Shown piece by piece: positions 1-64,000 of a DNA stretch of 64,000 bases. Position 1 is the stretch's first letter. Every line of letters starts with the position of its first letter. Under the pieces are notes generated by a model, which was not told where the DNA came from, did no database searches, and saw only the letters and a program-made list of their open reading frames with translations. The position numbers and the translations under genes are program-made. Origin of the DNA: an uncultured Oleiphilus sp. (GTDB taxonomy: Bacteria; Pseudomonadota; Gammaproteobacteria; Pseudomonadales; Oleiphilaceae); NCBI GenBank assembly GCA_913020495.1, contig CAJWBJ010000001.1:36910-100909 (forward strand), given 5' to 3'.

Positions 1-17
1 ATTAGTTACCTCCCCGC

Positions 18-1082
18 TCACTTTGAGTTACCTAGATTGAATTCACTTTCAATGCTATTTCCGACAGTACTATCAATATACCTGTCCATGATTCGGTTAA
101 TTTTATTCGCATAGTTCGGATCGGTGGCATAACCAGAGTCCTGCAAAGCCATAGCAAACTCTTTAGGGTCATCAAGGTGCTCTAGTGCTGATTGATAACG
201 CTCATTACTCTTCAAGAATTTCGCATAGTCTTTAAAGCTATCTCCGTATGAATCATAGGAGCGAAAATTAGCCTGCTCTTTCATTGCCAAACCACCACGG
301 TATTCCGTCGTGGTAATTTCAGCTGACTCACCCTCCCAACCCTGCTGTGCTTTAATACCAAATAAATTAAAACTTGGCGAACCATCCTTTTTCAAAATTT
401 GATGCTTACCCCAGCCAGTCTCTAACGCAGATTGCGCCAACATGACTTGAGCATCAATGCCTGTTTCCTGCTCTACATTTTTGGCATAAGGGTAAAGGGA
501 TTGAATAAATTTGTCCGGGCTTGAGAAATCAATTTCATGCGCTAGCTCAATTGCTTTCTCATTACCTTCACCGGATATATTTCTTAAACTATTTTCAACT
601 TTCACAACGGTTTGCTGAATACTATCTGCGTTCAAACGAGGGGAAAATGAACGACGAGAGTAGTCATCTAAGCTGAACGATTGATTCAAGTTAAAAGACT
701 TTGGTTCACGGTCTGCATCGGCGCCTAAGACACCTTTAGATAGTTGACGCTTAATCACCTCAGCTAAGCCAATACCTTTATCATTAGATAAACTTACGGC
801 TAATTGACTGTCGAACATTTGCTGATAAGAGTCACTTTCTGAACTCTGTAATAAATTACCTTCTGAAAAACCTTTGTTCGCATCACGCATGCTTTTAATC
901 ATCATAGACACAAAGACTGATTCGAATTGCTTCGCTACCGCATCTAGTGCACCTTCTTTATCCGATTTAGCCTGATGTTTAATAGACTGGAGACCACTCA
1001 AGTTGTTGTAGTCAGATAATTTCGACGAATTATCGAATCCAGACCCTTGACCAAGTGATGAGAGGTTATTTGAGTTCATCAT
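18..1082 (-). CDS. flgJ: Flagellar rod-assembly protein / peptidoglycan hydrolase FlgJ
   Basis: N-terminal rod-capping motif (AVAKQFESVFVSMMIKSMRDAN) plus C-terminal glucosaminidase domain (AQSALETGWGKHQI); last gene of the flg cluster. Confidence 0.95.
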   Translation of the reverse strand: MMNSNNLSSLGQGSGFDNSSKLSDYNNLSGLQSIKHQAKSDKEGALDAVAKQFESVFVSMMIKSMRDANKGFSEGNLLQSSESDSYQQMFDSQLAVSLSNDKGIGLAEVIKRQLSKGVLGADADREPKSFNLNQSFSLDDYSRRSFSPRLNADSIQQTVVKVENSLRNISGEGNEKAIELAHEIDFSSPDKFIQSLYPYAKNVEQETGIDAQVMLAQSALETGWGKHQILKKDGSPSFNLFGIKAQQGWEGESAEITTTEYRGGLAMKEQANFRSYDSYGDSFKDYAKFLKSNERYQSALEHLDDPKEFAMALQDSGYATDPNYANKINRIMDRYIDSTVGNSIESEFNLGNSK

Positions 1083-1088
1083 TTCCTC

Positions 1089-2225
1089 CTATATCACGAT
1101 CAAGTCGGCTTTGAGTGCGCCAGCTTGTTTCAAGGCTTCAAGAATCGCCATAATATCGCCTGGCGCAGCCCCCACTTGATTTACTGCCTGAACTATCTGG
1201 CTAAGTGTCGCAGCAGGGCCAAACTGAAACATACGACCAGGCTCTTGATTCACACTAATATCAGAACGAGGTACAACAACGGTTTCACCATCCCCCAAAG
1301 GATTTGGCTGGCTCACTGTGGGAGTCTCGGTAATCGTGACTGACAAGCTACCGTGTGTTACAGCTGCTGGAAGCACTTTAACATTTCGCCCCACAACGAT
1401 CGTGCCTGTACGCGAGTTAATAACGACCCTTGCCGCTTCTTCTCCCGTTTCAACATTCAAGTTTTCTAACATAGAAAGAAAACTCACCCGCTGTGATGCA
1501 TCGCGTGGTGCTTTTACGGTAATAGATGAGGCATCCTGCGCAAAAGCCGTACTTGGACCCAGTAAGTCATTGATCCGGGAAGTAACATTCATGGCTGTTG
1601 TAAAGTCTGCGCGATGGAGATCAAACGTTAAAGTATCACCTCTGTGAAAAGGGGACGGTATTGATAATTCAACCGTTGCACCATTAGGAATACGGCCAAC
1701 ACTCGGCACATTAACTTTGATCGAAGAACCATCAGCACCTTCTGCACCAAAACCACCAACAATTAAGCTTCCCTGTGCCATTGCATAAACACGACCATCA
1801 GCCCCCTTAAGTGGCGTCATGATTAGACTCCCGCCCCTCAAGCTTTTTGAATCACCTAACGAAGAAGCTGTTATGTCAATTTTCTGCCCTGGTTTTGCAA
1901 AGGGAGGCAGCTCTGCATGAATAGAAACCGCCGCTACGTTTTTCGCCTTTGGGTCAACACCATTAGGAATAGTAATACCGAATTTTGTCATTAAGTTTCT
2001 GAATGTTTGACTAGTAAAGGGTGTGTTATCACCTGTACCATCCAGACCAACAACCAAACCATAACCAACTAGTTGGTTAGAACGCACACCCTGGACATTC
2101 GCAATGTCTTTCAATCGGTCAGCACTGAGATCAAAACTTATTAGGAAAAATGCTAAGACCATCAAGCCAGACTGTTTTGAAAACAATGATATAGGCAGTT
2201 TGTTTTGTCTCACATGAACCACCAC
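1089..2225 (-). CDS. flgI: Flagellar P-ring protein FlgI
   Basis: [31 protein letters not shown] signature; exact start uncertain. Confidence 0.96.
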
Positions 2226-2914
2226 TCACTGTTAAAGAAGCGCGACAACCAGCCTTGTCGATTCACTTCATCAAATTCACCGGTTCCACCATAAGCAATA
2301 CGGGCATCTGCAATTTTTGAAGAAGGAATCGTATTATCTGTGCCAATATCTTGTGGACGAACCAGTCCGGTTACCCGCACATATTCATCACCTTGATTTA
2401 AACGCAACCATTTCTCACCCTGAATTCGCAAGACACCGTTCGGCAGGACTTCTGATACGGTGACAGAGATACTGCCACGCAAACTATTACTCTGATCACT
2501 GGATGCTTTACCATCAAATGCACGTTCGAAGCTGGGGTCAGTCAATAAACTAAGACCTTTTTTACTAATCAGGTTGCCTAAAATAGTGGCTTCATTAAAA
2601 GCAATTTCGTCATCTTTATCGTAACTTGTGTCTGCTTTTTTGGAGGAGCTGGTATTCTCCTCAAGCGTCACCGTCAAAATATCACCAACATTTATCGCGA
2701 CCTGATCACCATAAAAACTGAAGTTTCTTGATGTTTGATAGATAGAACCCGTCACCATACCGCCCATTTTAAGAGACTCTGCAGGTATAGGCGCAAAATT
2801 TGGATCATTAGGTATTGGTCGGTCTCGCGTAATCGTGCTACACGCCTGTAGGACTAACATCATGGCAAGTGCAGAGCCAAAAAATATAATTTTTTTGCAT
2901 AATCTATTTGTCAT
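2210..2914 (-). CDS. flgH: Flagellar L-ring lipoprotein FlgH
   Basis: Lipobox (MLVLQACST), [18 protein letters not shown] motif; the ORF is open to 3016 but MTNRLCKK... at 2914 is the probable start because it gives a signal peptide. Confidence 0.94.
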
Positions 2915-2966
2915 AAGTCCTCCTGTTATTGCTAATAATTTGCTCTTAATATGTATACGTAGAGTC

Positions 2967-3752
2967 TTATAAATTCTGCGTAATGTACTGCAGCATTTGA
3001 TCTGCTGTAGAAACAACTTTTGAATTCATTTCATAAGCACGCTGCGTGGTAATCATGCTGACAAGCTCTTCAACCACTTCAACATTCGATAACTCAAGCA
3101 TGCCTTGCTTAATTTCACCAAACCCACTCAAGCCTGGGGTACCTGATTGCGGGTTACCACTGGCTTCAGTTTCTCTGAATAAATTATTACCAATCGCTTT
3201 TAAGCCTTGGGGGTTGATAAAATCTACGGTATTTATTTGGCCCACCTGCTGAGCGGTTGTTTCTCCGTTAATCGTGGCGCTCACAATGCCGTCTTCACCA
3301 ATAGTAATATTTGCAGTATTGTCCGGGACAGTAATTGAAGGTTCTAGGCGATTCCCCGTATTGGTCACTATTTCGCCATCAGAGTTAACTTGAAATTGCC
3401 CGTCACGCGTATATGAGGTACTGCCATCGGGTAAGAGAATCTGGAAAAATCCGCGCCCACTAACCGCAAGATCCAATGCCTGCTCAGTCACTTCCATCGA
3501 ACCCTGAGTGAATTGTTTTGTCGTGCCTTCAACGCGCACCCCTGTGCCAAGCTGTAGACCTGATGGGAGTTGAGAGTCTTGAGAGTTTAAACCGCCAGGC
3601 TCCCGCTTTACTTGATACATCAAATCCTGAAAAACGGCACTGTCTTTCTTAAAGCCAACGGTACTGACATTGGCCAAATTATTTGAAATAGTTGTTAACG
3701 CTGTATCCTGTGCGCTAAGCCCTGTTTTACTGATGTATAAAGCTGGATGCAT
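2967..3752 (-). CDS. flgG: Flagellar distal rod protein FlgG
   Basis: [36 protein letters not shown] and C-terminal [14 protein letters not shown]. Confidence 0.96.
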
Positions 3753-3830
3753 TGGTTTTCTCCAAACTGAAATTCGAACAACGATTCAATTCGACCCGAT
3801 ACTATCCTGATAATTCAGAGAAGTGATGCC

Positions 3831-3861
3831 AAAAAAAGCAGCAATGAAATGCCGCTTTTTT
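3831..3861 (-). terminator. Rho-independent terminator-like hairpin between flgF and flgG
   Basis: Minus strand AAAAAAGCGGCATTTCATTGCTGCTTTTTTT: 12-bp stem followed by a T tract, about 20 nt after the flgF stop. Confidence 0.6.
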
Positions 3862-3879
3862 GACAGATTTCAGATCTTA

Positions 3880-4617
3880 TTAAGAGAACTGCAACAAACG
3901 TGCCGCTGATTCACTATTTTGATCAGCTTGGCCCATTAATTTAACCTGAAGCTCGTATTGACGAGATAAAGAAAGGATATCGGTAAGGGAGGATACTGCA
4001 TTAACATTAGAGCCTTCTAAAAAACCTTGCTCCACACGTACGTTTGCATCAAAGTCTGGTTCAGCAATACCATCTTTTAAATGGATCAAGCCATCTTCAC
4101 GTTTTTCAATTTCATTAGAATCAGGGTTAACCAAGCGAATACGATCTATTTGCGCCAAACCCTCACCACCAAGCGGTATAACAGATATAGTCCCATCAGC
4201 ACCCACCTCAACAGTGGCCGCTGGCGGTATTACTAGCGGCCCGCCATTCCCAAGCACAGGTAAACCAGCGCCGGTTCTTAACTGACCATTCACATCAATG
4301 CTTAAATTTCCTGCACGAGTATAAGCCTCTGAACCATCTGCAGTCTGCACCGCAATCCATCCTTCACCTTTTAAAGCTACATCTAATGAATTACCGGTTT
4401 GAATTAACGGCCCTTGCTGAAAGTTGGTACCTGGGCGCTCGCTTAATGCATAAGCTCGCGTCGGTAAACCGTCACCATAGACAGGCATACTACGCGCTTG
4501 AGCAAAATCTTCTTTAAAACCCGTGGTATTTATATTTGCAAGATTATTCGCATGCGCTGCCTGCGACAACATATTCTGCTTAGCGCCACTCATGGCGATA
4601 TAAAGTGCCTTATCCAT
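3880..4617 (-). CDS. flgF: Flagellar proximal rod protein FlgF
   Basis: MDKALYIAMSGAKQNMLSQAAHANNLANINTTGFKEDF; position in cluster. Confidence 0.95.
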   Translation of the reverse strand: MDKALYIAMSGAKQNMLSQAAHANNLANINTTGFKEDFAQARSMPVYGDGLPTRAYALSERPGTNFQQGPLIQTGNSLDVALKGEGWIAVQTADGSEAYTRAGNLSIDVNGQLRTGAGLPVLGNGGPLVIPPAATVEVGADGTISVIPLGGEGLAQIDRIRLVNPDSNEIEKREDGLIHLKDGIAEPDFDANVRVEQGFLEGSNVNAVSSLTDILSLSRQYELQVKLMGQADQNSESAARLLQFS

Positions 4618-4630
4618 ACTACAACCTTTT

Positions 4631-4678
4631 ATGTAGGTCGGGTTTTACCCAAAGCACAAACCTTTAGTAACCCGACAT
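4631..4678. repeat. REP-like palindromic element between flgE and flgF
   Basis: Inverted arms GTCGGGTT / AACCCGAC flanking a short spacer (atgtaGGTCGGGTTttaccc...tttagtAACCCGACatta). Confidence 0.5.
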
Positions 4679-4738
4679 TATTTCAGATAACAAACTACAA
4701 GCAGAAAACACGCCAAAACTACAAAACTAAACTTAAGA

Positions 4739-6688
4739 CTAGATATTTAATATCGTTTGCTGGATCGTATCAGCTGTTTCTATCGTTTTTGAGTTAGCCT
4801 GATAGTTTCGCTGTGCAACAATCAAGTTAACCAATTCATTAGATAAATCGACATTCGATTGCTCCACCGCGGAAGAGGTCAACACCCCCAAGGAAGCAGT
4901 TCCCGGAGCACCTACAATCGGGTCACCCGAGGCAAAGGTTTGCACCCAGGTACTAGAACCATCAGGCGATAAACCTTCCACGTCATTAAAGTTCGCCAAA
5001 GCCACCTGCCCTAGAACCAATGACTCACCATTAGAAAAACGCGATAAAATTACACCCGACGGATCTACATCCAAGCCAACCAATCGACCAGTTGTAAAAC
5101 CATTTTGACTTAAATCATTCACTGCAAAAGGACTACCATACTGAGTCAAAGAAGTGACATCTATCTCGAAGTTTGAATTTGGATTGGCAGGGTCTATTGG
5201 CAACACACCACCATCAACAACATTCTGTGGCCGATATGCGCCATTAGGATTTCCGGCATCATCTATCGGATCCCAGTTTGAGATCAAAACTTTATCCGTC
5301 AAAGCTGTGTTAGTCGTACCATCCGGGTTAAAAACCAAATTATATGTCGCTCTGGATGGCGCCGTTCCAATCAGAGGATCCCCCACATCCTGATTATCAA
5401 TCAACACATGCATTTGCCAGGTATTTGGTTGTGAAGCTGAAGTTTGCTGCTTTACAAAATACTTAGTCAGAACATGCGAATTACCCAAACTATCATAAAT
5501 AGTTGTTGAAGTTGCATGGTTATACGTTCCTGGATCAGAAGGCAAAAACTGGTTATTAATAAAAGGCGCGCCCGTAAAACCGGCAATAATTGGCGTTGTA
5601 GCGCTCGCATTAGCCAATGAAACACCGTCATCCATAACAATATTAATAGCACCACCTACAGCAGCCTGCGTTTGACCTGCATTAAGTGTCAAAGAAACTG
5701 GAACAACATCAGAACCTTCAACATCAAAGGCATCCGCTGCACCACCGGCAAAACCAAATACCAGATCAGCACCTTGGTCCTGAATAATTCGTAAATCACC
5801 CGTAGCTGGGACTATAACCGCCGTCACCCCAACTAATGATGAGGCATTAATCTTCGTACCCAAATCTGCTAACTGCTGAGTCACAGTCGTACCTGAAGGC
5901 TGGAAATTAATACCATTCAAGGTAATATTCATGGTTCCAGATGCATTCGAAAAACTACCAGCCAAAATTGATGCTGTGGTACTCGCAGAGGCATCAATTC
6001 CATCCAACACACTAAACTGTGAAGCAATGGCCCCTGCACTTGAACCAGCTGCCGTCACCACCTGCGAAGTACTACCGTCCGCAAAGGTCACATCAACTGT
6101 CTGTGTAAGATAGCCATTTCCCGTACCCGCTTGAACCACACCAATACTTACACCATCCGAGTCCACGGTTGAGCCACTCTGAGTCAATGTCTCTTCAGAG
6201 GAATCTAAATTCAACACTGCCTCAACATTGGTTGTTCGAGCAGGCGGTAAATCACTCGCCTCAACTACCAAATCCCCCAAAACACCTGACACAGTTCCGG
6301 TAGAATCAGCCTGAAAACCCTGAACCCTCATCCCGGTATTGTTAACCATGAAGCCATCTTTATCGACACCAAACTGACCTGCTCTTGAGTATTTCGCCTC
6401 TCCTTGATCACTCAAGACAAACATACCGTTCCCTGTGATGGCCAAATCTAAACTATTATCCGTAAAGCTCACATTTCCCTGACTAAAAAGTTGCCGTATA
6501 TTTTGAACAGAGACCCCGTCACCTGTACTGGTAGCACCGCCACCAAAAAAACTATTGGCATACACATCACCAAACTCTGCACGAGAGAGTTTAAACCCTA
6601 CCGTGCTCGCATTAGCGATATTGTTACCGGTGACTTCCAACTCTGTAGCGGATGCTCTCAACCCACTTAGTGCGACGTTAAATGTCAT
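4739..6688 (-). CDS. flgE: Flagellar hook protein FlgE
   Basis: MTFNVALSGLRASATELEVTGNNIANASTVGFKLSRAEF and C-terminal VNLIVAQRNYQANSKTIETAD. Confidence 0.95.
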   Translation of the reverse strand: MTFNVALSGLRASATELEVTGNNIANASTVGFKLSRAEFGDVYANSFFGGGATSTGDGVSVQNIRQLFSQGNVSFTDNSLDLAITGNGMFVLSDQGEAKYSRAGQFGVDKDGFMVNNTGMRVQGFQADSTGTVSGVLGDLVVEASDLPPARTTNVEAVLNLDSSEETLTQSGSTVDSDGVSIGVVQAGTGNGYLTQTVDVTFADGSTSQVVTAAGSSAGAIASQFSVLDGIDASASTTASILAGSFSNASGTMNITLNGINFQPSGTTVTQQLADLGTKINASSLVGVTAVIVPATGDLRIIQDQGADLVFGFAGGAADAFDVEGSDVVPVSLTLNAGQTQAAVGGAINIVMDDGVSLANASATTPIIAGFTGAPFINNQFLPSDPGTYNHATSTTIYDSLGNSHVLTKYFVKQQTSASQPNTWQMHVLIDNQDVGDPLIGTAPSRATYNLVFNPDGTTNTALTDKVLISNWDPIDDAGNPNGAYRPQNVVDGGVLPIDPANPNSNFEIDVTSLTQYGSPFAVNDLSQNGFTTGRLVGLDVDPSGVILSRFSNGESLVLGQVALANFNDVEGLSPDGSSTWVQTFASGDPIVGAPGTASLGVLTSSAVEQSNVDLSNELVNLIVAQRNYQANSKTIETADTIQQTILNI

Positions 6689-6776
6689 GCGACACCTCTA
6701 CTGAATAATTATTTAATTTCACTGAATTATTGCTTATTTATTTCTCTGACTACTTATTCATTTCACTAAATAGCAG

Positions 6777-7457
6777 CTAGTTAATCTCACGTACATTCTC
6801 CAAGGGAATAGACCCCATGCCGGACAAATTAAGCGTAATACCGCCACTCTGCCCAATTGAAACACTATTTACGTTAGCCGAAAGCAAAGTATTTATTTGC
6901 TTAATATCGCCACCCTGATTTGCCTCAACCTTAAATGTATACTGGTCATAAGGCATATATTCACCTTCACTATTCGTACCATCCCAAACAAACGGCACAG
7001 AACCGGCAACCTGTTGCCCCATATTGAAAGTATTTACCAATTCACCCGAGCCGTTATAGATACTCACCTTTAATGCCCCGGTACTTTCTGGAAGCTCAAC
7101 AACTCCACTAATTGCGCCATCTGCCCCAAGAGGCGACTCGGTACCCGGCACCAACACTGTCCTACCAACCATAGCCGAGGCCTGTAGAGCTTGCGTCGAC
7201 TGATATTGCGTTGCAAAACTTTCAACCGTTCCAGACAACTTCTGCATCTCTTCTAACGAAGAAAACTCGGCTAACTGGGAGATAAACTCACCATTATCCT
7301 GCGGCTCTAACGGGTTTTGGTTTTCCATTTGCGCAATCATTAACTCCATGAATTGGTTTTTACCTAACTCGTTATCACCAGATGTTTTTGTCTTTGGCTC
7401 ATAACGATAATCACCTAAAACATCACTTGCGGAATTGGTTGTACTAATATCTGTCAT
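6777..7457 (-). CDS. flgD: Flagellar hook cap / assembly protein FlgD
   Basis: LGKNQFMELMIAQMENQNPLEPQDNGEFISQLAEFSSLEEM. Confidence 0.95.
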   Translation of the reverse strand: MTDISTTNSASDVLGDYRYEPKTKTSGDNELGKNQFMELMIAQMENQNPLEPQDNGEFISQLAEFSSLEEMQKLSGTVESFATQYQSTQALQASAMVGRTVLVPGTESPLGADGAISGVVELPESTGALKVSIYNGSGELVNTFNMGQQVAGSVPFVWDGTNSEGEYMPYDQYTFKVEANQGGDIKQINTLLSANVNSVSIGQSGGITLNLSGMGSIPLENVREIN

Positions 7458-7471
7458 AATTTACTCCGCTC

Positions 7472-7912
7472 TTATTGGCCCAAGGTTAATAATCGCTGCA
7501 TCATGGTTTTAGCTGAATCCATGATACTGACATTCGTTTGAAAGCTTCTGGAGGCTGACAACATATCTGCCATCTCCTCAACCACATTTACATTCGGATA
7601 CATCACATAACCCTGCTCGTTTGCCATCGGGTGATCAGGCTGGAAGCGCATATCTAAAGGTGCATCACTCTCCACAATCCCTTGCACCTGCACCCCTTGA
7701 GAAGCAGACAACTCGCCCGCTTGGCCACCCAAAGCCTGTGACATGACATCTTGCTGTATAGCTGAAAAAATAGGCTTTCGTGCTCGATAAACATCGCCCT
7801 CGCTACTGCTTGCACTATCCGCATTAGCAATATTACTAGCCGTGGTGTTCAGTCGAAGCGACTGTGCTGCCATGCCTGTACCGGCAATATCAAATATATT
7901 CGTTAATGACAT
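7472..7912 (-). CDS. flgC: Flagellar rod protein FlgC
   Basis: FDIAGTGMAAQSLRLNTTASNIANADS and MADMLSASRSFQTNVSIMDSAK. Confidence 0.96.
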   Translation of the reverse strand: MSLTNIFDIAGTGMAAQSLRLNTTASNIANADSASSSEGDVYRARKPIFSAIQQDVMSQALGGQAGELSASQGVQVQGIVESDAPLDMRFQPDHPMANEQGYVMYPNVNVVEEMADMLSASRSFQTNVSIMDSAKTMMQRLLTLGQ

Positions 7913-7914
7913 TG

Positions 7915-8334
7915 TTACTCACCTCTAATGGCATTATTTAAAGACTTGAACTTTCCATTCAAAAACTGAAAACTAGCCTGATACTGCATTGTGTTTTTGG
8001 TAAATTCAGCAACCTCTTCCTGTGTATCGACGGTATTACCATCAACAGAAGGCTGACTAGGCACGCGATACAACAACTCATCCGGTCCACTTCCACTCAC
8101 GCCACTATTTCCGCCATGAGGCAAATGTTTACCGTTTGTGGTCGCCATTGCTAATTGCTCTCCTTGCTGGCCTGCCTGCACGCCACCAAGAACAGCTTTG
8201 AAATCTATATCGCGCGCTTTAAAACCCGGAGTGTCTGCATTTGCTAAATTATTTGCCAACACTTCCGCTCTCTGAACCCTTACTTCAAGGGCTTTCTGAT
8301 GTATACCAAGCGCGCTTTCAAATGAAATTGCCAT
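7915..8334 (-). CDS. flgB: Flagellar rod protein FlgB
   Basis: LEVRVQRAEVLANNLANADTPGFKARDIDFKAVL. Confidence 0.96.
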   Translation of the reverse strand: MAISFESALGIHQKALEVRVQRAEVLANNLANADTPGFKARDIDFKAVLGGVQAGQQGEQLAMATTNGKHLPHGGNSGVSGSGPDELLYRVPSQPSVDGNTVDTQEEVAEFTKNTMQYQASFQFLNGKFKSLNNAIRGE

Positions 8335-8359
8335 TTTATCTCCTGTTTATTTCGATATA

Positions 8360-8376
8360 CTGGCACTAAGTTTGCG
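8360..8376 (+). promoter_or_regulatory. Sigma54-type (-24/-12) promoter sequence, plus strand
   Basis: CTGGCACTAAGTTTGCG against consensus YTGGCACGRNNNTTGCW; GG-N10-GC spacing exact; points away from flgB with no plus-strand CDS until 9625. Confidence 0.45.
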
Positions 8377-8469
8377 TTTTAAAATCGATCAAACTGCTTT
8401 AGCGTCAAACAACATTCGAAACAAATATAGCCAGCCAATTCAGCTATATTTTTTATTTAAATATCTATT

Positions 8470-8486
8470 AGCAATTGCAGTGCCAA
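8470..8486 (-). promoter_or_regulatory. Sigma54-type (-24/-12) promoter upstream of flgB
   Basis: Minus strand TTGGCACTGCAATTGCT against YTGGCACGRNNNTTGCW; GG-N10-GC spacing exact; oriented towards flgB. Confidence 0.7.
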
Positions 8487-8753
8487 AAGTAATTTATATT
8501 TAATATCAACAACTTAAAAAAAATAGAATAAATTGATAACGGCAATGTATTTCCTAGCGGAAGACTGATAAATAATTTGTCTTATTGCTGGCAGGTATAG
8601 TCACCTCAGAGTGAAGCAACTATTTGATATTTTAAAGAAGGTGTATTTCAGTTATAGGGATGAGTTTGTTAGGTTTATATTAGATCAGGTCTATAGTGGT
8701 CAGGCTTCAACCCGACAAAATTTACGGATTCACTCTTAAACTTAGATTCAGTA

Positions 8754-8793
8754 ATACTGATTACACATAAATTATGTACTATTTAATCAGTAT
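8754..8793. repeat. Nested inverted repeat in intergenic region
   Basis: ATACTGATTA ... TAATCAGTAT (10-bp perfect arms) enclosing ACATAA-A-TTATGT. Confidence 0.5.
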
Positions 8794-8853
8794 CGCGTCG
8801 AAATAGATTAAAGCCTACAGAAAGTAACCATCTGAATTACTTAGTATCTATAT

Positions 8854-9417
8854 CTAATTCCATTCATGAAAGAAATTAGAGGTTTTTAGCTCGGGAAGCG
8901 GTTTTAATTCTCCTTTAGGCGTCCCTACATAAAGAAAACCAACCAAGGTCTCATGTGACTGAACACCTAAGCCCTGCTTCACAACCGAATGCTTTGCCAT
9001 AGGCCCAGTTCGCCACATACCACCAAACCCTTCCGATTGAAGCGCCAGCAACATATATCCCATACCAACACCACATGAAACTATTTGTTCTTCAACAGGT
9101 ACTTTTTTATGCACTTGATTTTCGGCAATACCGATTATTAACATTGGCGCCCTTAAAGGCATTGCTCGATACTTTTCACGCTGAGCCTCCGTTAAATCTG
9201 TAGAGTCTGATATCGCAGCGTCACAGAATAATTCACCTAATCGGCCTCTGGCATCGCCTTGAACAATCAAGTACCTCCATGGACGTAATAGCATATGATC
9301 CGGTGCCCGAAGCCCTGCCTGAAACACTTTATCTAAAATATCAGATGACGGAGCAGGAGATTCCAACCTAGGGCAAGAAACCCGCTTGCACATTAATTCT
9401 ATTACTTCAGAGCTCAT
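8854..9417 (-). CDS. Nitroreductase family protein (YdjA-like)
   Basis: FQAGLRAPDHMLLRPWRYLIVQGDAR; GVGMGYMLLALQSEGFGGMWRTG. Confidence 0.88.
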   Translation of the reverse strand: MSSEVIELMCKRVSCPRLESPAPSSDILDKVFQAGLRAPDHMLLRPWRYLIVQGDARGRLGELFCDAAISDSTDLTEAQREKYRAMPLRAPMLIIGIAENQVHKKVPVEEQIVSCGVGMGYMLLALQSEGFGGMWRTGPMAKHSVVKQGLGVQSHETLVGFLYVGTPKGELKPLPELKTSNFFHEWN

Positions 9418-9624
9418 TCCATAATCCTTTTAATTAGAGTAATCCACCTAAAATTTGTCTACGCTTATAGGAACTGATAATCTGACGCGCTTAGTTTCCA
9501 AATCAGTCATTGTTTCAGCCTTTTACACAAAGCGCTTTAACCATAATAGATAAACATAAAATGACTGGCCTTCATCTTTTAGGGTTTAGATGTGCCTATT
9601 AAAGCACACTAAAAAATGTAGTAT

Positions 9625-11004
9625 ATGATTCCACAAAAAAATCTTCCAAATATCGATTCGCCACCTTCAGTAATGCCGGCCTACAACGGTCGCGTTCTGG
9701 CCTACCTTATTACCAGCATTACAATGGCGACCGGCATTTTAACAGGGCACTTTGATGAACGACTAGTTTGGGCAATTCCCATCTCAATGCTTTGGCCACA
9801 CATTCTCTACTTTATAATTCGACACTTTAAGCTAGACCAAAGCATTGCAACACGTGAAAACACACTTTTAATTGATGGGGCATTAGCGGGCTTAATTGTT
9901 GTTCTTTACAGCTTTAGTGTTACTCCCAGTTTATTTGCACTACTGATGGCAAGCTTCAGCTTTATTGTTGTTGGAAGTATGAGGATCTGGTTGCTCGGCC
10001 ACCTTGTCATGCTTATATCAATTATTATTTTCTCTTTAATATTCGGCATTAAGTTTGCCGGAAACTCACCCGTCATACTTAAAATCGTTTCGGCACTAGG
10101 CGCTGTACTTTTCGTCTCTGTTACGGCCTATTACACACACAAACAAGCAGAAGCCTTGCATAAAGCAAAATCTCAAATACAGCAACAACGTGAATTATCA
10201 ATTTCTTTATCTCATAAACTTGCGAAATATTTATCACCGCAAGTATGGCAATCTATCTTTACTGGCGAACGAGATGTTCGACTTGAAACACAGCGTAAAA
10301 AACTTGCCATATTCTTTTCTGATATCAAAGGGTTTACTGAGTTAGCAGAAGAAATGGAGCCTGAGAGCTTAACCGAGCTGCTGAATACTTACTTCAATGA
10401 GATGTCCCAAATTGCTTTAAAATATGGCGGTACGATTGATAAGTTTATAGGTGACAGCATCATGATTTTCTTTGGTGACCCCACTAGTAGAGGCGCAAAA
10501 GAAGACACTCTAGCCTGTGTATCCATGGCAATTGAAATGCGTAAGCATATGAAAATATTACGTCAAAAATGGCAAAGCCAAGGCATTAAAACACCGCTTC
10601 AAATTCGAATAGGTATTAGTACGGGTTACACAACTGTAGGTAATTTTGGCGCTGAAAACCGAATGGATTACACGATTATCGGAAAAGAAGTTAACTTGGC
10701 TTCACGACTGGAAGCACTTTCTGAACCGGGCGAAATTCTAATTTCTTACGAGACCTTCTCGCTTGTCAAAGATAAAGTCATGTGCCGTGACAAAGGAGAA
10801 ATTACGGTAAAGGGTTTTGCACGTCCCGTTCCTATTTACCAGATAGTCGATTTCAGACGTGACATTGGCTCAGGCCAGAGCTTCATTGAACATGAAACTC
10901 AAGGTTTTGCGATGTATATTGACACTGACAAAGTAACGCAAAAAGATAAAGAACCAATCATGCGAGCTTTAGAACGCGTAGTTGACAAATTGAAGGACGA
11001 GTAA
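9625..11004 (+). CDS. Class III adenylate cyclase with MASE2-like N-terminal membrane sensor (CyaB-like)
   Basis: Multi-TM N-terminus then AIFFSDIKGFTELAEEMEPESL...GGTIDKFIGDSIMIFFGDP...MDYTIIGKEVNLASRLE. Confidence 0.9.
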   Translation: MIPQKNLPNIDSPPSVMPAYNGRVLAYLITSITMATGILTGHFDERLVWAIPISMLWPHILYFIIRHFKLDQSIATRENTLLIDGALAGLIVVLYSFSVTPSLFALLMASFSFIVVGSMRIWLLGHLVMLISIIIFSLIFGIKFAGNSPVILKIVSALGAVLFVSVTAYYTHKQAEALHKAKSQIQQQRELSISLSHKLAKYLSPQVWQSIFTGERDVRLETQRKKLAIFFSDIKGFTELAEEMEPESLTELLNTYFNEMSQIALKYGGTIDKFIGDSIMIFFGDPTSRGAKEDTLACVSMAIEMRKHMKILRQKWQSQGIKTPLQIRIGISTGYTTVGNFGAENRMDYTIIGKEVNLASRLEALSEPGEILISYETFSLVKDKVMCRDKGEITVKGFARPVPIYQIVDFRRDIGSGQSFIEHETQGFAMYIDTDKVTQKDKEPIMRALERVVDKLKDE

Positions 11005-11017
11005 GCGTTCAAACGCC

Positions 11018-11854
11018 TTACTGTCTACTGGTTCGAATGTCACTCGCTGACGCGGACCAGTCTAGCGTTGCTCGATAAGGATTGATATCCAAACCTCCCC
11101 TACGTGTATAGCGAGCATAAACGCTCAATGATTCACAAGCACATTTCTCTAAGATGTCGATAAAGATCTGCTCTACACAATGCTCGTGAAAATCCTGACA
11201 TTGTCTAAAGGAAATAATATAGCGCAATAAACTTTCATGATTAATTTTCTGCCCTCGATATCGAACAAAAACCGTCCCCCAGTCGGGCTGCCCAGTCACG
11301 GGGCAATTAGAACGTAATAAATGTGAACATAAAAAACCCTCATGTATACCACCAACCGCTTTATCCAAGCTTAGCAGATTCGCATTTGGTTGATATTCAA
11401 AACCACTAACAGGCAAGTCATCAACACACATAAATCTTTTTTCATTAGCGCCATTTAGAGTCAGCGCATCACGCACATCACAAACACTTACAGATACAGA
11501 CATACCAGCCGCTTTAGACAAGTCATCAACCAAGGTTTTTGTTAAGACCTTAATATTTTCAAAATTTTTGTGATTAAGCGAATTCAAATACAATTTGAAT
11601 GACTTTGATTCGATCATAAAAGGGCTATTAGCGGGAACACGGAAATAGGCTATACCAACACACGGTTTACCTTGTAAATCGAGCCAGGAGAGCTCATAAC
11701 ACGTCCACAAATCCTCTCCATGAAAAGGCAAATCAGAAGATAAACCCAAACTAGCCCGATTTTCAACTCTTGAAAGTGGGAACAACAAACCCGGATCATA
11801 TGGACTGTCGTAAACGGTCCCTTTCCCTAATTGGCTTTTATTTGCGTCTGTCAT
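11018..11854 (-). CDS. queF: NADPH-dependent 7-cyano-7-deazaguanine reductase QueF
   Basis: ESKSFKLYLNSLN and CPVTGQPDWGTVFVRYRGQKINHESLLRYIISFRQCQDFHEHCVEQIF. Confidence 0.96.
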   Translation of the reverse strand: MTDANKSQLGKGTVYDSPYDPGLLFPLSRVENRASLGLSSDLPFHGEDLWTCYELSWLDLQGKPCVGIAYFRVPANSPFMIESKSFKLYLNSLNHKNFENIKVLTKTLVDDLSKAAGMSVSVSVCDVRDALTLNGANEKRFMCVDDLPVSGFEYQPNANLLSLDKAVGGIHEGFLCSHLLRSNCPVTGQPDWGTVFVRYRGQKINHESLLRYIISFRQCQDFHEHCVEQIFIDILEKCACESLSVYARYTRRGGLDINPYRATLDWSASASDIRTSRQ

Positions 11855-11890
11855 ATTAATAGAACCTAAGTCGAATGCTTAAGAACAAGG

Positions 11891-12664
11891 CTATGAGCGA
11901 ATGCCTTGCCCCTTATTTAATAAGTGTAGCGAAAACGAAAATAACAAAACAATAAACCCAATAATCATACTGTAAGCAAAGAAAATGCTCACATCACTTA
12001 CGCCTAGAATGCCATATCGAAAGGTGTTTACCATATAAAGAATCGGGTTAAACTTTGAGATTACCTGCCAAAATTCAGGCAACAAACTGATGCTATAAAA
12101 TACACCACCAAGATAAGTTAGCGGCGTCAGAATAAACGTAGGTACGATTGAGATATCATCAAATTTGGTCGCATAAACGGCATTAATGAACCCACCTAGC
12201 GAAAACAATATTGCTGTTAACAAGATCACCGAAGCAGTCACACCGACATGTTCAATATGAAGATTGGTAAACCCCAGAGACAATAGCGTGACAATAAAAC
12301 CAACCGCAAGCCCACGCCCGACACCACCCATTACGTACCCTGTTAATACCACCCAGTTTGGGACTGGCGAAACTAATATTTCCTCAATACTACCCTGAAA
12401 TTTCATTCCAAAAAAAGAAGACACCACATTCGCATAGGAATTAGTAATCACCGACATCATAATTAGGCCTGGCACAATAAACTCCATATAATCGAAGCCG
12501 CCCATTTCTCCAATTCTTGACCCAATCAGATTCCCGAAAATAACGAAATACAAGACCATCATAATGGCGGGAGGTACTAAAGTTTGTACCCAAATCCGGG
12601 TAAATCGACGAATTTCTTTTACAACAATCGTCGAAAATGCGACCCATATTTGCCTAGCTGTCAT
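11891..12664 (-). CDS. ABC-2 type transporter permease (YadH-like)
   Basis: Six-TM ABC-2 architecture, FMEFIVPGLIMMSVITNSYANVVSSFFGMKFQGSIEEILVSPV; 4-nt overlap with ATPase gene. Confidence 0.92.
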   Translation of the reverse strand: MTARQIWVAFSTIVVKEIRRFTRIWVQTLVPPAIMMVLYFVIFGNLIGSRIGEMGGFDYMEFIVPGLIMMSVITNSYANVVSSFFGMKFQGSIEEILVSPVPNWVVLTGYVMGGVGRGLAVGFIVTLLSLGFTNLHIEHVGVTASVILLTAILFSLGGFINAVYATKFDDISIVPTFILTPLTYLGGVFYSISLLPEFWQVISKFNPILYMVNTFRYGILGVSDVSIFFAYSMIIGFIVLLFSFSLHLLNKGQGIRS

Positions 12665-13593
12665 ATTTCACTTCCTTGCTTATCTTTTTGAAGCAGCCCT
12701 AAAAATAACTCTTCCAGACGATTAGACTTACTTCTAAGACTTGTCACCACCCAATCAAATGATTTTAAGCATTCAAAAAGTTGGTTAATATTTTGATCTT
12801 TCTTTACATCAACCTCTAGAGCCCCTTCAACATTAATACGAGACACAAAACCAAAAAGGTCTGGCGCTTCAACTAAAATCCGATCAGTCTCAAGAATAAA
12901 CGTTTCTATATTTAAGGTTTTAAGCAAAGATTTCATACTCGTATTTTCGAGGATTTCACCTTTATCAATAATCGCAATATTCCGACAAAGTGATTCAGCT
13001 TCTTCTAAATAATGCGTTGTTAAAATGATCGTTGTTCCTTGTTCGTTCAGCTCTTGAAGGAACTTCCACATAGAACGCCGAAGCTCAATATCTACCCCTG
13101 CAGTCGGTTCATCAAGAATCAATAATTTGGGTTTATGAACTAAAGCTCTTGCGATCATTAGTCGGCGCTTCATACCACCAGATAGCATCCGTGATGGTAT
13201 GTCTCTCTTTTCCCACAGACCCAATTTTTTAAGATAATAATCCGCACTTTCTTTTGCTTCTTCAGCAGGAATGCCATAATAGCCAGCTTGAGTAATTAAG
13301 ATATCACCTACTTTTTCAAACTGATTAAAATTGAACTCCTGAGGAACAACCCCCAAACAGGTTTTAGCCTTCACCAGCTCAGTTTCTAAATCATAACCAA
13401 AAATACTAACCCGCCCTGAAGTTTTATTAACTAAAGACGATACAATCCCTAACGTAGTTGATTTACCCGCACCATTCGGTCCAAGTAAAGCAAAGAAATC
13501 ACCTTGCTCAACGGTAATAGAAACACTTTTGAGCGCTTGAAATCCATTGCCGTAAGTTTTACATAGCTTGGATATTTCCAATGCTTTTGTCAT
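12661..13593 (-). CDS. ABC transporter ATP-binding protein (YadG-like)
   Basis: Walker A GPNGAGKST, signature LSGGMKRRLMIARAL, Walker B LLILDEPTAGVD; ATG at 13593 preferred over GTG at 13605. Confidence 0.94.
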   Translation of the reverse strand: MTKALEISKLCKTYGNGFQALKSVSITVEQGDFFALLGPNGAGKSTTLGIVSSLVNKTSGRVSIFGYDLETELVKAKTCLGVVPQEFNFNQFEKVGDILITQAGYYGIPAEEAKESADYYLKKLGLWEKRDIPSRMLSGGMKRRLMIARALVHKPKLLILDEPTAGVDIELRRSMWKFLQELNEQGTTIILTTHYLEEAESLCRNIAIIDKGEILENTSMKSLLKTLNIETFILETDRILVEAPDLFGFVSRINVEGALEVDVKKDQNINQLFECLKSFDWVVTSLRSKSNRLEELFLGLLQKDKQGSEI

Positions 13594-13740
13594 TTTAAAT
13601 CTCACCTAAAATTGGTATCTGCCTTAAGGCTTAAAGATTTTACGTATAGTAAGCACTGGTATTTTGTGTCTTTTATTGAAATTTCAAGTTACTTGAAGGA
13701 GGTTTAGAACAAACCATTTTTGAATACACTAAAAAAATCT

Positions 13741-14382
13741 TTATTCTGTTTGGTAGTTTTGTTGATAAAGCGCTTCACCCATCTTATCGATTTGAGCGTC
13801 AATCATTTTTTCAAAGGGGCGTAAAAACACATTGGAATCAAATTGTTCATCAAATATTGATAATAGTACTGAGATAGCTTCAATCGTCGCTAAAGCATCC
13901 GCTTTCGAGGCCTTACGAATACGATATTGACTCACACCTACATTCTTTAATGCGATGGTTGGCAGGGTTTGAAACCATGCGTTCAAGTGCAATAGTTCAC
14001 GGGTATTTCGCCAAGTCCCATCTAAAACGATGATTGAATCAAAGCAGGTTGATAACTCAGATACTTTGGTAAATGTTGCATCACTATCAAGCTCTATATG
14101 AAATGGACTTTCTGGCATTTGGTGCGCATAAAGAAGGATTGGTTGAGAGGCCTGATAACTTCCGAGAACATCAAAGCAATCCGCTCTTTTAAACGCCGTA
14201 CCCGAAACCACTTTTGCTTTCGTTAAACCAAGCTCGACTAGCCTAGCTGTTCCGAGTGTTTTTTTAACTTCATCAGAATGCTGAAGAATTAAAACAGGCA
14301 TTTGATTGGATTGAACTTGAAGCCACTGACAAATACAGGTCGACATTGCCTTCATACACTTCGGGCAATATTGTCGACTCAT
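13741..14382 (-). CDS. DTW-domain protein (tRNA-uridine aminocarboxypropyltransferase family)
   Basis: N-terminal CPKCMKAMSTCIC cluster, VLILQHSDEVKKTLGTARL, IIVLDGTWRNTREL. Confidence 0.87.
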   Translation of the reverse strand: MSRQYCPKCMKAMSTCICQWLQVQSNQMPVLILQHSDEVKKTLGTARLVELGLTKAKVVSGTAFKRADCFDVLGSYQASQPILLYAHQMPESPFHIELDSDATFTKVSELSTCFDSIIVLDGTWRNTRELLHLNAWFQTLPTIALKNVGVSQYRIRKASKADALATIEAISVLLSIFDEQFDSNVFLRPFEKMIDAQIDKMGEALYQQNYQTE

Positions 14383-14495
14383 TATTTAGCCTGCCGCTAG
14401 TTGGATATAAAGTTTATTGAGTGTGAAGCGTCTACGTATATCATTTTAAACTATAACTCATCAATGAACACTAGTATTAGCTGCAACACAAGTAC

Positions 14496-15833
14496 CTATG
14501 AGGCAATAGACCCTGCAAAATGCTTCCAGCTCCAACGGGATTTCGCACCCGTCAAAAGAAATTCATTTTCGTCGATATTATACGCGCCTTTTGGAAGGCT
14601 ATCAGAAATATACAAACCATCCTCACCCGCCTTATGCTGATTCCATTCCTTTAAATCAACGACCTTAGCGTCTTTAAGTGGATATTTATGATCATCCAGA
14701 ACAATCATTATTTTTGGAAATAAACGACGATCTAAATTATGCCCTGTTACAATACCTACTTCATGAGAACTTAGCTCCACTAATGTTCCTGTTGGATAAA
14801 CACCGACAGCTTCAATAAAACGTTCTACAAGATCCTCCTGAAAAGTAATATTACGCAGTTCAAAAAGTTTCGATACGGCCTGTAATGGGGACAAGCCTTG
14901 TGAGTCATCTCTAGGGCTAATAAGAACTTGGTAATAATCAACCAAGCCCGCAATTTTTGCTAACAGTGGAATTTTTCCTCCCGTCACACTCTGAGGGTAC
15001 CCAGTACCGTTATGGCGCTCCTGATGATATTTAACGATAGAAATAACACCATTTGGTAAATCATCCATTTCTTCTAGTATTTCAACACCATGCTGAACAT
15101 AATTTTGATACTCAACATGCTCCTCTTCTGTAAGTTTAACTGACTTTTGTAGCAACTCACTCGATAACCGTGTCTTCCCAATATGGGAGAGTAAAACACC
15201 CATTGCCAAGGTTTTAAGTAATGATTTATCCAGACCGAGGTGGCGACCAAAGACTAAAGCCCAAATTGAAGATTTAACTGAATGCTGATAGCTATATGCA
15301 TCTTCTTCACTCATTTTAGACAACCAAACAAGTGCATCAGGGTTACGTACCACACTTTCAACCATGCCTTCAGCTACATTTTCAGTCTCGGCAATAGAAA
15401 CCTTACCGCCGCCATGGAGTGTAGCGAAAACTCCACTAATAGCCTCGTAAACGTGACGATGAAGTTTTTCGGTACGGGAAACCTCTTTCTTTATCGTCGT
15501 TTTTACTTGATAAGTTTGAGGTGATTTAATCACTAAAGGAGGGAGCATCACAACTTGAGCAGAGTGATCATCTTCCGCTTTATCATGTTTTTTCTGGTTC
15601 TCTTGCTTTGGCTTTTGAGTCACCCGACTTTCATAAACATGTTTCGTTCTTGCTTTTTTTTCATCTACATAAACATACTTACAGTAACCTGCCAGCGCTT
15701 TTACATCGTCGTCATTACGAATATAAAAACCTTGAAGCGGGAATGGTGTTTTATGCCACGGACAATCAAGGTCCGCAATATACATCCCTTCCTTTAAGAA
15801 ATTCACTTCAATTTTCATTCTACTTGTCGACAT
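14496..15833 (-). CDS. DUF3391 + degenerate HD-GYP domain protein
   Basis: MKIEVNFLKEGMYIADLDCPW N-terminus; HNGTGYP retained but HD dyad reads SH (VLLSHIGKTR). Confidence 0.88.
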   Translation of the reverse strand: MSTSRMKIEVNFLKEGMYIADLDCPWHKTPFPLQGFYIRNDDDVKALAGYCKYVYVDEKKARTKHVYESRVTQKPKQENQKKHDKAEDDHSAQVVMLPPLVIKSPQTYQVKTTIKKEVSRTEKLHRHVYEAISGVFATLHGGGKVSIAETENVAEGMVESVVRNPDALVWLSKMSEEDAYSYQHSVKSSIWALVFGRHLGLDKSLLKTLAMGVLLSHIGKTRLSSELLQKSVKLTEEEHVEYQNYVQHGVEILEEMDDLPNGVISIVKYHQERHNGTGYPQSVTGGKIPLLAKIAGLVDYYQVLISPRDDSQGLSPLQAVSKLFELRNITFQEDLVERFIEAVGVYPTGTLVELSSHEVGIVTGHNLDRRLFPKIMIVLDDHKYPLKDAKVVDLKEWNQHKAGEDGLYISDSLPKGAYNIDENEFLLTGAKSRWSWKHFAGSIAS

Positions 15834-16034
15834 GACGCTACCTACGAATTTTTCAAGAGTTCACAATTTATTGCTTCTAGGCAACATTCTGACAAAAATG
15901 AAGCTGAAATCCACCAATATGCGTAGGGTTTTGTAAGCTCAGGTAACAACAGTACTAGCTTTAGTTAGAATGGCGACTAGCTCACACACAGTTTGTATAT
16001 ACGTACCAAGAAATTGAGTACGCCAGCCGATAAA

Positions 16035-16658
16035 TCAGATGTCAGAATCACAAATTGATGAATGCGTAGATAGTGAAGGCACCAATAACTCCAAATCCTC
16101 TCCTTTAATTTCTTTGGTTGTCACAACATAAGGAATTTTTGAAGTTAAAAGAAAATCTATACTTTTCTTTTTACCCTTAACTTGTCGGTATATATTCTTG
16201 GGGCGGCAATTTAAAGTAATCAATACTTCACCTTTAAGAGATAAAATATCTGTTGAACCAGAGCGATCCGTAACTGTTCCACAGACTATATTATCTTCAA
16301 TATCCAAGCCATGACGATCAACATCGGCTTTCGCATCTGCGCAATAATAAATACCATCCTTACTGCCACCCGAGCATCTTCGCCCTTTGCCAAAAGAGCT
16401 GTCATAGAAATATACTTTTCGTTGACTACATTGTGTTTCAAGCGTGACAGGTAAGGCTCTAAATTGATTTTTTGCCCAACCTTCATAACGCAAAGTCTGC
16501 CAGTGAATACGAAACTGCCTCACTTCACCAGCAGAATTCTCAGCAGTAAAAACCCCATAATGTGTCGTATAATCCGTTGTTGCACACCCCGATACAGCAA
16601 GCACTATTAGCACTCCCATAAAAACGTTAAGCCTTTTAACTAACGCTATAACTATCAC
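16035..16658 (-). CDS. Hypothetical lipoprotein
   Basis: Signal peptide with lipobox (LIVLAVSGCATT); no domain recognised. Confidence 0.65.
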   Translation of the reverse strand: MIVIALVKRLNVFMGVLIVLAVSGCATTDYTTHYGVFTAENSAGEVRQFRIHWQTLRYEGWAKNQFRALPVTLETQCSQRKVYFYDSSFGKGRRCSGGSKDGIYYCADAKADVDRHGLDIEDNIVCGTVTDRSGSTDILSLKGEVLITLNCRPKNIYRQVKGKKKSIDFLLTSKIPYVVTTKEIKGEDLELLVPSLSTHSSICDSDI

Positions 16659-16833
16659 TCACAAAATCCTCTTTAAATTATTGGCCGAATAATAACCCGT
16701 GTTTATTTAATAAAACAGGCTTGATCCACATCAATTTGCTTCTCTTCAATATTTAAATTGCTTGACTCTACTTAATTTTCAATTAAGAATACTTCTTGTT
16801 TAGATTTACATTCAACTTTAAGAGCCTTAATTT

Positions 16834-17853
16834 ATGCAACTATATAAATCTCTGATATTCACTACCACCTGCCTCATCCTTACGCTTTTTACAAATAGCG
16901 CTTATTCAAGCGAAGTTAATGTGTACTCCTACAGACAACCATTTCTAATTCAGCCAATTTTTGATGCATTTACTAGAGAGTCTGGCATTGATGTAAACGT
17001 CGTTTTTGCAAAGAAAGGGCTTTCAGAGCGATTAAAGCGTGAAGGGAGAAACTCACCTGCCGACCTTATTTTCACCGTTGATATTGGCCGTTTAATCGAT
17101 GTCGTTAACAAAGATCTTGTCCAAGGCACTAGTTCGACCACGCTTTCAAATAACATTCCTTCACAATACAGAGACCCTGAAGGTAAGTGGTTTGGTTTAA
17201 CCACTCGAACCCGCTCAATCTATGTATCAAAAGAGCGAGCTAATCTTGCTGATATTCAGCGCTATGAAGATCTGAGCAACCCTGCTTGGAAAGGTCGAAT
17301 TTGTACACGAAGTGGTAAGCACCCTTACAATCTTGCATTAATTGCTTCTATGATTGCCCACCATGGTGAAGAAAAAGCAACTAATTGGCTGAAAGGCGTT
17401 AAAGCGAACCTTGCTCGCAAGCCTCAAGGTAACGACCGAGCACAAGTAAAAGCAATTAAAGAAGGTGTTTGTGATATTTCATTGGGAAATAATTACTATT
17501 ATGGAAAAATGCTGAATAATCCAGATCAGGTCGAATGGGCAAATGCTGTTCATATCACCTTCCCAAATCAAGCTGATCGAGGCACACACGTTAATATTAG
17601 TGGCATGGCACTAACTAAACATGCACCTAATAAAGCAAACGCAATTAAACTAATGGAATTTTTGAGTAAAAAACTTGCTCAGAAAATGTATTCAGAGCAA
17701 AATTTTGAATACCCGGTGAACCCATCTGTAGAACCTTCAGGACTATTGCAGTCTTGGGGCAACTTTAAATCAGACATTTTGCCATTAAGTGAAGTTGCTA
17801 ACCTACGCAAACAAGCTGCAAAACTTGTTGACCGCATTGGCTTTGATGAATAA
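16834..17853 (+). CDS. Fe(3+) ABC transporter periplasmic substrate-binding protein (FbpA/FutA-like)
   Basis: Signal peptide; VNVYSYRQPFLIQPIFDAFTRESGIDVNVVFAKKGLSERL; YYYGKML; WANAVHITFPNQADRGTHVNISGMALTKHAPN. Confidence 0.92.
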   Translation: MQLYKSLIFTTTCLILTLFTNSAYSSEVNVYSYRQPFLIQPIFDAFTRESGIDVNVVFAKKGLSERLKREGRNSPADLIFTVDIGRLIDVVNKDLVQGTSSTTLSNNIPSQYRDPEGKWFGLTTRTRSIYVSKERANLADIQRYEDLSNPAWKGRICTRSGKHPYNLALIASMIAHHGEEKATNWLKGVKANLARKPQGNDRAQVKAIKEGVCDISLGNNYYYGKMLNNPDQVEWANAVHITFPNQADRGTHVNISGMALTKHAPNKANAIKLMEFLSKKLAQKMYSEQNFEYPVNPSVEPSGLLQSWGNFKSDILPLSEVANLRKQAAKLVDRIGFDE

Positions 17854-17884
17854 TGCTATAATTTCTATCACATCAATAGAATTG

Positions 17885-17909
17885 AAAGACAGCCTTCTAG
17901 CTGTCTTTT
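17885..17909 (+). terminator. Attenuator-like hairpin between binding-protein and permease genes
   Basis: AAAGACAGC-cttcta-GCTGTCTTTT, 9-bp perfect stem followed by short T run. Confidence 0.55.
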
Positions 17910-17940
17910 GCTATTTCAAACCAGAAGCCATCTCTAAAAT

Positions 17941-19578
17941 ATGAACATTCAAGCACAAGAACGTCCCTGGTTTATCGCTTCTTTAGTCATAGCACTACTA
18001 ATCAGTTTGCCGATTTTTGCAGTCGTCTACCTTGCTTTTTTTCCTGATGAGAACGCTTGGCCTCATCTTCTGAATACAGTCCTTCCCTCTTACTTATTAA
18101 ATACTATTATATTAATGGCTGGCGTTGGTTTTTTGACCCTTGCTATCGGAACAGGCTCTGCATGGTTAGTAGTCACCTACGACTTTCCTGGTAAACGATG
18201 GTTAAGTTGGGCGTTACTTTTACCTTTTGCCGTTCCTGCCTATGTTGTTGCATACGTTTACACCGACGTATTGGAGTATGCAGGCCCCGTTCAAACAGGG
18301 CTACGAGCACTATTTTCGTGGGAAAGTTCTCAAGATTACTGGTTTCCAGAAATCCGTAGTATGGGAGGCGCAATACTAATGATGTCTTTAGTGCTTTACC
18401 CCTATATTTATATGCTTGCAAGGTCTGCATTTCTGGAGCAATCCATTTCGCTCTATCGTATTGCCAGAAGCCTGGGCTCCTCCCCTCTTCAGTTTTTTTA
18501 TCGCGTATCACTCCCTATTGCCAGACCAGCGCTTGCAGTAGGGCTGGCACTGGTGCTAATGGAAACACTGAACGACTTTGGTACCGTTGATTATTTTGCA
18601 GTGCGCACTCTCACCGCCGGACTTTATGATACATGGCTTAATATGGGAAATTTAGGTGGAGCCGCTCAAATCGCCGTTTTAATGGTCGTGGTCGTAATTA
18701 TATTAATTTCTCTAGAGCGCTACTCAAGAAGACAGCAAAAGCAGTTCAATTCCAGAAACCCTGGAGCACCAATCCCAAGTATCAAATTAACAGGCAAATA
18801 TGCGTACGGCGCATCTGCCTTGGCTTTTACCCCGGTATTGTTCGGGTTTATTATCCCGTTTATGGTGCTCGCCAATTACGCAGTTCGCTACTTTGAAATA
18901 AGCTGGAGCAACGAGTTCCTTACTTATGCGCTGAATAGCTTTTCATTAGCCAGTATGGCTGCAATCATCACACTAATTCTTGGCTTAATACTCGCGTACA
19001 GCAAACGAATGAATAAAAATAAAGCAACGCGCTTCTTTGTTGGCTTTTCAAGTTTAGGCTATGCCGTCCCAGGCGCAGTACTTGCCATTGGCATTATCAT
19101 TCCATTTGCAGCACTGGATAACTTCGTAGATGGGCTAATGAGAGAGTACTTTCAGTTTTCAACAGGGCTTATTCTTAGCGGTACTGCCTTTGCGATTGTT
19201 TTTTCTTATTCTGTTCGTTTTTTAGCCGTTGCTTCAGGCTCTATTGAATCAAGCCTAGATAAAATAACCCCCAATATGGACATGGCATCTCGTTCTATGG
19301 GGCATAGCCATTTAAGTACTTTGATACGAGTCCATATACCCATGATTAGGCGTGGCGCACTTACGGCAATGTTAGTCGTATTTGTAGACTGTCTAAAAGA
19401 ACTTCCCGCAACGTTAATTCTAAGACCATTCAACTTTGAAACGCTTGCAACTCAGGTATATCAATTTGCATCTGATGAGCTGTTAGAACAGAGTGCGCTC
19501 TCAGCATTAGTGATTGTTTTAGTGGGCATTATTCCTGTTGTCTTACTTGATAAGAGTATCAATAAAAAACAACTGTAA
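17941..19578 (+). CDS. Iron(III) ABC transporter permease (FbpB-like, two permease domains)
   Basis: About 12 TM segments; duplicated EAA-type loops (ARSLGSSPLQFFYRVSLPIARPALAVG; SRSMGHSHLSTLIRVHIPMIRRGAL). Confidence 0.93.
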   Translation: MNIQAQERPWFIASLVIALLISLPIFAVVYLAFFPDENAWPHLLNTVLPSYLLNTIILMAGVGFLTLAIGTGSAWLVVTYDFPGKRWLSWALLLPFAVPAYVVAYVYTDVLEYAGPVQTGLRALFSWESSQDYWFPEIRSMGGAILMMSLVLYPYIYMLARSAFLEQSISLYRIARSLGSSPLQFFYRVSLPIARPALAVGLALVLMETLNDFGTVDYFAVRTLTAGLYDTWLNMGNLGGAAQIAVLMVVVVIILISLERYSRRQQKQFNSRNPGAPIPSIKLTGKYAYGASALAFTPVLFGFIIPFMVLANYAVRYFEISWSNEFLTYALNSFSLASMAAIITLILGLILAYSKRMNKNKATRFFVGFSSLGYAVPGAVLAIGIIIPFAALDNFVDGLMREYFQFSTGLILSGTAFAIVFSYSVRFLAVASGSIESSLDKITPNMDMASRSMGHSHLSTLIRVHIPMIRRGALTAMLVVFVDCLKELPATLILRPFNFETLATQVYQFASDELLEQSALSALVIVLVGIIPVVLLDKSINKKQL

Positions 19579-19643
19579 ATAATCAATACTTCACCTACAA
19601 GCTATTTAACACAACCCTATAAAACACTAAAATGCAGATACAA

Positions 19644-19667
19644 AAAAGGAGAGCCAAGCTCTCCTTT
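19644..19667. terminator. Bidirectional Rho-independent terminator
   Basis: AAAAGGAGAGC-caa-GCTCTCCTTTT between convergent genes. Confidence 0.8.
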
Positions 19668-19691
19668 TAAATTTCAGTTAATAATAATACC

Positions 19692-21365
19692 TTACTGCCA
19701 AATTACCTTCTTACGACTTGAGTACCATTCATCCTGAAGTGGCTTATAAGTATCTTCAATAACATTACGCTTGATTTTCATCGTTGGTGTAAGGTATTCA
19801 TTTTCGATACTCCACTGAATATTTACAATGGTCATAAACTGTAATTGCTCATGAGGATCAACAGTGCTGTTCACCTCAGAGATTAACTTAGTCAAACTTT
19901 CATCTAACTCTTTTCTAAACTCAGGCTCAGAATATCTATGGAAAGTTTCATCCGATAACATAATCAAAGCATGTGGTTGAGGGCACTCAGCACCCGCTAC
20001 GCAAACCATTTCGATACACTCATGCCCAATAATTTTGTTCTCAATCGGCGCTGGCGCAACATACTTACCTTTGCTCGTTTTAAACATTTCTTTTATACGA
20101 CCGGTAATTTTAAGTCGATTGCCGTTATCAATCTCACCCTTATCACCCGTCAACAAGAAGCCGTCTTCAGTAAAGCTTTCTTTTGTTTTCTCTTCATCTT
20201 TGTAATAACCCATCATATTCGCAGGGCTATTTACTTCAATTTCACCGATTTCAGAAATACGGTGCTCAACACCCGGCAAAGGCTCACCTACAAAGCCAAC
20301 TTTAGATCGACCTGGCATTGAAATATGAGAGTATGCGAAATTTTCCGACATACCATAACCTTCAAGCAATTCCAGCCCTAAATTGCGGTACCAGTTTATA
20401 ATATCAGACGAAAGTGGCGCTGAACCGCTTCCTGCAAACCGGCAGTACTCAAGCCCTAATGCCGTTAGTACTTTCTTCTTAACGATTTTAGAAACAAACG
20501 GTATTTTTAATAAGCGTTCAATCTTTTTAGGTGGCATTTTCTTGAAAATACCCAACTGAAATTTAGACCAGAGACGAGGAACAGAAATAAATACTGTTGG
20601 CTTCGCTCTGCGAAGATCATCAAGGAATGTATCGAGCGCATCAGCAAAGAAAAGCTGTGCACCAATATGTAAAGAAGATTGCTCCACCGCGTAACGTTCA
20701 AAAACATGCGCAAGCGGAAGATAAGACAACATTCTATCTTTTTGGTTAATATCAAGCGCATCAGCGACACCACTTGCAGCAACACCCATTGCATAGAATG
20801 ACAACATGACACCTTTTGGCTGCCCAGTACTACCAGAGGTATATACAATTGTTGCCAATTCATCAGCATCCCGAACAGTATCCTCTTTCATTGGCGCATG
20901 TTCTGCGACGATATTATCCCAGCTTGGGAAGTCTGTAGGAGGACTTAAAGGATATGATATGCATGGAAGGTCGGCTGGAACACCTGATTTCATATGATCC
21001 CAGTCATCCAATTTACCAACAAAAAGCACTTTAGACTCACTGTGCTTCAAAATATAGTTCACAGTTTCAGCATTAAGAGTTGGATAAAGAGGTACAGTGA
21101 CATGACCAGCCATCCAGATAGCTAAATCATTCATAATCCAATGAGCACAATTTTTTGATAAAATTGCAATATTACTTTTTGGTGGCAAGTCGAGCGACTT
21201 AAGATAGCTTGCCATTCTCCTTGCTTCGCCTACAGCTCTGTTCCAAGTATATTCTTGGATAACTCCATTCCCCATAGGTTGGGTTAAATAGATGTCATCG
21301 GCTTTTGCTTTTTCCCAGCGGTACACTTGCTCAAGTGGCAACGTAACTTTTTTCAAAGAAGTCAT
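19692..21365 (-). CDS. AMP-dependent long-chain acyl-CoA synthetase family protein
   Basis: IVYTSGSTGQPKGVMLS; LLEGYGMSE; GFLLTGDKGEI; LKITGRIKEMFKTSKGKYVAPAPIE. Confidence 0.95.
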   Translation of the reverse strand: MTSLKKVTLPLEQVYRWEKAKADDIYLTQPMGNGVIQEYTWNRAVGEARRMASYLKSLDLPPKSNIAILSKNCAHWIMNDLAIWMAGHVTVPLYPTLNAETVNYILKHSESKVLFVGKLDDWDHMKSGVPADLPCISYPLSPPTDFPSWDNIVAEHAPMKEDTVRDADELATIVYTSGSTGQPKGVMLSFYAMGVAASGVADALDINQKDRMLSYLPLAHVFERYAVEQSSLHIGAQLFFADALDTFLDDLRRAKPTVFISVPRLWSKFQLGIFKKMPPKKIERLLKIPFVSKIVKKKVLTALGLEYCRFAGSGSAPLSSDIINWYRNLGLELLEGYGMSENFAYSHISMPGRSKVGFVGEPLPGVEHRISEIGEIEVNSPANMMGYYKDEEKTKESFTEDGFLLTGDKGEIDNGNRLKITGRIKEMFKTSKGKYVAPAPIENKIIGHECIEMVCVAGAECPQPHALIMLSDETFHRYSEPEFRKELDESLTKLISEVNSTVDPHEQLQFMTIVNIQWSIENEYLTPTMKIKRNVIEDTYKPLQDEWYSSRKKVIWQ

Positions 21366-21595
21366 GGTGATATCGATAGCCCTATTGTATTTAGTTTATA
21401 AATTCCGTCTTTAATCAATGTAGAGTATTACTTTAAGCACAACATAATAAAAGGTGTTGAGTGAAAAGAACATAACTAATCCAATAAAAGTGCTAGATAT
21501 ATTGCAACAAATATTAAAATAAAGACTATAAAACCCTTAAAAAACTTAGTACCTTAATAACTGACGGACCATTCCTTTAAAAAACCACGAAGATT

Positions 21596-22006
21596 ATGCA
21601 ACAAGACCCGTTCAATGAAAGCAGCAATAAAAGCAATCTTATTTGCAAAAAATGCAAAACAGGGAATATGCTGCCAGCAATCCAGGAAGGCGAACCAGAC
21701 TACACTGATCACTTCGTGTGCCAAAATTGCCAGCACCATGACACAATTCCAACCAAAGACATTCTTTTCAACCAAATTCTGACTGGCGTGATCGGACTAG
21801 TTTTTTCTGTTTATTTATTTATTACACATCTTTCAGGCTTATTATCAGGTATCCAGCATGACAAGATGAAAAATTCACTCCAGGATGGCGGACTAACTTT
21901 TTTATCTTTAATATTTTTGAGTGGTTTTTCCTATATTTTATTTCGTGCTTACTCAGGCATTAGACATCGCCATGAGTACACAAAAAAAACTAAGTCTCCT
22001 CACTAA
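21596..22006 (+). CDS. Hypothetical zinc-ribbon membrane protein
   Basis: Two CxxC pairs (CKKC...CQNC) then two predicted TM helices; converges with kinase gene by 4 nt. Confidence 0.6.
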   Translation: MQQDPFNESSNKSNLICKKCKTGNMLPAIQEGEPDYTDHFVCQNCQHHDTIPTKDILFNQILTGVIGLVFSVYLFITHLSGLLSGIQHDKMKNSLQDGGLTFLSLIFLSGFSYILFRAYSGIRHRHEYTKKTKSPH

Positions 22007-23748
22007 TTTATACCAGAAGATTCAAGCCAATCGGCTAAATTTTCAAGTATCACAGACTGAAGCAAGCCCTTATCGTCTTGTAATAACAAGACATTCAAGG
22101 TTAGAGACAGTACGGTTAAAATCATCACCATAATAAATAACCAGCTTATTTTTTTCTTCGAGTCATCAGCCTTGGTTTCAAGTACAACTGGAGTCGTATC
22201 AACTTGCTTAACGAGCGTTTTTGGCTCTACCACTAAAGGCAACAGCTCTGAGATAATGGATTCTACACTCTGAGGCCGTAAATCTTTGTCTTTCGATAAC
22301 ATGCGACTAACAAGCTGTTGAAGATCCAAGGGCAGTTTAGTAAAAATCTGCGTCTTAATGACATTACCATCTTTAAAATCTGGCGGGGTTCCAGTTAAAG
22401 CATGGTAAAAGATTGCACCTAAAGAAAAAATATCAGAGAGCTCATCAGTCTTTGTTCCTCTATCGCCGTACCAGTTTCTATCATTGGCTCTTACTCGATA
22501 ATGTTCATCCAAACCAAAATCACTCACCTTTACCTGCATATCTGCACTTAACAACACGTTACTAGGCCTTAAGTTGCCATGAAATATTCTATTCTGATGC
22601 GCAAAAGAAAGACCTCTACACATTTGAGTCGCCAAACTTAAGAATAGCTGAACCTCCATTGGCTGAATCAGCCTATCTTGTAAGCTACCGCCAGAGATAT
22701 AATCCATGACAACAATAAAAACGCTGTCATTTTTTGAAGTACCCAGAACATTAACTAGATTAGGGTGCTTTAGTTTATGAAGCATCATCGCTTCACGATA
22801 ACCAGCAACAGACTCTGTACGCTTTTTAATCACAAGTAATTTGTGTGACGCCTTATCTTCATAAAGATAAACTGCGCCGTGTTTGTCCTCTTGTAAAACA
22901 TCCAGTAAACCAAACTTATTTTTTATTGCAGCTAAACCCTCACCAGCTCGACTAGCCTTATCCTCTGCAATATGCTGACCTTTCATCGCCACCAATATTC
23001 TTGTTTTTACCTCCTCAACTGATGACGGTCGGTCTTCAGGCGCTTCCGCCAAGCAATCTTTCACAAGAGCGGCAAGTGCAGACGTTACACCTGGCGTTGA
23101 TTGAATCAATGAAAAGTCATTTACGGGTAACCGGCCAGTGAACAACTCATGCATGACCACCCCTAAAGAATAGATATCACTTAAGTTACTTGTTTCTGAA
23201 ATACCCTGATGCTGTTCAGGAGCCATATAGGCTTCCGTTCCCATAATCAAACGAGTTTCGTCAGGGCCGTCTTCTTTTTCAGCTTTAAAGAACGAGGCGA
23301 TACCAAAGTCTAATAACTTTGCAAATCCTTCCTCATCAATAATTATATTTGCAGGCTTGATATCTCGATGAATGACATCTAATTTATGAGCGTATGCCAC
23401 ACCTTTACAAATTTGAACAATTACATCGACTTTTTGATTAAAGTCATACAGGCTGTCTCGTATTGCATCAGCTAAATTAACGCCCTCAACAAACTCCATA
23501 ACAAAAACAGGCCGCCCCTTACTTGTCATCCCGCGATCAATTACATGAATAATATTCGGATGATTTAGGCGTGCGATAATCAAAGATTCACGCTTGAAAC
23601 GCTTAATAATCGAAGGGTTGTCAGATAACGTGGCAGATAAAACCTTTATTGCAACCGGGCGATCAAGAGAGAGCTGAACCCCTCTATAAACAGTTGCCAT
23701 TCCTCCTTCGCCAATTTTATCCTGATATTCGTAACGACCTTCCTTCAT
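22003..23748 (-). CDS. Ser/Thr protein kinase with second pseudokinase domain and C-terminal TM anchor
   Basis: Domain 1: GEGGMATVYRG, VAIKV, HRDIKPANIII, DFG, MAPEQ. Domain 2: LVIKK, FHGNLRPSNVLL (HRD to HGN), VSDFG. C-terminal TM WLFIMVMILTVLSLTLNVLLL. Confidence 0.93.
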   Translation of the reverse strand: MKEGRYEYQDKIGEGGMATVYRGVQLSLDRPVAIKVLSATLSDNPSIIKRFKRESLIIARLNHPNIIHVIDRGMTSKGRPVFVMEFVEGVNLADAIRDSLYDFNQKVDVIVQICKGVAYAHKLDVIHRDIKPANIIIDEEGFAKLLDFGIASFFKAEKEDGPDETRLIMGTEAYMAPEQHQGISETSNLSDIYSLGVVMHELFTGRLPVNDFSLIQSTPGVTSALAALVKDCLAEAPEDRPSSVEEVKTRILVAMKGQHIAEDKASRAGEGLAAIKNKFGLLDVLQEDKHGAVYLYEDKASHKLLVIKKRTESVAGYREAMMLHKLKHPNLVNVLGTSKNDSVFIVVMDYISGGSLQDRLIQPMEVQLFLSLATQMCRGLSFAHQNRIFHGNLRPSNVLLSADMQVKVSDFGLDEHYRVRANDRNWYGDRGTKTDELSDIFSLGAIFYHALTGTPPDFKDGNVIKTQIFTKLPLDLQQLVSRMLSKDKDLRPQSVESIISELLPLVVEPKTLVKQVDTTPVVLETKADDSKKKISWLFIMVMILTVLSLTLNVLLLQDDKGLLQSVILENLADWLESSGIN

Positions 23749-23760
23749 GTCTTCAATCCA

Positions 23761-24609
23761 TTAAATAAACAAAAATAAAACAATTATTGAAATAAATATC
23801 AGCATTAAAAGCATCGGCCGACTTTTTAGGTGCTTTAGGTAGGGCCTTTGATCGAAAGGTAAACGGTAAGAAGGCTCCTGAAAATCACTCGCTTTTATTT
23901 CAGGCCTTGTTTCTTGATATTGAATCAGAGAAAAGGTCACATTATCAGGAGCCCCTTCTTCCAACACACGTGCTAATAAATTATCACTAGCTTCCGCTAT
24001 CGAACCTGACTCGGTCACTATTTGATAAATTTCCTGCTCCGTAATAACGCCTGACAAGCCATCGGTACACAGCAATAAATAATCTTTATCATGCAATTCC
24101 CCCAAACTCATGGGCACCTTACTAAGCGTCATTTGCCCTAAAGCCTGCGTCAGTTCATGCTGACCAGAGTGTGCCTGAACCTCTTCTGCCGTAATCAGGC
24201 CGGATATAAATAAGTCATTCGCATGATTATGATCGGAAGAAATCTGGCAAATACCAGCTTGGTCAAGTAAGTAAGCTCGACTATCACCGACCCATGCTAA
24301 CTGGAACTGGTGATACGCATCAAAACGGCATGCGACAATTGTTGTCGCCATTCCAAACAAACTTTCATCACCATCAACTGCCGCCTCAATAACAGAGTCT
24401 GCATCTATAATGGCTTGAGAAAGTTCACTACCCTGACGAACCTTACGCTCTAAGGTTTGGCAGGCCAACTGGCTAGCGATATCACCATGTACGCTACCTC
24501 CCACCCCATCAGCAACAACCCAAAGCCCTAAACCTTCGTTGTTAATATAACTATCTTCATTCCTTTCACGAACGATGCCTTGATGACTAATTGATTTTGA
24601 CTCAAGCAT
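23761..24609 (-). CDS. PP2C-family Ser/Thr phosphatase with C-terminal TM anchor
   Basis: GIVRERNEDSY, WVVADGVGG, LLLCTDGLSG, GAPDNVTFSLIQ; terminal TM RPMLLMLIFISIIVLFLFI. Confidence 0.94.
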   Translation of the reverse strand: MLESKSISHQGIVRERNEDSYINNEGLGLWVVADGVGGSVHGDIASQLACQTLERKVRQGSELSQAIIDADSVIEAAVDGDESLFGMATTIVACRFDAYHQFQLAWVGDSRAYLLDQAGICQISSDHNHANDLFISGLITAEEVQAHSGQHELTQALGQMTLSKVPMSLGELHDKDYLLLCTDGLSGVITEQEIYQIVTESGSIAEASDNLLARVLEEGAPDNVTFSLIQYQETRPEIKASDFQEPSYRLPFDQRPYLKHLKSRPMLLMLIFISIIVLFLFI

Positions 24610-24966
24610 AATTAACTCAGTTTAATCCTTAACTGGCTTTTATTTTTCCCCTAAAATAAACATCAATTTATATACAAATTTAATGTAAACCAAGGTTCCA
24701 TATAATTAATAAGAGCAGTCTTTTGTTTTCAGTATAGCTAAACACCGGAAAAACAGACGGCAAAAAATGAGAATTATAATTTATTCCTCAACCTCTTCAA
24801 ACAACATTCACACCTTAACACCTCGAATACAGCAAAGTTTCAATCAGTTACATAAATATTTGCACACAAATTCGAAGACTAAGCACAAAAGGCTATACTT
24901 TAAAAAAATGGATATATTCAAATATTTTTGTCATCAATTTTCGTAGATTAAAGGGTATATAAATCA

Positions 24967-25893
24967 ATGTTAAAACTTCAATTCAGGGATAGACGACGAG
25001 AAGCTGTTTGGCTGGTAGATCAAGTATTTACAGTTGGTAAGGCTCCTACAAACAGCCTAATGATCGATGATCAGAGCATCCAGGATTTTCATGCAGAAAT
25101 TCTAAGTAAAGGAAACCAGCTTTCAATTTCAAATAAAGCTTCTTCAGCATCATTATGGGTAAACAATAAACTCGTCGAAGATCAAACGACACTAAACGCA
25201 GAAGACATCATCAAGTTAGGCGATATCGAATTAGAATTAATTGACCCTAAATCATTATTAAATGTAACAAAAACACAAAAAACCTCTCATAAAAACCTAA
25301 GCAATAGCTGGATAATTCACTCCAAAGCGAGCTGGCTTGAGCAAAACATTTTCCCAATTGACGGAAAAGTAGTCATTGGCCGTGATCCTGAATGTGACAT
25401 AACTCTCCCCTTAGAGCATTTATCACGAAAACACCTTGAACTTGAGTTGAGAAGCGGACATTTATTCATCAAAGATTTAGGTTCATCAAACGGCACATTT
25501 TTAAATGGGCAAAGAGTAACGGAATCAGAAATCAAAGCTGGTGATAAGATCAAGTTAGACGTACTTACTTTTGAAGTTTCTGGCCCTGCACATGACCCGA
25601 ATAAAACAATTATTCGAACAGCTCCGTCACCTCAAAAAACCTCACCAGCTCAGGATAAAAAACAAGAAGAGAAGACCTTAGACAAAAAAAGAATGAATAA
25701 ACCCTCGCCAACAGGCCGTAAACGAAATATTCATAAACCCGCAAAGAAACGCCTAGCAGCTGAAGGGAAACAAGACTGGATTTCTAATGACGAAAAAATA
25801 GGGAAACAACAGAAAAGTAAAACAGGTATCGTCATACTTAGCATCTTTTTACTTGCCATACTTGGGCTGGCTATTTTTTTTCTTAAAACATAA
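24967..25893 (+). CDS. Double FHA-domain protein with C-terminal TM anchor
   Basis: Second FHA canonical (VIGRDPECDITLPLEHLSRKHLEL...IKDLGSSNGTFLNGQRV); first FHA divergent; basic linker; TM IVILSIFLLAILGLAIFFLKT. Confidence 0.93.
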   Translation: MLKLQFRDRRREAVWLVDQVFTVGKAPTNSLMIDDQSIQDFHAEILSKGNQLSISNKASSASLWVNNKLVEDQTTLNAEDIIKLGDIELELIDPKSLLNVTKTQKTSHKNLSNSWIIHSKASWLEQNIFPIDGKVVIGRDPECDITLPLEHLSRKHLELELRSGHLFIKDLGSSNGTFLNGQRVTESEIKAGDKIKLDVLTFEVSGPAHDPNKTIIRTAPSPQKTSPAQDKKQEEKTLDKKRMNKPSPTGRKRNIHKPAKKRLAAEGKQDWISNDEKIGKQQKSKTGIVILSIFLLAILGLAIFFLKT

Positions 25894-25934
25894 TGATTTT
25901 TTAAAAAAATATTATAAAGGGCGCGAAGTCTAAG

Positions 25935-26750
25935 CTAACGAGCTTGAAGATATTGGATCAATTTAGTTAGCGCCTCAACAAGTTCCCTGACAACTAAATC
26001 GTCATGTTCGATCATAATCCACATGAGATATGTATTCGCTGGATGAAAAATAGAACAAGAAAATTCACGCTTTGAGCACTCATATCTTAAAAAAGGATCT
26101 AAACCATGAACATCAATTTTACTGGTAGTTAGAGAAGGAAAACCATCTTCATATTTTTTCTCTTGCAAACTCAATTGACCCTCAACGACTGAAATCGAAT
26201 AAACTAAACCAGAACGCGCATTGGTTTTTTTTACTCTTGAGCCCGTATAAGCGTGCACAGATAACAAACTATTTATCTGCATCACCAAGGCATTCACAGG
26301 GTCATTAGTTAAGTATAAGGTTTGAAGTGATTTAATATAACTATCTCGCTGATCACCAGTGATGACGGAGCTTTTTTCTATATCCGGCGACAGCTCAGAT
26401 ACCTGAATAGACCGCTGATCATCTAACAAAGTCATTAGCTTAAGTGCTTCTATATAGTACTTGCCTTTATTACTAACCAATACAACATAATGTTCGAGAT
26501 TTTTTTCAGCAACTAAAAAGTGACTAAGCTGGAAATTAACCAAGCCATTGAAATAAAAGAAGTCCTCAGGTCGCTTTATCTCTAACGCTTCTAGCCCTTT
26601 AAGCTGCTCATGCGCGTTATTCCAATCCCCTTTGAGGGCAGATGACTCAATCGCAAGCATCAAGCGAATCGCTTCATGCTCAACAGGTAGGTTTGTTGCA
26701 AACACACTCGCACTGCTGACGAGTAGATAAAAAATAAATATTTTAACCAT
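25935..26750 (-). CDS. Hypothetical secreted protein
   Basis: Signal peptide (IFIFYLLVSSASVFA); 271 aa; no domain recognised. Confidence 0.6.
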   Translation of the reverse strand: MVKIFIFYLLVSSASVFATNLPVEHEAIRLMLAIESSALKGDWNNAHEQLKGLEALEIKRPEDFFYFNGLVNFQLSHFLVAEKNLEHYVVLVSNKGKYYIEALKLMTLLDDQRSIQVSELSPDIEKSSVITGDQRDSYIKSLQTLYLTNDPVNALVMQINSLLSVHAYTGSRVKKTNARSGLVYSISVVEGQLSLQEKKYEDGFPSLTTSKIDVHGLDPFLRYECSKREFSCSIFHPANTYLMWIMIEHDDLVVRELVEALTKLIQYLQAR

Positions 26751-26775
26751 GTATCTCAGTCATATAAGAAAATTC

Positions 26776-27306
26776 TCAGGACACACAAACAAGCTTTGCC
26801 TCATCAAGCATCGCATGAACAACTTTATCTGACATAATACTTTCATCTATTTCACCCGAAGATGTTTTGGAGGAAGGCATCACTGTAATGACAGAATCAT
26901 CTTCGTTTTCAAGGCTATTTTCGAATGAGCAATTATCTGCCACCACATCAGACCTTTCATCAAAGCTGAGTACATTTGAATTTTCTTTCTTATCCGGAAT
27001 AATCGCTGCAGTTAACTTTGGAGCATCGATTGCATCAATTTTATAGGCATCTATGTTGGCAACAGTTTCATGGTTTGTTTCCATAAAAAACTCACCAATA
27101 TAGTCATTGAGTATCGTATCTGAGGCGCTAAAAGGTTTTTCGGCTACCTGACGCGGAAGAGGAGCAACAACTGGAGTTACGACATTAGGAACTTGAGCCG
27201 CTTGATAAAAATCTCTGTAGCACCGATGCACTTGAAAAGCAGTCAATAAGACTAGAAGCGCAGTCGCCACTTCAAGAACATGAACAAACGTATTTATGAA
27301 CATCAT
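26776..27306 (-). CDS. Hypothetical single-pass membrane protein (paralogue-like to 56263..56796)
   Basis: LEVATALLVLLTAFQVHRCY TM segment; TILNDYIGEFF and DDSVITVMPS motifs shared with the 56263 ORF. Confidence 0.65.
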   Translation of the reverse strand: MMFINTFVHVLEVATALLVLLTAFQVHRCYRDFYQAAQVPNVVTPVVAPLPRQVAEKPFSASDTILNDYIGEFFMETNHETVANIDAYKIDAIDAPKLTAAIIPDKKENSNVLSFDERSDVVADNCSFENSLENEDDSVITVMPSSKTSSGEIDESIMSDKVVHAMLDEAKLVCVS

Positions 27307-27587
27307 TTTCCAATTCCGATAGAACTGCCAAGTACACTTTCTATAAAGAGAAATTCAAAAGCAAACTTAACATTGTTAATTTTATTTTTATCGCTGTTTG
27401 AAACTTGTAATGATTTGATTATACGTTCACAACTTTAACAAAATGTGAACTGCTGGTCATTTTAAAAAGAGTTTTTTTTCATCTTTTTTTTATAAAAACG
27501 CTTGCTTTTATAATACTTCTAACTATTCACCAACTTAGACGGGTTAATTGAAAAGCACATAAACTCTTAGTAACAATTTCTTTTACC

Positions 27588-28877
27588 TCACTTGCAATTA
27601 TTTTCTGACAAGACTGTTTCTTGCTTATCAGGTGAAGAAAAAACATCTAGACGTTCCAGTTCAATATCTGAATGAATAGGATCCAACACTGGCATTGATT
27701 TAGTAATTTTATTGGAAATTTTACTAAAGCGATCGACCTTCCCATGCAAGCCCTGCTGACCAGAAAGCGCAGTTACAGCGCTATTATATTGTTTATTAGC
27801 GGTCAATAATGTGTTGCCAAGTTTTTGCATGCGATCGGCTAACAAGCAAACCTGATTATATACTTCGCCCGCTCGCTCACTAATTTCCTTCGCTTCGACA
27901 TTACTTCTCTCGACCATCCATAAATTAGCCACCGTTCTTAGAATCGGCAATAGTGTGGTATGAGAAACCAAAACCACACTTTTTTGATACGCATAATCAT
28001 ATAAGCCCTTGTTGTGTCGCATCGCTTCTATGTAAGCAGGCTCAATCGGCATAAACATCAAAACAAAGCCTGGGCTATGCATACCAATTAAATTGCTATA
28101 GTCCTTTAGCGCGAGGCTATCAATATGATTTTTAACCGCTGTCACATGATTATCTAACGCAAGATTAAGCGCCTCATCACTTGTCGCAGCAATAGCCACA
28201 TCATAATCGACCAGTGAAACCTTACTATCAATTACGATATGCTTTTGGTCCGGAAGGTTCACGACAAAGTCTGGAAAGTTATTTTTCCCATGTTCATCTT
28301 TGAAATGTGCCTGACTTTCATAATGGTCACCTTTAACTAAGCCAGCCAGTTGAAGCGTTTTCTCTAACTGGACTTCCCCCCAGCCGCCAACCTTCTTTTT
28401 ATCCCCTTTGAGAGCTTCAGTCAGGTTCTTGGCATCACTCGTCATTTCCTGATTAAGCTTTCTAAGTTGTTCCAGCTCTTTTCTTAAGCTTCCTGCAGAC
28501 TCATGGTTCTCCTTTTGAATTCCGTCTACGCGCTGCCTAAAATCTGAAATTTGCTCGCGAAAGGGTTTCAACAAATTTTCTAGGGAGCTCTGACTTGTTT
28601 GTGTGAAGGTTTTGCCTTTCTCTTCGAATATTCGGTTGGCTAAAATTTCAAACTCTTTTTCCAGAATTTTCTTTTGGTCTTCAAAAAGTGCCAGCTGCTT
28701 TTGGTGCTGTAGGTTTCTTTCCGATAATAAAACATTGAGTTCATGAGCCTCCAAAGTCCGACTAAACAAGTCGGATTGAAGGTTTTTTATTTTGCTACGC
28801 TGCCATAATAGCAATGACACGAATAGAATAAGACCAAGTAAGTACAACCCACCCCACTGATATGTCGATAAAATCAT
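27588..28877 (-). CDS. rmuC: DNA recombination protein RmuC homologue
   Basis: N-terminal TM, coiled coil, GGWGEVQLEKTLQLAGL, FPDFVVNLPDQKHIVIDSKVSL, FVLMFMPIEPAYIEAMR. Confidence 0.94.
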   Translation of the reverse strand: MILSTYQWGGLYLLGLILFVSLLLWQRSKIKNLQSDLFSRTLEAHELNVLLSERNLQHQKQLALFEDQKKILEKEFEILANRIFEEKGKTFTQTSQSSLENLLKPFREQISDFRQRVDGIQKENHESAGSLRKELEQLRKLNQEMTSDAKNLTEALKGDKKKVGGWGEVQLEKTLQLAGLVKGDHYESQAHFKDEHGKNNFPDFVVNLPDQKHIVIDSKVSLVDYDVAIAATSDEALNLALDNHVTAVKNHIDSLALKDYSNLIGMHSPGFVLMFMPIEPAYIEAMRHNKGLYDYAYQKSVVLVSHTTLLPILRTVANLWMVERSNVEAKEISERAGEVYNQVCLLADRMQKLGNTLLTANKQYNSAVTALSGQQGLHGKVDRFSKISNKITKSMPVLDPIHSDIELERLDVFSSPDKQETVLSENNCK

Positions 28878-29096
28878 AATATTCCCAGTAAAATTTTAAA
28901 TACGACATATTTTTGCCGCTTCAGCGGAAAAAAAGCAACTTAAATCACTTATTAACACCTGCCTTCTTCCAGCGTTATTCAGTCTAAACACTTATTCACA
29001 GTTAGTTTGTCATAGTTTGGCCTAAATTCTGCTTATCCCATAACAAATGAGATCAATTTTTAGCCACCCGAAAAACATGACATATTCAGGAGCACA

Positions 29097-31643
29097 ATGA
29101 TGAAGGCCACATCAAAATCATTATGGCTTGTTTTACTAAGCTTGGCGCTTTCTGCATGTAATGGAGGCGGTTCATCAAGTAAAACAACCGTTGTCACACC
29201 AAGCAACACTCGGCCTGTTGCTCATGCCGGAAGTGATATCACTGTCATTGAAAAACAACTAACGACCCTGAATGGCACGCTAAGCTATGATGAAGATGGC
29301 GACACAATATTTTATGAATGGCGGCAAACGAGTGGCCCCGCAGTAGCGCTTAGCTCTGAGTCAGACGACACACCCAGCTTTATTGCGCCAGAAGGAGAAA
29401 AAACACTTAACTACCAACTTGTTACTAATGATGGTATTGATATTTCTATCGCGGATACAGTTACTGTAACCGTTATCCAGGAAAGCACACCAGTCCCAAA
29501 CCCAAACCCATCCACTAACAATGCCCCACTAGCTGATGCAGGTAATGATAGAACTGTTTCAACTGAACATCTTATTACCTTAGATGGCACTCAAAGTAGC
29601 GACCCCGAAAATGATGACTTAACTTATTTATGGACACAAGTCAGCGGTACAAACGTCACCTTAAATTTTAATACCATTGCAGCACCTAGCTTAACTACTC
29701 CTGACACAAACGGAGAACTAATTTTCGAGCTTGTTGTAAATGATGGGCAGCTTAATTCACCTCCTTCAACGGTGAGCATTTCAGTCGACTCATCAGTACA
29801 GAATCAAGTTCCCGTCGCACATGCCGGCAATGATCAAACCGTCAATGGCAATGACACCATAACATTAGATGGCAGCCAAAGTCAGGATCTGGACGGTGAC
29901 ACGCTCAGCTATTTATGGCAGCAAACCAACGGAGAAGTCGTCACATTAAGTAATGAACTAACTTCGCAGCCCAGCTTTATAGCACCTGAATCTGGCGGAA
30001 CATTTACATTTGAATTAACCGTAAATGATGGCAAGATCGACTCCTCGATAGACGATGTAAACATAGAGGTAACGGCCATTGACCCGCTTCTAATCGCCAA
30101 TGCAGGTGAGGATCAAACCGTTAGCAAAAACGTTTCTGTCACCCTTAGTGGAGTCGATAGCATCGAACCCAATGGTTTAAACTTAGATTACTTCTGGAAA
30201 CAAACAGGCGGCCCCAGCGTTATACTAAGCTCAACCTCCGCAATTAACCCTAGCTTTACTAGCCCTAGCATTGATAACACCACGAGTGAGCTCATCCTCA
30301 ATTTCTCTTTGGTTGTCAGCAATGGGGTAAATAACTCGTCTGCAGACACCGTTATGGTAACCGTTAATAATACGAATACCGCTCCCACAGCTAATGCCGG
30401 AGAGAATCAAACGGTCAATGTGAATGCTAACGTCACACTCAACGGTAACGACAGCCATGACCCTGAAAATGACCAACTTAGTTATTTATGGCAGCAAACA
30501 AGCGGCCCTACAGTAGAGCTTAGCGCCCCTACAGAGAGCGCCCCTAGTTTTGTAGCACCTGAAAATGGCGCTACTCTAAATTTCACACTCATTGTAAATG
30601 ATGGTGAGTTAGACTCCGCCACTGATTTTATCGCGATTACGGTTGAAGAAGTTAACCACCCTCCAGTTGCTAATGCTGGTGTTGATCGGTTTGTAGGCAG
30701 CCTTTCAGTTGTAGCGCTAAAAGGGATTAATAGCTATGACCCTGATGGCGATGACATTAGCTATCAATGGACTCAAGTCAGCGGCCCAAACGCCATTTTA
30801 AGTAATACCACAATTGCCAATCCGGTATTTCCTGCAGACACGGATGGTCACTTAGTCTTTTCACTCATTGTTTCTGATGGAGAGCTAGTTTCCACAGAAG
30901 ATTTGATCAATGTGACAGTTGGACCAATTCCAGTAACCAATACTAAGGTTAATGGAACGGGTATCACTTGGGGTGCAAATTACCCCACTGGAAACAACGT
31001 CGACTGCACAGGCGAGGCTATTGAACAGCAAGACTGCTCATTAGGCCGAGAACAAACCCATAATGATGATAGCGATGGCCGTGCAGGTTTCAGTTATACA
31101 AAAATTAATAACGATGGAACAGTCATCGATAGTACTGAAATTGAATGGGACTGCGTACAAGATAATGTCACCGGACTGATGTGGGAAGTTAAAAATGGTG
31201 GCAATGATATTATTGGAGACGAGGGCATTACTGATGCCGATGACCGCTTTAGCTGGTACAACAATGATGCCAGTAGTAATGGTGGCGATGTAGGGTTTGA
31301 AGATAGCGGAGGCGATATTTGTCTTGGCTACGACGAAGAAGATAGCTCAACCTTTTGCAATACCCAAAACTTTACTACTCGTATCAATAACCATGCACTT
31401 TGCGGATATGCTGACTGGCGAATGCCCACTCGTAAAGAGCTGCTTACCTTAATTGACTATGGACAAAACAAACCAATGATTGATAGCGACTACTTTCCAT
31501 CCAGCGGTGAGTTTGTTTGGTCAGGAACACCTTTAGCACTGGAATCCAGTAGCGCTTGGGGTGTTTACTTTGATTATGGCAATTCTTTCAGTATTGACCG
31601 ACGAAATACCCGGCAAGTACGTCTTGTGCGTGCCGGCTATTAA
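29097..31643 (+). CDS. PKD/Ig-like repeat lipoprotein with C-terminal Lcl (DUF1566) domain
   Basis: Lipobox LALSACNGG; six repeats with PVAxAGxDxTV...DPDGDxLxYxWxQxSGP; C-terminal GLMWE...DWRMPTRKELLTLID...RQVRLVRAGY. Confidence 0.9.
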   Translation: MMKATSKSLWLVLLSLALSACNGGGSSSKTTVVTPSNTRPVAHAGSDITVIEKQLTTLNGTLSYDEDGDTIFYEWRQTSGPAVALSSESDDTPSFIAPEGEKTLNYQLVTNDGIDISIADTVTVTVIQESTPVPNPNPSTNNAPLADAGNDRTVSTEHLITLDGTQSSDPENDDLTYLWTQVSGTNVTLNFNTIAAPSLTTPDTNGELIFELVVNDGQLNSPPSTVSISVDSSVQNQVPVAHAGNDQTVNGNDTITLDGSQSQDLDGDTLSYLWQQTNGEVVTLSNELTSQPSFIAPESGGTFTFELTVNDGKIDSSIDDVNIEVTAIDPLLIANAGEDQTVSKNVSVTLSGVDSIEPNGLNLDYFWKQTGGPSVILSSTSAINPSFTSPSIDNTTSELILNFSLVVSNGVNNSSADTVMVTVNNTNTAPTANAGENQTVNVNANVTLNGNDSHDPENDQLSYLWQQTSGPTVELSAPTESAPSFVAPENGATLNFTLIVNDGELDSATDFIAITVEEVNHPPVANAGVDRFVGSLSVVALKGINSYDPDGDDISYQWTQVSGPNAILSNTTIANPVFPADTDGHLVFSLIVSDGELVSTEDLINVTVGPIPVTNTKVNGTGITWGANYPTGNNVDCTGEAIEQQDCSLGREQTHNDDSDGRAGFSYTKINNDGTVIDSTEIEWDCVQDNVTGLMWEVKNGGNDIIGDEGITDADDRFSWYNNDASSNGGDVGFEDSGGDICLGYDEEDSSTFCNTQNFTTRINNHALCGYADWRMPTRKELLTLIDYGQNKPMIDSDYFPSSGEFVWSGTPLALESSSAWGVYFDYGNSFSIDRRNTRQVRLVRAGY
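29208..30921 (+). repeat. Six tandem PKD-like repeats (protein level)
   Basis: Repeat starts: TRPVAHAGSDITV, NAPLADAGNDRTV, VPVAHAGNDQTV, PLLIANAGEDQTV, APTANAGENQTV, PPVANAGVDRFV. Confidence 0.85.
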
Positions 31644-31645
31644 TC

Positions 31646-32239
31646 TTGAAAGTAACAATGACAGACATCATGGTAAAGACTATGGAAATAACATCTAAAC
31701 AAAATGCGATAAAACAGCGAGTCAATACGACAGTGATACTATTATCACTTAGCGGCTTACCCTTCCATGCCTCCGCCCAAGACTGCCACAGTGATACAAT
31801 GGCTGAAACAACGCCGAGTACACAATATGTCGTTCATGGTGACGGTACCATCACCGACACCACAACAGCGTTAATGTGGAAACAATGTGTTGAAGGCTTA
31901 AGCGGACCAGATTGTACTAGTGGAATTACTGAGCTCCTTACATGGACAGGCGCACTTCAAACAGCGACTAACACCAATACTAGTGGAGGGTTTGCAGGTT
32001 ACGGAGATTGGCGCGTACCCAATGTCGCTGAACTGGTTTCATTAGTTGAAGAGCAATGCACTAACCCATCCATCAACGAAACGGTATTCCCTAATACCGC
32101 AAATAAATTCATTTGGACCTCATCACCCGACTTTAATAATGACATCGGAACATGGAGCGTTGATTTTAATGTCGGTACGACTGCCACTTTACAAAGAGAT
32201 TTTTCTTATCGGGTTCGTTTAGTACGCAGTGTTCAGTAA
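31646..32239 (+). CDS. Lcl (DUF1566) domain secreted protein
   Basis: TTALMWKQCVEG, GYGDWRVPNVAELVSLVEEQ, FIWTSSPD, RVRLVRSVQ; ATG at 31658 or later is an alternative start. Confidence 0.82.
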   Translation: MKVTMTDIMVKTMEITSKQNAIKQRVNTTVILLSLSGLPFHASAQDCHSDTMAETTPSTQYVVHGDGTITDTTTALMWKQCVEGLSGPDCTSGITELLTWTGALQTATNTNTSGGFAGYGDWRVPNVAELVSLVEEQCTNPSINETVFPNTANKFIWTSSPDFNNDIGTWSVDFNVGTTATLQRDFSYRVRLVRSVQ

Positions 32240-32244
32240 CCCCT

Positions 32245-34707
32245 TCAGCTATGCTTCTCAACAGCAATAATATGGTAAAGAAAACCTGACCTGATCAATA
32301 GTAGTTTAGGAAGAATAACTAAACTGAAAGTGGCTGACATTAACATCGCGACTGTTATCAGTAACCCCAGGTTCGCAATAGGTTTAAAACTGGATAATAA
32401 AAGTAAACTAAAGCCACTCGAAATAACGACAGCACTTACAAATATTGGCATAAAGACCTGCCTCAGTGTTTTTTCGATACCAGACAAAGGGTCCTCTGGT
32501 TCGTAAGTACGTCGAACAGCCTCAACAAAATGTATAGAGTAATCAATCCCAATTCCAAACGCGATACTCGCAATAACGGATGAACCTATGTCAATTGAAA
32601 AGCCAAACATGCCCATTATTCCAAACATGGTTGCCAGAGTCATACACAACGGAATCATTGAAACCAGCCCCGTCAGAAATGATCGAAACACAAGACTCAC
32701 AATCAGTAAAATCAGCACCAAAGAAACAGTCATACTAATCATCTGAGATTTTAGAACTTCATATGCCGCTGCCACAGTAATAGCACCATAGCCTGTATAT
32801 ATTCGCTCTACATCAGTCGGCAGCATGGGTATGATGACCTGATCAAGCTCTTGCATCAAATTATCAATAGTTGCCGAACTATCATCTTTCATACTAACCA
32901 CTATTCGAGTCTCAGAATAAGGGCCCACATTAATTAAAGACTCTAAGTCACGCTCTGCGCTACCCTCCAGTAAAAATAAATATTGCCGGATCAACCCACT
33001 GTTATTGAGGTCAAGAACTGAGTCATCGTCATTAAGCGTCTTATGCATTTGATCTAAAAAATCGAGGATCGAGACTGAATCCACAACAGATTCATGTTCA
33101 CTTAAAAACGTATCCACGGCTAATAGAGTATTGAGAACTTCGGGGCTCAGTACACCTTCTTGTTCTTTAGAACTAAACCAAATGCCGACCGGAATACTTC
33201 CCACCCCCTGCTGGTTAATAACAGCATTATCAACCCGCACCTGAGTCTCAGCATCAAAAGACTGAATACTTGCCTGATCAACATGAAGCATATTTATACC
33301 GACAAGAGAAATAATTGCCGTAAATACCACGACACAGAAAGAAAACCAATTTAGTTTAGTTAAAAGATGACTAACAGATTTAGAGAATACTTGTGATTTA
33401 GTATTCGCCGAAAAAGATTTTATCGGGCGCGCCACTAGCAATAAGGGCAATAAGGTTACCGACAAAATAAATGCAACAATCACGCTAATTCCGACCATTA
33501 TTCCAAAGCTTCTCACATTCGTAATCTCTGTAATCGCCAAAGAGAAGAAACCAATTGCTGTTGTTATGGAAGTAATCAGCATAGGACGAAATAGTTTTTC
33601 AATACTCTTATGGATTCTCTCTTCATTACTTAAAATTGAAGGAGCACCAACATCGCTTAACACGTGAATCGCGTCAGTGACTGCAATCGTAATTATAAAT
33701 ATGGGAAGAACTGTCGTCATAATATTGAGTGTGATACCTAAAACCGGCATAAACCCCATCGTAATCACAATAGAAACAATGGCAATCACTAAGCCATAAA
33801 CAGCGGCAAGAACTGATCTGAACGAAATAACAAGTAAGATCAATACAAACAAAATGACAAAAGGAAAATAGAGAGCGTTATCTTTTTCCATAACTTCAGA
33901 CATAGCGCTGTTGACAATCGGTACACCAGCATAATGAACTGTTGCTGTAATATCTTTATTTATTCGATTGATATGGCCATTAATAATGGTTTTTATTTTG
34001 TTGATTGCTAGTTTGTTTGCAGAGGCATGCTCTTCATTGATGTTTAGTTCTACATGAATAGCTAATGAGTCACCCGCTTCAGAAACAAAAGACCCTGTCA
34101 GTAATAAGTTCTCAAGAATGAGCGCTTTAACTTGCGGCGTCCATTGATTATCCGCTTGCTCAAAATAACTGGATTCGACAAAAATTTCATCATCCTGAGC
34201 ATATATATTATCGGTATTTATCAGCGATTTAACAGACTTGACAGGAAAAATGTATTCACCAAAAACCTCATTAAGCTCAACTAAACTCATAGTTTTTTGG
34301 AGGTAGTTATAAAAGTTAATTGCGCTTTCGTTTGTGCTAAGACTTTGACGTGTTTCTTCTAGTGAACGATTACTAAAGTTACTCAGTTTTTTCCCATCAA
34401 TAAGCTCAAGTATATCTAGCTGCTCTAGATCACTACTAATGGCCTGAGTAAGCTGCACAACCTTATTATCAAAGACCGTCGTATCCTGAAATTTTAGTAG
34501 AACAAGCACCGTGTCACCAGCTCTCGTAAATACATCTTTACTTCGTACTTCATCCTGCCTTACTTCATGTTCCAAACCAATAAAATAAGGTGATGTATTC
34601 TTGATAATACCAAATGCCATTATCGACTGAATGATAAAAACCAAAGCGATGACAATAAGAATACTGCGTCGATTAGCTGACAAAAATATAGCCAAATGCT
34701 GTGCCAT
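32245..34707 (-). CDS. RND superfamily (MMPL-type) transporter
   Basis: About 12 TM; duplicated loops (MTTVLPIFIITIAVTDAIHVLSD; IGSSVIASIAFGIGIDYSIHFVE). Confidence 0.92.
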   Translation of the reverse strand: MAQHLAIFLSANRRSILIVIALVFIIQSIMAFGIIKNTSPYFIGLEHEVRQDEVRSKDVFTRAGDTVLVLLKFQDTTVFDNKVVQLTQAISSDLEQLDILELIDGKKLSNFSNRSLEETRQSLSTNESAINFYNYLQKTMSLVELNEVFGEYIFPVKSVKSLINTDNIYAQDDEIFVESSYFEQADNQWTPQVKALILENLLLTGSFVSEAGDSLAIHVELNINEEHASANKLAINKIKTIINGHINRINKDITATVHYAGVPIVNSAMSEVMEKDNALYFPFVILFVLILLVISFRSVLAAVYGLVIAIVSIVITMGFMPVLGITLNIMTTVLPIFIITIAVTDAIHVLSDVGAPSILSNEERIHKSIEKLFRPMLITSITTAIGFFSLAITEITNVRSFGIMVGISVIVAFILSVTLLPLLLVARPIKSFSANTKSQVFSKSVSHLLTKLNWFSFCVVVFTAIISLVGINMLHVDQASIQSFDAETQVRVDNAVINQQGVGSIPVGIWFSSKEQEGVLSPEVLNTLLAVDTFLSEHESVVDSVSILDFLDQMHKTLNDDDSVLDLNNSGLIRQYLFLLEGSAERDLESLINVGPYSETRIVVSMKDDSSATIDNLMQELDQVIIPMLPTDVERIYTGYGAITVAAAYEVLKSQMISMTVSLVLILLIVSLVFRSFLTGLVSMIPLCMTLATMFGIMGMFGFSIDIGSSVIASIAFGIGIDYSIHFVEAVRRTYEPEDPLSGIEKTLRQVFMPIFVSAVVISSGFSLLLLSSFKPIANLGLLITVAMLMSATFSLVILPKLLLIRSGFLYHIIAVEKHS

Positions 34708-35236
34708 TTAATTTTCCTGATAAGCCGGTTTTATTAATTATTTTTTCATCATTTGGGATAAGAAAAGACCTTGAAAGAAATAATGCAGGTAGTATCAACA
34801 TTCAAGAGTCCAGACCTTGTATGCTGCGACTACTCGATACTAGCGGCGTTATTATTTAACTGAACACCCAATAGATTTAACTTACTCATTATTCCTGCCT
34901 GCTTATACAATCATGGCATTTATGATCAATAAACAACCTAACACTCTCAACCCACATCAAACAGTGGCTATTCGGATGGTACTTAGAAAGCAACTCAATG
35001 CCATAATTTACAAACTAACAAAGCCGCGCGACGATACCAGAATATATAAATAAATCATAAAAATAATTTGCAGTTATGCCTAGTCAGTACAGAAAATCAT
35101 TAATATGATTATTTCACTAATGTTCTGAGTTTTTTAAATCTATTACATTAAAATATTGGCGGTTATCCCCGCCATCTACTATCTATACTAAACAAAATAT
35201 TTTTAACCTTTACCTATCTCAAGGGAGTTAATAGCA

Positions 35237-36451
35237 ATGGACTTTAACGATTATTTAACCATTTTAGTTAGAAATGATGGCTCGGACCTATATCTGAGTA
35301 CCGGCGCCCCTCCCTGCGCAAAATTTCATGGCAAACTTAAACCGATTGAAAAAACTCCGTTAAGTCCAGGGGTGATTAAATCAGTTGCCTATGAAATGAT
35401 GGATAAACAACAGCAAGAAGAATTTGAAACTGAATTAGAAATGAACCTTGCATATACTATTTCAGGTGTTGGTCGCTTTAGAGTCAATATTTTCAAACAA
35501 CGAAATGAAATTTCTATTGTTGCCAGAAATATTGTCACTGAAATCCCGAAAGTAGACGACCTTGGTCTACCACCGGTATTAAAAGATATCATTATGGCCA
35601 AGCGCGGCTTGGTTCTATTTGTCGGGGCGACAGGCTCTGGTAAATCAACCTCATTAGCCGCACTGATCGATCATCGAAACAGCAACAGTAGCGGCCATAT
35701 CATAACCATTGAAGACCCTGTTGAATTTATACACAAACACAAAAAAAGCATCATTAATCAACGAGAAGTAGGCGTCGATACTCGCAGCTTTGAAAAAGCC
35801 CTTAAAAATACACTCAGACAAGCACCTGACGTAATTCTTATAGGCGAAATCCGAGACAAAGAAACCATGGAGCACGCCTTGGCCTTTGCTGAAACAGGCC
35901 ATTTATGTATCTCGACACTACACGCAAATAATGCAAACCAAGCACTCGACCGCATCATCAACTTCTTTTCTGAAGAACGACGAAACCAGTTGTTAACTGA
36001 TTTATCCCTCAACCTCCGGGCATTTGTATCACAACGTTTAGTTGAAACTGTCGATAAAAAAAGAGCCGCCGCAATCGAAATACTTTTAGGTACGCCAACC
36101 ATTAGCGAACTTATCATGAGAGGGGAAATTGAAGGTATTAAAGAAATTATGCAGAAGTCAGAAAACTTAGGCATGCAGACATTCGACACAGCCTTATTTA
36201 GACTTTATGTCGATGGCCGTATCAGCCTAGATGAAGCCTTGAAAAATGCAGACTCGGCGAACAACCTAAGACTTAGAATTAAGCTTCATAGCAAAGACAA
36301 CGGTTTGGAGGATGTTCAAAACACCAGCAGCCCAAGCGCAGATAAAGAAGAAAGCACGCCAAGCAGCTTTGGTGGCGTATCTTTAAGCCTGGAAGAGAAA
36401 GAAGAGGATCAAGAAGAAGAGCCGCCAACCTTTGGCCCAGCAGAATTTTAA
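35237..36451 (+). CDS. pilU: Type IV pilus retraction-accessory ATPase PilU
   Basis: GATGSGKSTSLAALIDHRN, ITIEDPVEFIHKHKKSIINQREVGVDT, ILIGEIRDKETMEHALAFAETGHLCISTLHANNANQALDRI. Confidence 0.94.
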   Translation: MDFNDYLTILVRNDGSDLYLSTGAPPCAKFHGKLKPIEKTPLSPGVIKSVAYEMMDKQQQEEFETELEMNLAYTISGVGRFRVNIFKQRNEISIVARNIVTEIPKVDDLGLPPVLKDIIMAKRGLVLFVGATGSGKSTSLAALIDHRNSNSSGHIITIEDPVEFIHKHKKSIINQREVGVDTRSFEKALKNTLRQAPDVILIGEIRDKETMEHALAFAETGHLCISTLHANNANQALDRIINFFSEERRNQLLTDLSLNLRAFVSQRLVETVDKKRAAAIEILLGTPTISELIMRGEIEGIKEIMQKSENLGMQTFDTALFRLYVDGRISLDEALKNADSANNLRLRIKLHSKDNGLEDVQNTSSPSADKEESTPSSFGGVSLSLEEKEEDQEEEPPTFGPAEF

Positions 36452-37243
36452 CTAGCGGGCAAACTCACCCAAGGCTAAAAACTGGCGAATTTGGTTCTGA
36501 ACTTCATCGTTATAGCGCATGAGAGCATGACCGCTATTGATCAGGATAAAGTCATCCATCTCTGCCAGTTTCATGCTTTGAACTGAAACAGTTCCGTCAT
36601 TTGGTTGAGGCAGCCAGGCATCCGGCCATAAGCTCCAATCTCGATAGGCCGCAATGATGCCGACCGGCTCATCAATCTCTTTAAGCTTGGAAATAATACC
36701 ATCTTGAGTTGCAGATAAAGATACTGCCGCGGGCCCGGCAATCCATTGATACCACCAACTATCGCCAAACTTCTCACTCAACTCAGAACCTTGATTGGGA
36801 GGACTCAACATCACGACTTTGCTTCCAATAGGTAAAGCGTGATCCTGCAAGAATTGTCGTACCAAAATTCCACCCATAGAGTGAGAGACCAGATGAACTT
36901 TCTCAGCCCCTGTTTGAAGACAATCGTCATAGCTTTTTAAAAGATGCCCCTGCACTAATTCAGGTATCTTTTTTTGAGTCGAAGGGTAATCAACACTTAC
37001 TGTCTGGTAGCCATGATCTTCCAGATCACTCGCAATACTTCTCATCGCAAAGCCACTCCGCCATAACCCATGAACTAGCACAACACATTCTCGCCCCTCC
37101 AGAGGGTGAGGCGTAAAAATCAGCGAGGCATTTAATGTTGAATTTGCAGCACAACTAACTAAGATTAAGCTAAGTAAAAAAACACAAAAAGCTTTCGAAA
37201 AATGATTGAACATTATCTTTTTTGACATTGTGGTTGCGCTCAT
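36452..37243 (-). CDS. Alpha/beta-hydrolase (lipase-like) lipoprotein
   Basis: Lipobox SLILVSCAAN; CVVLVHGLWRSGFAMRSI; nucleophile elbow VSHSMGGILVR. Confidence 0.88.
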   Translation of the reverse strand: MSATTMSKKIMFNHFSKAFCVFLLSLILVSCAANSTLNASLIFTPHPLEGRECVVLVHGLWRSGFAMRSIASDLEDHGYQTVSVDYPSTQKKIPELVQGHLLKSYDDCLQTGAEKVHLVSHSMGGILVRQFLQDHALPIGSKVVMLSPPNQGSELSEKFGDSWWYQWIAGPAAVSLSATQDGIISKLKEIDEPVGIIAAYRDWSLWPDAWLPQPNDGTVSVQSMKLAEMDDFILINSGHALMRYNDEVQNQIRQFLALGEFAR

Positions 37244-37353
37244 TTATAAATATGACCAACAGTCACAATATAAACAGTGTACGTTGAAGTCAATATCATA
37301 ATTTAGATAAATGCACGCAAGCACAGTCTTAATAGGTTTTGAGGCAAACAGTT

Positions 37354-37719
37354 ATGAGGAAAACAAGCGAGTTAATTTGGCAGGATACACAACACCAAAC
37401 CTTGTTTAAATTAATTGAACAACTTAAAACTGTCGACTCAAGTACTAACCTGTTTTCTAAACTATCCGATTATGCTGACTGTCATTTTGTGATCGAAGAA
37501 AGTTATATGGCAAAACTCAACTACCCCCGTATGGCTGAACATATCAGAGCGCATAATAAATTCAGGGAAGAATTAAACTCTATGATCTCGGATCAACATG
37601 AGTTTGATGAACAAGTCAGGGAGTCTATATCCCTATTTTTGCGCGAATGGCTTACACGCCACGTATTTGGAATTGATAAGGACTTTGAGGCATTTGTACT
37701 TAATTCCGACTATAAATAA
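37354..37719 (+). CDS. Bacteriohemerythrin
   Basis: His/Glu/Asp ligand pattern: DTQHQTLF, DCHFVIEE, HIRAHNKF, WLTRHVFGIDKDF; ATG at 37354 preferred over TTG at 37339. Confidence 0.9.
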   Translation: MRKTSELIWQDTQHQTLFKLIEQLKTVDSSTNLFSKLSDYADCHFVIEESYMAKLNYPRMAEHIRAHNKFREELNSMISDQHEFDEQVRESISLFLREWLTRHVFGIDKDFEAFVLNSDYK

Positions 37720-37726
37720 ATATAAC

Positions 37727-38716
37727 TTAATCACTCGAAGACGAGGCTAAAAACTGGCCCGGTGTCTGCCCGTACCAACGTTTAAACGCTCGATAAAAGC
37801 TACTCGGCTCTGAAAACCCTAACAAATAAGCAACTTCCTTTAAAGATAGATCCGCGCTCCCAATAGATTGGTCAAGATAGGCTCGTGCAAGCTTTTTTCT
37901 CACCTGCTCTAAACAAGTCTGAAAATTTAAACCCGCCTCACTAAGTCGTCGATGAAGTGTACGACTACTAATATTAAGCGCTGCGGCAACCAATGCAGCT
38001 TTAGGCAAACCACTGGGCAACATACGAATAACTTTCTCTTCAACAAGGTCAGTGATGTTCAGCTTATCAAGCTGATCCAAATACCCACCTAGCAATTGAT
38101 CATGCAATATAGCTAACTCTTTCTGGGCTGTGGGAATCACTAACACCATTGTGCTCTGAGCATAACGCATCTGGTTTCGCGCTTGAGAAAAAAACACAGG
38201 ACATTGAAATAGCTCAGTATAAGGTTTTGTATTCGAAGGTTCTTCACGCATTAAATACACGCTTTGCGGAGAAGTACCCTGACATTGCGTTAACCAACGA
38301 GTATAAGCCACCATCACCGACATGGCAGCATCAATGGACTGTGGTACATAGGTTTCATCATTTGCCCGATAACCAAAATCGAATTCATACGAACCTGCAA
38401 CCAAGCTCATACTGATATCAAATAACTCACCGACAACACGTTGGTAACGTACAAACCGCTGACAGCCTTCCAATAAAGTTTTGCTCGACATCATGCTATA
38501 ACCCAATAAATGCAATGCATCACTGGTCACATTACCGGCAAGATTCAAAGCAAGCGCGTCATTACCTGTCGCAGTGACAGCACACTCCCAGAGTTTAGTG
38601 ATTTTATCTTGATCTACACGACCATCAACGTCTGTTAATCGTTCATAATCGATATCTGACTGTGCGCATAAATCTCGGCCATTCAAACCGATCTGTTCTA
38701 ATGAACGAACAATCAA
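37727..38716 (-). CDS. AraC-family transcriptional regulator (Arabinose_bd N-terminal type)
   Basis: C-terminal double HTH: LNISSRTLHRRLSEAGLNFQ...LKEVAYLLGFSEPSSFYRAFKRWYGQTPGQF. Confidence 0.93.
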   Translation of the reverse strand: MIVRSLEQIGLNGRDLCAQSDIDYERLTDVDGRVDQDKITKLWECAVTATGNDALALNLAGNVTSDALHLLGYSMMSSKTLLEGCQRFVRYQRVVGELFDISMSLVAGSYEFDFGYRANDETYVPQSIDAAMSVMVAYTRWLTQCQGTSPQSVYLMREEPSNTKPYTELFQCPVFFSQARNQMRYAQSTMVLVIPTAQKELAILHDQLLGGYLDQLDKLNITDLVEEKVIRMLPSGLPKAALVAAALNISSRTLHRRLSEAGLNFQTCLEQVRKKLARAYLDQSIGSADLSLKEVAYLLGFSEPSSFYRAFKRWYGQTPGQFLASSSSD

Positions 38717-38921
38717 CCGGACATAACCTGCAACAGTAGTATGCTTAGTTTTTATTGTTATACCCTCAGGAAAATAATATCGTGGCGAACAAGGATACTA
38801 CATTGGCCAGATCTGCCAAAGACCTTGAGAACATGATTGTTTATACTTTATAAAAAAATTACAGCCATACTAAGTGATACTAAAACACCTCATAAAAACC
38901 CATGAGAGCAACGAGTATTCG

Positions 38922-39326
38922 ATGAAACAAAATCAACCGGCCCCTTTCTTATCCGGCAAAATGATCTTACGCTTTGAAGCCATTCAAAACTGCCTGGTTC
39001 CGCGTAGTAAAGCATTTACTCACCAAGAAAGGTCTCGCTCTAAAAAGCTCATCAATCAAGTTTTACAAAATCAGGATGAAACCTCTAAAAAAAAGCTCTC
39101 GTTGTTTATCCTACTCATTGATATTGCATCGTTAGTCCTTCATGCAAAACTATTCAGGCAAATAAGCCAAACAAAGCAAACATCACTGCTAGCAAAGTTT
39201 TTCGACTCCCCTGTGTCTATTTTTCGAAAAGGTTTTTGGGGGCTGAATACACTCGCCAGACTAGGAGTATATGGCCAAAAAGAACTTCATGATGAAATTG
39301 GCTATCACCAGAGGAGAAATCCTTAA
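38922..39326 (+). CDS. Small protein preceding GMC oxidoreductase (possible companion subunit)
   Basis: ATG at 38922; stop overlaps the start of the GMC gene (TAATG); KELHDEIGY near C-terminus. Confidence 0.65.
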   Translation: MKQNQPAPFLSGKMILRFEAIQNCLVPRSKAFTHQERSRSKKLINQVLQNQDETSKKKLSLFILLIDIASLVLHAKLFRQISQTKQTSLLAKFFDSPVSIFRKGFWGLNTLARLGVYGQKELHDEIGYHQRRNP

Positions 39327-40897
39327 TGTCTCATATTCAAATAGATTCAAGGCCATCCCCCCAAACAGAACAAATACTTCAATTTGATATTGTGATTGTT
39401 GGATCCGGTGCAGGTGGTGGGACTGTAGCAAAGGAGCTATCTGATTTATGTAAGCGAGGTGTCAAAATAGCCTTACTTGAACTTGGCCCTCACCATGTAG
39501 CCGCAGAGAATAACCGCGAAGAATTAGCAATGGCCCAGCGGTATTATTTTAGCGGTGGGGGATTTCAAACCACTACCCAAGACATGACACTTGCTTTCGC
39601 TAAAGGTGTTGGGGGTTCAACAAATGTTTATACTGGCGTTACTTTTAAGTTACCTGAAACGGCTGTCAAGAAGTGGAATGTACCAGGAATTTCATTGGAT
39701 GATCTCGATCCTCGCATGGAAAAATACCTGCAAGAAAATGGCGCTCACTTTGAAGATGAAGCGAATATCAATCAGAACAACCAGCGGTTTAAAGCAGGTT
39801 GTGAGAAACTGGGATGGCATGTTGATCAGTTTGCCATCAACACCCGAAATTGTGCCGGCTTGGGCACATGCAACCTTGGCTGCCCCCGCAGCGCGAAACA
39901 AGGCACTGCCGTGGTACAAATACCCAAAGCAGAACAAAATGGCGTTCAAGTTATCCCTAACTGTCGCGTTGAACGAATTGATGGCAATGATATTCTTGCT
40001 ACAATTACTCCTCAAGAGAATATTAGTGCAATTTCAACAGACCAAACACATCACTCATATCGAATTAAAGCCAAAAAAATTATTCTCTGTGCTGGTGCCG
40101 TCAATACACCCGCAATTTTAATGCGCTCTTTTGGCAAGACATTCAACCCTGTTATTGGACGTTATCTCACCTGTCACCCGGCATTAATTATGGCGGCAGA
40201 ACACCCTGACAAAGTGGATGGCACACAAGGACCGCCAAAAAATTATTACAGTGAGCAGTTTGTAAAATCTGACCGCTTCTTACTTGAATCATGCATGTAC
40301 TTTCCTTTTAGTTTTTCTCGCAATTTAGTGGGGTTTGGCACTCAAGTGGATGAGTTTATTAGCCGTTACCCTTACTTACAAATGACAATAGCCCTAGTAT
40401 TGGACGATGCACATCATGAAAATCGTATAAGTATTAATAAGCAAGGTGAAGCTCAGGTGCACTACAAACTAGATAAAAAGATACAAAGCTCATTTGTCAA
40501 AGCGATTCGCGCTAGCGCAAAACTTATGTTTACAGCAGGCGCAAACAGGCTTCATGCTCCAGGTAGCAAACAGTTCTTTATTCACCAGCACGAAGCAGAT
40601 CAACTCGAACAGCTCATCACAGAAAAATATTTCAAACTAGGACAAGCTTCTATTGCTTCTGCTCATTTAATGGGAGGGTGCAAAATGGGTGAATCACCAA
40701 AACATTCAGTGACCAATAGCTGGGGAAAGGTGCATGGACAAGCAAACCTCTATGTAGCGGATGGCAGTCTATTTCCAAGCTGTTCAGAGGTGAACCCTTA
40801 CCTGACTATTATGGCGCTTGCCGACCGAGTAGCTGAAGGTGTTAGAAATGACTTTTTATCCAAGTTTACCGATCAACGAACAGGTACATTATTATGA
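39326..40897 (+). CDS. GMC-family oxidoreductase (long-chain alcohol/sterol oxidase-like)
   Basis: FDIVIVGSGAGGGTVAKEL, GGSTNVYTGVTF, GAVNTPAILMRS, HLMGGCKMGESP, LYVADGSLFPSCSEVNPYLTIMALADRVAEG. Confidence 0.93.
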   Translation: MSHIQIDSRPSPQTEQILQFDIVIVGSGAGGGTVAKELSDLCKRGVKIALLELGPHHVAAENNREELAMAQRYYFSGGGFQTTTQDMTLAFAKGVGGSTNVYTGVTFKLPETAVKKWNVPGISLDDLDPRMEKYLQENGAHFEDEANINQNNQRFKAGCEKLGWHVDQFAINTRNCAGLGTCNLGCPRSAKQGTAVVQIPKAEQNGVQVIPNCRVERIDGNDILATITPQENISAISTDQTHHSYRIKAKKIILCAGAVNTPAILMRSFGKTFNPVIGRYLTCHPALIMAAEHPDKVDGTQGPPKNYYSEQFVKSDRFLLESCMYFPFSFSRNLVGFGTQVDEFISRYPYLQMTIALVLDDAHHENRISINKQGEAQVHYKLDKKIQSSFVKAIRASAKLMFTAGANRLHAPGSKQFFIHQHEADQLEQLITEKYFKLGQASIASAHLMGGCKMGESPKHSVTNSWGKVHGQANLYVADGSLFPSCSEVNPYLTIMALADRVAEGVRNDFLSKFTDQRTGTLL

Positions 40898-41868
40898 TCA
40901 CTCACCTTGCACACTTTGAGTTTTCACAAGAGAAATACTGGGGCATCATTGAAGGCGAAGTCATTCATTTATTAACTGAGCAATACCCAACAACGAAGGC
41001 GCTGTTGCAAAATAAAGCATCTATCCTCAATACGGTAAAAAATGACCTTAACAAGCTTAAGAAAATAAAACGGTCCGATGTAAAACTACTTAGCCCTGTT
41101 GTTGGCAATCAACGTGTCATTTGCCAAGGTGCTAATTACCGCCAGCACATGATTGAGTCAGGCATGAATCCTGATGCAAAATCCTACAATATGTTCTTTA
41201 ACAAATCATCAGCATCTATATGCTCTTCTCAAAGTGACATTATCAAGCCCAAACACGTTGATTTATTAGACTATGAAATAGAGCTTGGTCTAGTCATCGG
41301 AAAAAATATCACCCAGAAAACAGTAGTAACAGACGGTAATCTGAGTGACTACATTGCTGCCATGGTCATCACCAACGACGTCTCTGCTCGTGATGTACAA
41401 ATTCCTGAGACACAATTTTTTAAGGGAAAAAGCTATCGAACATTTTGCCCTGTTGGGCCTTATTTATGCCTGCTAGATCAAGATAGCATTCATTATTTAA
41501 AACAACTAGAACTTGAACTCAAAGTAAACGGTGAAACACGTCAGTTAGACAATACTAAAAATCTGGTATTCAAGCCGGCTGAAACACTCACAGAACTTTC
41601 AGATTTTTCAGATTTAGACATCGGTGACTTAATATTAACCGGCACACCTAGTGGCTGTGCGTTGAGGATTCCTTCACCGGCCATCGTGAAATTATTTTCT
41701 TTGTTGCCCGAACCTTTTCGCTGGAAAATGTTCAAACGAATTCAAGGTAAGCGACCGCAATATTTGCAAGCAGGTGATTATATCGAAGCAAGTATTCAAA
41801 GTAGTGATAAAGCTATCTTCCTTGGCCACCAACAGAATAAGGTCACGAATGAATCACAGCTTATTTAA
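40894..41868 (+). CDS. Fumarylacetoacetate hydrolase family protein
   Basis: VICQGANYRQHMIE, LDYEIELGLVIGKNI, ITNDVSARDVQ, KSYRTFCPVGPYL, GDLILTGTPSG. Confidence 0.94.
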   Translation: MITHLAHFEFSQEKYWGIIEGEVIHLLTEQYPTTKALLQNKASILNTVKNDLNKLKKIKRSDVKLLSPVVGNQRVICQGANYRQHMIESGMNPDAKSYNMFFNKSSASICSSQSDIIKPKHVDLLDYEIELGLVIGKNITQKTVVTDGNLSDYIAAMVITNDVSARDVQIPETQFFKGKSYRTFCPVGPYLCLLDQDSIHYLKQLELELKVNGETRQLDNTKNLVFKPAETLTELSDFSDLDIGDLILTGTPSGCALRIPSPAIVKLFSLLPEPFRWKMFKRIQGKRPQYLQAGDYIEASIQSSDKAIFLGHQQNKVTNESQLI

Positions 41869-41953
41869 TAGTTTATTTATACTTTGATAAAACTTTGTTC
41901 TTACCGCTAACTTTATAAATAATAATCAATTTTTACTTAACAGGTCACGCAGC

Positions 41954-42856
41954 ATGCCCCAAGAGAAAACAATAAAAAAGAAAGTTATCATTCCCCTTCC
42001 CAGTTATGATTTTGACCCAACTGAAGTAGCTGTGCCCTGGAAAATCTTACGAGACAATAGTTTTGACGTGCTATTTGCTACGCCAGATGGCAAAGCCGCA
42101 CAAGGTGACATAATGATGTTAACAGGTGAAGGGCTTGATCCTTGGGGTTGGATACCTTTACTCAAAAAAATTCGGTTCATCGGATTAATGCTTCGGGCAG
42201 ACAAACATGCACGGGCAGCCTATCAGGCAATGCAGCTAGATAGTAACTTTCAAAAGCCATGCATGTATTCAGAGCTGAAAGTTGAAGATTATGAGGGTTT
42301 GCTGCTACCCGGGGGGCATGCCCCTAGAATGAAGCCTTACCTTGAAGATAAAGGCTTACAAACCTTTGTGGCTGATTTTTTTGAATCAAAGAACCAAAAC
42401 AATCAACATAAACCAATCGCTGCGGTGTGTCATGGCGTGGTACTAGCTGCACGGTCAATATCAAATTCCACGGGTAAGTCCGTTTTATTTGGTAAAAAAA
42501 CCACTGCACTCACATGGAAATTGGAAAACTCCGCTTGGATGCTCACTAAATACTTCGCACGTTTTTGGGACCCTGACTACTACCGAACCTATAAGGAAAA
42601 ATCGAGTGATCCAAAAGCATTTTGGAGTGTAGAGCATGAAATTAAACGCGCTTTGAATAATGACACTGACTTTTTGGATGTCCCAAAAAGTTCACCTAGT
42701 TACGTAATCAAAACATCAGGTATAGTTAGAGATAGCCTGAATAACTCAAAAGCCGCATGGGTTGTACAAGATGGTAACTACCTTTCTGCTCGCTGGCCTG
42801 GTGACGCCCACACACTTGCAATGAAATTTGTTTCGATTTTAAATTCATCAGCTTAG
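41954..42856 (+). CDS. DJ-1/PfpI family (type 1 glutamine amidotransferase-like) protein
   Basis: VIIPLPSYDFDPTEVAVPW, YEGLLLPGGHAP, PIAAVCHGVVLAAR. Confidence 0.9.
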   Translation: MPQEKTIKKKVIIPLPSYDFDPTEVAVPWKILRDNSFDVLFATPDGKAAQGDIMMLTGEGLDPWGWIPLLKKIRFIGLMLRADKHARAAYQAMQLDSNFQKPCMYSELKVEDYEGLLLPGGHAPRMKPYLEDKGLQTFVADFFESKNQNNQHKPIAAVCHGVVLAARSISNSTGKSVLFGKKTTALTWKLENSAWMLTKYFARFWDPDYYRTYKEKSSDPKAFWSVEHEIKRALNNDTDFLDVPKSSPSYVIKTSGIVRDSLNNSKAAWVVQDGNYLSARWPGDAHTLAMKFVSILNSSA

Positions 42857-42911
42857 GTTCACCAGACAAAACATGCTCATTAGCCATATAACTTAGGCAA
42901 AATATAACAGA

Positions 42912-44237
42912 TTATATTTTTGCCTTTCCCCATTTATCTTTACGCCAGTAATTAATATATACAGCCCCTTGTCCTAGGCGTGAAAACATGAAAACAGACC
43001 AAATGAGTAAGAACGATGGCTGAAAGAAAAATACCAGAACACACCCTAAAGGGAAAAAAACGAGCCATTGAAAAAACAGACTGGTTTTTAATACAATCGT
43101 TACATCGCCACTCCCTAGCAATGAGTTCATCATAATCACACTCATAACATCAATAAATATTAAAGCTCCTGTCATTTGTAAAGCCCTTAGGGCCATATCA
43201 ATCGTTTCAGTATCTGTCGTAAAGACAGTCAATATAGGCGCTGCAAAAAATGAAATCAGCGCGCCGATGATTAAAGTAGTCACCCCGCCTACTTTAGCCA
43301 CATCATAAGCCCACTGCTTTGCGGATAACATATCCTTTTCACCCAGACTTGTACCAACCAATGTGGCGGCAGCCATCCCAAAACCAAAACCAGGTAAGAT
43401 GCATAACATTAGTATGTTGATCAAGATATTCAGCGCCGCTAGTTCGGCAACACCCAATCGTCCTACCATCCAAAACAAACTGGTAACGCCCACGGCAATC
43501 ATTAACTGCTGTGCACCAGCAGGAATGGTTAACTTAAAGACTGTCGTAAGGTCAGACACTTTTAAACGAAATTTAAAAATATTCAAATGATTCAGCTTAA
43601 ACAGGCCAACTGAAATATAAATCACCGTACCAAAGACAGTTGCAATGGCACTGGCTAATGCTGCGCCATCGGTGCCCATCGCTGGAAAACCAAAATGTCC
43701 ATAAATGAATAGGTAGTTCAAAATCACATTAATAACATGGATCGCAATCAACGACATCATGTAATACTTAGGTTGGCTTATCCCGTTGAAATAGCCTCTA
43801 AAGGCATAATTCAAGCCCATGAAAACCATCGCTAATAGTCGAATTCTCCAATAAGGGACAGCAAGCTCTGCAATGCCTGCATCTGAATTCAAGTAGGAAA
43901 ATAATACTGGAACATAGGGATAAATAAGTGCTGTCAGTAATGAGCCTAAAAGAACAGCAATCACCATACCGGATGAAAGAGAGATCCCCGCTAACTCAAT
44001 TCTCCCTTCTCCTACTCGACGGGCAGCTACGGCCTGTACACCACTAGACAAGCCCAAAACCATTGATTGAGACATAAATACAGCGAAACTCCCGACACCT
44101 ACTGCAGCTAGCGCTGTTGCACCAAGCTGACCAACCATAGCGGTATCCACCAGATTAAGTAAGTTCTGGGAGACCATGCCACCAATGATAGGTAGAGAGA
44201 GTAAAAATATTTTTTTTAATTTACTGATCGTTATCAT
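42912..44237 (-). CDS. MATE family efflux transporter
   Basis: 12-TM, LPIIGGMVSQNLLNLVDTAMVGQLGATALAAVGVG; AALASAIATVFGT. Confidence 0.94.
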   Translation of the reverse strand: MITISKLKKIFLLSLPIIGGMVSQNLLNLVDTAMVGQLGATALAAVGVGSFAVFMSQSMVLGLSSGVQAVAARRVGEGRIELAGISLSSGMVIAVLLGSLLTALIYPYVPVLFSYLNSDAGIAELAVPYWRIRLLAMVFMGLNYAFRGYFNGISQPKYYMMSLIAIHVINVILNYLFIYGHFGFPAMGTDGAALASAIATVFGTVIYISVGLFKLNHLNIFKFRLKVSDLTTVFKLTIPAGAQQLMIAVGVTSLFWMVGRLGVAELAALNILINILMLCILPGFGFGMAAATLVGTSLGEKDMLSAKQWAYDVAKVGGVTTLIIGALISFFAAPILTVFTTDTETIDMALRALQMTGALIFIDVMSVIMMNSLLGSGDVTIVLKTSLFFQWLVFFPLGCVLVFFFQPSFLLIWSVFMFSRLGQGAVYINYWRKDKWGKAKI

Positions 44238-44862
44238 TATTTTTTCTTATATTTTTATTTGATTCAGACTCTTCTTTCCAGGCGTCGACACTGAGTTCAT
44301 GCGCTGGCATTTTTATTTCGAGAATACTGTTCTTATCTACTATTATTTTTTCTTCAATCAAGCCATTTAAATAAAGGATATAAGCCGTTAAGGCATAGGC
44401 CTGATCATTGTTTAAACTTTTTGGTGCATAATGCGGCATTGCTCGTCGTATATAATCGAAAATTGTCGTGGCATAAGGCCATAGCTCACCGACGGAAATC
44501 AGAAGTACTGGGTACTTTTTAATTCTCAATATTCTTAGCGGATCAGAAAAACTTATCCAGCCATTGGTGCCAGCTAATCTTGCTGCTGGCCCTTCAATGC
44601 CATTTTCGCCATGACACATCTGACATTGATTGTTATATAGTTTTCTACCTTGTGCCACACTTCCTTGACCTTTGGGAAGGTGTTTTCCGTCAGGGGTAAT
44701 AGTGATCGCATATTTATTAATTTCAGACTGACTTAAAGCCTGTCCTAGATTTATTTTTAGAGCTGAAGTAGTTTCACCTGCACAAGCATTAATTGAAATA
44801 ATGCTTAAAAACAGAAAAATACTCACAACATAAAGTTGACGGATTAAGTTAGACATAAACAT
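44221..44862 (-). CDS. Secreted cytochrome c (sulfite dehydrogenase / SoxD-like subunit)
   Basis: Signal peptide; single haem motif CQMCH; GIEGPAARLAGTNGW; axial Met candidate AMPHYAPKSL. Confidence 0.85.
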   Translation of the reverse strand: MFMSNLIRQLYVVSIFLFLSIISINACAGETTSALKINLGQALSQSEINKYAITITPDGKHLPKGQGSVAQGRKLYNNQCQMCHGENGIEGPAARLAGTNGWISFSDPLRILRIKKYPVLLISVGELWPYATTIFDYIRRAMPHYAPKSLNNDQAYALTAYILYLNGLIEEKIIVDKNSILEIKMPAHELSVDAWKEESESNKNIRKNNDNDQ

Positions 44863-46150
44863 TTTTCACCTTCCCATCCCGGTCAATATGCCACGCCTGT
44901 ATAGCGTTATAATGATTAAAAGAATAGCTTGCGTACTTTTCACGCCATTTGTCACGTGTTGGCTGAACATTTCCCTGCTCGTCTGTTGCTCTACTCAGAA
45001 TAGTGCTTTCATGACCTTGCCACTGCCAAGGAATATGGAATCGTGTGAGCGATTTAGACAGCACAGGACTATCCAAATGTGCTTTGGCCCAAGTTAAGCC
45101 GCCATCCGCAGACACTTCAACATACTTAATTTTTCCATGACCAGACCATGCCAAACCTGAAATTTCATAAAAACCTTTTTTATCAGGTAACTGCTGCTTC
45201 CCTGATGGATGCGTAATCACAGACTTCACGCCCATGTGAAATGAAAATCGCTCTATCCTGCCATCTTCCAAAATATCACTATAAAGCCCAGATTCATCTT
45301 TAGTAAAAGCCGGTTTATCGGTCACTTCAAGACGATGCACCCATTTCACACTCGCATTACCCTCCCAGCCTGGCAGAAATAAACGCATGGGGTAACCTTG
45401 TTCGGGACGCAGCCGCTCTCCATTTTGATACATTGCAATAATCGCATCATCAAGTAATTTGGATAGGGGAATACTACGTGCATGTGAACCACCATCGGCC
45501 CCTTCTACGATCACCCATTTTGCGTTGGGCTTAAGGCCAGCTTCTTGAAGCAAGTACTTTAGAGGAATACCCGCCCATTCAGAGCCGGATATCTGGCCAA
45601 ATAATTCCTGACAGTTTTGATCCAAAGCATTAAAAGAAACGGCATTGGGTGCCGTATTACCTGCACATTCCAAGAAATTAATATTTGACACGATTGGGTA
45701 ACGCATCAAACTTTCAATATCAAATTTTAGTGGTTTATCAACAAGGCCATGGATCATCAGCTGATGTTTTTCAGGGGAAATGTCAGGAATACCGTTATGA
45801 CTAACACTAAAATGAAGTCCACTTGGCGTGATAATGCCTCTTTGATTTGCAATCGGTGTATGCCAAATCGAAAAAATTGAAGTTTCAGGGGTATTTTTCT
45901 CTAAATAACGCTTAATATGTTTTTCATGACCTGACGGCTGCCCATATTCACTGGCACCATACCCAGGTACCTTCATCCATTGAGGCAATTCGCTTCCAAT
46001 GTTATCTGGCATAGATCTTGGTTTTTCTAATGTAGCCTGTGATAGTGCTGCAAGCGGATAAGTACTCGATAGCGCTAAGCCACTTAATATAAATGAGCGT
46101 CGATCCAGCAAGCCCCCTGCCGCAACAGATTTAAGAGTTTTGTTCTTCAT
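44849..46150 (-). CDS. SoxC-like molybdopterin sulfite dehydrogenase / oxidase
   Basis: Tat-like DRRSFILSG; NINFLECAGNTAPNA (molybdenum Cys); GADGGSHARSIPL; RLFLPGWEGNASVKWVHRLEV. Confidence 0.92.
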   Translation of the reverse strand: MKNKTLKSVAAGGLLDRRSFILSGLALSSTYPLAALSQATLEKPRSMPDNIGSELPQWMKVPGYGASEYGQPSGHEKHIKRYLEKNTPETSIFSIWHTPIANQRGIITPSGLHFSVSHNGIPDISPEKHQLMIHGLVDKPLKFDIESLMRYPIVSNINFLECAGNTAPNAVSFNALDQNCQELFGQISGSEWAGIPLKYLLQEAGLKPNAKWVIVEGADGGSHARSIPLSKLLDDAIIAMYQNGERLRPEQGYPMRLFLPGWEGNASVKWVHRLEVTDKPAFTKDESGLYSDILEDGRIERFSFHMGVKSVITHPSGKQQLPDKKGFYEISGLAWSGHGKIKYVEVSADGGLTWAKAHLDSPVLSKSLTRFHIPWQWQGHESTILSRATDEQGNVQPTRDKWREKYASYSFNHYNAIQAWHIDRDGKVKNVYV

Positions 46151-46222
46151 CGCTTATATATCCTCAGAAAATAAAACTAAATGCTTAAATGCACCCTTAT
46201 GCACACTTACTATTCAAAAAAC

Positions 46223-46564
46223 TCAGCAGCAGCCAAGCTTTAAACACGATCGAATCGTTTCAACAATTTGCTCAGACTTTTTCAAAGCACCTTCACCGTC
46301 AACACTATAAATGACATGACGACCTTCTTTTTTCATTTTAAGAATGCCGGCCTTTTCCATCAGAGCCAAATGGCGAGAAATAACCGAACGATCTTGAGGC
46401 ATTTTTTCAGACAAGTCTTTTACATCAGACGAGCCACTGACAATCAAGTGTTTTAATATCTCAATTCGAGCAGGCTCAGCAAGCGCTTTGACAAAGTCAT
46501 TATCAATTTGGTTTAGTGTTTTTTCAATATGGTCATCATCAGTCATGCGTGCATAATTGCGCAC
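46223..46564 (-). CDS. ArsR-family transcriptional regulator with Cys-rich C-terminus
   Basis: Winged HTH: LAEPARIEILKHL...DRSVISRHLALMEKAGILKMKKEGRHVIY; ends SCLKLGCC; ATG start possibly at 46546. Confidence 0.9.
   Translation of the reverse strand: MRNYARMTDDDHIEKTLNQIDNDFVKALAEPARIEILKHLIVSGSSDVKDLSEKMPQDRSVISRHLALMEKAGILKMKKEGRHVIYSVDGEGALKKSEQIVETIRSCLKLGCC
46549..46564. promoter_or_regulatory. Imperfect palindrome at the arsR-like start, candidate operator
   Basis: GTGCATAATTGCGCAC (12/16 symmetric) next to or overlapping the regulator start. Confidence 0.3.
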
Positions 46565-46710
46565 ATATACATAAAAGTCAAATCCTATTTCAAATTCCCG
46601 TTAATATTAGATACAGTAGGCCGAAATCGAACCCTGTACGACTAGTATTTTTTTACTAATCAACTTTGTATAGGGCCACACTTTTGTAATAGCGAACATT
46701 GAGAATTAGC

Positions 46711-47772
46711 ATGAGCCGTTTTTGGAGCGATATCGTTCACACCTTAACTCCGTATGTACCTGGAGAGCAGCCTAAGGTATCGAACTTAATTAAATTGAAT
46801 ACGAATGAAAACCCCTTCGGCCCTTCGCCTAAAGTGTTAACGGCACTGAAAACCGAAGCGAGCGACTTACTACGCCTATACCCTGACCCGAATGCCAGTG
46901 ACCTAAAAAAGGCCATTGCTCGCTATTACGATATAAATGAAAATAACGTTTTTGTTGGAAATGGTTCCGATGAGGTACTGGCACATACCTTTGCGGGATT
47001 ACTCAAACAAGACAAAGCACTTCTTTTTCCAGATATCAGCTACAGTTTTTATCCTGTTTATTGTGGTTTATATGAAATAGAGCCTGAACTAGTTCCTTTA
47101 AATGGCCAGTTCGAAATAAACCTTGATGATTATCATACTGATAATGGCGGTATTATTTTCCCCAACCCCAATGCTCCGACAGGCCAAGTGCTACCATTAT
47201 CCAAGATAGAAAACTTACTCAACAGAAATACAAACTCTGTTGTGGTGGTCGATGAAGCGTATATTGATTTTGGTGGTGAAAGTGCTATTTCATTAGTCGA
47301 AAAATTCCCTAATTTACTGGTCATTCAGACCTTTTCCAAGTCACGCTCTTTAGCGGGCTTACGCGTAGGGTTTGCCGTTGGCCACCCTGATTTAATTGAT
47401 GGTTTAGAACGCATTAAAAATAGTTTTAACTCTTATCCCTTAGACCGCTTTGCAATTCATGGTGCCGTCGCAGCATTGGAAGACCAGACTTATTTTGAAC
47501 AATGCTGTAATACCATCATTCAAACCCGTAACAAAGTTAGCAAGCAATTAACGGAACTGGATTTTGAAGTACTTCCCTCGGCTGCAAATTTTATTTTTGC
47601 CAAGCACGCTAGTAAAAATGCTAATGACATTGCGGCTCAGCTACGAGAGAAATCAATTATCGTACGCCATTTTAAACAAGCACGTATTGAGGATTTTTTA
47701 CGGATAACAATTGGAACAGAAAGAGAGTGCCAAGCATTGGTCGATGCCTTACAAGACATTCTGAAAGACTAA
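46711..47772 (+). CDS. hisC: Histidinol-phosphate aminotransferase
   Basis: [79 protein letters not shown]. Confidence 0.93.
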
Positions 47773-47792
47773 AAGAAAGCGGCATTCTAAAT

Positions 47793-47915
47793 ACGACTCT
47801 ACTTTGTCATTCCGGCGCGTTTTTCAGCCGGAACCCATTATTTTAGTACCGAAATAGCCATAAATGAACTGGATTCCGGCTAAAAAGACTACCGGAATGA
47901 CAGGGCTTGAGTCGT
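47793..47915. repeat. Foldback MITE-like palindromic element
   Basis: Outer arms ACGACTC/GAGTCGT, TIR TGTCATTCCGG/CCGGAATGACA (47805..47902), inner arms TTTTTCAGCCGGAA/TTCCGGCTAAAAA. Confidence 0.75.
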
Positions 47916-47985
47916 GAAAAAGACTCCATTTTGTGCCCTCCCTGAAACGCTGTATTTTTGCACTTCAGGGTGAACACTAATTAAC

Positions 47986-49089
47986 TTATAAAAGTTCTTC
48001 TAAGGCTGCAATCACCTTATCACCAAACTCCGTGGTACTCAGTAACTCAATATTTGCACCCGCAGCAGATAAATCACTCGTAGAATAACCCGCTTCAAAG
48101 ACACTCTGCATTGCCGTCCAAACCGCTTTTGCTTCTGCGTCCATATTGAAACTCATATCGAGCATCAAGGCGACAGAACCAATCATTGAGTATGGGTTAG
48201 CAATATTTTTACCCGCGATGTCTGGAGCTGAACCATGAGACGGCTCATAATAAGCTTTTTCTGGCCCCATGCACGCTGAAGGCATTAAGCCTAAAGACCC
48301 TAAAAGACCACCACCTTGGTCACTTAAGATGTCACCAAACATGTTTTCCATCACCATCACGTCAAACTGACCGGGGTTCAAACATAAATAAGTTGCAGCG
48401 GCATCCACCAACATATGAATAACGGTTACTTCTGGATAATCTTTTGCCACTTCATCCAATACTTCATTCCATAAAACGGAAGAAACCAATACGTTACTTT
48501 TATGGATATTATGAAGTACTTTTTTGCGTTTCATTGACTCTTTAAAAGCCACGGTAACGATTTGACGAATCTGGTCTTCATCATACTCCAATGTTTCTTT
48601 CACATAACGCTTGCCATCCTCTGTTACGCCGCGCTCTTTTCCACCAAAATACAAACCGCCAATCAATTCTCTGATAAGAAGTATGTCGATGCCTTCACCA
48701 ACAATTTCTGCTTTCAAAGGCGAAAAGTGAGCCATGCCTTTCGGTAACGAAATAGGACGAAAGTTAGCATAGGTATTTAGATGACGACGCAAAGGTAATA
48801 ATGCACCGCGCTCTGGACGTTCTTCAACAGGAATCTTTTCTGATTCTTCATGGCTCAAACCAATCGGGCCTTTTAAAACGGCGTCTGCTGAAGTACAAAT
48901 TGCTTTAGTTTCTTCTGGAAATGATTTACCAGTTGAAAAGAAAGCGCACGCACCAAATTCGGCGTCAACACAATCAAATTTTACATCTCTTTTCTGTTCA
49001 ATCAGTTTTAGTACACGCAGTGCTTGTTCTGTTATTTCGGGGCCAATGCCGTCACCGGCTAAAATGGCAATTTTATAGGTTTGAGTCAT
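47986..49089 (-). CDS. leuB: 3-isopropylmalate dehydrogenase
   Basis: IAILAGDGIGPEIT, DILLIRELIGGLYFG, VMENMFGDILSDQGGGLLGSLGLMPSA, YEPSHGSAPDIAGKNIANP. Confidence 0.93.
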   Translation of the reverse strand: MTQTYKIAILAGDGIGPEITEQALRVLKLIEQKRDVKFDCVDAEFGACAFFSTGKSFPEETKAICTSADAVLKGPIGLSHEESEKIPVEERPERGALLPLRRHLNTYANFRPISLPKGMAHFSPLKAEIVGEGIDILLIRELIGGLYFGGKERGVTEDGKRYVKETLEYDEDQIRQIVTVAFKESMKRKKVLHNIHKSNVLVSSVLWNEVLDEVAKDYPEVTVIHMLVDAAATYLCLNPGQFDVMVMENMFGDILSDQGGGLLGSLGLMPSACMGPEKAYYEPSHGSAPDIAGKNIANPYSMIGSVALMLDMSFNMDAEAKAVWTAMQSVFEAGYSTSDLSAAGANIELLSTTEFGDKVIAALEELL

Positions 49090-49240
49090 TTTATTTTCCT
49101 AATAATTTTATGCGCAGGTATTGTAATGATTGCGCCCCCTGTCTGGCAACTTCAGGGCTCGAATTCAACCAAAAACCCATAGAGGAAATTATTAGGTTGA
49201 CGGATGCGTCACCTTTCGGTAATTTTCGTCATCCCATAGT

Positions 49241-49277
49241 GTATAAACAGCGATAAATCCTCGCTGTTTTGTTTATA
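49241..49277. repeat. Extended palindrome upstream of enoyl-CoA hydratase gene
   Basis: GTATAAACAGCG...CGCTGTTTTGTTTATAC: inner CAGCG/CGCTG and outer GTATAAAC/GTTTATAC. Confidence 0.45.
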
Positions 49278-49337
49278 CTCCTTGTAGCACAAAATACACT
49301 ACTAAAATTTTATTAGAAATATTGAGGCCGATTGGCA

Positions 49338-50114
49338 ATGCCGTACGAAAATATTCTTTATGAAGTAAAAGGGCCGCTTGGACTAATTACCCTAAACAGA
49401 CCAACAAAGCACAATGCTGTGTCACTTGCGACATTAGATGAGCTACACGCAGCTTTTTCGTTAGCTGAGAGAGATCCGGCTGTACGCGTCGTCGGTCTTA
49501 CCGGCTCTGGAGCAAAAGCTTTTGCGTCAGGATCCGACCTTAGTGAAGTAGAACATAGAGATATTCGAAAAGCATTAGAGCCTATTGTTCAAGGCTTTGC
49601 AGAACGCTTGGAACGCTCATCTATACCCTCCATTGCAGCAATTAATGGTATTTGTATGGGTGGCGGGCTTGAGTTAGCACTTGGTTGTGATATCCGTATC
49701 GGTACAAAAAACTCAAAATATGCAACGCCTGAAGGCAAGCTGGGTATCATTCCTGGTGGTGGCGCAACACAGCGATTACCAAGAATTGTGGGCAAGGCCT
49801 GGGGCATGGAAATGTTATTAATGGGTGAAACCATTGATTCGGCGCGCGCTTATCAAATTGGCTTAATCACACGTTTAGTTGAATCAGAAGAACTAATGCC
49901 TACACTCGCACACATGGCTGACCACATTGCCAGTTTCGCACCGCTTGTGCCGCATTTCATGAAGTCTATGGTGAACTACGGATTGGAATCCAGCCAGCAT
50001 TCAGGTCTAGCTTTAGAGAAATTTGCGCAGGCAGCACTTATTGAAACGGCTGATAAGAAAGAAGGTCTGCGTGCATTTTTAGAGAAACGAAAACCGCAAT
50101 GGACTGGAAAATAA
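49338..50114 (+). CDS. Enoyl-CoA hydratase/isomerase family protein
   Basis: GLITLNRPTKHNAVS, ASGSDLSEV, IPSIAAINGICMGGGLELALGCDIRIG. Confidence 0.93.
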   Translation: MPYENILYEVKGPLGLITLNRPTKHNAVSLATLDELHAAFSLAERDPAVRVVGLTGSGAKAFASGSDLSEVEHRDIRKALEPIVQGFAERLERSSIPSIAAINGICMGGGLELALGCDIRIGTKNSKYATPEGKLGIIPGGGATQRLPRIVGKAWGMEMLLMGETIDSARAYQIGLITRLVESEELMPTLAHMADHIASFAPLVPHFMKSMVNYGLESSQHSGLALEKFAQAALIETADKKEGLRAFLEKRKPQWTGK

Positions 50115-50147
50115 ACATTTAACACGGCTTAGTAAACACATATATTG

Positions 50148-50189
50148 AAAGCCTTTACGTTTCTATTGAATAGCGTAAGGGCTTTTTTT
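50148..50189 (+). terminator. Rho-independent terminator
   Basis: AAAGCCTTTACG...CGTAAGGGCTTTTTTT. Confidence 0.75.
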
Positions 50190-50215
50190 ATTAGTAGCTC
50201 GCCCCGCAACACAAG

Positions 50216-51280
50216 CTAAGTATCAGTCACTCGATAGTAACTAGGGCTATTCCCAGTCCATTTTTTAAATGCATTATAGAAATTAGCGGCATCTGAATAA
50301 CCCAACTCATCAGCCAGCGCTTCGTTCGAAAGATTCTTATGCTGAATTAAATTTATCGCTAACTGGCACCTGATTTTATCCATTAAAGCACTGAAACTAG
50401 TGCCCATTTTGCTTAGCCTTCGACGTAAGGTTCGACTGCTCATTCCCAATGCATGGGAAATCATATCCGGGTCTGGAAAATCACCCATTGAGCCTTTCAA
50501 AATACAGTCAATATCATCGACTAAGCCTTGTTCTTTATTTAGTTCACCCAGTAAAGACTTAAGATTTTTTTCAGCCTCAGCAGGTGAATGAAGTTTCTTA
50601 GTAATAGGGGTAAGCATCGTCTCCATCCCAATCACCCACTCATTAAACTTTGACTTATCCTCTACTTTGCAATTAAATAGTTTCTGGTAATCCAGCTTTT
50701 CCTTGTCACTCAAAGAAGCTGTAAACCGGATAGTTTGAATATGTACTTTTTGATCAGTCAACTCCTTACTTAAAGTCACCATACCTGAGAAGGTCAATTC
50801 GAATAAAAATTGTAAAACCTGAGGATTTAATCTCGACACATCAACCAGCCGATTAGTGAAAGTATTTTCATCAACAATATTAACAATATCAGTGAAGCTG
50901 CCAATGAGGTCATAGTAAGTTTGTGTGATCTCCATTGCCTCACCTAACGTACTGGCATTTGCAACGCAGGCCCCAATAGCGCCTAAGTCATTTAGTCGAT
51001 ACGATTGAGCAATTTTACAACCTAAGCCAGGCTCATAAAATTCGTTCATAACAAGGTTTAAACCGCCCAACGCCTGATGTGAGCTGATAAATGTGTGCTC
51101 CAAGTCTTGCGAGCTTATCCCCAGCTCAAGCAGCTTTTCCTGACACCATTCGTGATAACCCTGAGCTGATAAATATTCAAATATAATTCGTAATTCAAAG
51201 CTGGGGTATTTTTGATCACCTAAACTGGCAATCTGGTTTAAAGCAAAGCTTGTTTTTTTGCTATTTTGTGAAGAGGTCAT
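50216..51280 (-). CDS. AraC-family transcriptional regulator (Arabinose_bd type)
   Basis: ALGMSSRTLRRRLSKMGTSFSALMDKIRCQLAINLI...ALADELGYSDAANFYNAFKKWTGNSPSYYR. Confidence 0.93.
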   Translation of the reverse strand: MTSSQNSKKTSFALNQIASLGDQKYPSFELRIIFEYLSAQGYHEWCQEKLLELGISSQDLEHTFISSHQALGGLNLVMNEFYEPGLGCKIAQSYRLNDLGAIGACVANASTLGEAMEITQTYYDLIGSFTDIVNIVDENTFTNRLVDVSRLNPQVLQFLFELTFSGMVTLSKELTDQKVHIQTIRFTASLSDKEKLDYQKLFNCKVEDKSKFNEWVIGMETMLTPITKKLHSPAEAEKNLKSLLGELNKEQGLVDDIDCILKGSMGDFPDPDMISHALGMSSRTLRRRLSKMGTSFSALMDKIRCQLAINLIQHKNLSNEALADELGYSDAANFYNAFKKWTGNSPSYYRVTDT

Positions 51281-51446
51281 ACTACATCATTATTTTTATT
51301 GGAATTACAATTATTGTATACGCTAAGACTGCTCTGATTATAGGAGCAGGTCAATATCAACTCTGCCTAAATGTGAGCCTATTCAAACCAAAAAAGGCTG
51401 AACATCCCTGTCAGCCAACACTACACATGACACTTAATGAACTAGG

Positions 51447-53507
51447 TTAATTAACCGTAAAATACCGGCTTGTTCCCGTATAGGAAGAAATATTACCCGT
51501 CCAGCCATTTTTCTTATCGCCATAATGCTTAAGTCTGTAATAACCACCTGGCGTACTAGTAGGGATATCCCAAGTTAGGATGGCATGGGAAGTCCCCCAA
51601 ACGCCATCAATTCGCTTCCATTCATATTTTGTCGCCCAGTCATTATCGGTTGCGACAACATTCCATTGTCCATTTTTCCAATACTGAACCTCCATGAAAG
51701 TACCTTGAGTACGTAAATTGTTTTTGGGGTGTCCAGCCCAGAATTTCACGACAACCTGACTACCTTTGTTGTAACTGCTGTTAGCATTTTGTACTAAGTC
51801 ACCAATACTCTTAAATATTGGAGGAGCATCCCAGACAACGCCAGTTTGGAAATTAATCGTTTCACCCGTCAGATCACGCGGCATAGGCTCAACATTAGTA
51901 AAAGGAGTCGGATTTAAGCCTGGCACAGGGTTTGTCCCTGCTGGCAGCAAATTGCTGGCAAGCTGATAAAATGCCTGCTGATAAGCTGCTAAGGTCCATG
52001 GCCCAAAATGTGTTGAGCCGCCTTCGTACTGCTGTGTGTCATACTCTTCTTTTGTGGTGACATAACCTGAGTAAGCATTAGATAAACCCGCCACCACGGA
52101 ATAAGAGATGGTATTACCTAACACACTGTCTACCGTTGCCATTAATCTGCGCCCAGCCATAATCGTATACTCAGCTGGCACAGCTAAAATGGCTAATTGC
52201 CCTATTTTCTGAATTGAAACCGGCAATACTTCCGGTGACCATGGATAAGGTGTCGATTTACCCTGCGCCACTAAAATGGCTTTTTCCCCATGACAATCGC
52301 GGTCAGCTTGCGTGATCGGCGCAACCAACATGCCAGTTATAAACTGTAAGAAAGGATTCGTCGTAGTTGCGCCTTCACTAAACAGGTCTGGCCCACGACC
52401 ATCTTCAGTGCCCGCCGCAAATGCTTCGCCTAAAGCGGCAACACATGTATGCTTTACTGATCCATCCGTAAAGTCACCTGATATTTCTGTGTTAGAGAAG
52501 TCAACAAAACGATGCTGAGATTTGATACTACCTGTCAATTGCTGTGAAGCGTTATCATATAACGAAACTGCCGTATCATATTGACGCTGACCAATTATGC
52601 GTACGTTTTCAAACCGGTCAGAAGTAGGGCCACGACCTTCACTATCTGGGTTAACATTAGGCGACATGTCACCTGCATTATTAATCGCAAAAGCCGCAAC
52701 AAAATCATTTGAATTATTATAGGTTGAACCTTTTAACTTACGTTCAAATAAATATGAGGCATAACCTTTATTATCACTACTCTGAAGCGTTATATCTTTA
52801 CCCATGGCATTTGGATGCGTCGCAAACCATGAGATCATGCCCATTTCATTATTACCAGCCCCCATAAACTTCAATACCGTCATTTCTTTTTGAATATTGG
52901 AGTTGTAAGCATTTCGCTCATCAATTGGATTGTTATCATAAGCAGGCTTGGAACGGTTATAACTAGCATTAGCCAAGTCTCCTTTATTGACCAGAATATA
53001 CCCGGGCTTGAGATTGTTGTGTGCTTTTTCAATGGCCGCAACGATTCCATCTACTTGAGCATCATAAGCTTGTTGAATAAAGCCCAAAATAGTAATGTCA
53101 TACAATGCATAATGTGACTGTCCACCGGCTGCAGCATGAGTATGGGTCGCGCTAAGTACCACATTACGTACATTATATGTACTACCAAACTTATTCTGTA
53201 ACTTGCTTAACACACCTTGAGAGACAGACTGAAAAAGCGCGCCTGCATCAACACTAACAAAGACAGACCGGTCATTGGTATTTGGGTCAGCAACAATAAA
53301 TGCCCTTGCCCACTGGCGAGTATGAATACCTGAGGTTTTCTGATCTGGATTCGCATACCCCATCATACCAACTTCAGCAGACGGTCCTGTAACGTCATGA
53401 ATCCCCTGCCCTATCAAATAGTTATTCTCATAAGCGAGCACCATCGTAGGTAATACAAGTAATACGCCAAGCATAAGCCGCTTGACCAGGCTGTGTGGTT
53501 TTTTCAT
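51447..53507 (-). CDS. Neutral/alkaline ceramidase
   Basis: Signal peptide; IGQGIHDVTGPSAEVGMMGYANPDQKTSGIHTRQWARAFIV, VVLSATHTHAAAGGQSHYALYDI, SWFATHPNAMG, NAGDMSPN. Confidence 0.93.
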   Translation of the reverse strand: MKKPHSLVKRLMLGVLLVLPTMVLAYENNYLIGQGIHDVTGPSAEVGMMGYANPDQKTSGIHTRQWARAFIVADPNTNDRSVFVSVDAGALFQSVSQGVLSKLQNKFGSTYNVRNVVLSATHTHAAAGGQSHYALYDITILGFIQQAYDAQVDGIVAAIEKAHNNLKPGYILVNKGDLANASYNRSKPAYDNNPIDERNAYNSNIQKEMTVLKFMGAGNNEMGMISWFATHPNAMGKDITLQSSDNKGYASYLFERKLKGSTYNNSNDFVAAFAINNAGDMSPNVNPDSEGRGPTSDRFENVRIIGQRQYDTAVSLYDNASQQLTGSIKSQHRFVDFSNTEISGDFTDGSVKHTCVAALGEAFAAGTEDGRGPDLFSEGATTTNPFLQFITGMLVAPITQADRDCHGEKAILVAQGKSTPYPWSPEVLPVSIQKIGQLAILAVPAEYTIMAGRRLMATVDSVLGNTISYSVVAGLSNAYSGYVTTKEEYDTQQYEGGSTHFGPWTLAAYQQAFYQLASNLLPAGTNPVPGLNPTPFTNVEPMPRDLTGETINFQTGVVWDAPPIFKSIGDLVQNANSSYNKGSQVVVKFWAGHPKNNLRTQGTFMEVQYWKNGQWNVVATDNDWATKYEWKRIDGVWGTSHAILTWDIPTSTPGGYYRLKHYGDKKNGWTGNISSYTGTSRYFTVN

Positions 53508-53773
53508 TTAGATAACCTCAGATTCATTATTTTTATTGGGTCTGGATTTACTGAAAAAAATACGGCTACAGATAACCCTGAAACAAATTTAACCTAGACC
53601 AAAACAATCTGTCTTGTTCCTTATGGCCATTTTTTTATCTGCCTGAATAAATAATTTGAGCGATCTTTTTCCAGTTTTTATGAAATATTGGAATCGACTT
53701 AAGCTGATATCGGATAGAATGTCGCCTATTAATACCCACATAAAAAGTGAATCGAGCCTTTAGGAAACTGGAT

Positions 53774-54574
53774 ATGAAAAATCTATATGAACAAGCCAAA
53801 GCATGTTTTCTATTAGCATCCCCGGATGAAAAACTAGCAAAGACACTTGATTGGGTAAGCGACTGGAAATCAGATAAATTAGAATGGAAGATTGGTAGTG
53901 AACCACTTCACTTAAACCAACCAGGGCGTTTAAATAAACCTGAAATCGTTGCTCAAAGAGACTTACCCAGAAGACGCTTAGGTAGCGTTGAAGGTAAAGC
54001 ATCCATGATTCATGCACTTGCACATATCGAATTAACCGCTGTTAACCTCTCCTTGGATGCTGTTTACCGTTATAGAGATATGCCTAAAGAGTATTACGAT
54101 GACTGGATTTTTGCTGCAGCTGAAGAAGCAACGCATTTCTTTGCACTTCGAGACCAACTAAGAACATTAGGTTTTGAGTATGGGGATTTCCCCGCGCACG
54201 AAGAGCTTTGGCATATGGCGATCAATACCGAACATGATTTAATGCATCGCATGGGCGTTGTTCACCGAATATTTGAAGCCCGGGCATTAGACGTTGTTCC
54301 TTTAACGATTAAGAAGTTCGAAAATGTCGGTGATAAGCCCATGATTGATGTATTGAATATGATCGCCAATGATGAAATAGGCCATGTCAGTGCCGCAACA
54401 CGGTGGTTTCATTATCGTTGTAAGCAGGAAAAATTAGAGCCTGACTCCACCTTTTTAAAACTAGCCAAACAATACTTGCATGCGCCTTTGAAGAAACCCA
54501 TTAATGCAGACTTAAGACGTCAGGCTGGTTTTTCTGAAAATGAAATAAAACGCTTATTAGCCGCTGATTATTAA
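53774..54574 (+). CDS. DUF455 ferritin-like family protein
   Basis: MIHALAHIELTAVNLSLDAVYRYRDMPKEYYDDWIFAAAEEATHFFALRDQL, EIGHVSAATRWF; ATG at 53774 preferred. Confidence 0.9.
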   Translation: MKNLYEQAKACFLLASPDEKLAKTLDWVSDWKSDKLEWKIGSEPLHLNQPGRLNKPEIVAQRDLPRRRLGSVEGKASMIHALAHIELTAVNLSLDAVYRYRDMPKEYYDDWIFAAAEEATHFFALRDQLRTLGFEYGDFPAHEELWHMAINTEHDLMHRMGVVHRIFEARALDVVPLTIKKFENVGDKPMIDVLNMIANDEIGHVSAATRWFHYRCKQEKLEPDSTFLKLAKQYLHAPLKKPINADLRRQAGFSENEIKRLLAADY

Positions 54575-54614
54575 TTCACACTCCCATCTCAGCAAAATTT
54601 GCGTGAAAGGAATA

Positions 54615-54634
54615 TACTGAGTTAATATACAGCA
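54615..54634 (+). promoter_or_regulatory. LexA-type SOS box upstream of yebG
   Basis: TACTGAGTTAATATACAGCA, exact CTG-N10-CAG core (54617..54632), about 40 bp before the yebG ATG. Confidence 0.8.
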
Positions 54635-54671
54635 TAATTTGATTTTTTAATCTAGTGACCAAGGAAACATT

Positions 54672-54956
54672 ATGGCCGTTATAGCAATGTGGAAATGCGA
54701 TAGGGATGGATCTATGTTTGAAAACAAGAAAGAAGCCGATGCCCATGACAAGATGCTCGAACTAGGTGAACAATTCACCATGCTTCTTGAAAGCCAGATT
54801 AAAGATATTGATGAAGCGCAAGCTGAATCGTTCGGGCTATTACTGGCAAAACACAAAGATCTAGTTGTTCAAGCCTGTAAAGGCAGACCGGAAGCACTAG
54901 AAGAAATATCTAATCCGAATAAGGTAACCCAAATCTCGGAGGCAATAAACTCTTAA
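54672..54956 (+). CDS. yebG: YebG family SOS-response protein
   Basis: MAVIAMWKCDRDGSMFENKKEADAHDKMLELGE; SOS box upstream. Confidence 0.9.
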   Translation: MAVIAMWKCDRDGSMFENKKEADAHDKMLELGEQFTMLLESQIKDIDEAQAESFGLLLAKHKDLVVQACKGRPEALEEISNPNKVTQISEAINS

Positions 54957-55068
54957 TAACACGTCTATTCTGAGTTTATTGCTTGCTGAAATCCTAGGAA
55001 TGCAATGACCAAAGTAATATGGCAAAGAGTATTTGGTGACATTAAGAATTAATGCCACCAAAAAGCAA

Positions 55069-55824
55069 CTAAGAAGACACGGTTCTTCGTCTTGCAATAG
55101 CCAGCCCCAAAAGACCAAGAGCTAGAAGCGCAATGGAAGAAGGTTCTGAAACTCTCGCTAGCGATGTGGCGGCATCATGTGAATAAGGCGCATTGTAATC
55201 CTTATCAACATCTCCGTTTGTAAGGTACTTCTCGTGATAAAGGTCAAAATGCAGGCCATAGCCATCAGCAAGGTTGCTAATGTCCACATCCCATGACTCA
55301 AAGAAAAGACCAGTCCCAGGATAGTCTGTCACATCCCCCGGGTCATCTTGTACATTGTATTTGGCTGATTCATTCGAACCTGTAAATTGAAAAGCCAACT
55401 CAAGGAAGTAGGTTTTAAATATACCGTGTTTACTTAGATCGCCTGGATCCTTCCCGGCAGTACCATCGGTCTCTATTGGCGGCACACCAAAAACCATATC
55501 GCCAGTCGCATCATAACTTGTTCCATCAATGCTAAAGCTGCCTAAGTCAGGAGAAACATTGGCAGATAAGTTATCATTGGGTGTAATTGCAAACGAGACG
55601 TAAAACATATCGTCCAACCAGTTACTGCCCAGCTTATTTTTAGCTTTTTTCTTGTTTGCCAGTGCGTATAACGTAAATTGATCATCAGTGGTTATGGTCG
55701 ATTCTTCGCTTCCACCAACATAGGTTCCACCACCGATATCAAGCTGTAAAAATGGAAGAGCAAAACACGTTGACGAAATGACAAATAAAACACAAGCACT
55801 AAACCCACTTAGTAAGTTATTCAT
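55069..55824 (-). CDS. PEP-CTERM sorting-domain protein
   Basis: C-terminus VSEPSSIALLALGLLGLAIARRRTVSS; start probably at MNNLLSG (55824). Confidence 0.8.
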   Translation of the reverse strand: MNNLLSGFSACVLFVISSTCFALPFLQLDIGGGTYVGGSEESTITTDDQFTLYALANKKKAKNKLGSNWLDDMFYVSFAITPNDNLSANVSPDLGSFSIDGTSYDATGDMVFGVPPIETDGTAGKDPGDLSKHGIFKTYFLELAFQFTGSNESAKYNVQDDPGDVTDYPGTGLFFESWDVDISNLADGYGLHFDLYHEKYLTNGDVDKDYNAPYSHDAATSLARVSEPSSIALLALGLLGLAIARRRTVSS

Positions 55825-56262
55825 ATTTGACCCCATATTTCTTTGATTTTGCTTTGACAGAAAAGCTCCATTAAAAAAATGCATGCCTCATGCCAAAAGA
55901 TTAAAATATATTAATATTTAGACACATAAAATTACACCGCCTATCTATGAACTTTTTTTATGTAAAAAACACTGACACTTAAGCACTGAAACCAGTCAAC
56001 TATAGTAGATCCCAGCAACAGATTTAACGGTAAAGTTAACAACTAAACCTGATAAATAGTCTTCGATTTTATATAAATATGCACGTACGCATAAGCGTTA
56101 CATAAAATTACAAGAAGTTAAGAACAGACATAAATCAAAGAAGTTTTTCATTTCTTCAACTACTCTTTAAAACAAGAGGCGGTTGAACTGTTTCTTGGGT
56201 TAATCTAGTGAAGGGATTTTGAATAGATTTGAGTACTTAATTCCTTAACAAGCAGAACAACT

Positions 56263-56796
56263 TTGAATACAATTTTAGTCACATCATTAGAAGCTATCTA
56301 CTCCTTCTTAGTTATCGTTACGCTATTCCAAATTAGCAAACATTACGTCCTGTGCTCTGTGTCTAGCCTGAAAACAAAACAAAGGCATAAACGAAGGCAT
56401 CCAAAATTTCAAACCTCTCGACGCGAGACTCATTCAAATCGCCAAGTTCAAAATAAACCTCCACTTGATTACTATTCTTATAGCCTTCCAGAGCCTGAAA
56501 TTTCGATTTCTTTTGGTCATGACCCTGCTTGCTATACCAAAGGAACACCTGAATTCAAACAAACTACACCATCACAAACCGGACTAATTTTAAATAATTA
56601 TATTGACGACTTTTTTACTCCATCACCTTCAAAAGAAATGCAAAACATCACGACACCAACATGTCAGAATTACCATAATGACTCACCTGCCAACGATGAA
56701 TTTATAACTGTTATTGAGCCAGATTTTGATCCTATCAACTGCCCATCACAAAATGGATCGATCACAGCAATGAAACCAAATACAGAATTTTCTTGA
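56263..56796 (+). CDS. Hypothetical single-pass membrane protein (paralogue-like to 26776..27306)
   Basis: LEAIYSFLVIVTLFQISKHY TM segment, LILNNYIDDFF and DEFITVIEPD motifs. Confidence 0.65.
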   Translation: MNTILVTSLEAIYSFLVIVTLFQISKHYVLCSVSSLKTKQRHKRRHPKFQTSRRETHSNRQVQNKPPLDYYSYSLPEPEISISFGHDPACYTKGTPEFKQTTPSQTGLILNNYIDDFFTPSPSKEMQNITTPTCQNYHNDSPANDEFITVIEPDFDPINCPSQNGSITAMKPNTEFS

Positions 56797-56960
56797 ATTG
56801 GTCTACACCAATCAATGAGTAGGTAAGCAGCAATATATTTAAGCTTTAGACTTTAAATAGAACATCTTTAGATGCTAGAAAGCAGTATCTCAGGTAGGGA
56901 CGAATTTTTATATTTAAAGAGAGTTTTAGTTACTGAAAGTCAGTTTCATATAGATGATAC

Positions 56961-56992
56961 AAAAAGGCCAGAGTCAGGACTCTGGCCTTTTT
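56961..56992. terminator. Bidirectional Rho-independent terminator
   Basis: AAAAAGGCCAGAGTC-agga-CTCTGGCCTTTTT between convergent genes. Confidence 0.88.
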
Positions 56993-57007
56993 ATTTTACA
57001 GAGAGGT

Positions 57008-58201
57008 TTATTTCTCTAGTTTGATCTTACCAAATACTCCAGCGTGATCAGATGGGTTTAAACCACTTGTGTCTGTCATATCAGCGTTGCTGTCACCGAC
57101 AACTTTAGCTTTCAACTTCGCCACTTCACGTGCTTTTGGATCAAAGAAGATGTGATCGATACGTTGATACAATTCAGCATCTTCATCAGATACGTTTGGT
57201 GCGAAGCAGCAAGTAAAACCATCTTTAGGCTTTTTCTTTGATAACCAAATATCGCTGTAACCGGTTCCTACCGCCTGTAAGTAAGGAGGATATAAAGTTC
57301 CTAGACCAAACGCAGACTCAAATGGTCCATCTTCCGGTGCACTGTTAAAGTCACCAACCAAAATAACTGGTAAAGCTGGTGCAGTAGTTGCTGTAACTAC
57401 TTGCAGTAATTCATTCATCTGAATAGCTTGTAGAGACATATATGGCTCAGATCCACCGACTTCTAAGTGAGTGTTTACAAAACGATAATCAGCGCCTTTT
57501 ACGTTCACATCAATCATGTTGTAACCACGGGTAAATTCAACCGTTGTACCTGCAAGATCTACAGAACCGTTTGTTGTAAAGTTAGCACTATATTCGTTAG
57601 CGAAGCTTACATTTTCGTTGTTCTTGACGAGTATGACATCACGATCATGAAGACGAACATCTGCGAATGTTGGGTAACCAGTTTCATCGACACCTGTAAC
57701 CATAGGAAGTTCTAAATCGGCATTATCGACGCTAGAAGCTACGGTGTAATCTAAACCGCGCTCTGCAAGTGCTGCCATCAGAATATCTAAATAATCATAC
57801 ACAACATCGGTAGCTGGGCTAGTGCCGCCAACTAGTGAGTCAGCTGGACCTGTGAACCACTGAGAGACTTCTTGTAAACCAATGACATGAGGTCGACGAC
57901 GCTCAATTTCATCAGCAAGTGCTTGTGCACGCTCTGGGAAATTAGTTGCTTGAACTGTCTGGAACACTTCGCTTACTGCTAGAGGAATAGCAATAGGATT
58001 TTGCTGTTCTGGAGGTAATTCAGCCTGCTGCTGTGCAGTCGCGATAACTGGGAATATATCAGCACCTAAGTATATGTTACGTGACATAACTTTGATTTTA
58101 TCAGTGCTTGAATCGGCTGCGGCCATTTGTGTTGTTAACATAGTTGCGCCAAGTACTAACGCTCCCATCTTGCTCATGTGTAATTTCATGGTGTGCTCCA
58201 T
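57008..58201 (-). CDS. Secreted endonuclease/exonuclease/phosphatase (EEP) family protein
   Basis: Signal peptide; KVMSRNIYLGADIFP, VIGLQEVSQW, VNTHLEVGG, VILVGDFNSAPEDGP, RIDHIFFDP, LNPSDHAGVFGKI. Confidence 0.9.
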   Translation of the reverse strand: MEHTMKLHMSKMGALVLGATMLTTQMAAADSSTDKIKVMSRNIYLGADIFPVIATAQQQAELPPEQQNPIAIPLAVSEVFQTVQATNFPERAQALADEIERRRPHVIGLQEVSQWFTGPADSLVGGTSPATDVVYDYLDILMAALAERGLDYTVASSVDNADLELPMVTGVDETGYPTFADVRLHDRDVILVKNNENVSFANEYSANFTTNGSVDLAGTTVEFTRGYNMIDVNVKGADYRFVNTHLEVGGSEPYMSLQAIQMNELLQVVTATTAPALPVILVGDFNSAPEDGPFESAFGLGTLYPPYLQAVGTGYSDIWLSKKKPKDGFTCCFAPNVSDEDAELYQRIDHIFFDPKAREVAKLKAKVVGDSNADMTDTSGLNPSDHAGVFGKIKLEK

Positions 58202-58459
58202 TATTATTAAGTTATATTTTTAATTATTTTCGTATGGCATCAATCCAAGGAAAAATGCACTGCAATTATGCTCGCGCAGGTGAGGCAAACTTGCAGTGCA
58301 AATTCAGGTTAAAACGTGTTCAAAAGTGTGCAAATCAAGGTACTTTGGGGGACTAGTTCACAATATTGATGAATGGAGTGCTTGAGCGAAAATTGGAATG
58401 CGAGACTGTTGGCTAACTATTTTTTACTGGCCGGCAACATAATTGCTTTTAGAAAGGTG

Positions 58460-61400
58460 CTACGAATAAGCATCGTTCACCTTTTGAATCAATTCAGTTA
58501 AAGCCTGCTGATCCTCTTCACTCAACTCACAATGATCCAATACATAGTTAGCAGTTTTAATCACTGCACGCCACCGCGGCTTAGCAGGTAAAGTCTTCAC
58601 ACTTAAGTACTTATCCAAGGTTCGTGTTTTAGCGGTCGCACCATCAATATAGACACGCCAACAATGACTTTCTTCTGCAAGGTCTGCCTTTGTTTTATGG
58701 GTATATCGCTCCCATGTGATAAGTGTCATACGTAACGCTTGGACAACCAACTCTTTTGGATCAGCTTCAGGTAAGTAAGTAGATACTTCGGGTAAATTTA
58801 CAACCTCATCAGTATTGAGCTGAATCAGTGTTGACTCGATCTGCTCCATTCGCTGTCGGTTTTCAGCCAACTCCTGAGTTAGACTTGAAAGTAGTACTTG
58901 AGTACTTGTTGCCGTTTTTATGTCATTGCTGCGAAGGATCAGCGATAGAAATCGCTCATTATCACTACCAGTCGTTTGGACTGATACTCTTACGGCTTTT
59001 GATTGTGTATTAAGCAGAAGAGATAATTTACTTCGCGTTTGGTCCGAGTTTAAATGCGCATTAAGCTGGGAAATCGATTCATCATCGATATAACGGGAAA
59101 TGGCAATATCGGAGTGGCTCAAGTCAGATTGACTAAGGCCAGACAGCTCTGCATCATCTATTTCCATCAAAGACCTGGCACCAATATTGGCGAATACAAT
59201 ATCTAGGTCTTCATTTAACAGTAAGATATTTTCTTGTGATGTATCCAATGCATTAGTGAGCCGTAAATTAGACAGATTGAGTTGTTGCTTTTGGTTTTTC
59301 TGGTGTTGGACCTCATTTTTAAGCTGCTCATTTTCTAATGAAGCGCTTAGCAAGCGCTTAACACTGACTTGACTATAAACGCGCGCAATGAGTTCTTGCT
59401 CATGGTAAGGCTTGGTAAGATAATCATTCGCACCAGCATTAAGCGCCTGTACAATATCATGAACCTGATGTCGCGCGGTTAGCATAATAACGGGTAGGTT
59501 ATAGGCATCGTGCTGCTTTCGAATTTCTTTACAAACCTCCAAACCATTTTTCCCGGGCATCATCCAGTCCAGCAAGATAAGTTCTGGTGAGGAATGAGGC
59601 AGCTGTTCCAATAAAGAGCGCCCGTCTGGAAACACTTCAATTTGATAACCTGCTGCAACTAATTGACTGGCTACGAGCTCCCGGTTCACTTCTTCATCAT
59701 CAGCATACAAAATCAGCGCATTCTTAGTCAGACTCTTAGTATCCTCTTCAGATGTGAATGGGACACTCATACTCATGTCATTTGATACATTGATAGACCC
59801 TAAAACTTCCTGCTCATAGTGCTCAGCTTCACTCACTTTTAACACACTTTTAGGTTTGAGTTCTGCGATAGGAAGTGTAAATTCTGCAGTTGTACCCTCA
59901 CCTTCTATTGACCTGAGCGTTAAAATCCCTTTGTGTAACTCAACAAGCATTCGTGTAATAGACAAGCCCAACCCTGAACCCCTAATTTCATTACGGGATT
60001 GATTATCGGCCATTTCAAACGGTTTCAAAGCCATATCTAACTGGTCAGGTGAAATACCGATACCACTATCAGTCACTTGAATCTGAATTTGCTTACCTTG
60101 ACGGTGAGCTTCAATGTGTACACTCCCGTGCTCGGTAAATTTGATCGCATTACCTATTAAATTGTAGAGAATCTGCTGTAGGCGCTGTTCATCTGCAAGC
60201 ACTTGATTAGCGTCTTCATCGATATCATAGTCCAGCGTGATCGGCTTGTTTTTAATGAGCGGACTCAGACTTTGAATCGTACTTTCAATAAGCGGACTCA
60301 AATAAGTGGGCGTTATTTGAATACTAAGTTTATCGTGCTTCATGCTCGATATGTCGAGTATATCGTTAACCAAATTCCCTAAACGTTTTGCCGTTGATTC
60401 AATGAGATTGATTCTGTTTTGAGCACCACTAGATAGACTTGGAGACTCTTGTTTAATGGTTTTAGCCAAACCAGCAATGCCATGAAGCGGCATTCTTAGC
60501 TCATGAGAGGTACTGGCCAAAAAGTCATCTTTAAATTCATCAAGTTTGATGAGCGATTTATTTTGCTCTTGAAGCGTCGTCGATAAAGTTTCTATTTCGC
60601 GGAAGTTCTTTAAATACCGCCTAACAAGCCCGGTTAATTGAAATAGCACAAAAGCCAAAACCCCCAAATGGGTCAGGTTTGTCGTATTAATCACATAACT
60701 ATAATTAAGCATGTCATTGATGACGGCAAAAAGAAAAACAAACAGACTTAAGCCAAAAACTTTCGCATTCTTAAGCTTGGTCTTTAGTGCACGCCACCAG
60801 CTATATAAAATAAAAGGCACGAATATCAATAGCAGTATTTGAAAGTAGGGGTTTAACGTTGCATAGATTTCCACATCAAGTATTAACACGGCAATGCAGA
60901 AAGGAATTGCCGTTAACCAACCAAGCCAGGGAAGCCTCCTAGAGGTAGCTTGAGGAAAAATCAATTGAAAATAACTCAGAAAAAGCGGCAACATGAGATA
61001 CATCGTAATGTTTTCGGTTGCCTGTAGCGTTTGCCAGTCAAATCGATTGAGCAAATAAAGTACACGCTCATCCATACTCAAACGCCGAATACCGATAGCA
61101 AAACAAAATAAGCTAAAGAATAGAATTTTCTTATCCTTAGGTCGAGATAGAAATATCAGCAAACAAAAGACGGCCGTTCCAAGCAACATCGTGCTATATG
61201 CTACAGCCTTGAGAATAGGTATATCTCTAATAAGATGTACGCCACTATCATCGGTGATTTGAGGGGCATACCATATGCCTCCCCACTGATAATGGTAATT
61301 TGATGTTTTTATGAAAAGCTTAATTCTTCCATTTTGTGGCGTAAATTCATAAACCCTAGGTAAATAAGCCGGTTTTTCATGCTCTTTATCTGTGGCGATA

Positions 61401-61843
61401 ATGCCATTACCACCAAGTCGAACACCGTTACTCCACAGCTCATAAGCGCTTGCCATGTCAGGGAAGTAAATATAGACCTTCTCCAAGTCTGCAGGCACCC
61501 TTATTTCTTTGTAATAAGTGCCGTAGCCTTTTGGTGAAAGAAGCTTCTGAGTTTCAGGTATCTCACTGGATTTCTGACTCCATGAGCCTGGCACATAGAC
61601 TCTTTCCCATGAATTTATCTGTTGATCATCATAAACATGAGTAAAGGCTCTCCAAGCGAATGACCATCCTCCTTTCAGACTATGTACATCACCACCTCCC
61701 CAACTATTCAGGCGCAAATCAATAACATCACTATTTGCAGGCTCAACGTTAGTCGCCGAACCCGATTCTTGGCCGTAGCAATCCGTCGAGCCCAGAAGGA
61801 AAAGTAATATATAAAGAATATTAAGTAGGAGTTTATCGGTCAT
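58460..61843 (-). CDS. Hybrid sensor histidine kinase: 7TMR-DISM extracellular and TM regions, HisKA/HATPase, REC, PAS-like, conserved C-terminal tail
   Basis: ASTSHELRMPLHGIAG H-box; NLIGNAIKFTEHGSV N-box; GSGLGLSITRMLVELH; REC LILLDWMMPGKNGLEVCKEIRK...LTKPYHEQEL. Confidence 0.93.
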   Translation of the reverse strand: MTDKLLLNILYILLFLLGSTDCYGQESGSATNVEPANSDVIDLRLNSWGGGDVHSLKGGWSFAWRAFTHVYDDQQINSWERVYVPGSWSQKSSEIPETQKLLSPKGYGTYYKEIRVPADLEKVYIYFPDMASAYELWSNGVRLGGNGIIATDKEHEKPAYLPRVYEFTPQNGRIKLFIKTSNYHYQWGGIWYAPQITDDSGVHLIRDIPILKAVAYSTMLLGTAVFCLLIFLSRPKDKKILFFSLFCFAIGIRRLSMDERVLYLLNRFDWQTLQATENITMYLMLPLFLSYFQLIFPQATSRRLPWLGWLTAIPFCIAVLILDVEIYATLNPYFQILLLIFVPFILYSWWRALKTKLKNAKVFGLSLFVFLFAVINDMLNYSYVINTTNLTHLGVLAFVLFQLTGLVRRYLKNFREIETLSTTLQEQNKSLIKLDEFKDDFLASTSHELRMPLHGIAGLAKTIKQESPSLSSGAQNRINLIESTAKRLGNLVNDILDISSMKHDKLSIQITPTYLSPLIESTIQSLSPLIKNKPITLDYDIDEDANQVLADEQRLQQILYNLIGNAIKFTEHGSVHIEAHRQGKQIQIQVTDSGIGISPDQLDMALKPFEMADNQSRNEIRGSGLGLSITRMLVELHKGILTLRSIEGEGTTAEFTLPIAELKPKSVLKVSEAEHYEQEVLGSINVSNDMSMSVPFTSEEDTKSLTKNALILYADDEEVNRELVASQLVAAGYQIEVFPDGRSLLEQLPHSSPELILLDWMMPGKNGLEVCKEIRKQHDAYNLPVIMLTARHQVHDIVQALNAGANDYLTKPYHEQELIARVYSQVSVKRLLSASLENEQLKNEVQHQKNQKQQLNLSNLRLTNALDTSQENILLLNEDLDIVFANIGARSLMEIDDAELSGLSQSDLSHSDIAISRYIDDESISQLNAHLNSDQTRSKLSLLLNTQSKAVRVSVQTTGSDNERFLSLILRSNDIKTATSTQVLLSSLTQELAENRQRMEQIESTLIQLNTDEVVNLPEVSTYLPEADPKELVVQALRMTLITWERYTHKTKADLAEESHCWRVYIDGATAKTRTLDKYLSVKTLPAKPRWRAVIKTANYVLDHCELSEEDQQALTELIQKVNDAYS

Positions 61844-62154
61844 TTTAGTTAGTAATTATTGTTATTTGATATATTTTTATTTGAGCATGGTACAAATATC
61901 AATAGTAACGCGAATCGTAAGCAGAAATCTTGCGATAATTCATTATGAGAGAAAAAAGGGGGGGCTCGGAATAACCACGATCAAACAAAAGACTTATATT
62001 TGAAGCTGCATGTACATTTTTGTATGCTGTAAGAGATGCGATTTAACAGCAATAACGCAAACATATTTATAAAAAGCAGCTTAAAGTTGTGGAATATTAA
62101 ACTGCTTTTTCTGTTAATGATTTACTAGCTAACCAACGATTGATTATTTCGCAC

Positions 62155-62970
62155 TTATACTTTTTTTATGATCAAATTAACAAAATTCTTTGTAAATTCA
62201 TTCAAGTACAAGTTGAAAATATCCATCGAAGAGGTCCAATAGACCTGGCCATTTTTCGAATTTAAAAAAGCAATATACTCTGACAAATTCTGATCCGAAA
62301 TATCTTTATAAATATAGTGAGTACTAAGAGACAGATACTCTGAGAACTGTGCTTTCAGAACACCTTCCATGCTTTGCCATTGTTTTTCTAATTCAGCCTC
62401 CATAAAGTCTGCGGCTTCTGGCTTGACTGCTTTAAAAATATCTAAAGTTGAAAACATCATACCTTTAACCATGTTCATCATCACATCTTCCACATGTAAC
62501 GACCTTATCAGCTTCTGCACCAGCTCTAAGCGCTCAGTTGAAGTTGAGTTATTGGTTGCCATTTCATGCGCATACTTTTGCATTTCAGCTTGAAATACAG
62601 GTTCATTCGCTTGGCTTTCAGCCACAACAATGGCTTTGCCTAAATCTGTTTCCAGAAATGAAATCGCATGACTCAAACCTCCGGCCTTGGAGTTCGTCGT
62701 TAAATAATTAAGCGCCAAACCCTGCCCATCAATTTCTGCAATAGCCTCATTCATCAAACTGCCAATTTTTTCATGCTCAACAATATCTTCAGTTAATAAG
62801 CGCTGAAGATTAATTTGCTGCTCGAATTGTTGAGGCAACATATCTATACCCTGCTGTAGGCCTGATATGTGTAAAAATTTCTGCGCCTGCTCAACAGATA
62901 AATTTTCTGCTTGCGCCACAGAGAGGTTAAATATAACCAAGATAAAAATATAAAATCCTTTCAATTTCAT
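62155..62970 (-). CDS. Secreted DUF2059-like protein
   Basis: Signal peptide; VEQAQKFLHISGLQQGIDMLPQQFEQQ; SEYIAFLNSKNGQVYWTSS. Confidence 0.65.
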   Translation of the reverse strand: MKLKGFYIFILVIFNLSVAQAENLSVEQAQKFLHISGLQQGIDMLPQQFEQQINLQRLLTEDIVEHEKIGSLMNEAIAEIDGQGLALNYLTTNSKAGGLSHAISFLETDLGKAIVVAESQANEPVFQAEMQKYAHEMATNNSTSTERLELVQKLIRSLHVEDVMMNMVKGMMFSTLDIFKAVKPEAADFMEAELEKQWQSMEGVLKAQFSEYLSLSTHYIYKDISDQNLSEYIAFLNSKNGQVYWTSSMDIFNLYLNEFTKNFVNLIIKKV

Positions 62971-63338
62971 GCTCCAGTCCTATCATTCACTAAGATTGTT
63001 GATTAACATTAAATGTACGCTCTGTATTTATCATGAAAAACCCATGCTTTCACATGCCACACAACAAGATGAAACAAGGTAGACACAGAAGCGCAGTGCT
63101 TTTATTGCATTATAAATAAGTTCACTTCATTAACCGTTAAATAGCGCTAATTTTGATTCACTACACATTTAAGGCCCTCAGAAAACCTATAGACTACATT
63201 TTCACCAACTCAACAGTGGAAACAACCCCTAAAGAAAACCAAATGATAACCCTTAAAAGATATAACGCCAGATATCTGTTAATATATAAGGCTCACGACA
63301 AGTCTTCGTACTTAATATCATCTATATCGTAAATTATA

Positions 63339-63569
63339 ATGTCACTAATCGCCGACTTAATTATTCAAGAAAAGAACCGACGAATTGTAAAGAAGATGTT
63401 CGGGACTGACGTTTCGACATCACTACCGGAAGCCACCACCCTTCCGACCACAAGCTTATTCGACCAAATTCAGCTTTTAGATACCATGATTGCCGAAAGA
63501 ACCAGTATTGATAAAACCAATTCCGAAGCCATCATTGCAGAACTGGAAGCAATTGCTCGTAGTCTTTAA
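63339..63569 (+). CDS. Small hypothetical protein
   Basis: 76-aa ORF with ATG, no overlapping gene; no domain recognised. Confidence 0.4.
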   Translation: MSLIADLIIQEKNRRIVKKMFGTDVSTSLPEATTLPTTSLFDQIQLLDTMIAERTSIDKTNSEAIIAELEAIARSL

Positions 63570-63827
63570 GTGATTACCTCTACCCTCACCTGCTTTAATC
63601 AAAAGCCAAAATTTTCTAACCCTCTATTTTGTTGAAAAAATAGTACGCCAGAAACTTAGGTTAAATTAAAAGCTTAAATCCCTACACTCTGAGAGTAAAT
63701 ATCAATGAAGAATGTTTTTTTGATACCGTTTGGATAACTGTAATGAATACCCGCCCACTTAATTCAATCAGGTAACAACACTAGTCACTATAGAATATAT
63801 TAGAATGCGCTTATTCGTTGAAAGAAT

Positions 63828-63874
63828 TGGTCGGGATGGCGGGATTCGAACCCACGACCACATGTCCCCCAGAC
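63828..63874 (-). pseudogene. 3' half of a tRNA-Pro(GGG)-like gene (tRNA fragment / possible att site)
   Basis: Minus strand GTCTGGGGGACATGTGGTCGTGGGTTCGAATCCCGCCATCCCGACCA: anticodon loop CTGGGGG, T-arm GTGGG-TTCGAAT-CCCGC, acceptor CATCCCG-ACCA; no matching 5' CGGGATG found upstream. Confidence 0.7.
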
Positions 63875-64000
63875 CTATGCGTTTTCACCAGTAAGACCAT
63901 GATTTAAAAAGATTTTAGCCCATTTTATGCAAGGGAAAAACATACCACTTTCGCCCCTTATATATCAATAGCTTACCTTATCGTTTTGCAACTGCTTTTT

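Follow-up and report, generated by a model that had tools for sequence, protein, structure and literature searches.

Two open reading frames of the window, the whole 64,000-nucleotide stretch of Oleiphilus DNA analyzed here, encode members of a genuine, unnamed and fast-evolving protein family that, as far as sequence searches indicate, is restricted to the Oleiphilaceae. We refer to this family as X. Its members carry one transmembrane (TM) segment and a short central motif resembling one at the N-terminus of the chemotaxis protein ParP, and we tentatively read them as membrane-tethered docking-peptide adaptors for which ParC-type binding is the leading candidate.

Two related proteins in the window

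A preliminary description had singled out the two proteins, copy A (P0001) and copy D (P0002), as a two-copy membrane-protein family sharing three motifs. Both reading frames, the first of them on the minus strand, and all three quoted motifs in the order given are indeed present (Table 1). By itself the pair is borderline evidence of relationship, because direct BLASTP aligns no more than the second motif (ILNDYIGEFF), at E = 0.001, and the whole-sequence Smith-Waterman score was reached by 25 of 2000 shuffles. Family profiles settle the matter. A profile built without copy A recovered it at E 8.9e-19, one built without copy D recovered that protein at E 1.7e-7 through both its TM and its motif segment, and leave-one-out profiles of the N-terminal and central segments regained each omitted member or group with an E-value no higher than 1.7e-7; the relationship is therefore beyond chance. 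For the start of copy D only GTG and TTG codons are candidates; no ATG lies in frame ahead of its TM segment.

Both copies are thus real, but "two-copy" understates the family: the genome that contains the window (188 contigs) has at least three. The third, copy C, is a 72-aa protein (G000:C2:51655; E 1.3e-7 from copy A) that reads MIPSILIHSVEALTILLVLLAIFRIYKHY...NAVLNDYIGNFF and ends, at its stop, in VLNDYIGNFF.

Table 1. Positions in the window of the two X proteins, their conserved segments and the genes flanking copy A
Feature	Position	Strand	Remarks
X protein copy A, 176 aa	26776..27306	minus	ATG start; N-terminal TM helix, disordered linkers, central YIGEFF helix, C-terminal helix
Copy A TM segment (residues 3-30)	27217..27300	minus	Invariant Glu12
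Copy A central candidate docking motif ILNDYIGEFF (residues 65-74)	27085..27114	minus	Within predicted helix 63-75
Copy A acidic-[IV]xV motif DDSVITVMPS (residues 136-145)	26872..26901	minus	Oleiphilus only
Copy A C-terminal helix motif MSDKVVHAMLDEAKLV (residues 158-173)	26788..26835	minus	Conserved in Oleiphilus and genus g7 orthologues
X protein copy D, 177 aa	56263..56796	plus	TTG start; start uncertain
Copy D TM segment (residues 1-28)	56263..56346	plus	
Copy D candidate docking motif ILNNYIDDFF (residues 109-118)	56587..56616	plus	
Copy D acidic-ITV motif DEFITVIEPD (residues 145-154)	56695..56724	plus	
Secreted TPR-like protein	25935..26750	minus	Gene 25 bp downstream of copy A
RmuC family protein	27588..28877	minus	Upstream of copy A, 281 bp away

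Range and conserved motifs of the X family

A search of 163 Oleiphilaceae genomes yielded 19 X proteins in 13 genomes and five genera, with 1-3 copies per genome: five genomes of Oleiphilus, three of g7, two each of g4 and g15, and one of g8, which has two copies. Orthologues of copy A are present in four further Oleiphilus species. Across 392 genomes of the order, the full-length profile found no new members and the core profile gave two weak matches only, both in long proteins, so that no clear member appeared outside the Oleiphilaceae and the family looks lineage-restricted. The earlier statement that X belongs to no named family is upheld by the lack of any match in Pfam, NCBIfam, PHROGs or the PDB, the hits of individual members to PHROGs and Pfam being at noise level; likewise, no homologue was found on plasmids and a motif search of the literature returned nothing relevant. 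A Phage_int_SAM_3 hit in the linker/motif region of copy D (E 0.001, below cut-off) was rejected, being absent from its relatives. Profile libraries have overlooked the family because only about 45 residues, of up to 300, are conserved.

X proteins range from 69 to 316 aa. Two of their features are invariant or almost so: a Glu near the beginning of the TM helix, in most cases with a His three residues before it, and the central motif [IVA][LV]xxY[IV][GD]x[FLY][FLM]. These two features recur in homologues from all five genera, whereas the third motif shared by the window pair, the acidic-[IV]xV motif, is confined to Oleiphilus, where each of the six long X proteins has it, copy D among them. 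A fourth conserved motif had been overlooked: the C-terminal MSDKVVxAMLxEAxLV, common to the Oleiphilus copy-A orthologues and those of g7 (ISSKVIDAMMAEADxVCAS). Several X proteins (copy C, L098, L161, L087 and L142) end at the central motif or a few residues past it, so sequence downstream is not needed for its conservation. In five Oleiphilus genomes a degenerate DNA pattern for the motif found 31 matches, as against 17 with a reversed control, and the X family itself accounts for essentially all of the surplus.

Architecture and topology

All 18 X members tested have 0-1 Lys/Arg ahead of the TM segment and 1-5 within the 15 residues behind it, which by the positive-inside rule places the N-terminus outside and the C-terminus inside. 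The two window proteins combine this charge pattern with an N-terminal TM segment bearing the invariant Glu and with YI[GD]x[FL][FLM], the features by which X is defined. The AlphaFold model of copy A (15 sequences) has a mean pLDDT of 65, so only its local helicity is meaningful: helix 2-37 (pLDDT about 95), helix 63-75 with the YIGEFF motif (about 60) and helix 160-174 with the C-terminal motif (about 89), separated by predicted disorder. The tail is thus probably cytoplasmic and mostly disordered, as charge distribution and structure prediction suggest; if so, the peptide acts as a membrane-displayed docking motif.

On this reading an X protein is a small single-pass inner-membrane tether. 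Sequence comparison shows the order of its parts: one TM helix with an invariant Glu, then a linker that varies, then the amphipathic peptide ([IVA][LV]xxYI[GD]x[FL][FLM]), which is conserved, and finally, in the lineage linked to rmuC and TPR, a C-terminal helix that is likewise conserved. The original picture of a membrane-anchored protein whose short candidate docking motifs are strung on linkers without conservation is backed by the conservation pattern, the charge topology and the model. As architecture the adaptor reading is sound, but the partnership with kinase, phosphatase and FHA proteins that had been attached to it lacks support. It could be objected that the X genes are decaying, functionless reading frames with the motif likeness left over, since the linkers diverge very fast and copy D has a weak TTG start and an altered C-terminus. 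We regard this as very unlikely, given that the TM Glu and the YI motif are kept across genera and that several members stop exactly past the motif.

Gene neighborhoods

In both the window and G001, copy A adjoins intact genes for kinase, PP2C and FHA proteins, and the preliminary description accordingly tied it to them. The X proteins would on that account serve the kinase/PP2C/FHA locus by recruiting the FHA protein or the kinase to the membrane. This is very improbable. At the X loci of G002 and G004, where the locus alone was inspected, kinase and FHA genes are absent and a degenerate-looking PP2C-like gene is all that is left (L014:5940-6728 and L110:10463-11158). At the G003 locus, what comes after the TPR gene is a set of flagellar regulators with fliE/F/G in place of the kinase cluster, the g7 neighbors are DUF1631-like/GGDEF/EAL and TPR genes, and copies B, C and D are located elsewhere. 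X outlives each neighbor, and the kinase/FHA link is therefore not a conserved feature; the signaling locus itself appears to be eroding within the genus.

The X proteins might instead assist one of the products encoded beside copy A, the secreted TPR-like protein or RmuC. The gene order is rmuC-X-TPR in four Oleiphilus genomes and recQ-rmuC-(DUF1631-like)GGDEF/EAL-X-TPR in g7, where two of the neighbors, from reading their sequences, are presumably recQ and DUF1631. That said, the TPR gene occurs widely across the order, and the RmuC gene beside copy A is part of a conserved rmuC-TPR locus that in Marinobacter, which belongs to the same family set as Oleiphilus, is directly adjacent without X. 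G004, which is 99% complete, keeps X with no TPR gene in the genome and no rmuC at the locus, and other X copies have neither neighbor. The TPR protein, moreover, probably has an N-terminal signal peptide, which would put it on the opposite side of the membrane from X. A helper role is accordingly very doubtful. RmuC also recalls the Shield phage defense system, which consists of RmuC (ShdA) and the accessory proteins ShdB-E (PMC10270631). A Shield or other RmuC-linked defense was rejected: no kinase is mentioned among the Shield components, RmuC and TPR form a conserved pair in Marinobacter, and PADLOC gave no match for X or the TPR protein.

Two further observations concern gene context. Immediately upstream of the type-B X genes of two Oleiphilus species (L098:1246-1521 and L087:1165-1536) is a gene for a response-regulator/HPt hybrid kinase. 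In the window, positions 29097-32239 hold a large putative lipoprotein (848 aa) that contains repeats; the reading frame after it has a similar C-terminal segment.

Likeness to the N-terminal motif of ParP

In G022, a protein encoded in a parC-parP chemotaxis cluster matched the X core profile weakly (E 0.07); it reads NDAINSYIGDLL, and the gene after it encodes a ParP-like CheW-domain protein that begins NPQVAVQDYLDDLL. An [AI]xxxYLDDLL-type motif stands at the N-terminus of all 30 ParP homologues read (21 distinct versions). With a matrix made only from the ParP N-termini, the highest-scoring site coincided exactly with the X motif in 16 of 18 X proteins and was off-site in the other two; the reverse matrix, made from X, picked out the N-terminal motif in 28 of 30 ParP proteins. 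When the columns of the ParP matrix were permuted, keeping the hydrophobic and acidic content, 3 of 5000 matrices equaled the site count and none of 5000 the summed score, figures that describe the likeness and are not a pre-planned test because the ParP lead arose during the search. X proteins score about -1 to 13 bits with the ParP matrix, as against 15-30 for ParP itself, and the preferred residues differ, X favoring I-[GD]-x-F-F and ParP L-D-[DE]-L-L.

The genome of the window has one such cluster, parC-auxiliary-parP-cheW-DUF2802, on a contig other than the window's. Its auxiliary protein begins ...DELLNDYLLDVFGG and reads ELLNDYLLDVF. Auxiliary genes between parC and parP (L193:2595-3047 and L165:3926-4414) encode small proteins with a ParP-type motif near the N-terminus and no CheW or other Pfam match, and such a protein may be a second ParC ligand.

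In Vibrio, the N-terminus of ParP is the ParC-interaction domain (PMC5706961). The literature assigns binding to that domain, and by analogy it may come down to exactly this motif. Given the likeness, ParC, or whatever binds that segment of ParP, becomes the leading candidate partner of X, and the ParP-like motif is a better, testable lead than a kinase or FHA partner. The X peptide would bind the same type of receptor as the ParP N-terminal motif, namely the polar ParA-like ATPase ParC, and X would then offer ParC a point of attachment at the membrane, or else take part in polar array positioning as an additional cargo or a competitor.

Other receptors and related systems

The same tethered-peptide architecture could serve a different Oleiphilaceae protein as receptor, the likeness to ParP then being convergent helix grammar. 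The FF and I-[GD] preference typical of X is kept across most of the five genera in differing neighborhoods, the family is lineage-restricted, and no X gene was seen near parC or parP, while ParP is found in many genera that lack X. Against convergence, the resemblance to ParP and to the auxiliary protein is specific to column order and goes beyond composition. We consider this account quite possible, and overall lean slightly toward a receptor other than ParC.

Binding to a CheY-like receiver domain has also been considered. The peptides by which FliM (EIDALL) and CheZ (DVDDLLSSLGF) bind CheY have the same hydrophobic-[DG]-x-hydrophobic-hydrophobic core as X, and a receiver/HPt hybrid kinase precedes the type-B X genes. 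Unlike X, FliM and CheZ are not membrane proteins and have no invariant Tyr. The missing Tyr of CheZ makes such binding less likely, and with its peptide at only 5.9 bits in the ParP matrix we think it improbable. Two other resemblances were set aside: that of NDYIGGFF to a PIP box, since bacteria are not known to have PCNA, and that of a G002 MMPL-family transporter (L083:1480-2982), whose C-terminal tail ends in the X-like motif KDYIDSFFKETRST, possibly by chance, and which was not counted because of its poor ParP-matrix score (-2.3).

X belongs to neither of the known systems that it most recalls, having no CheW domain, no DUF2802 and no gene cluster in common with them. ParP has the same motif pattern (AxxxYLDDLL) beside a long unconserved linker, but it is a soluble protein with a CheW/AIF domain encoded in the parC cluster, whereas X has a TM helix, no folded domain and FF over LL. 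Neither window protein matched CheW (ParP of the same genome does, at 3.5e-15), and in the neighborhoods inspected X lies outside the parC/cheW cluster. The DUF2802 polar flagellum determinant FipA has a plan like that of X, with a short periplasmic N-terminus, a single TM segment and cytoplasmic docking to a polar NTPase (PMC11620751), in its case FlhF. FipA, however, is widespread and binds through a folded DUF2802 domain, for which X gave no match (the FipA-like protein of the same genome matches at 4.9e-21).

Similar to X in its membrane segment is a second unnamed family of about 200 aa, family Y (L163:1362-1937 on G000:C145, with homologues L155-L160, L164, L128-L131, L133 and L135). Its TM helix with an invariant Glu is of the X type and matches the X core profile down to E 2.3e-6, but it leads into a well-predicted helical domain (mean pLDDT 87) where X has a linker and candidate docking motif. 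Family Y mostly adjoins a GGDEF/EAL gene and a conserved small gene (MDYTESLRGVLVRKINKAE...) across the Oleiphilaceae, g12 included. It has no match in Pfam, nor any significant fold match in the PDB.

Implications

ParA/MinD-type ATPases sort their cargo via adaptor proteins. How ParC is retained at the pole, and which proteins besides ParP use its peptide site, are poorly known. The X proteins may be new membrane anchors for the chemotaxis-array machinery. A more specific version, which we consider rather unlikely, is that they are lineage-specific membrane anchors for ParC that present a ParP-type peptide on a disordered tether, several of them competing with the array-positioning system or extending it, with family Y as a second arm. 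The X family also exemplifies the protein families that profile libraries fail to catch. If true, a membrane-tethered family of ParP-like peptides would offer a simple, testable handle on ParC in ten residues.
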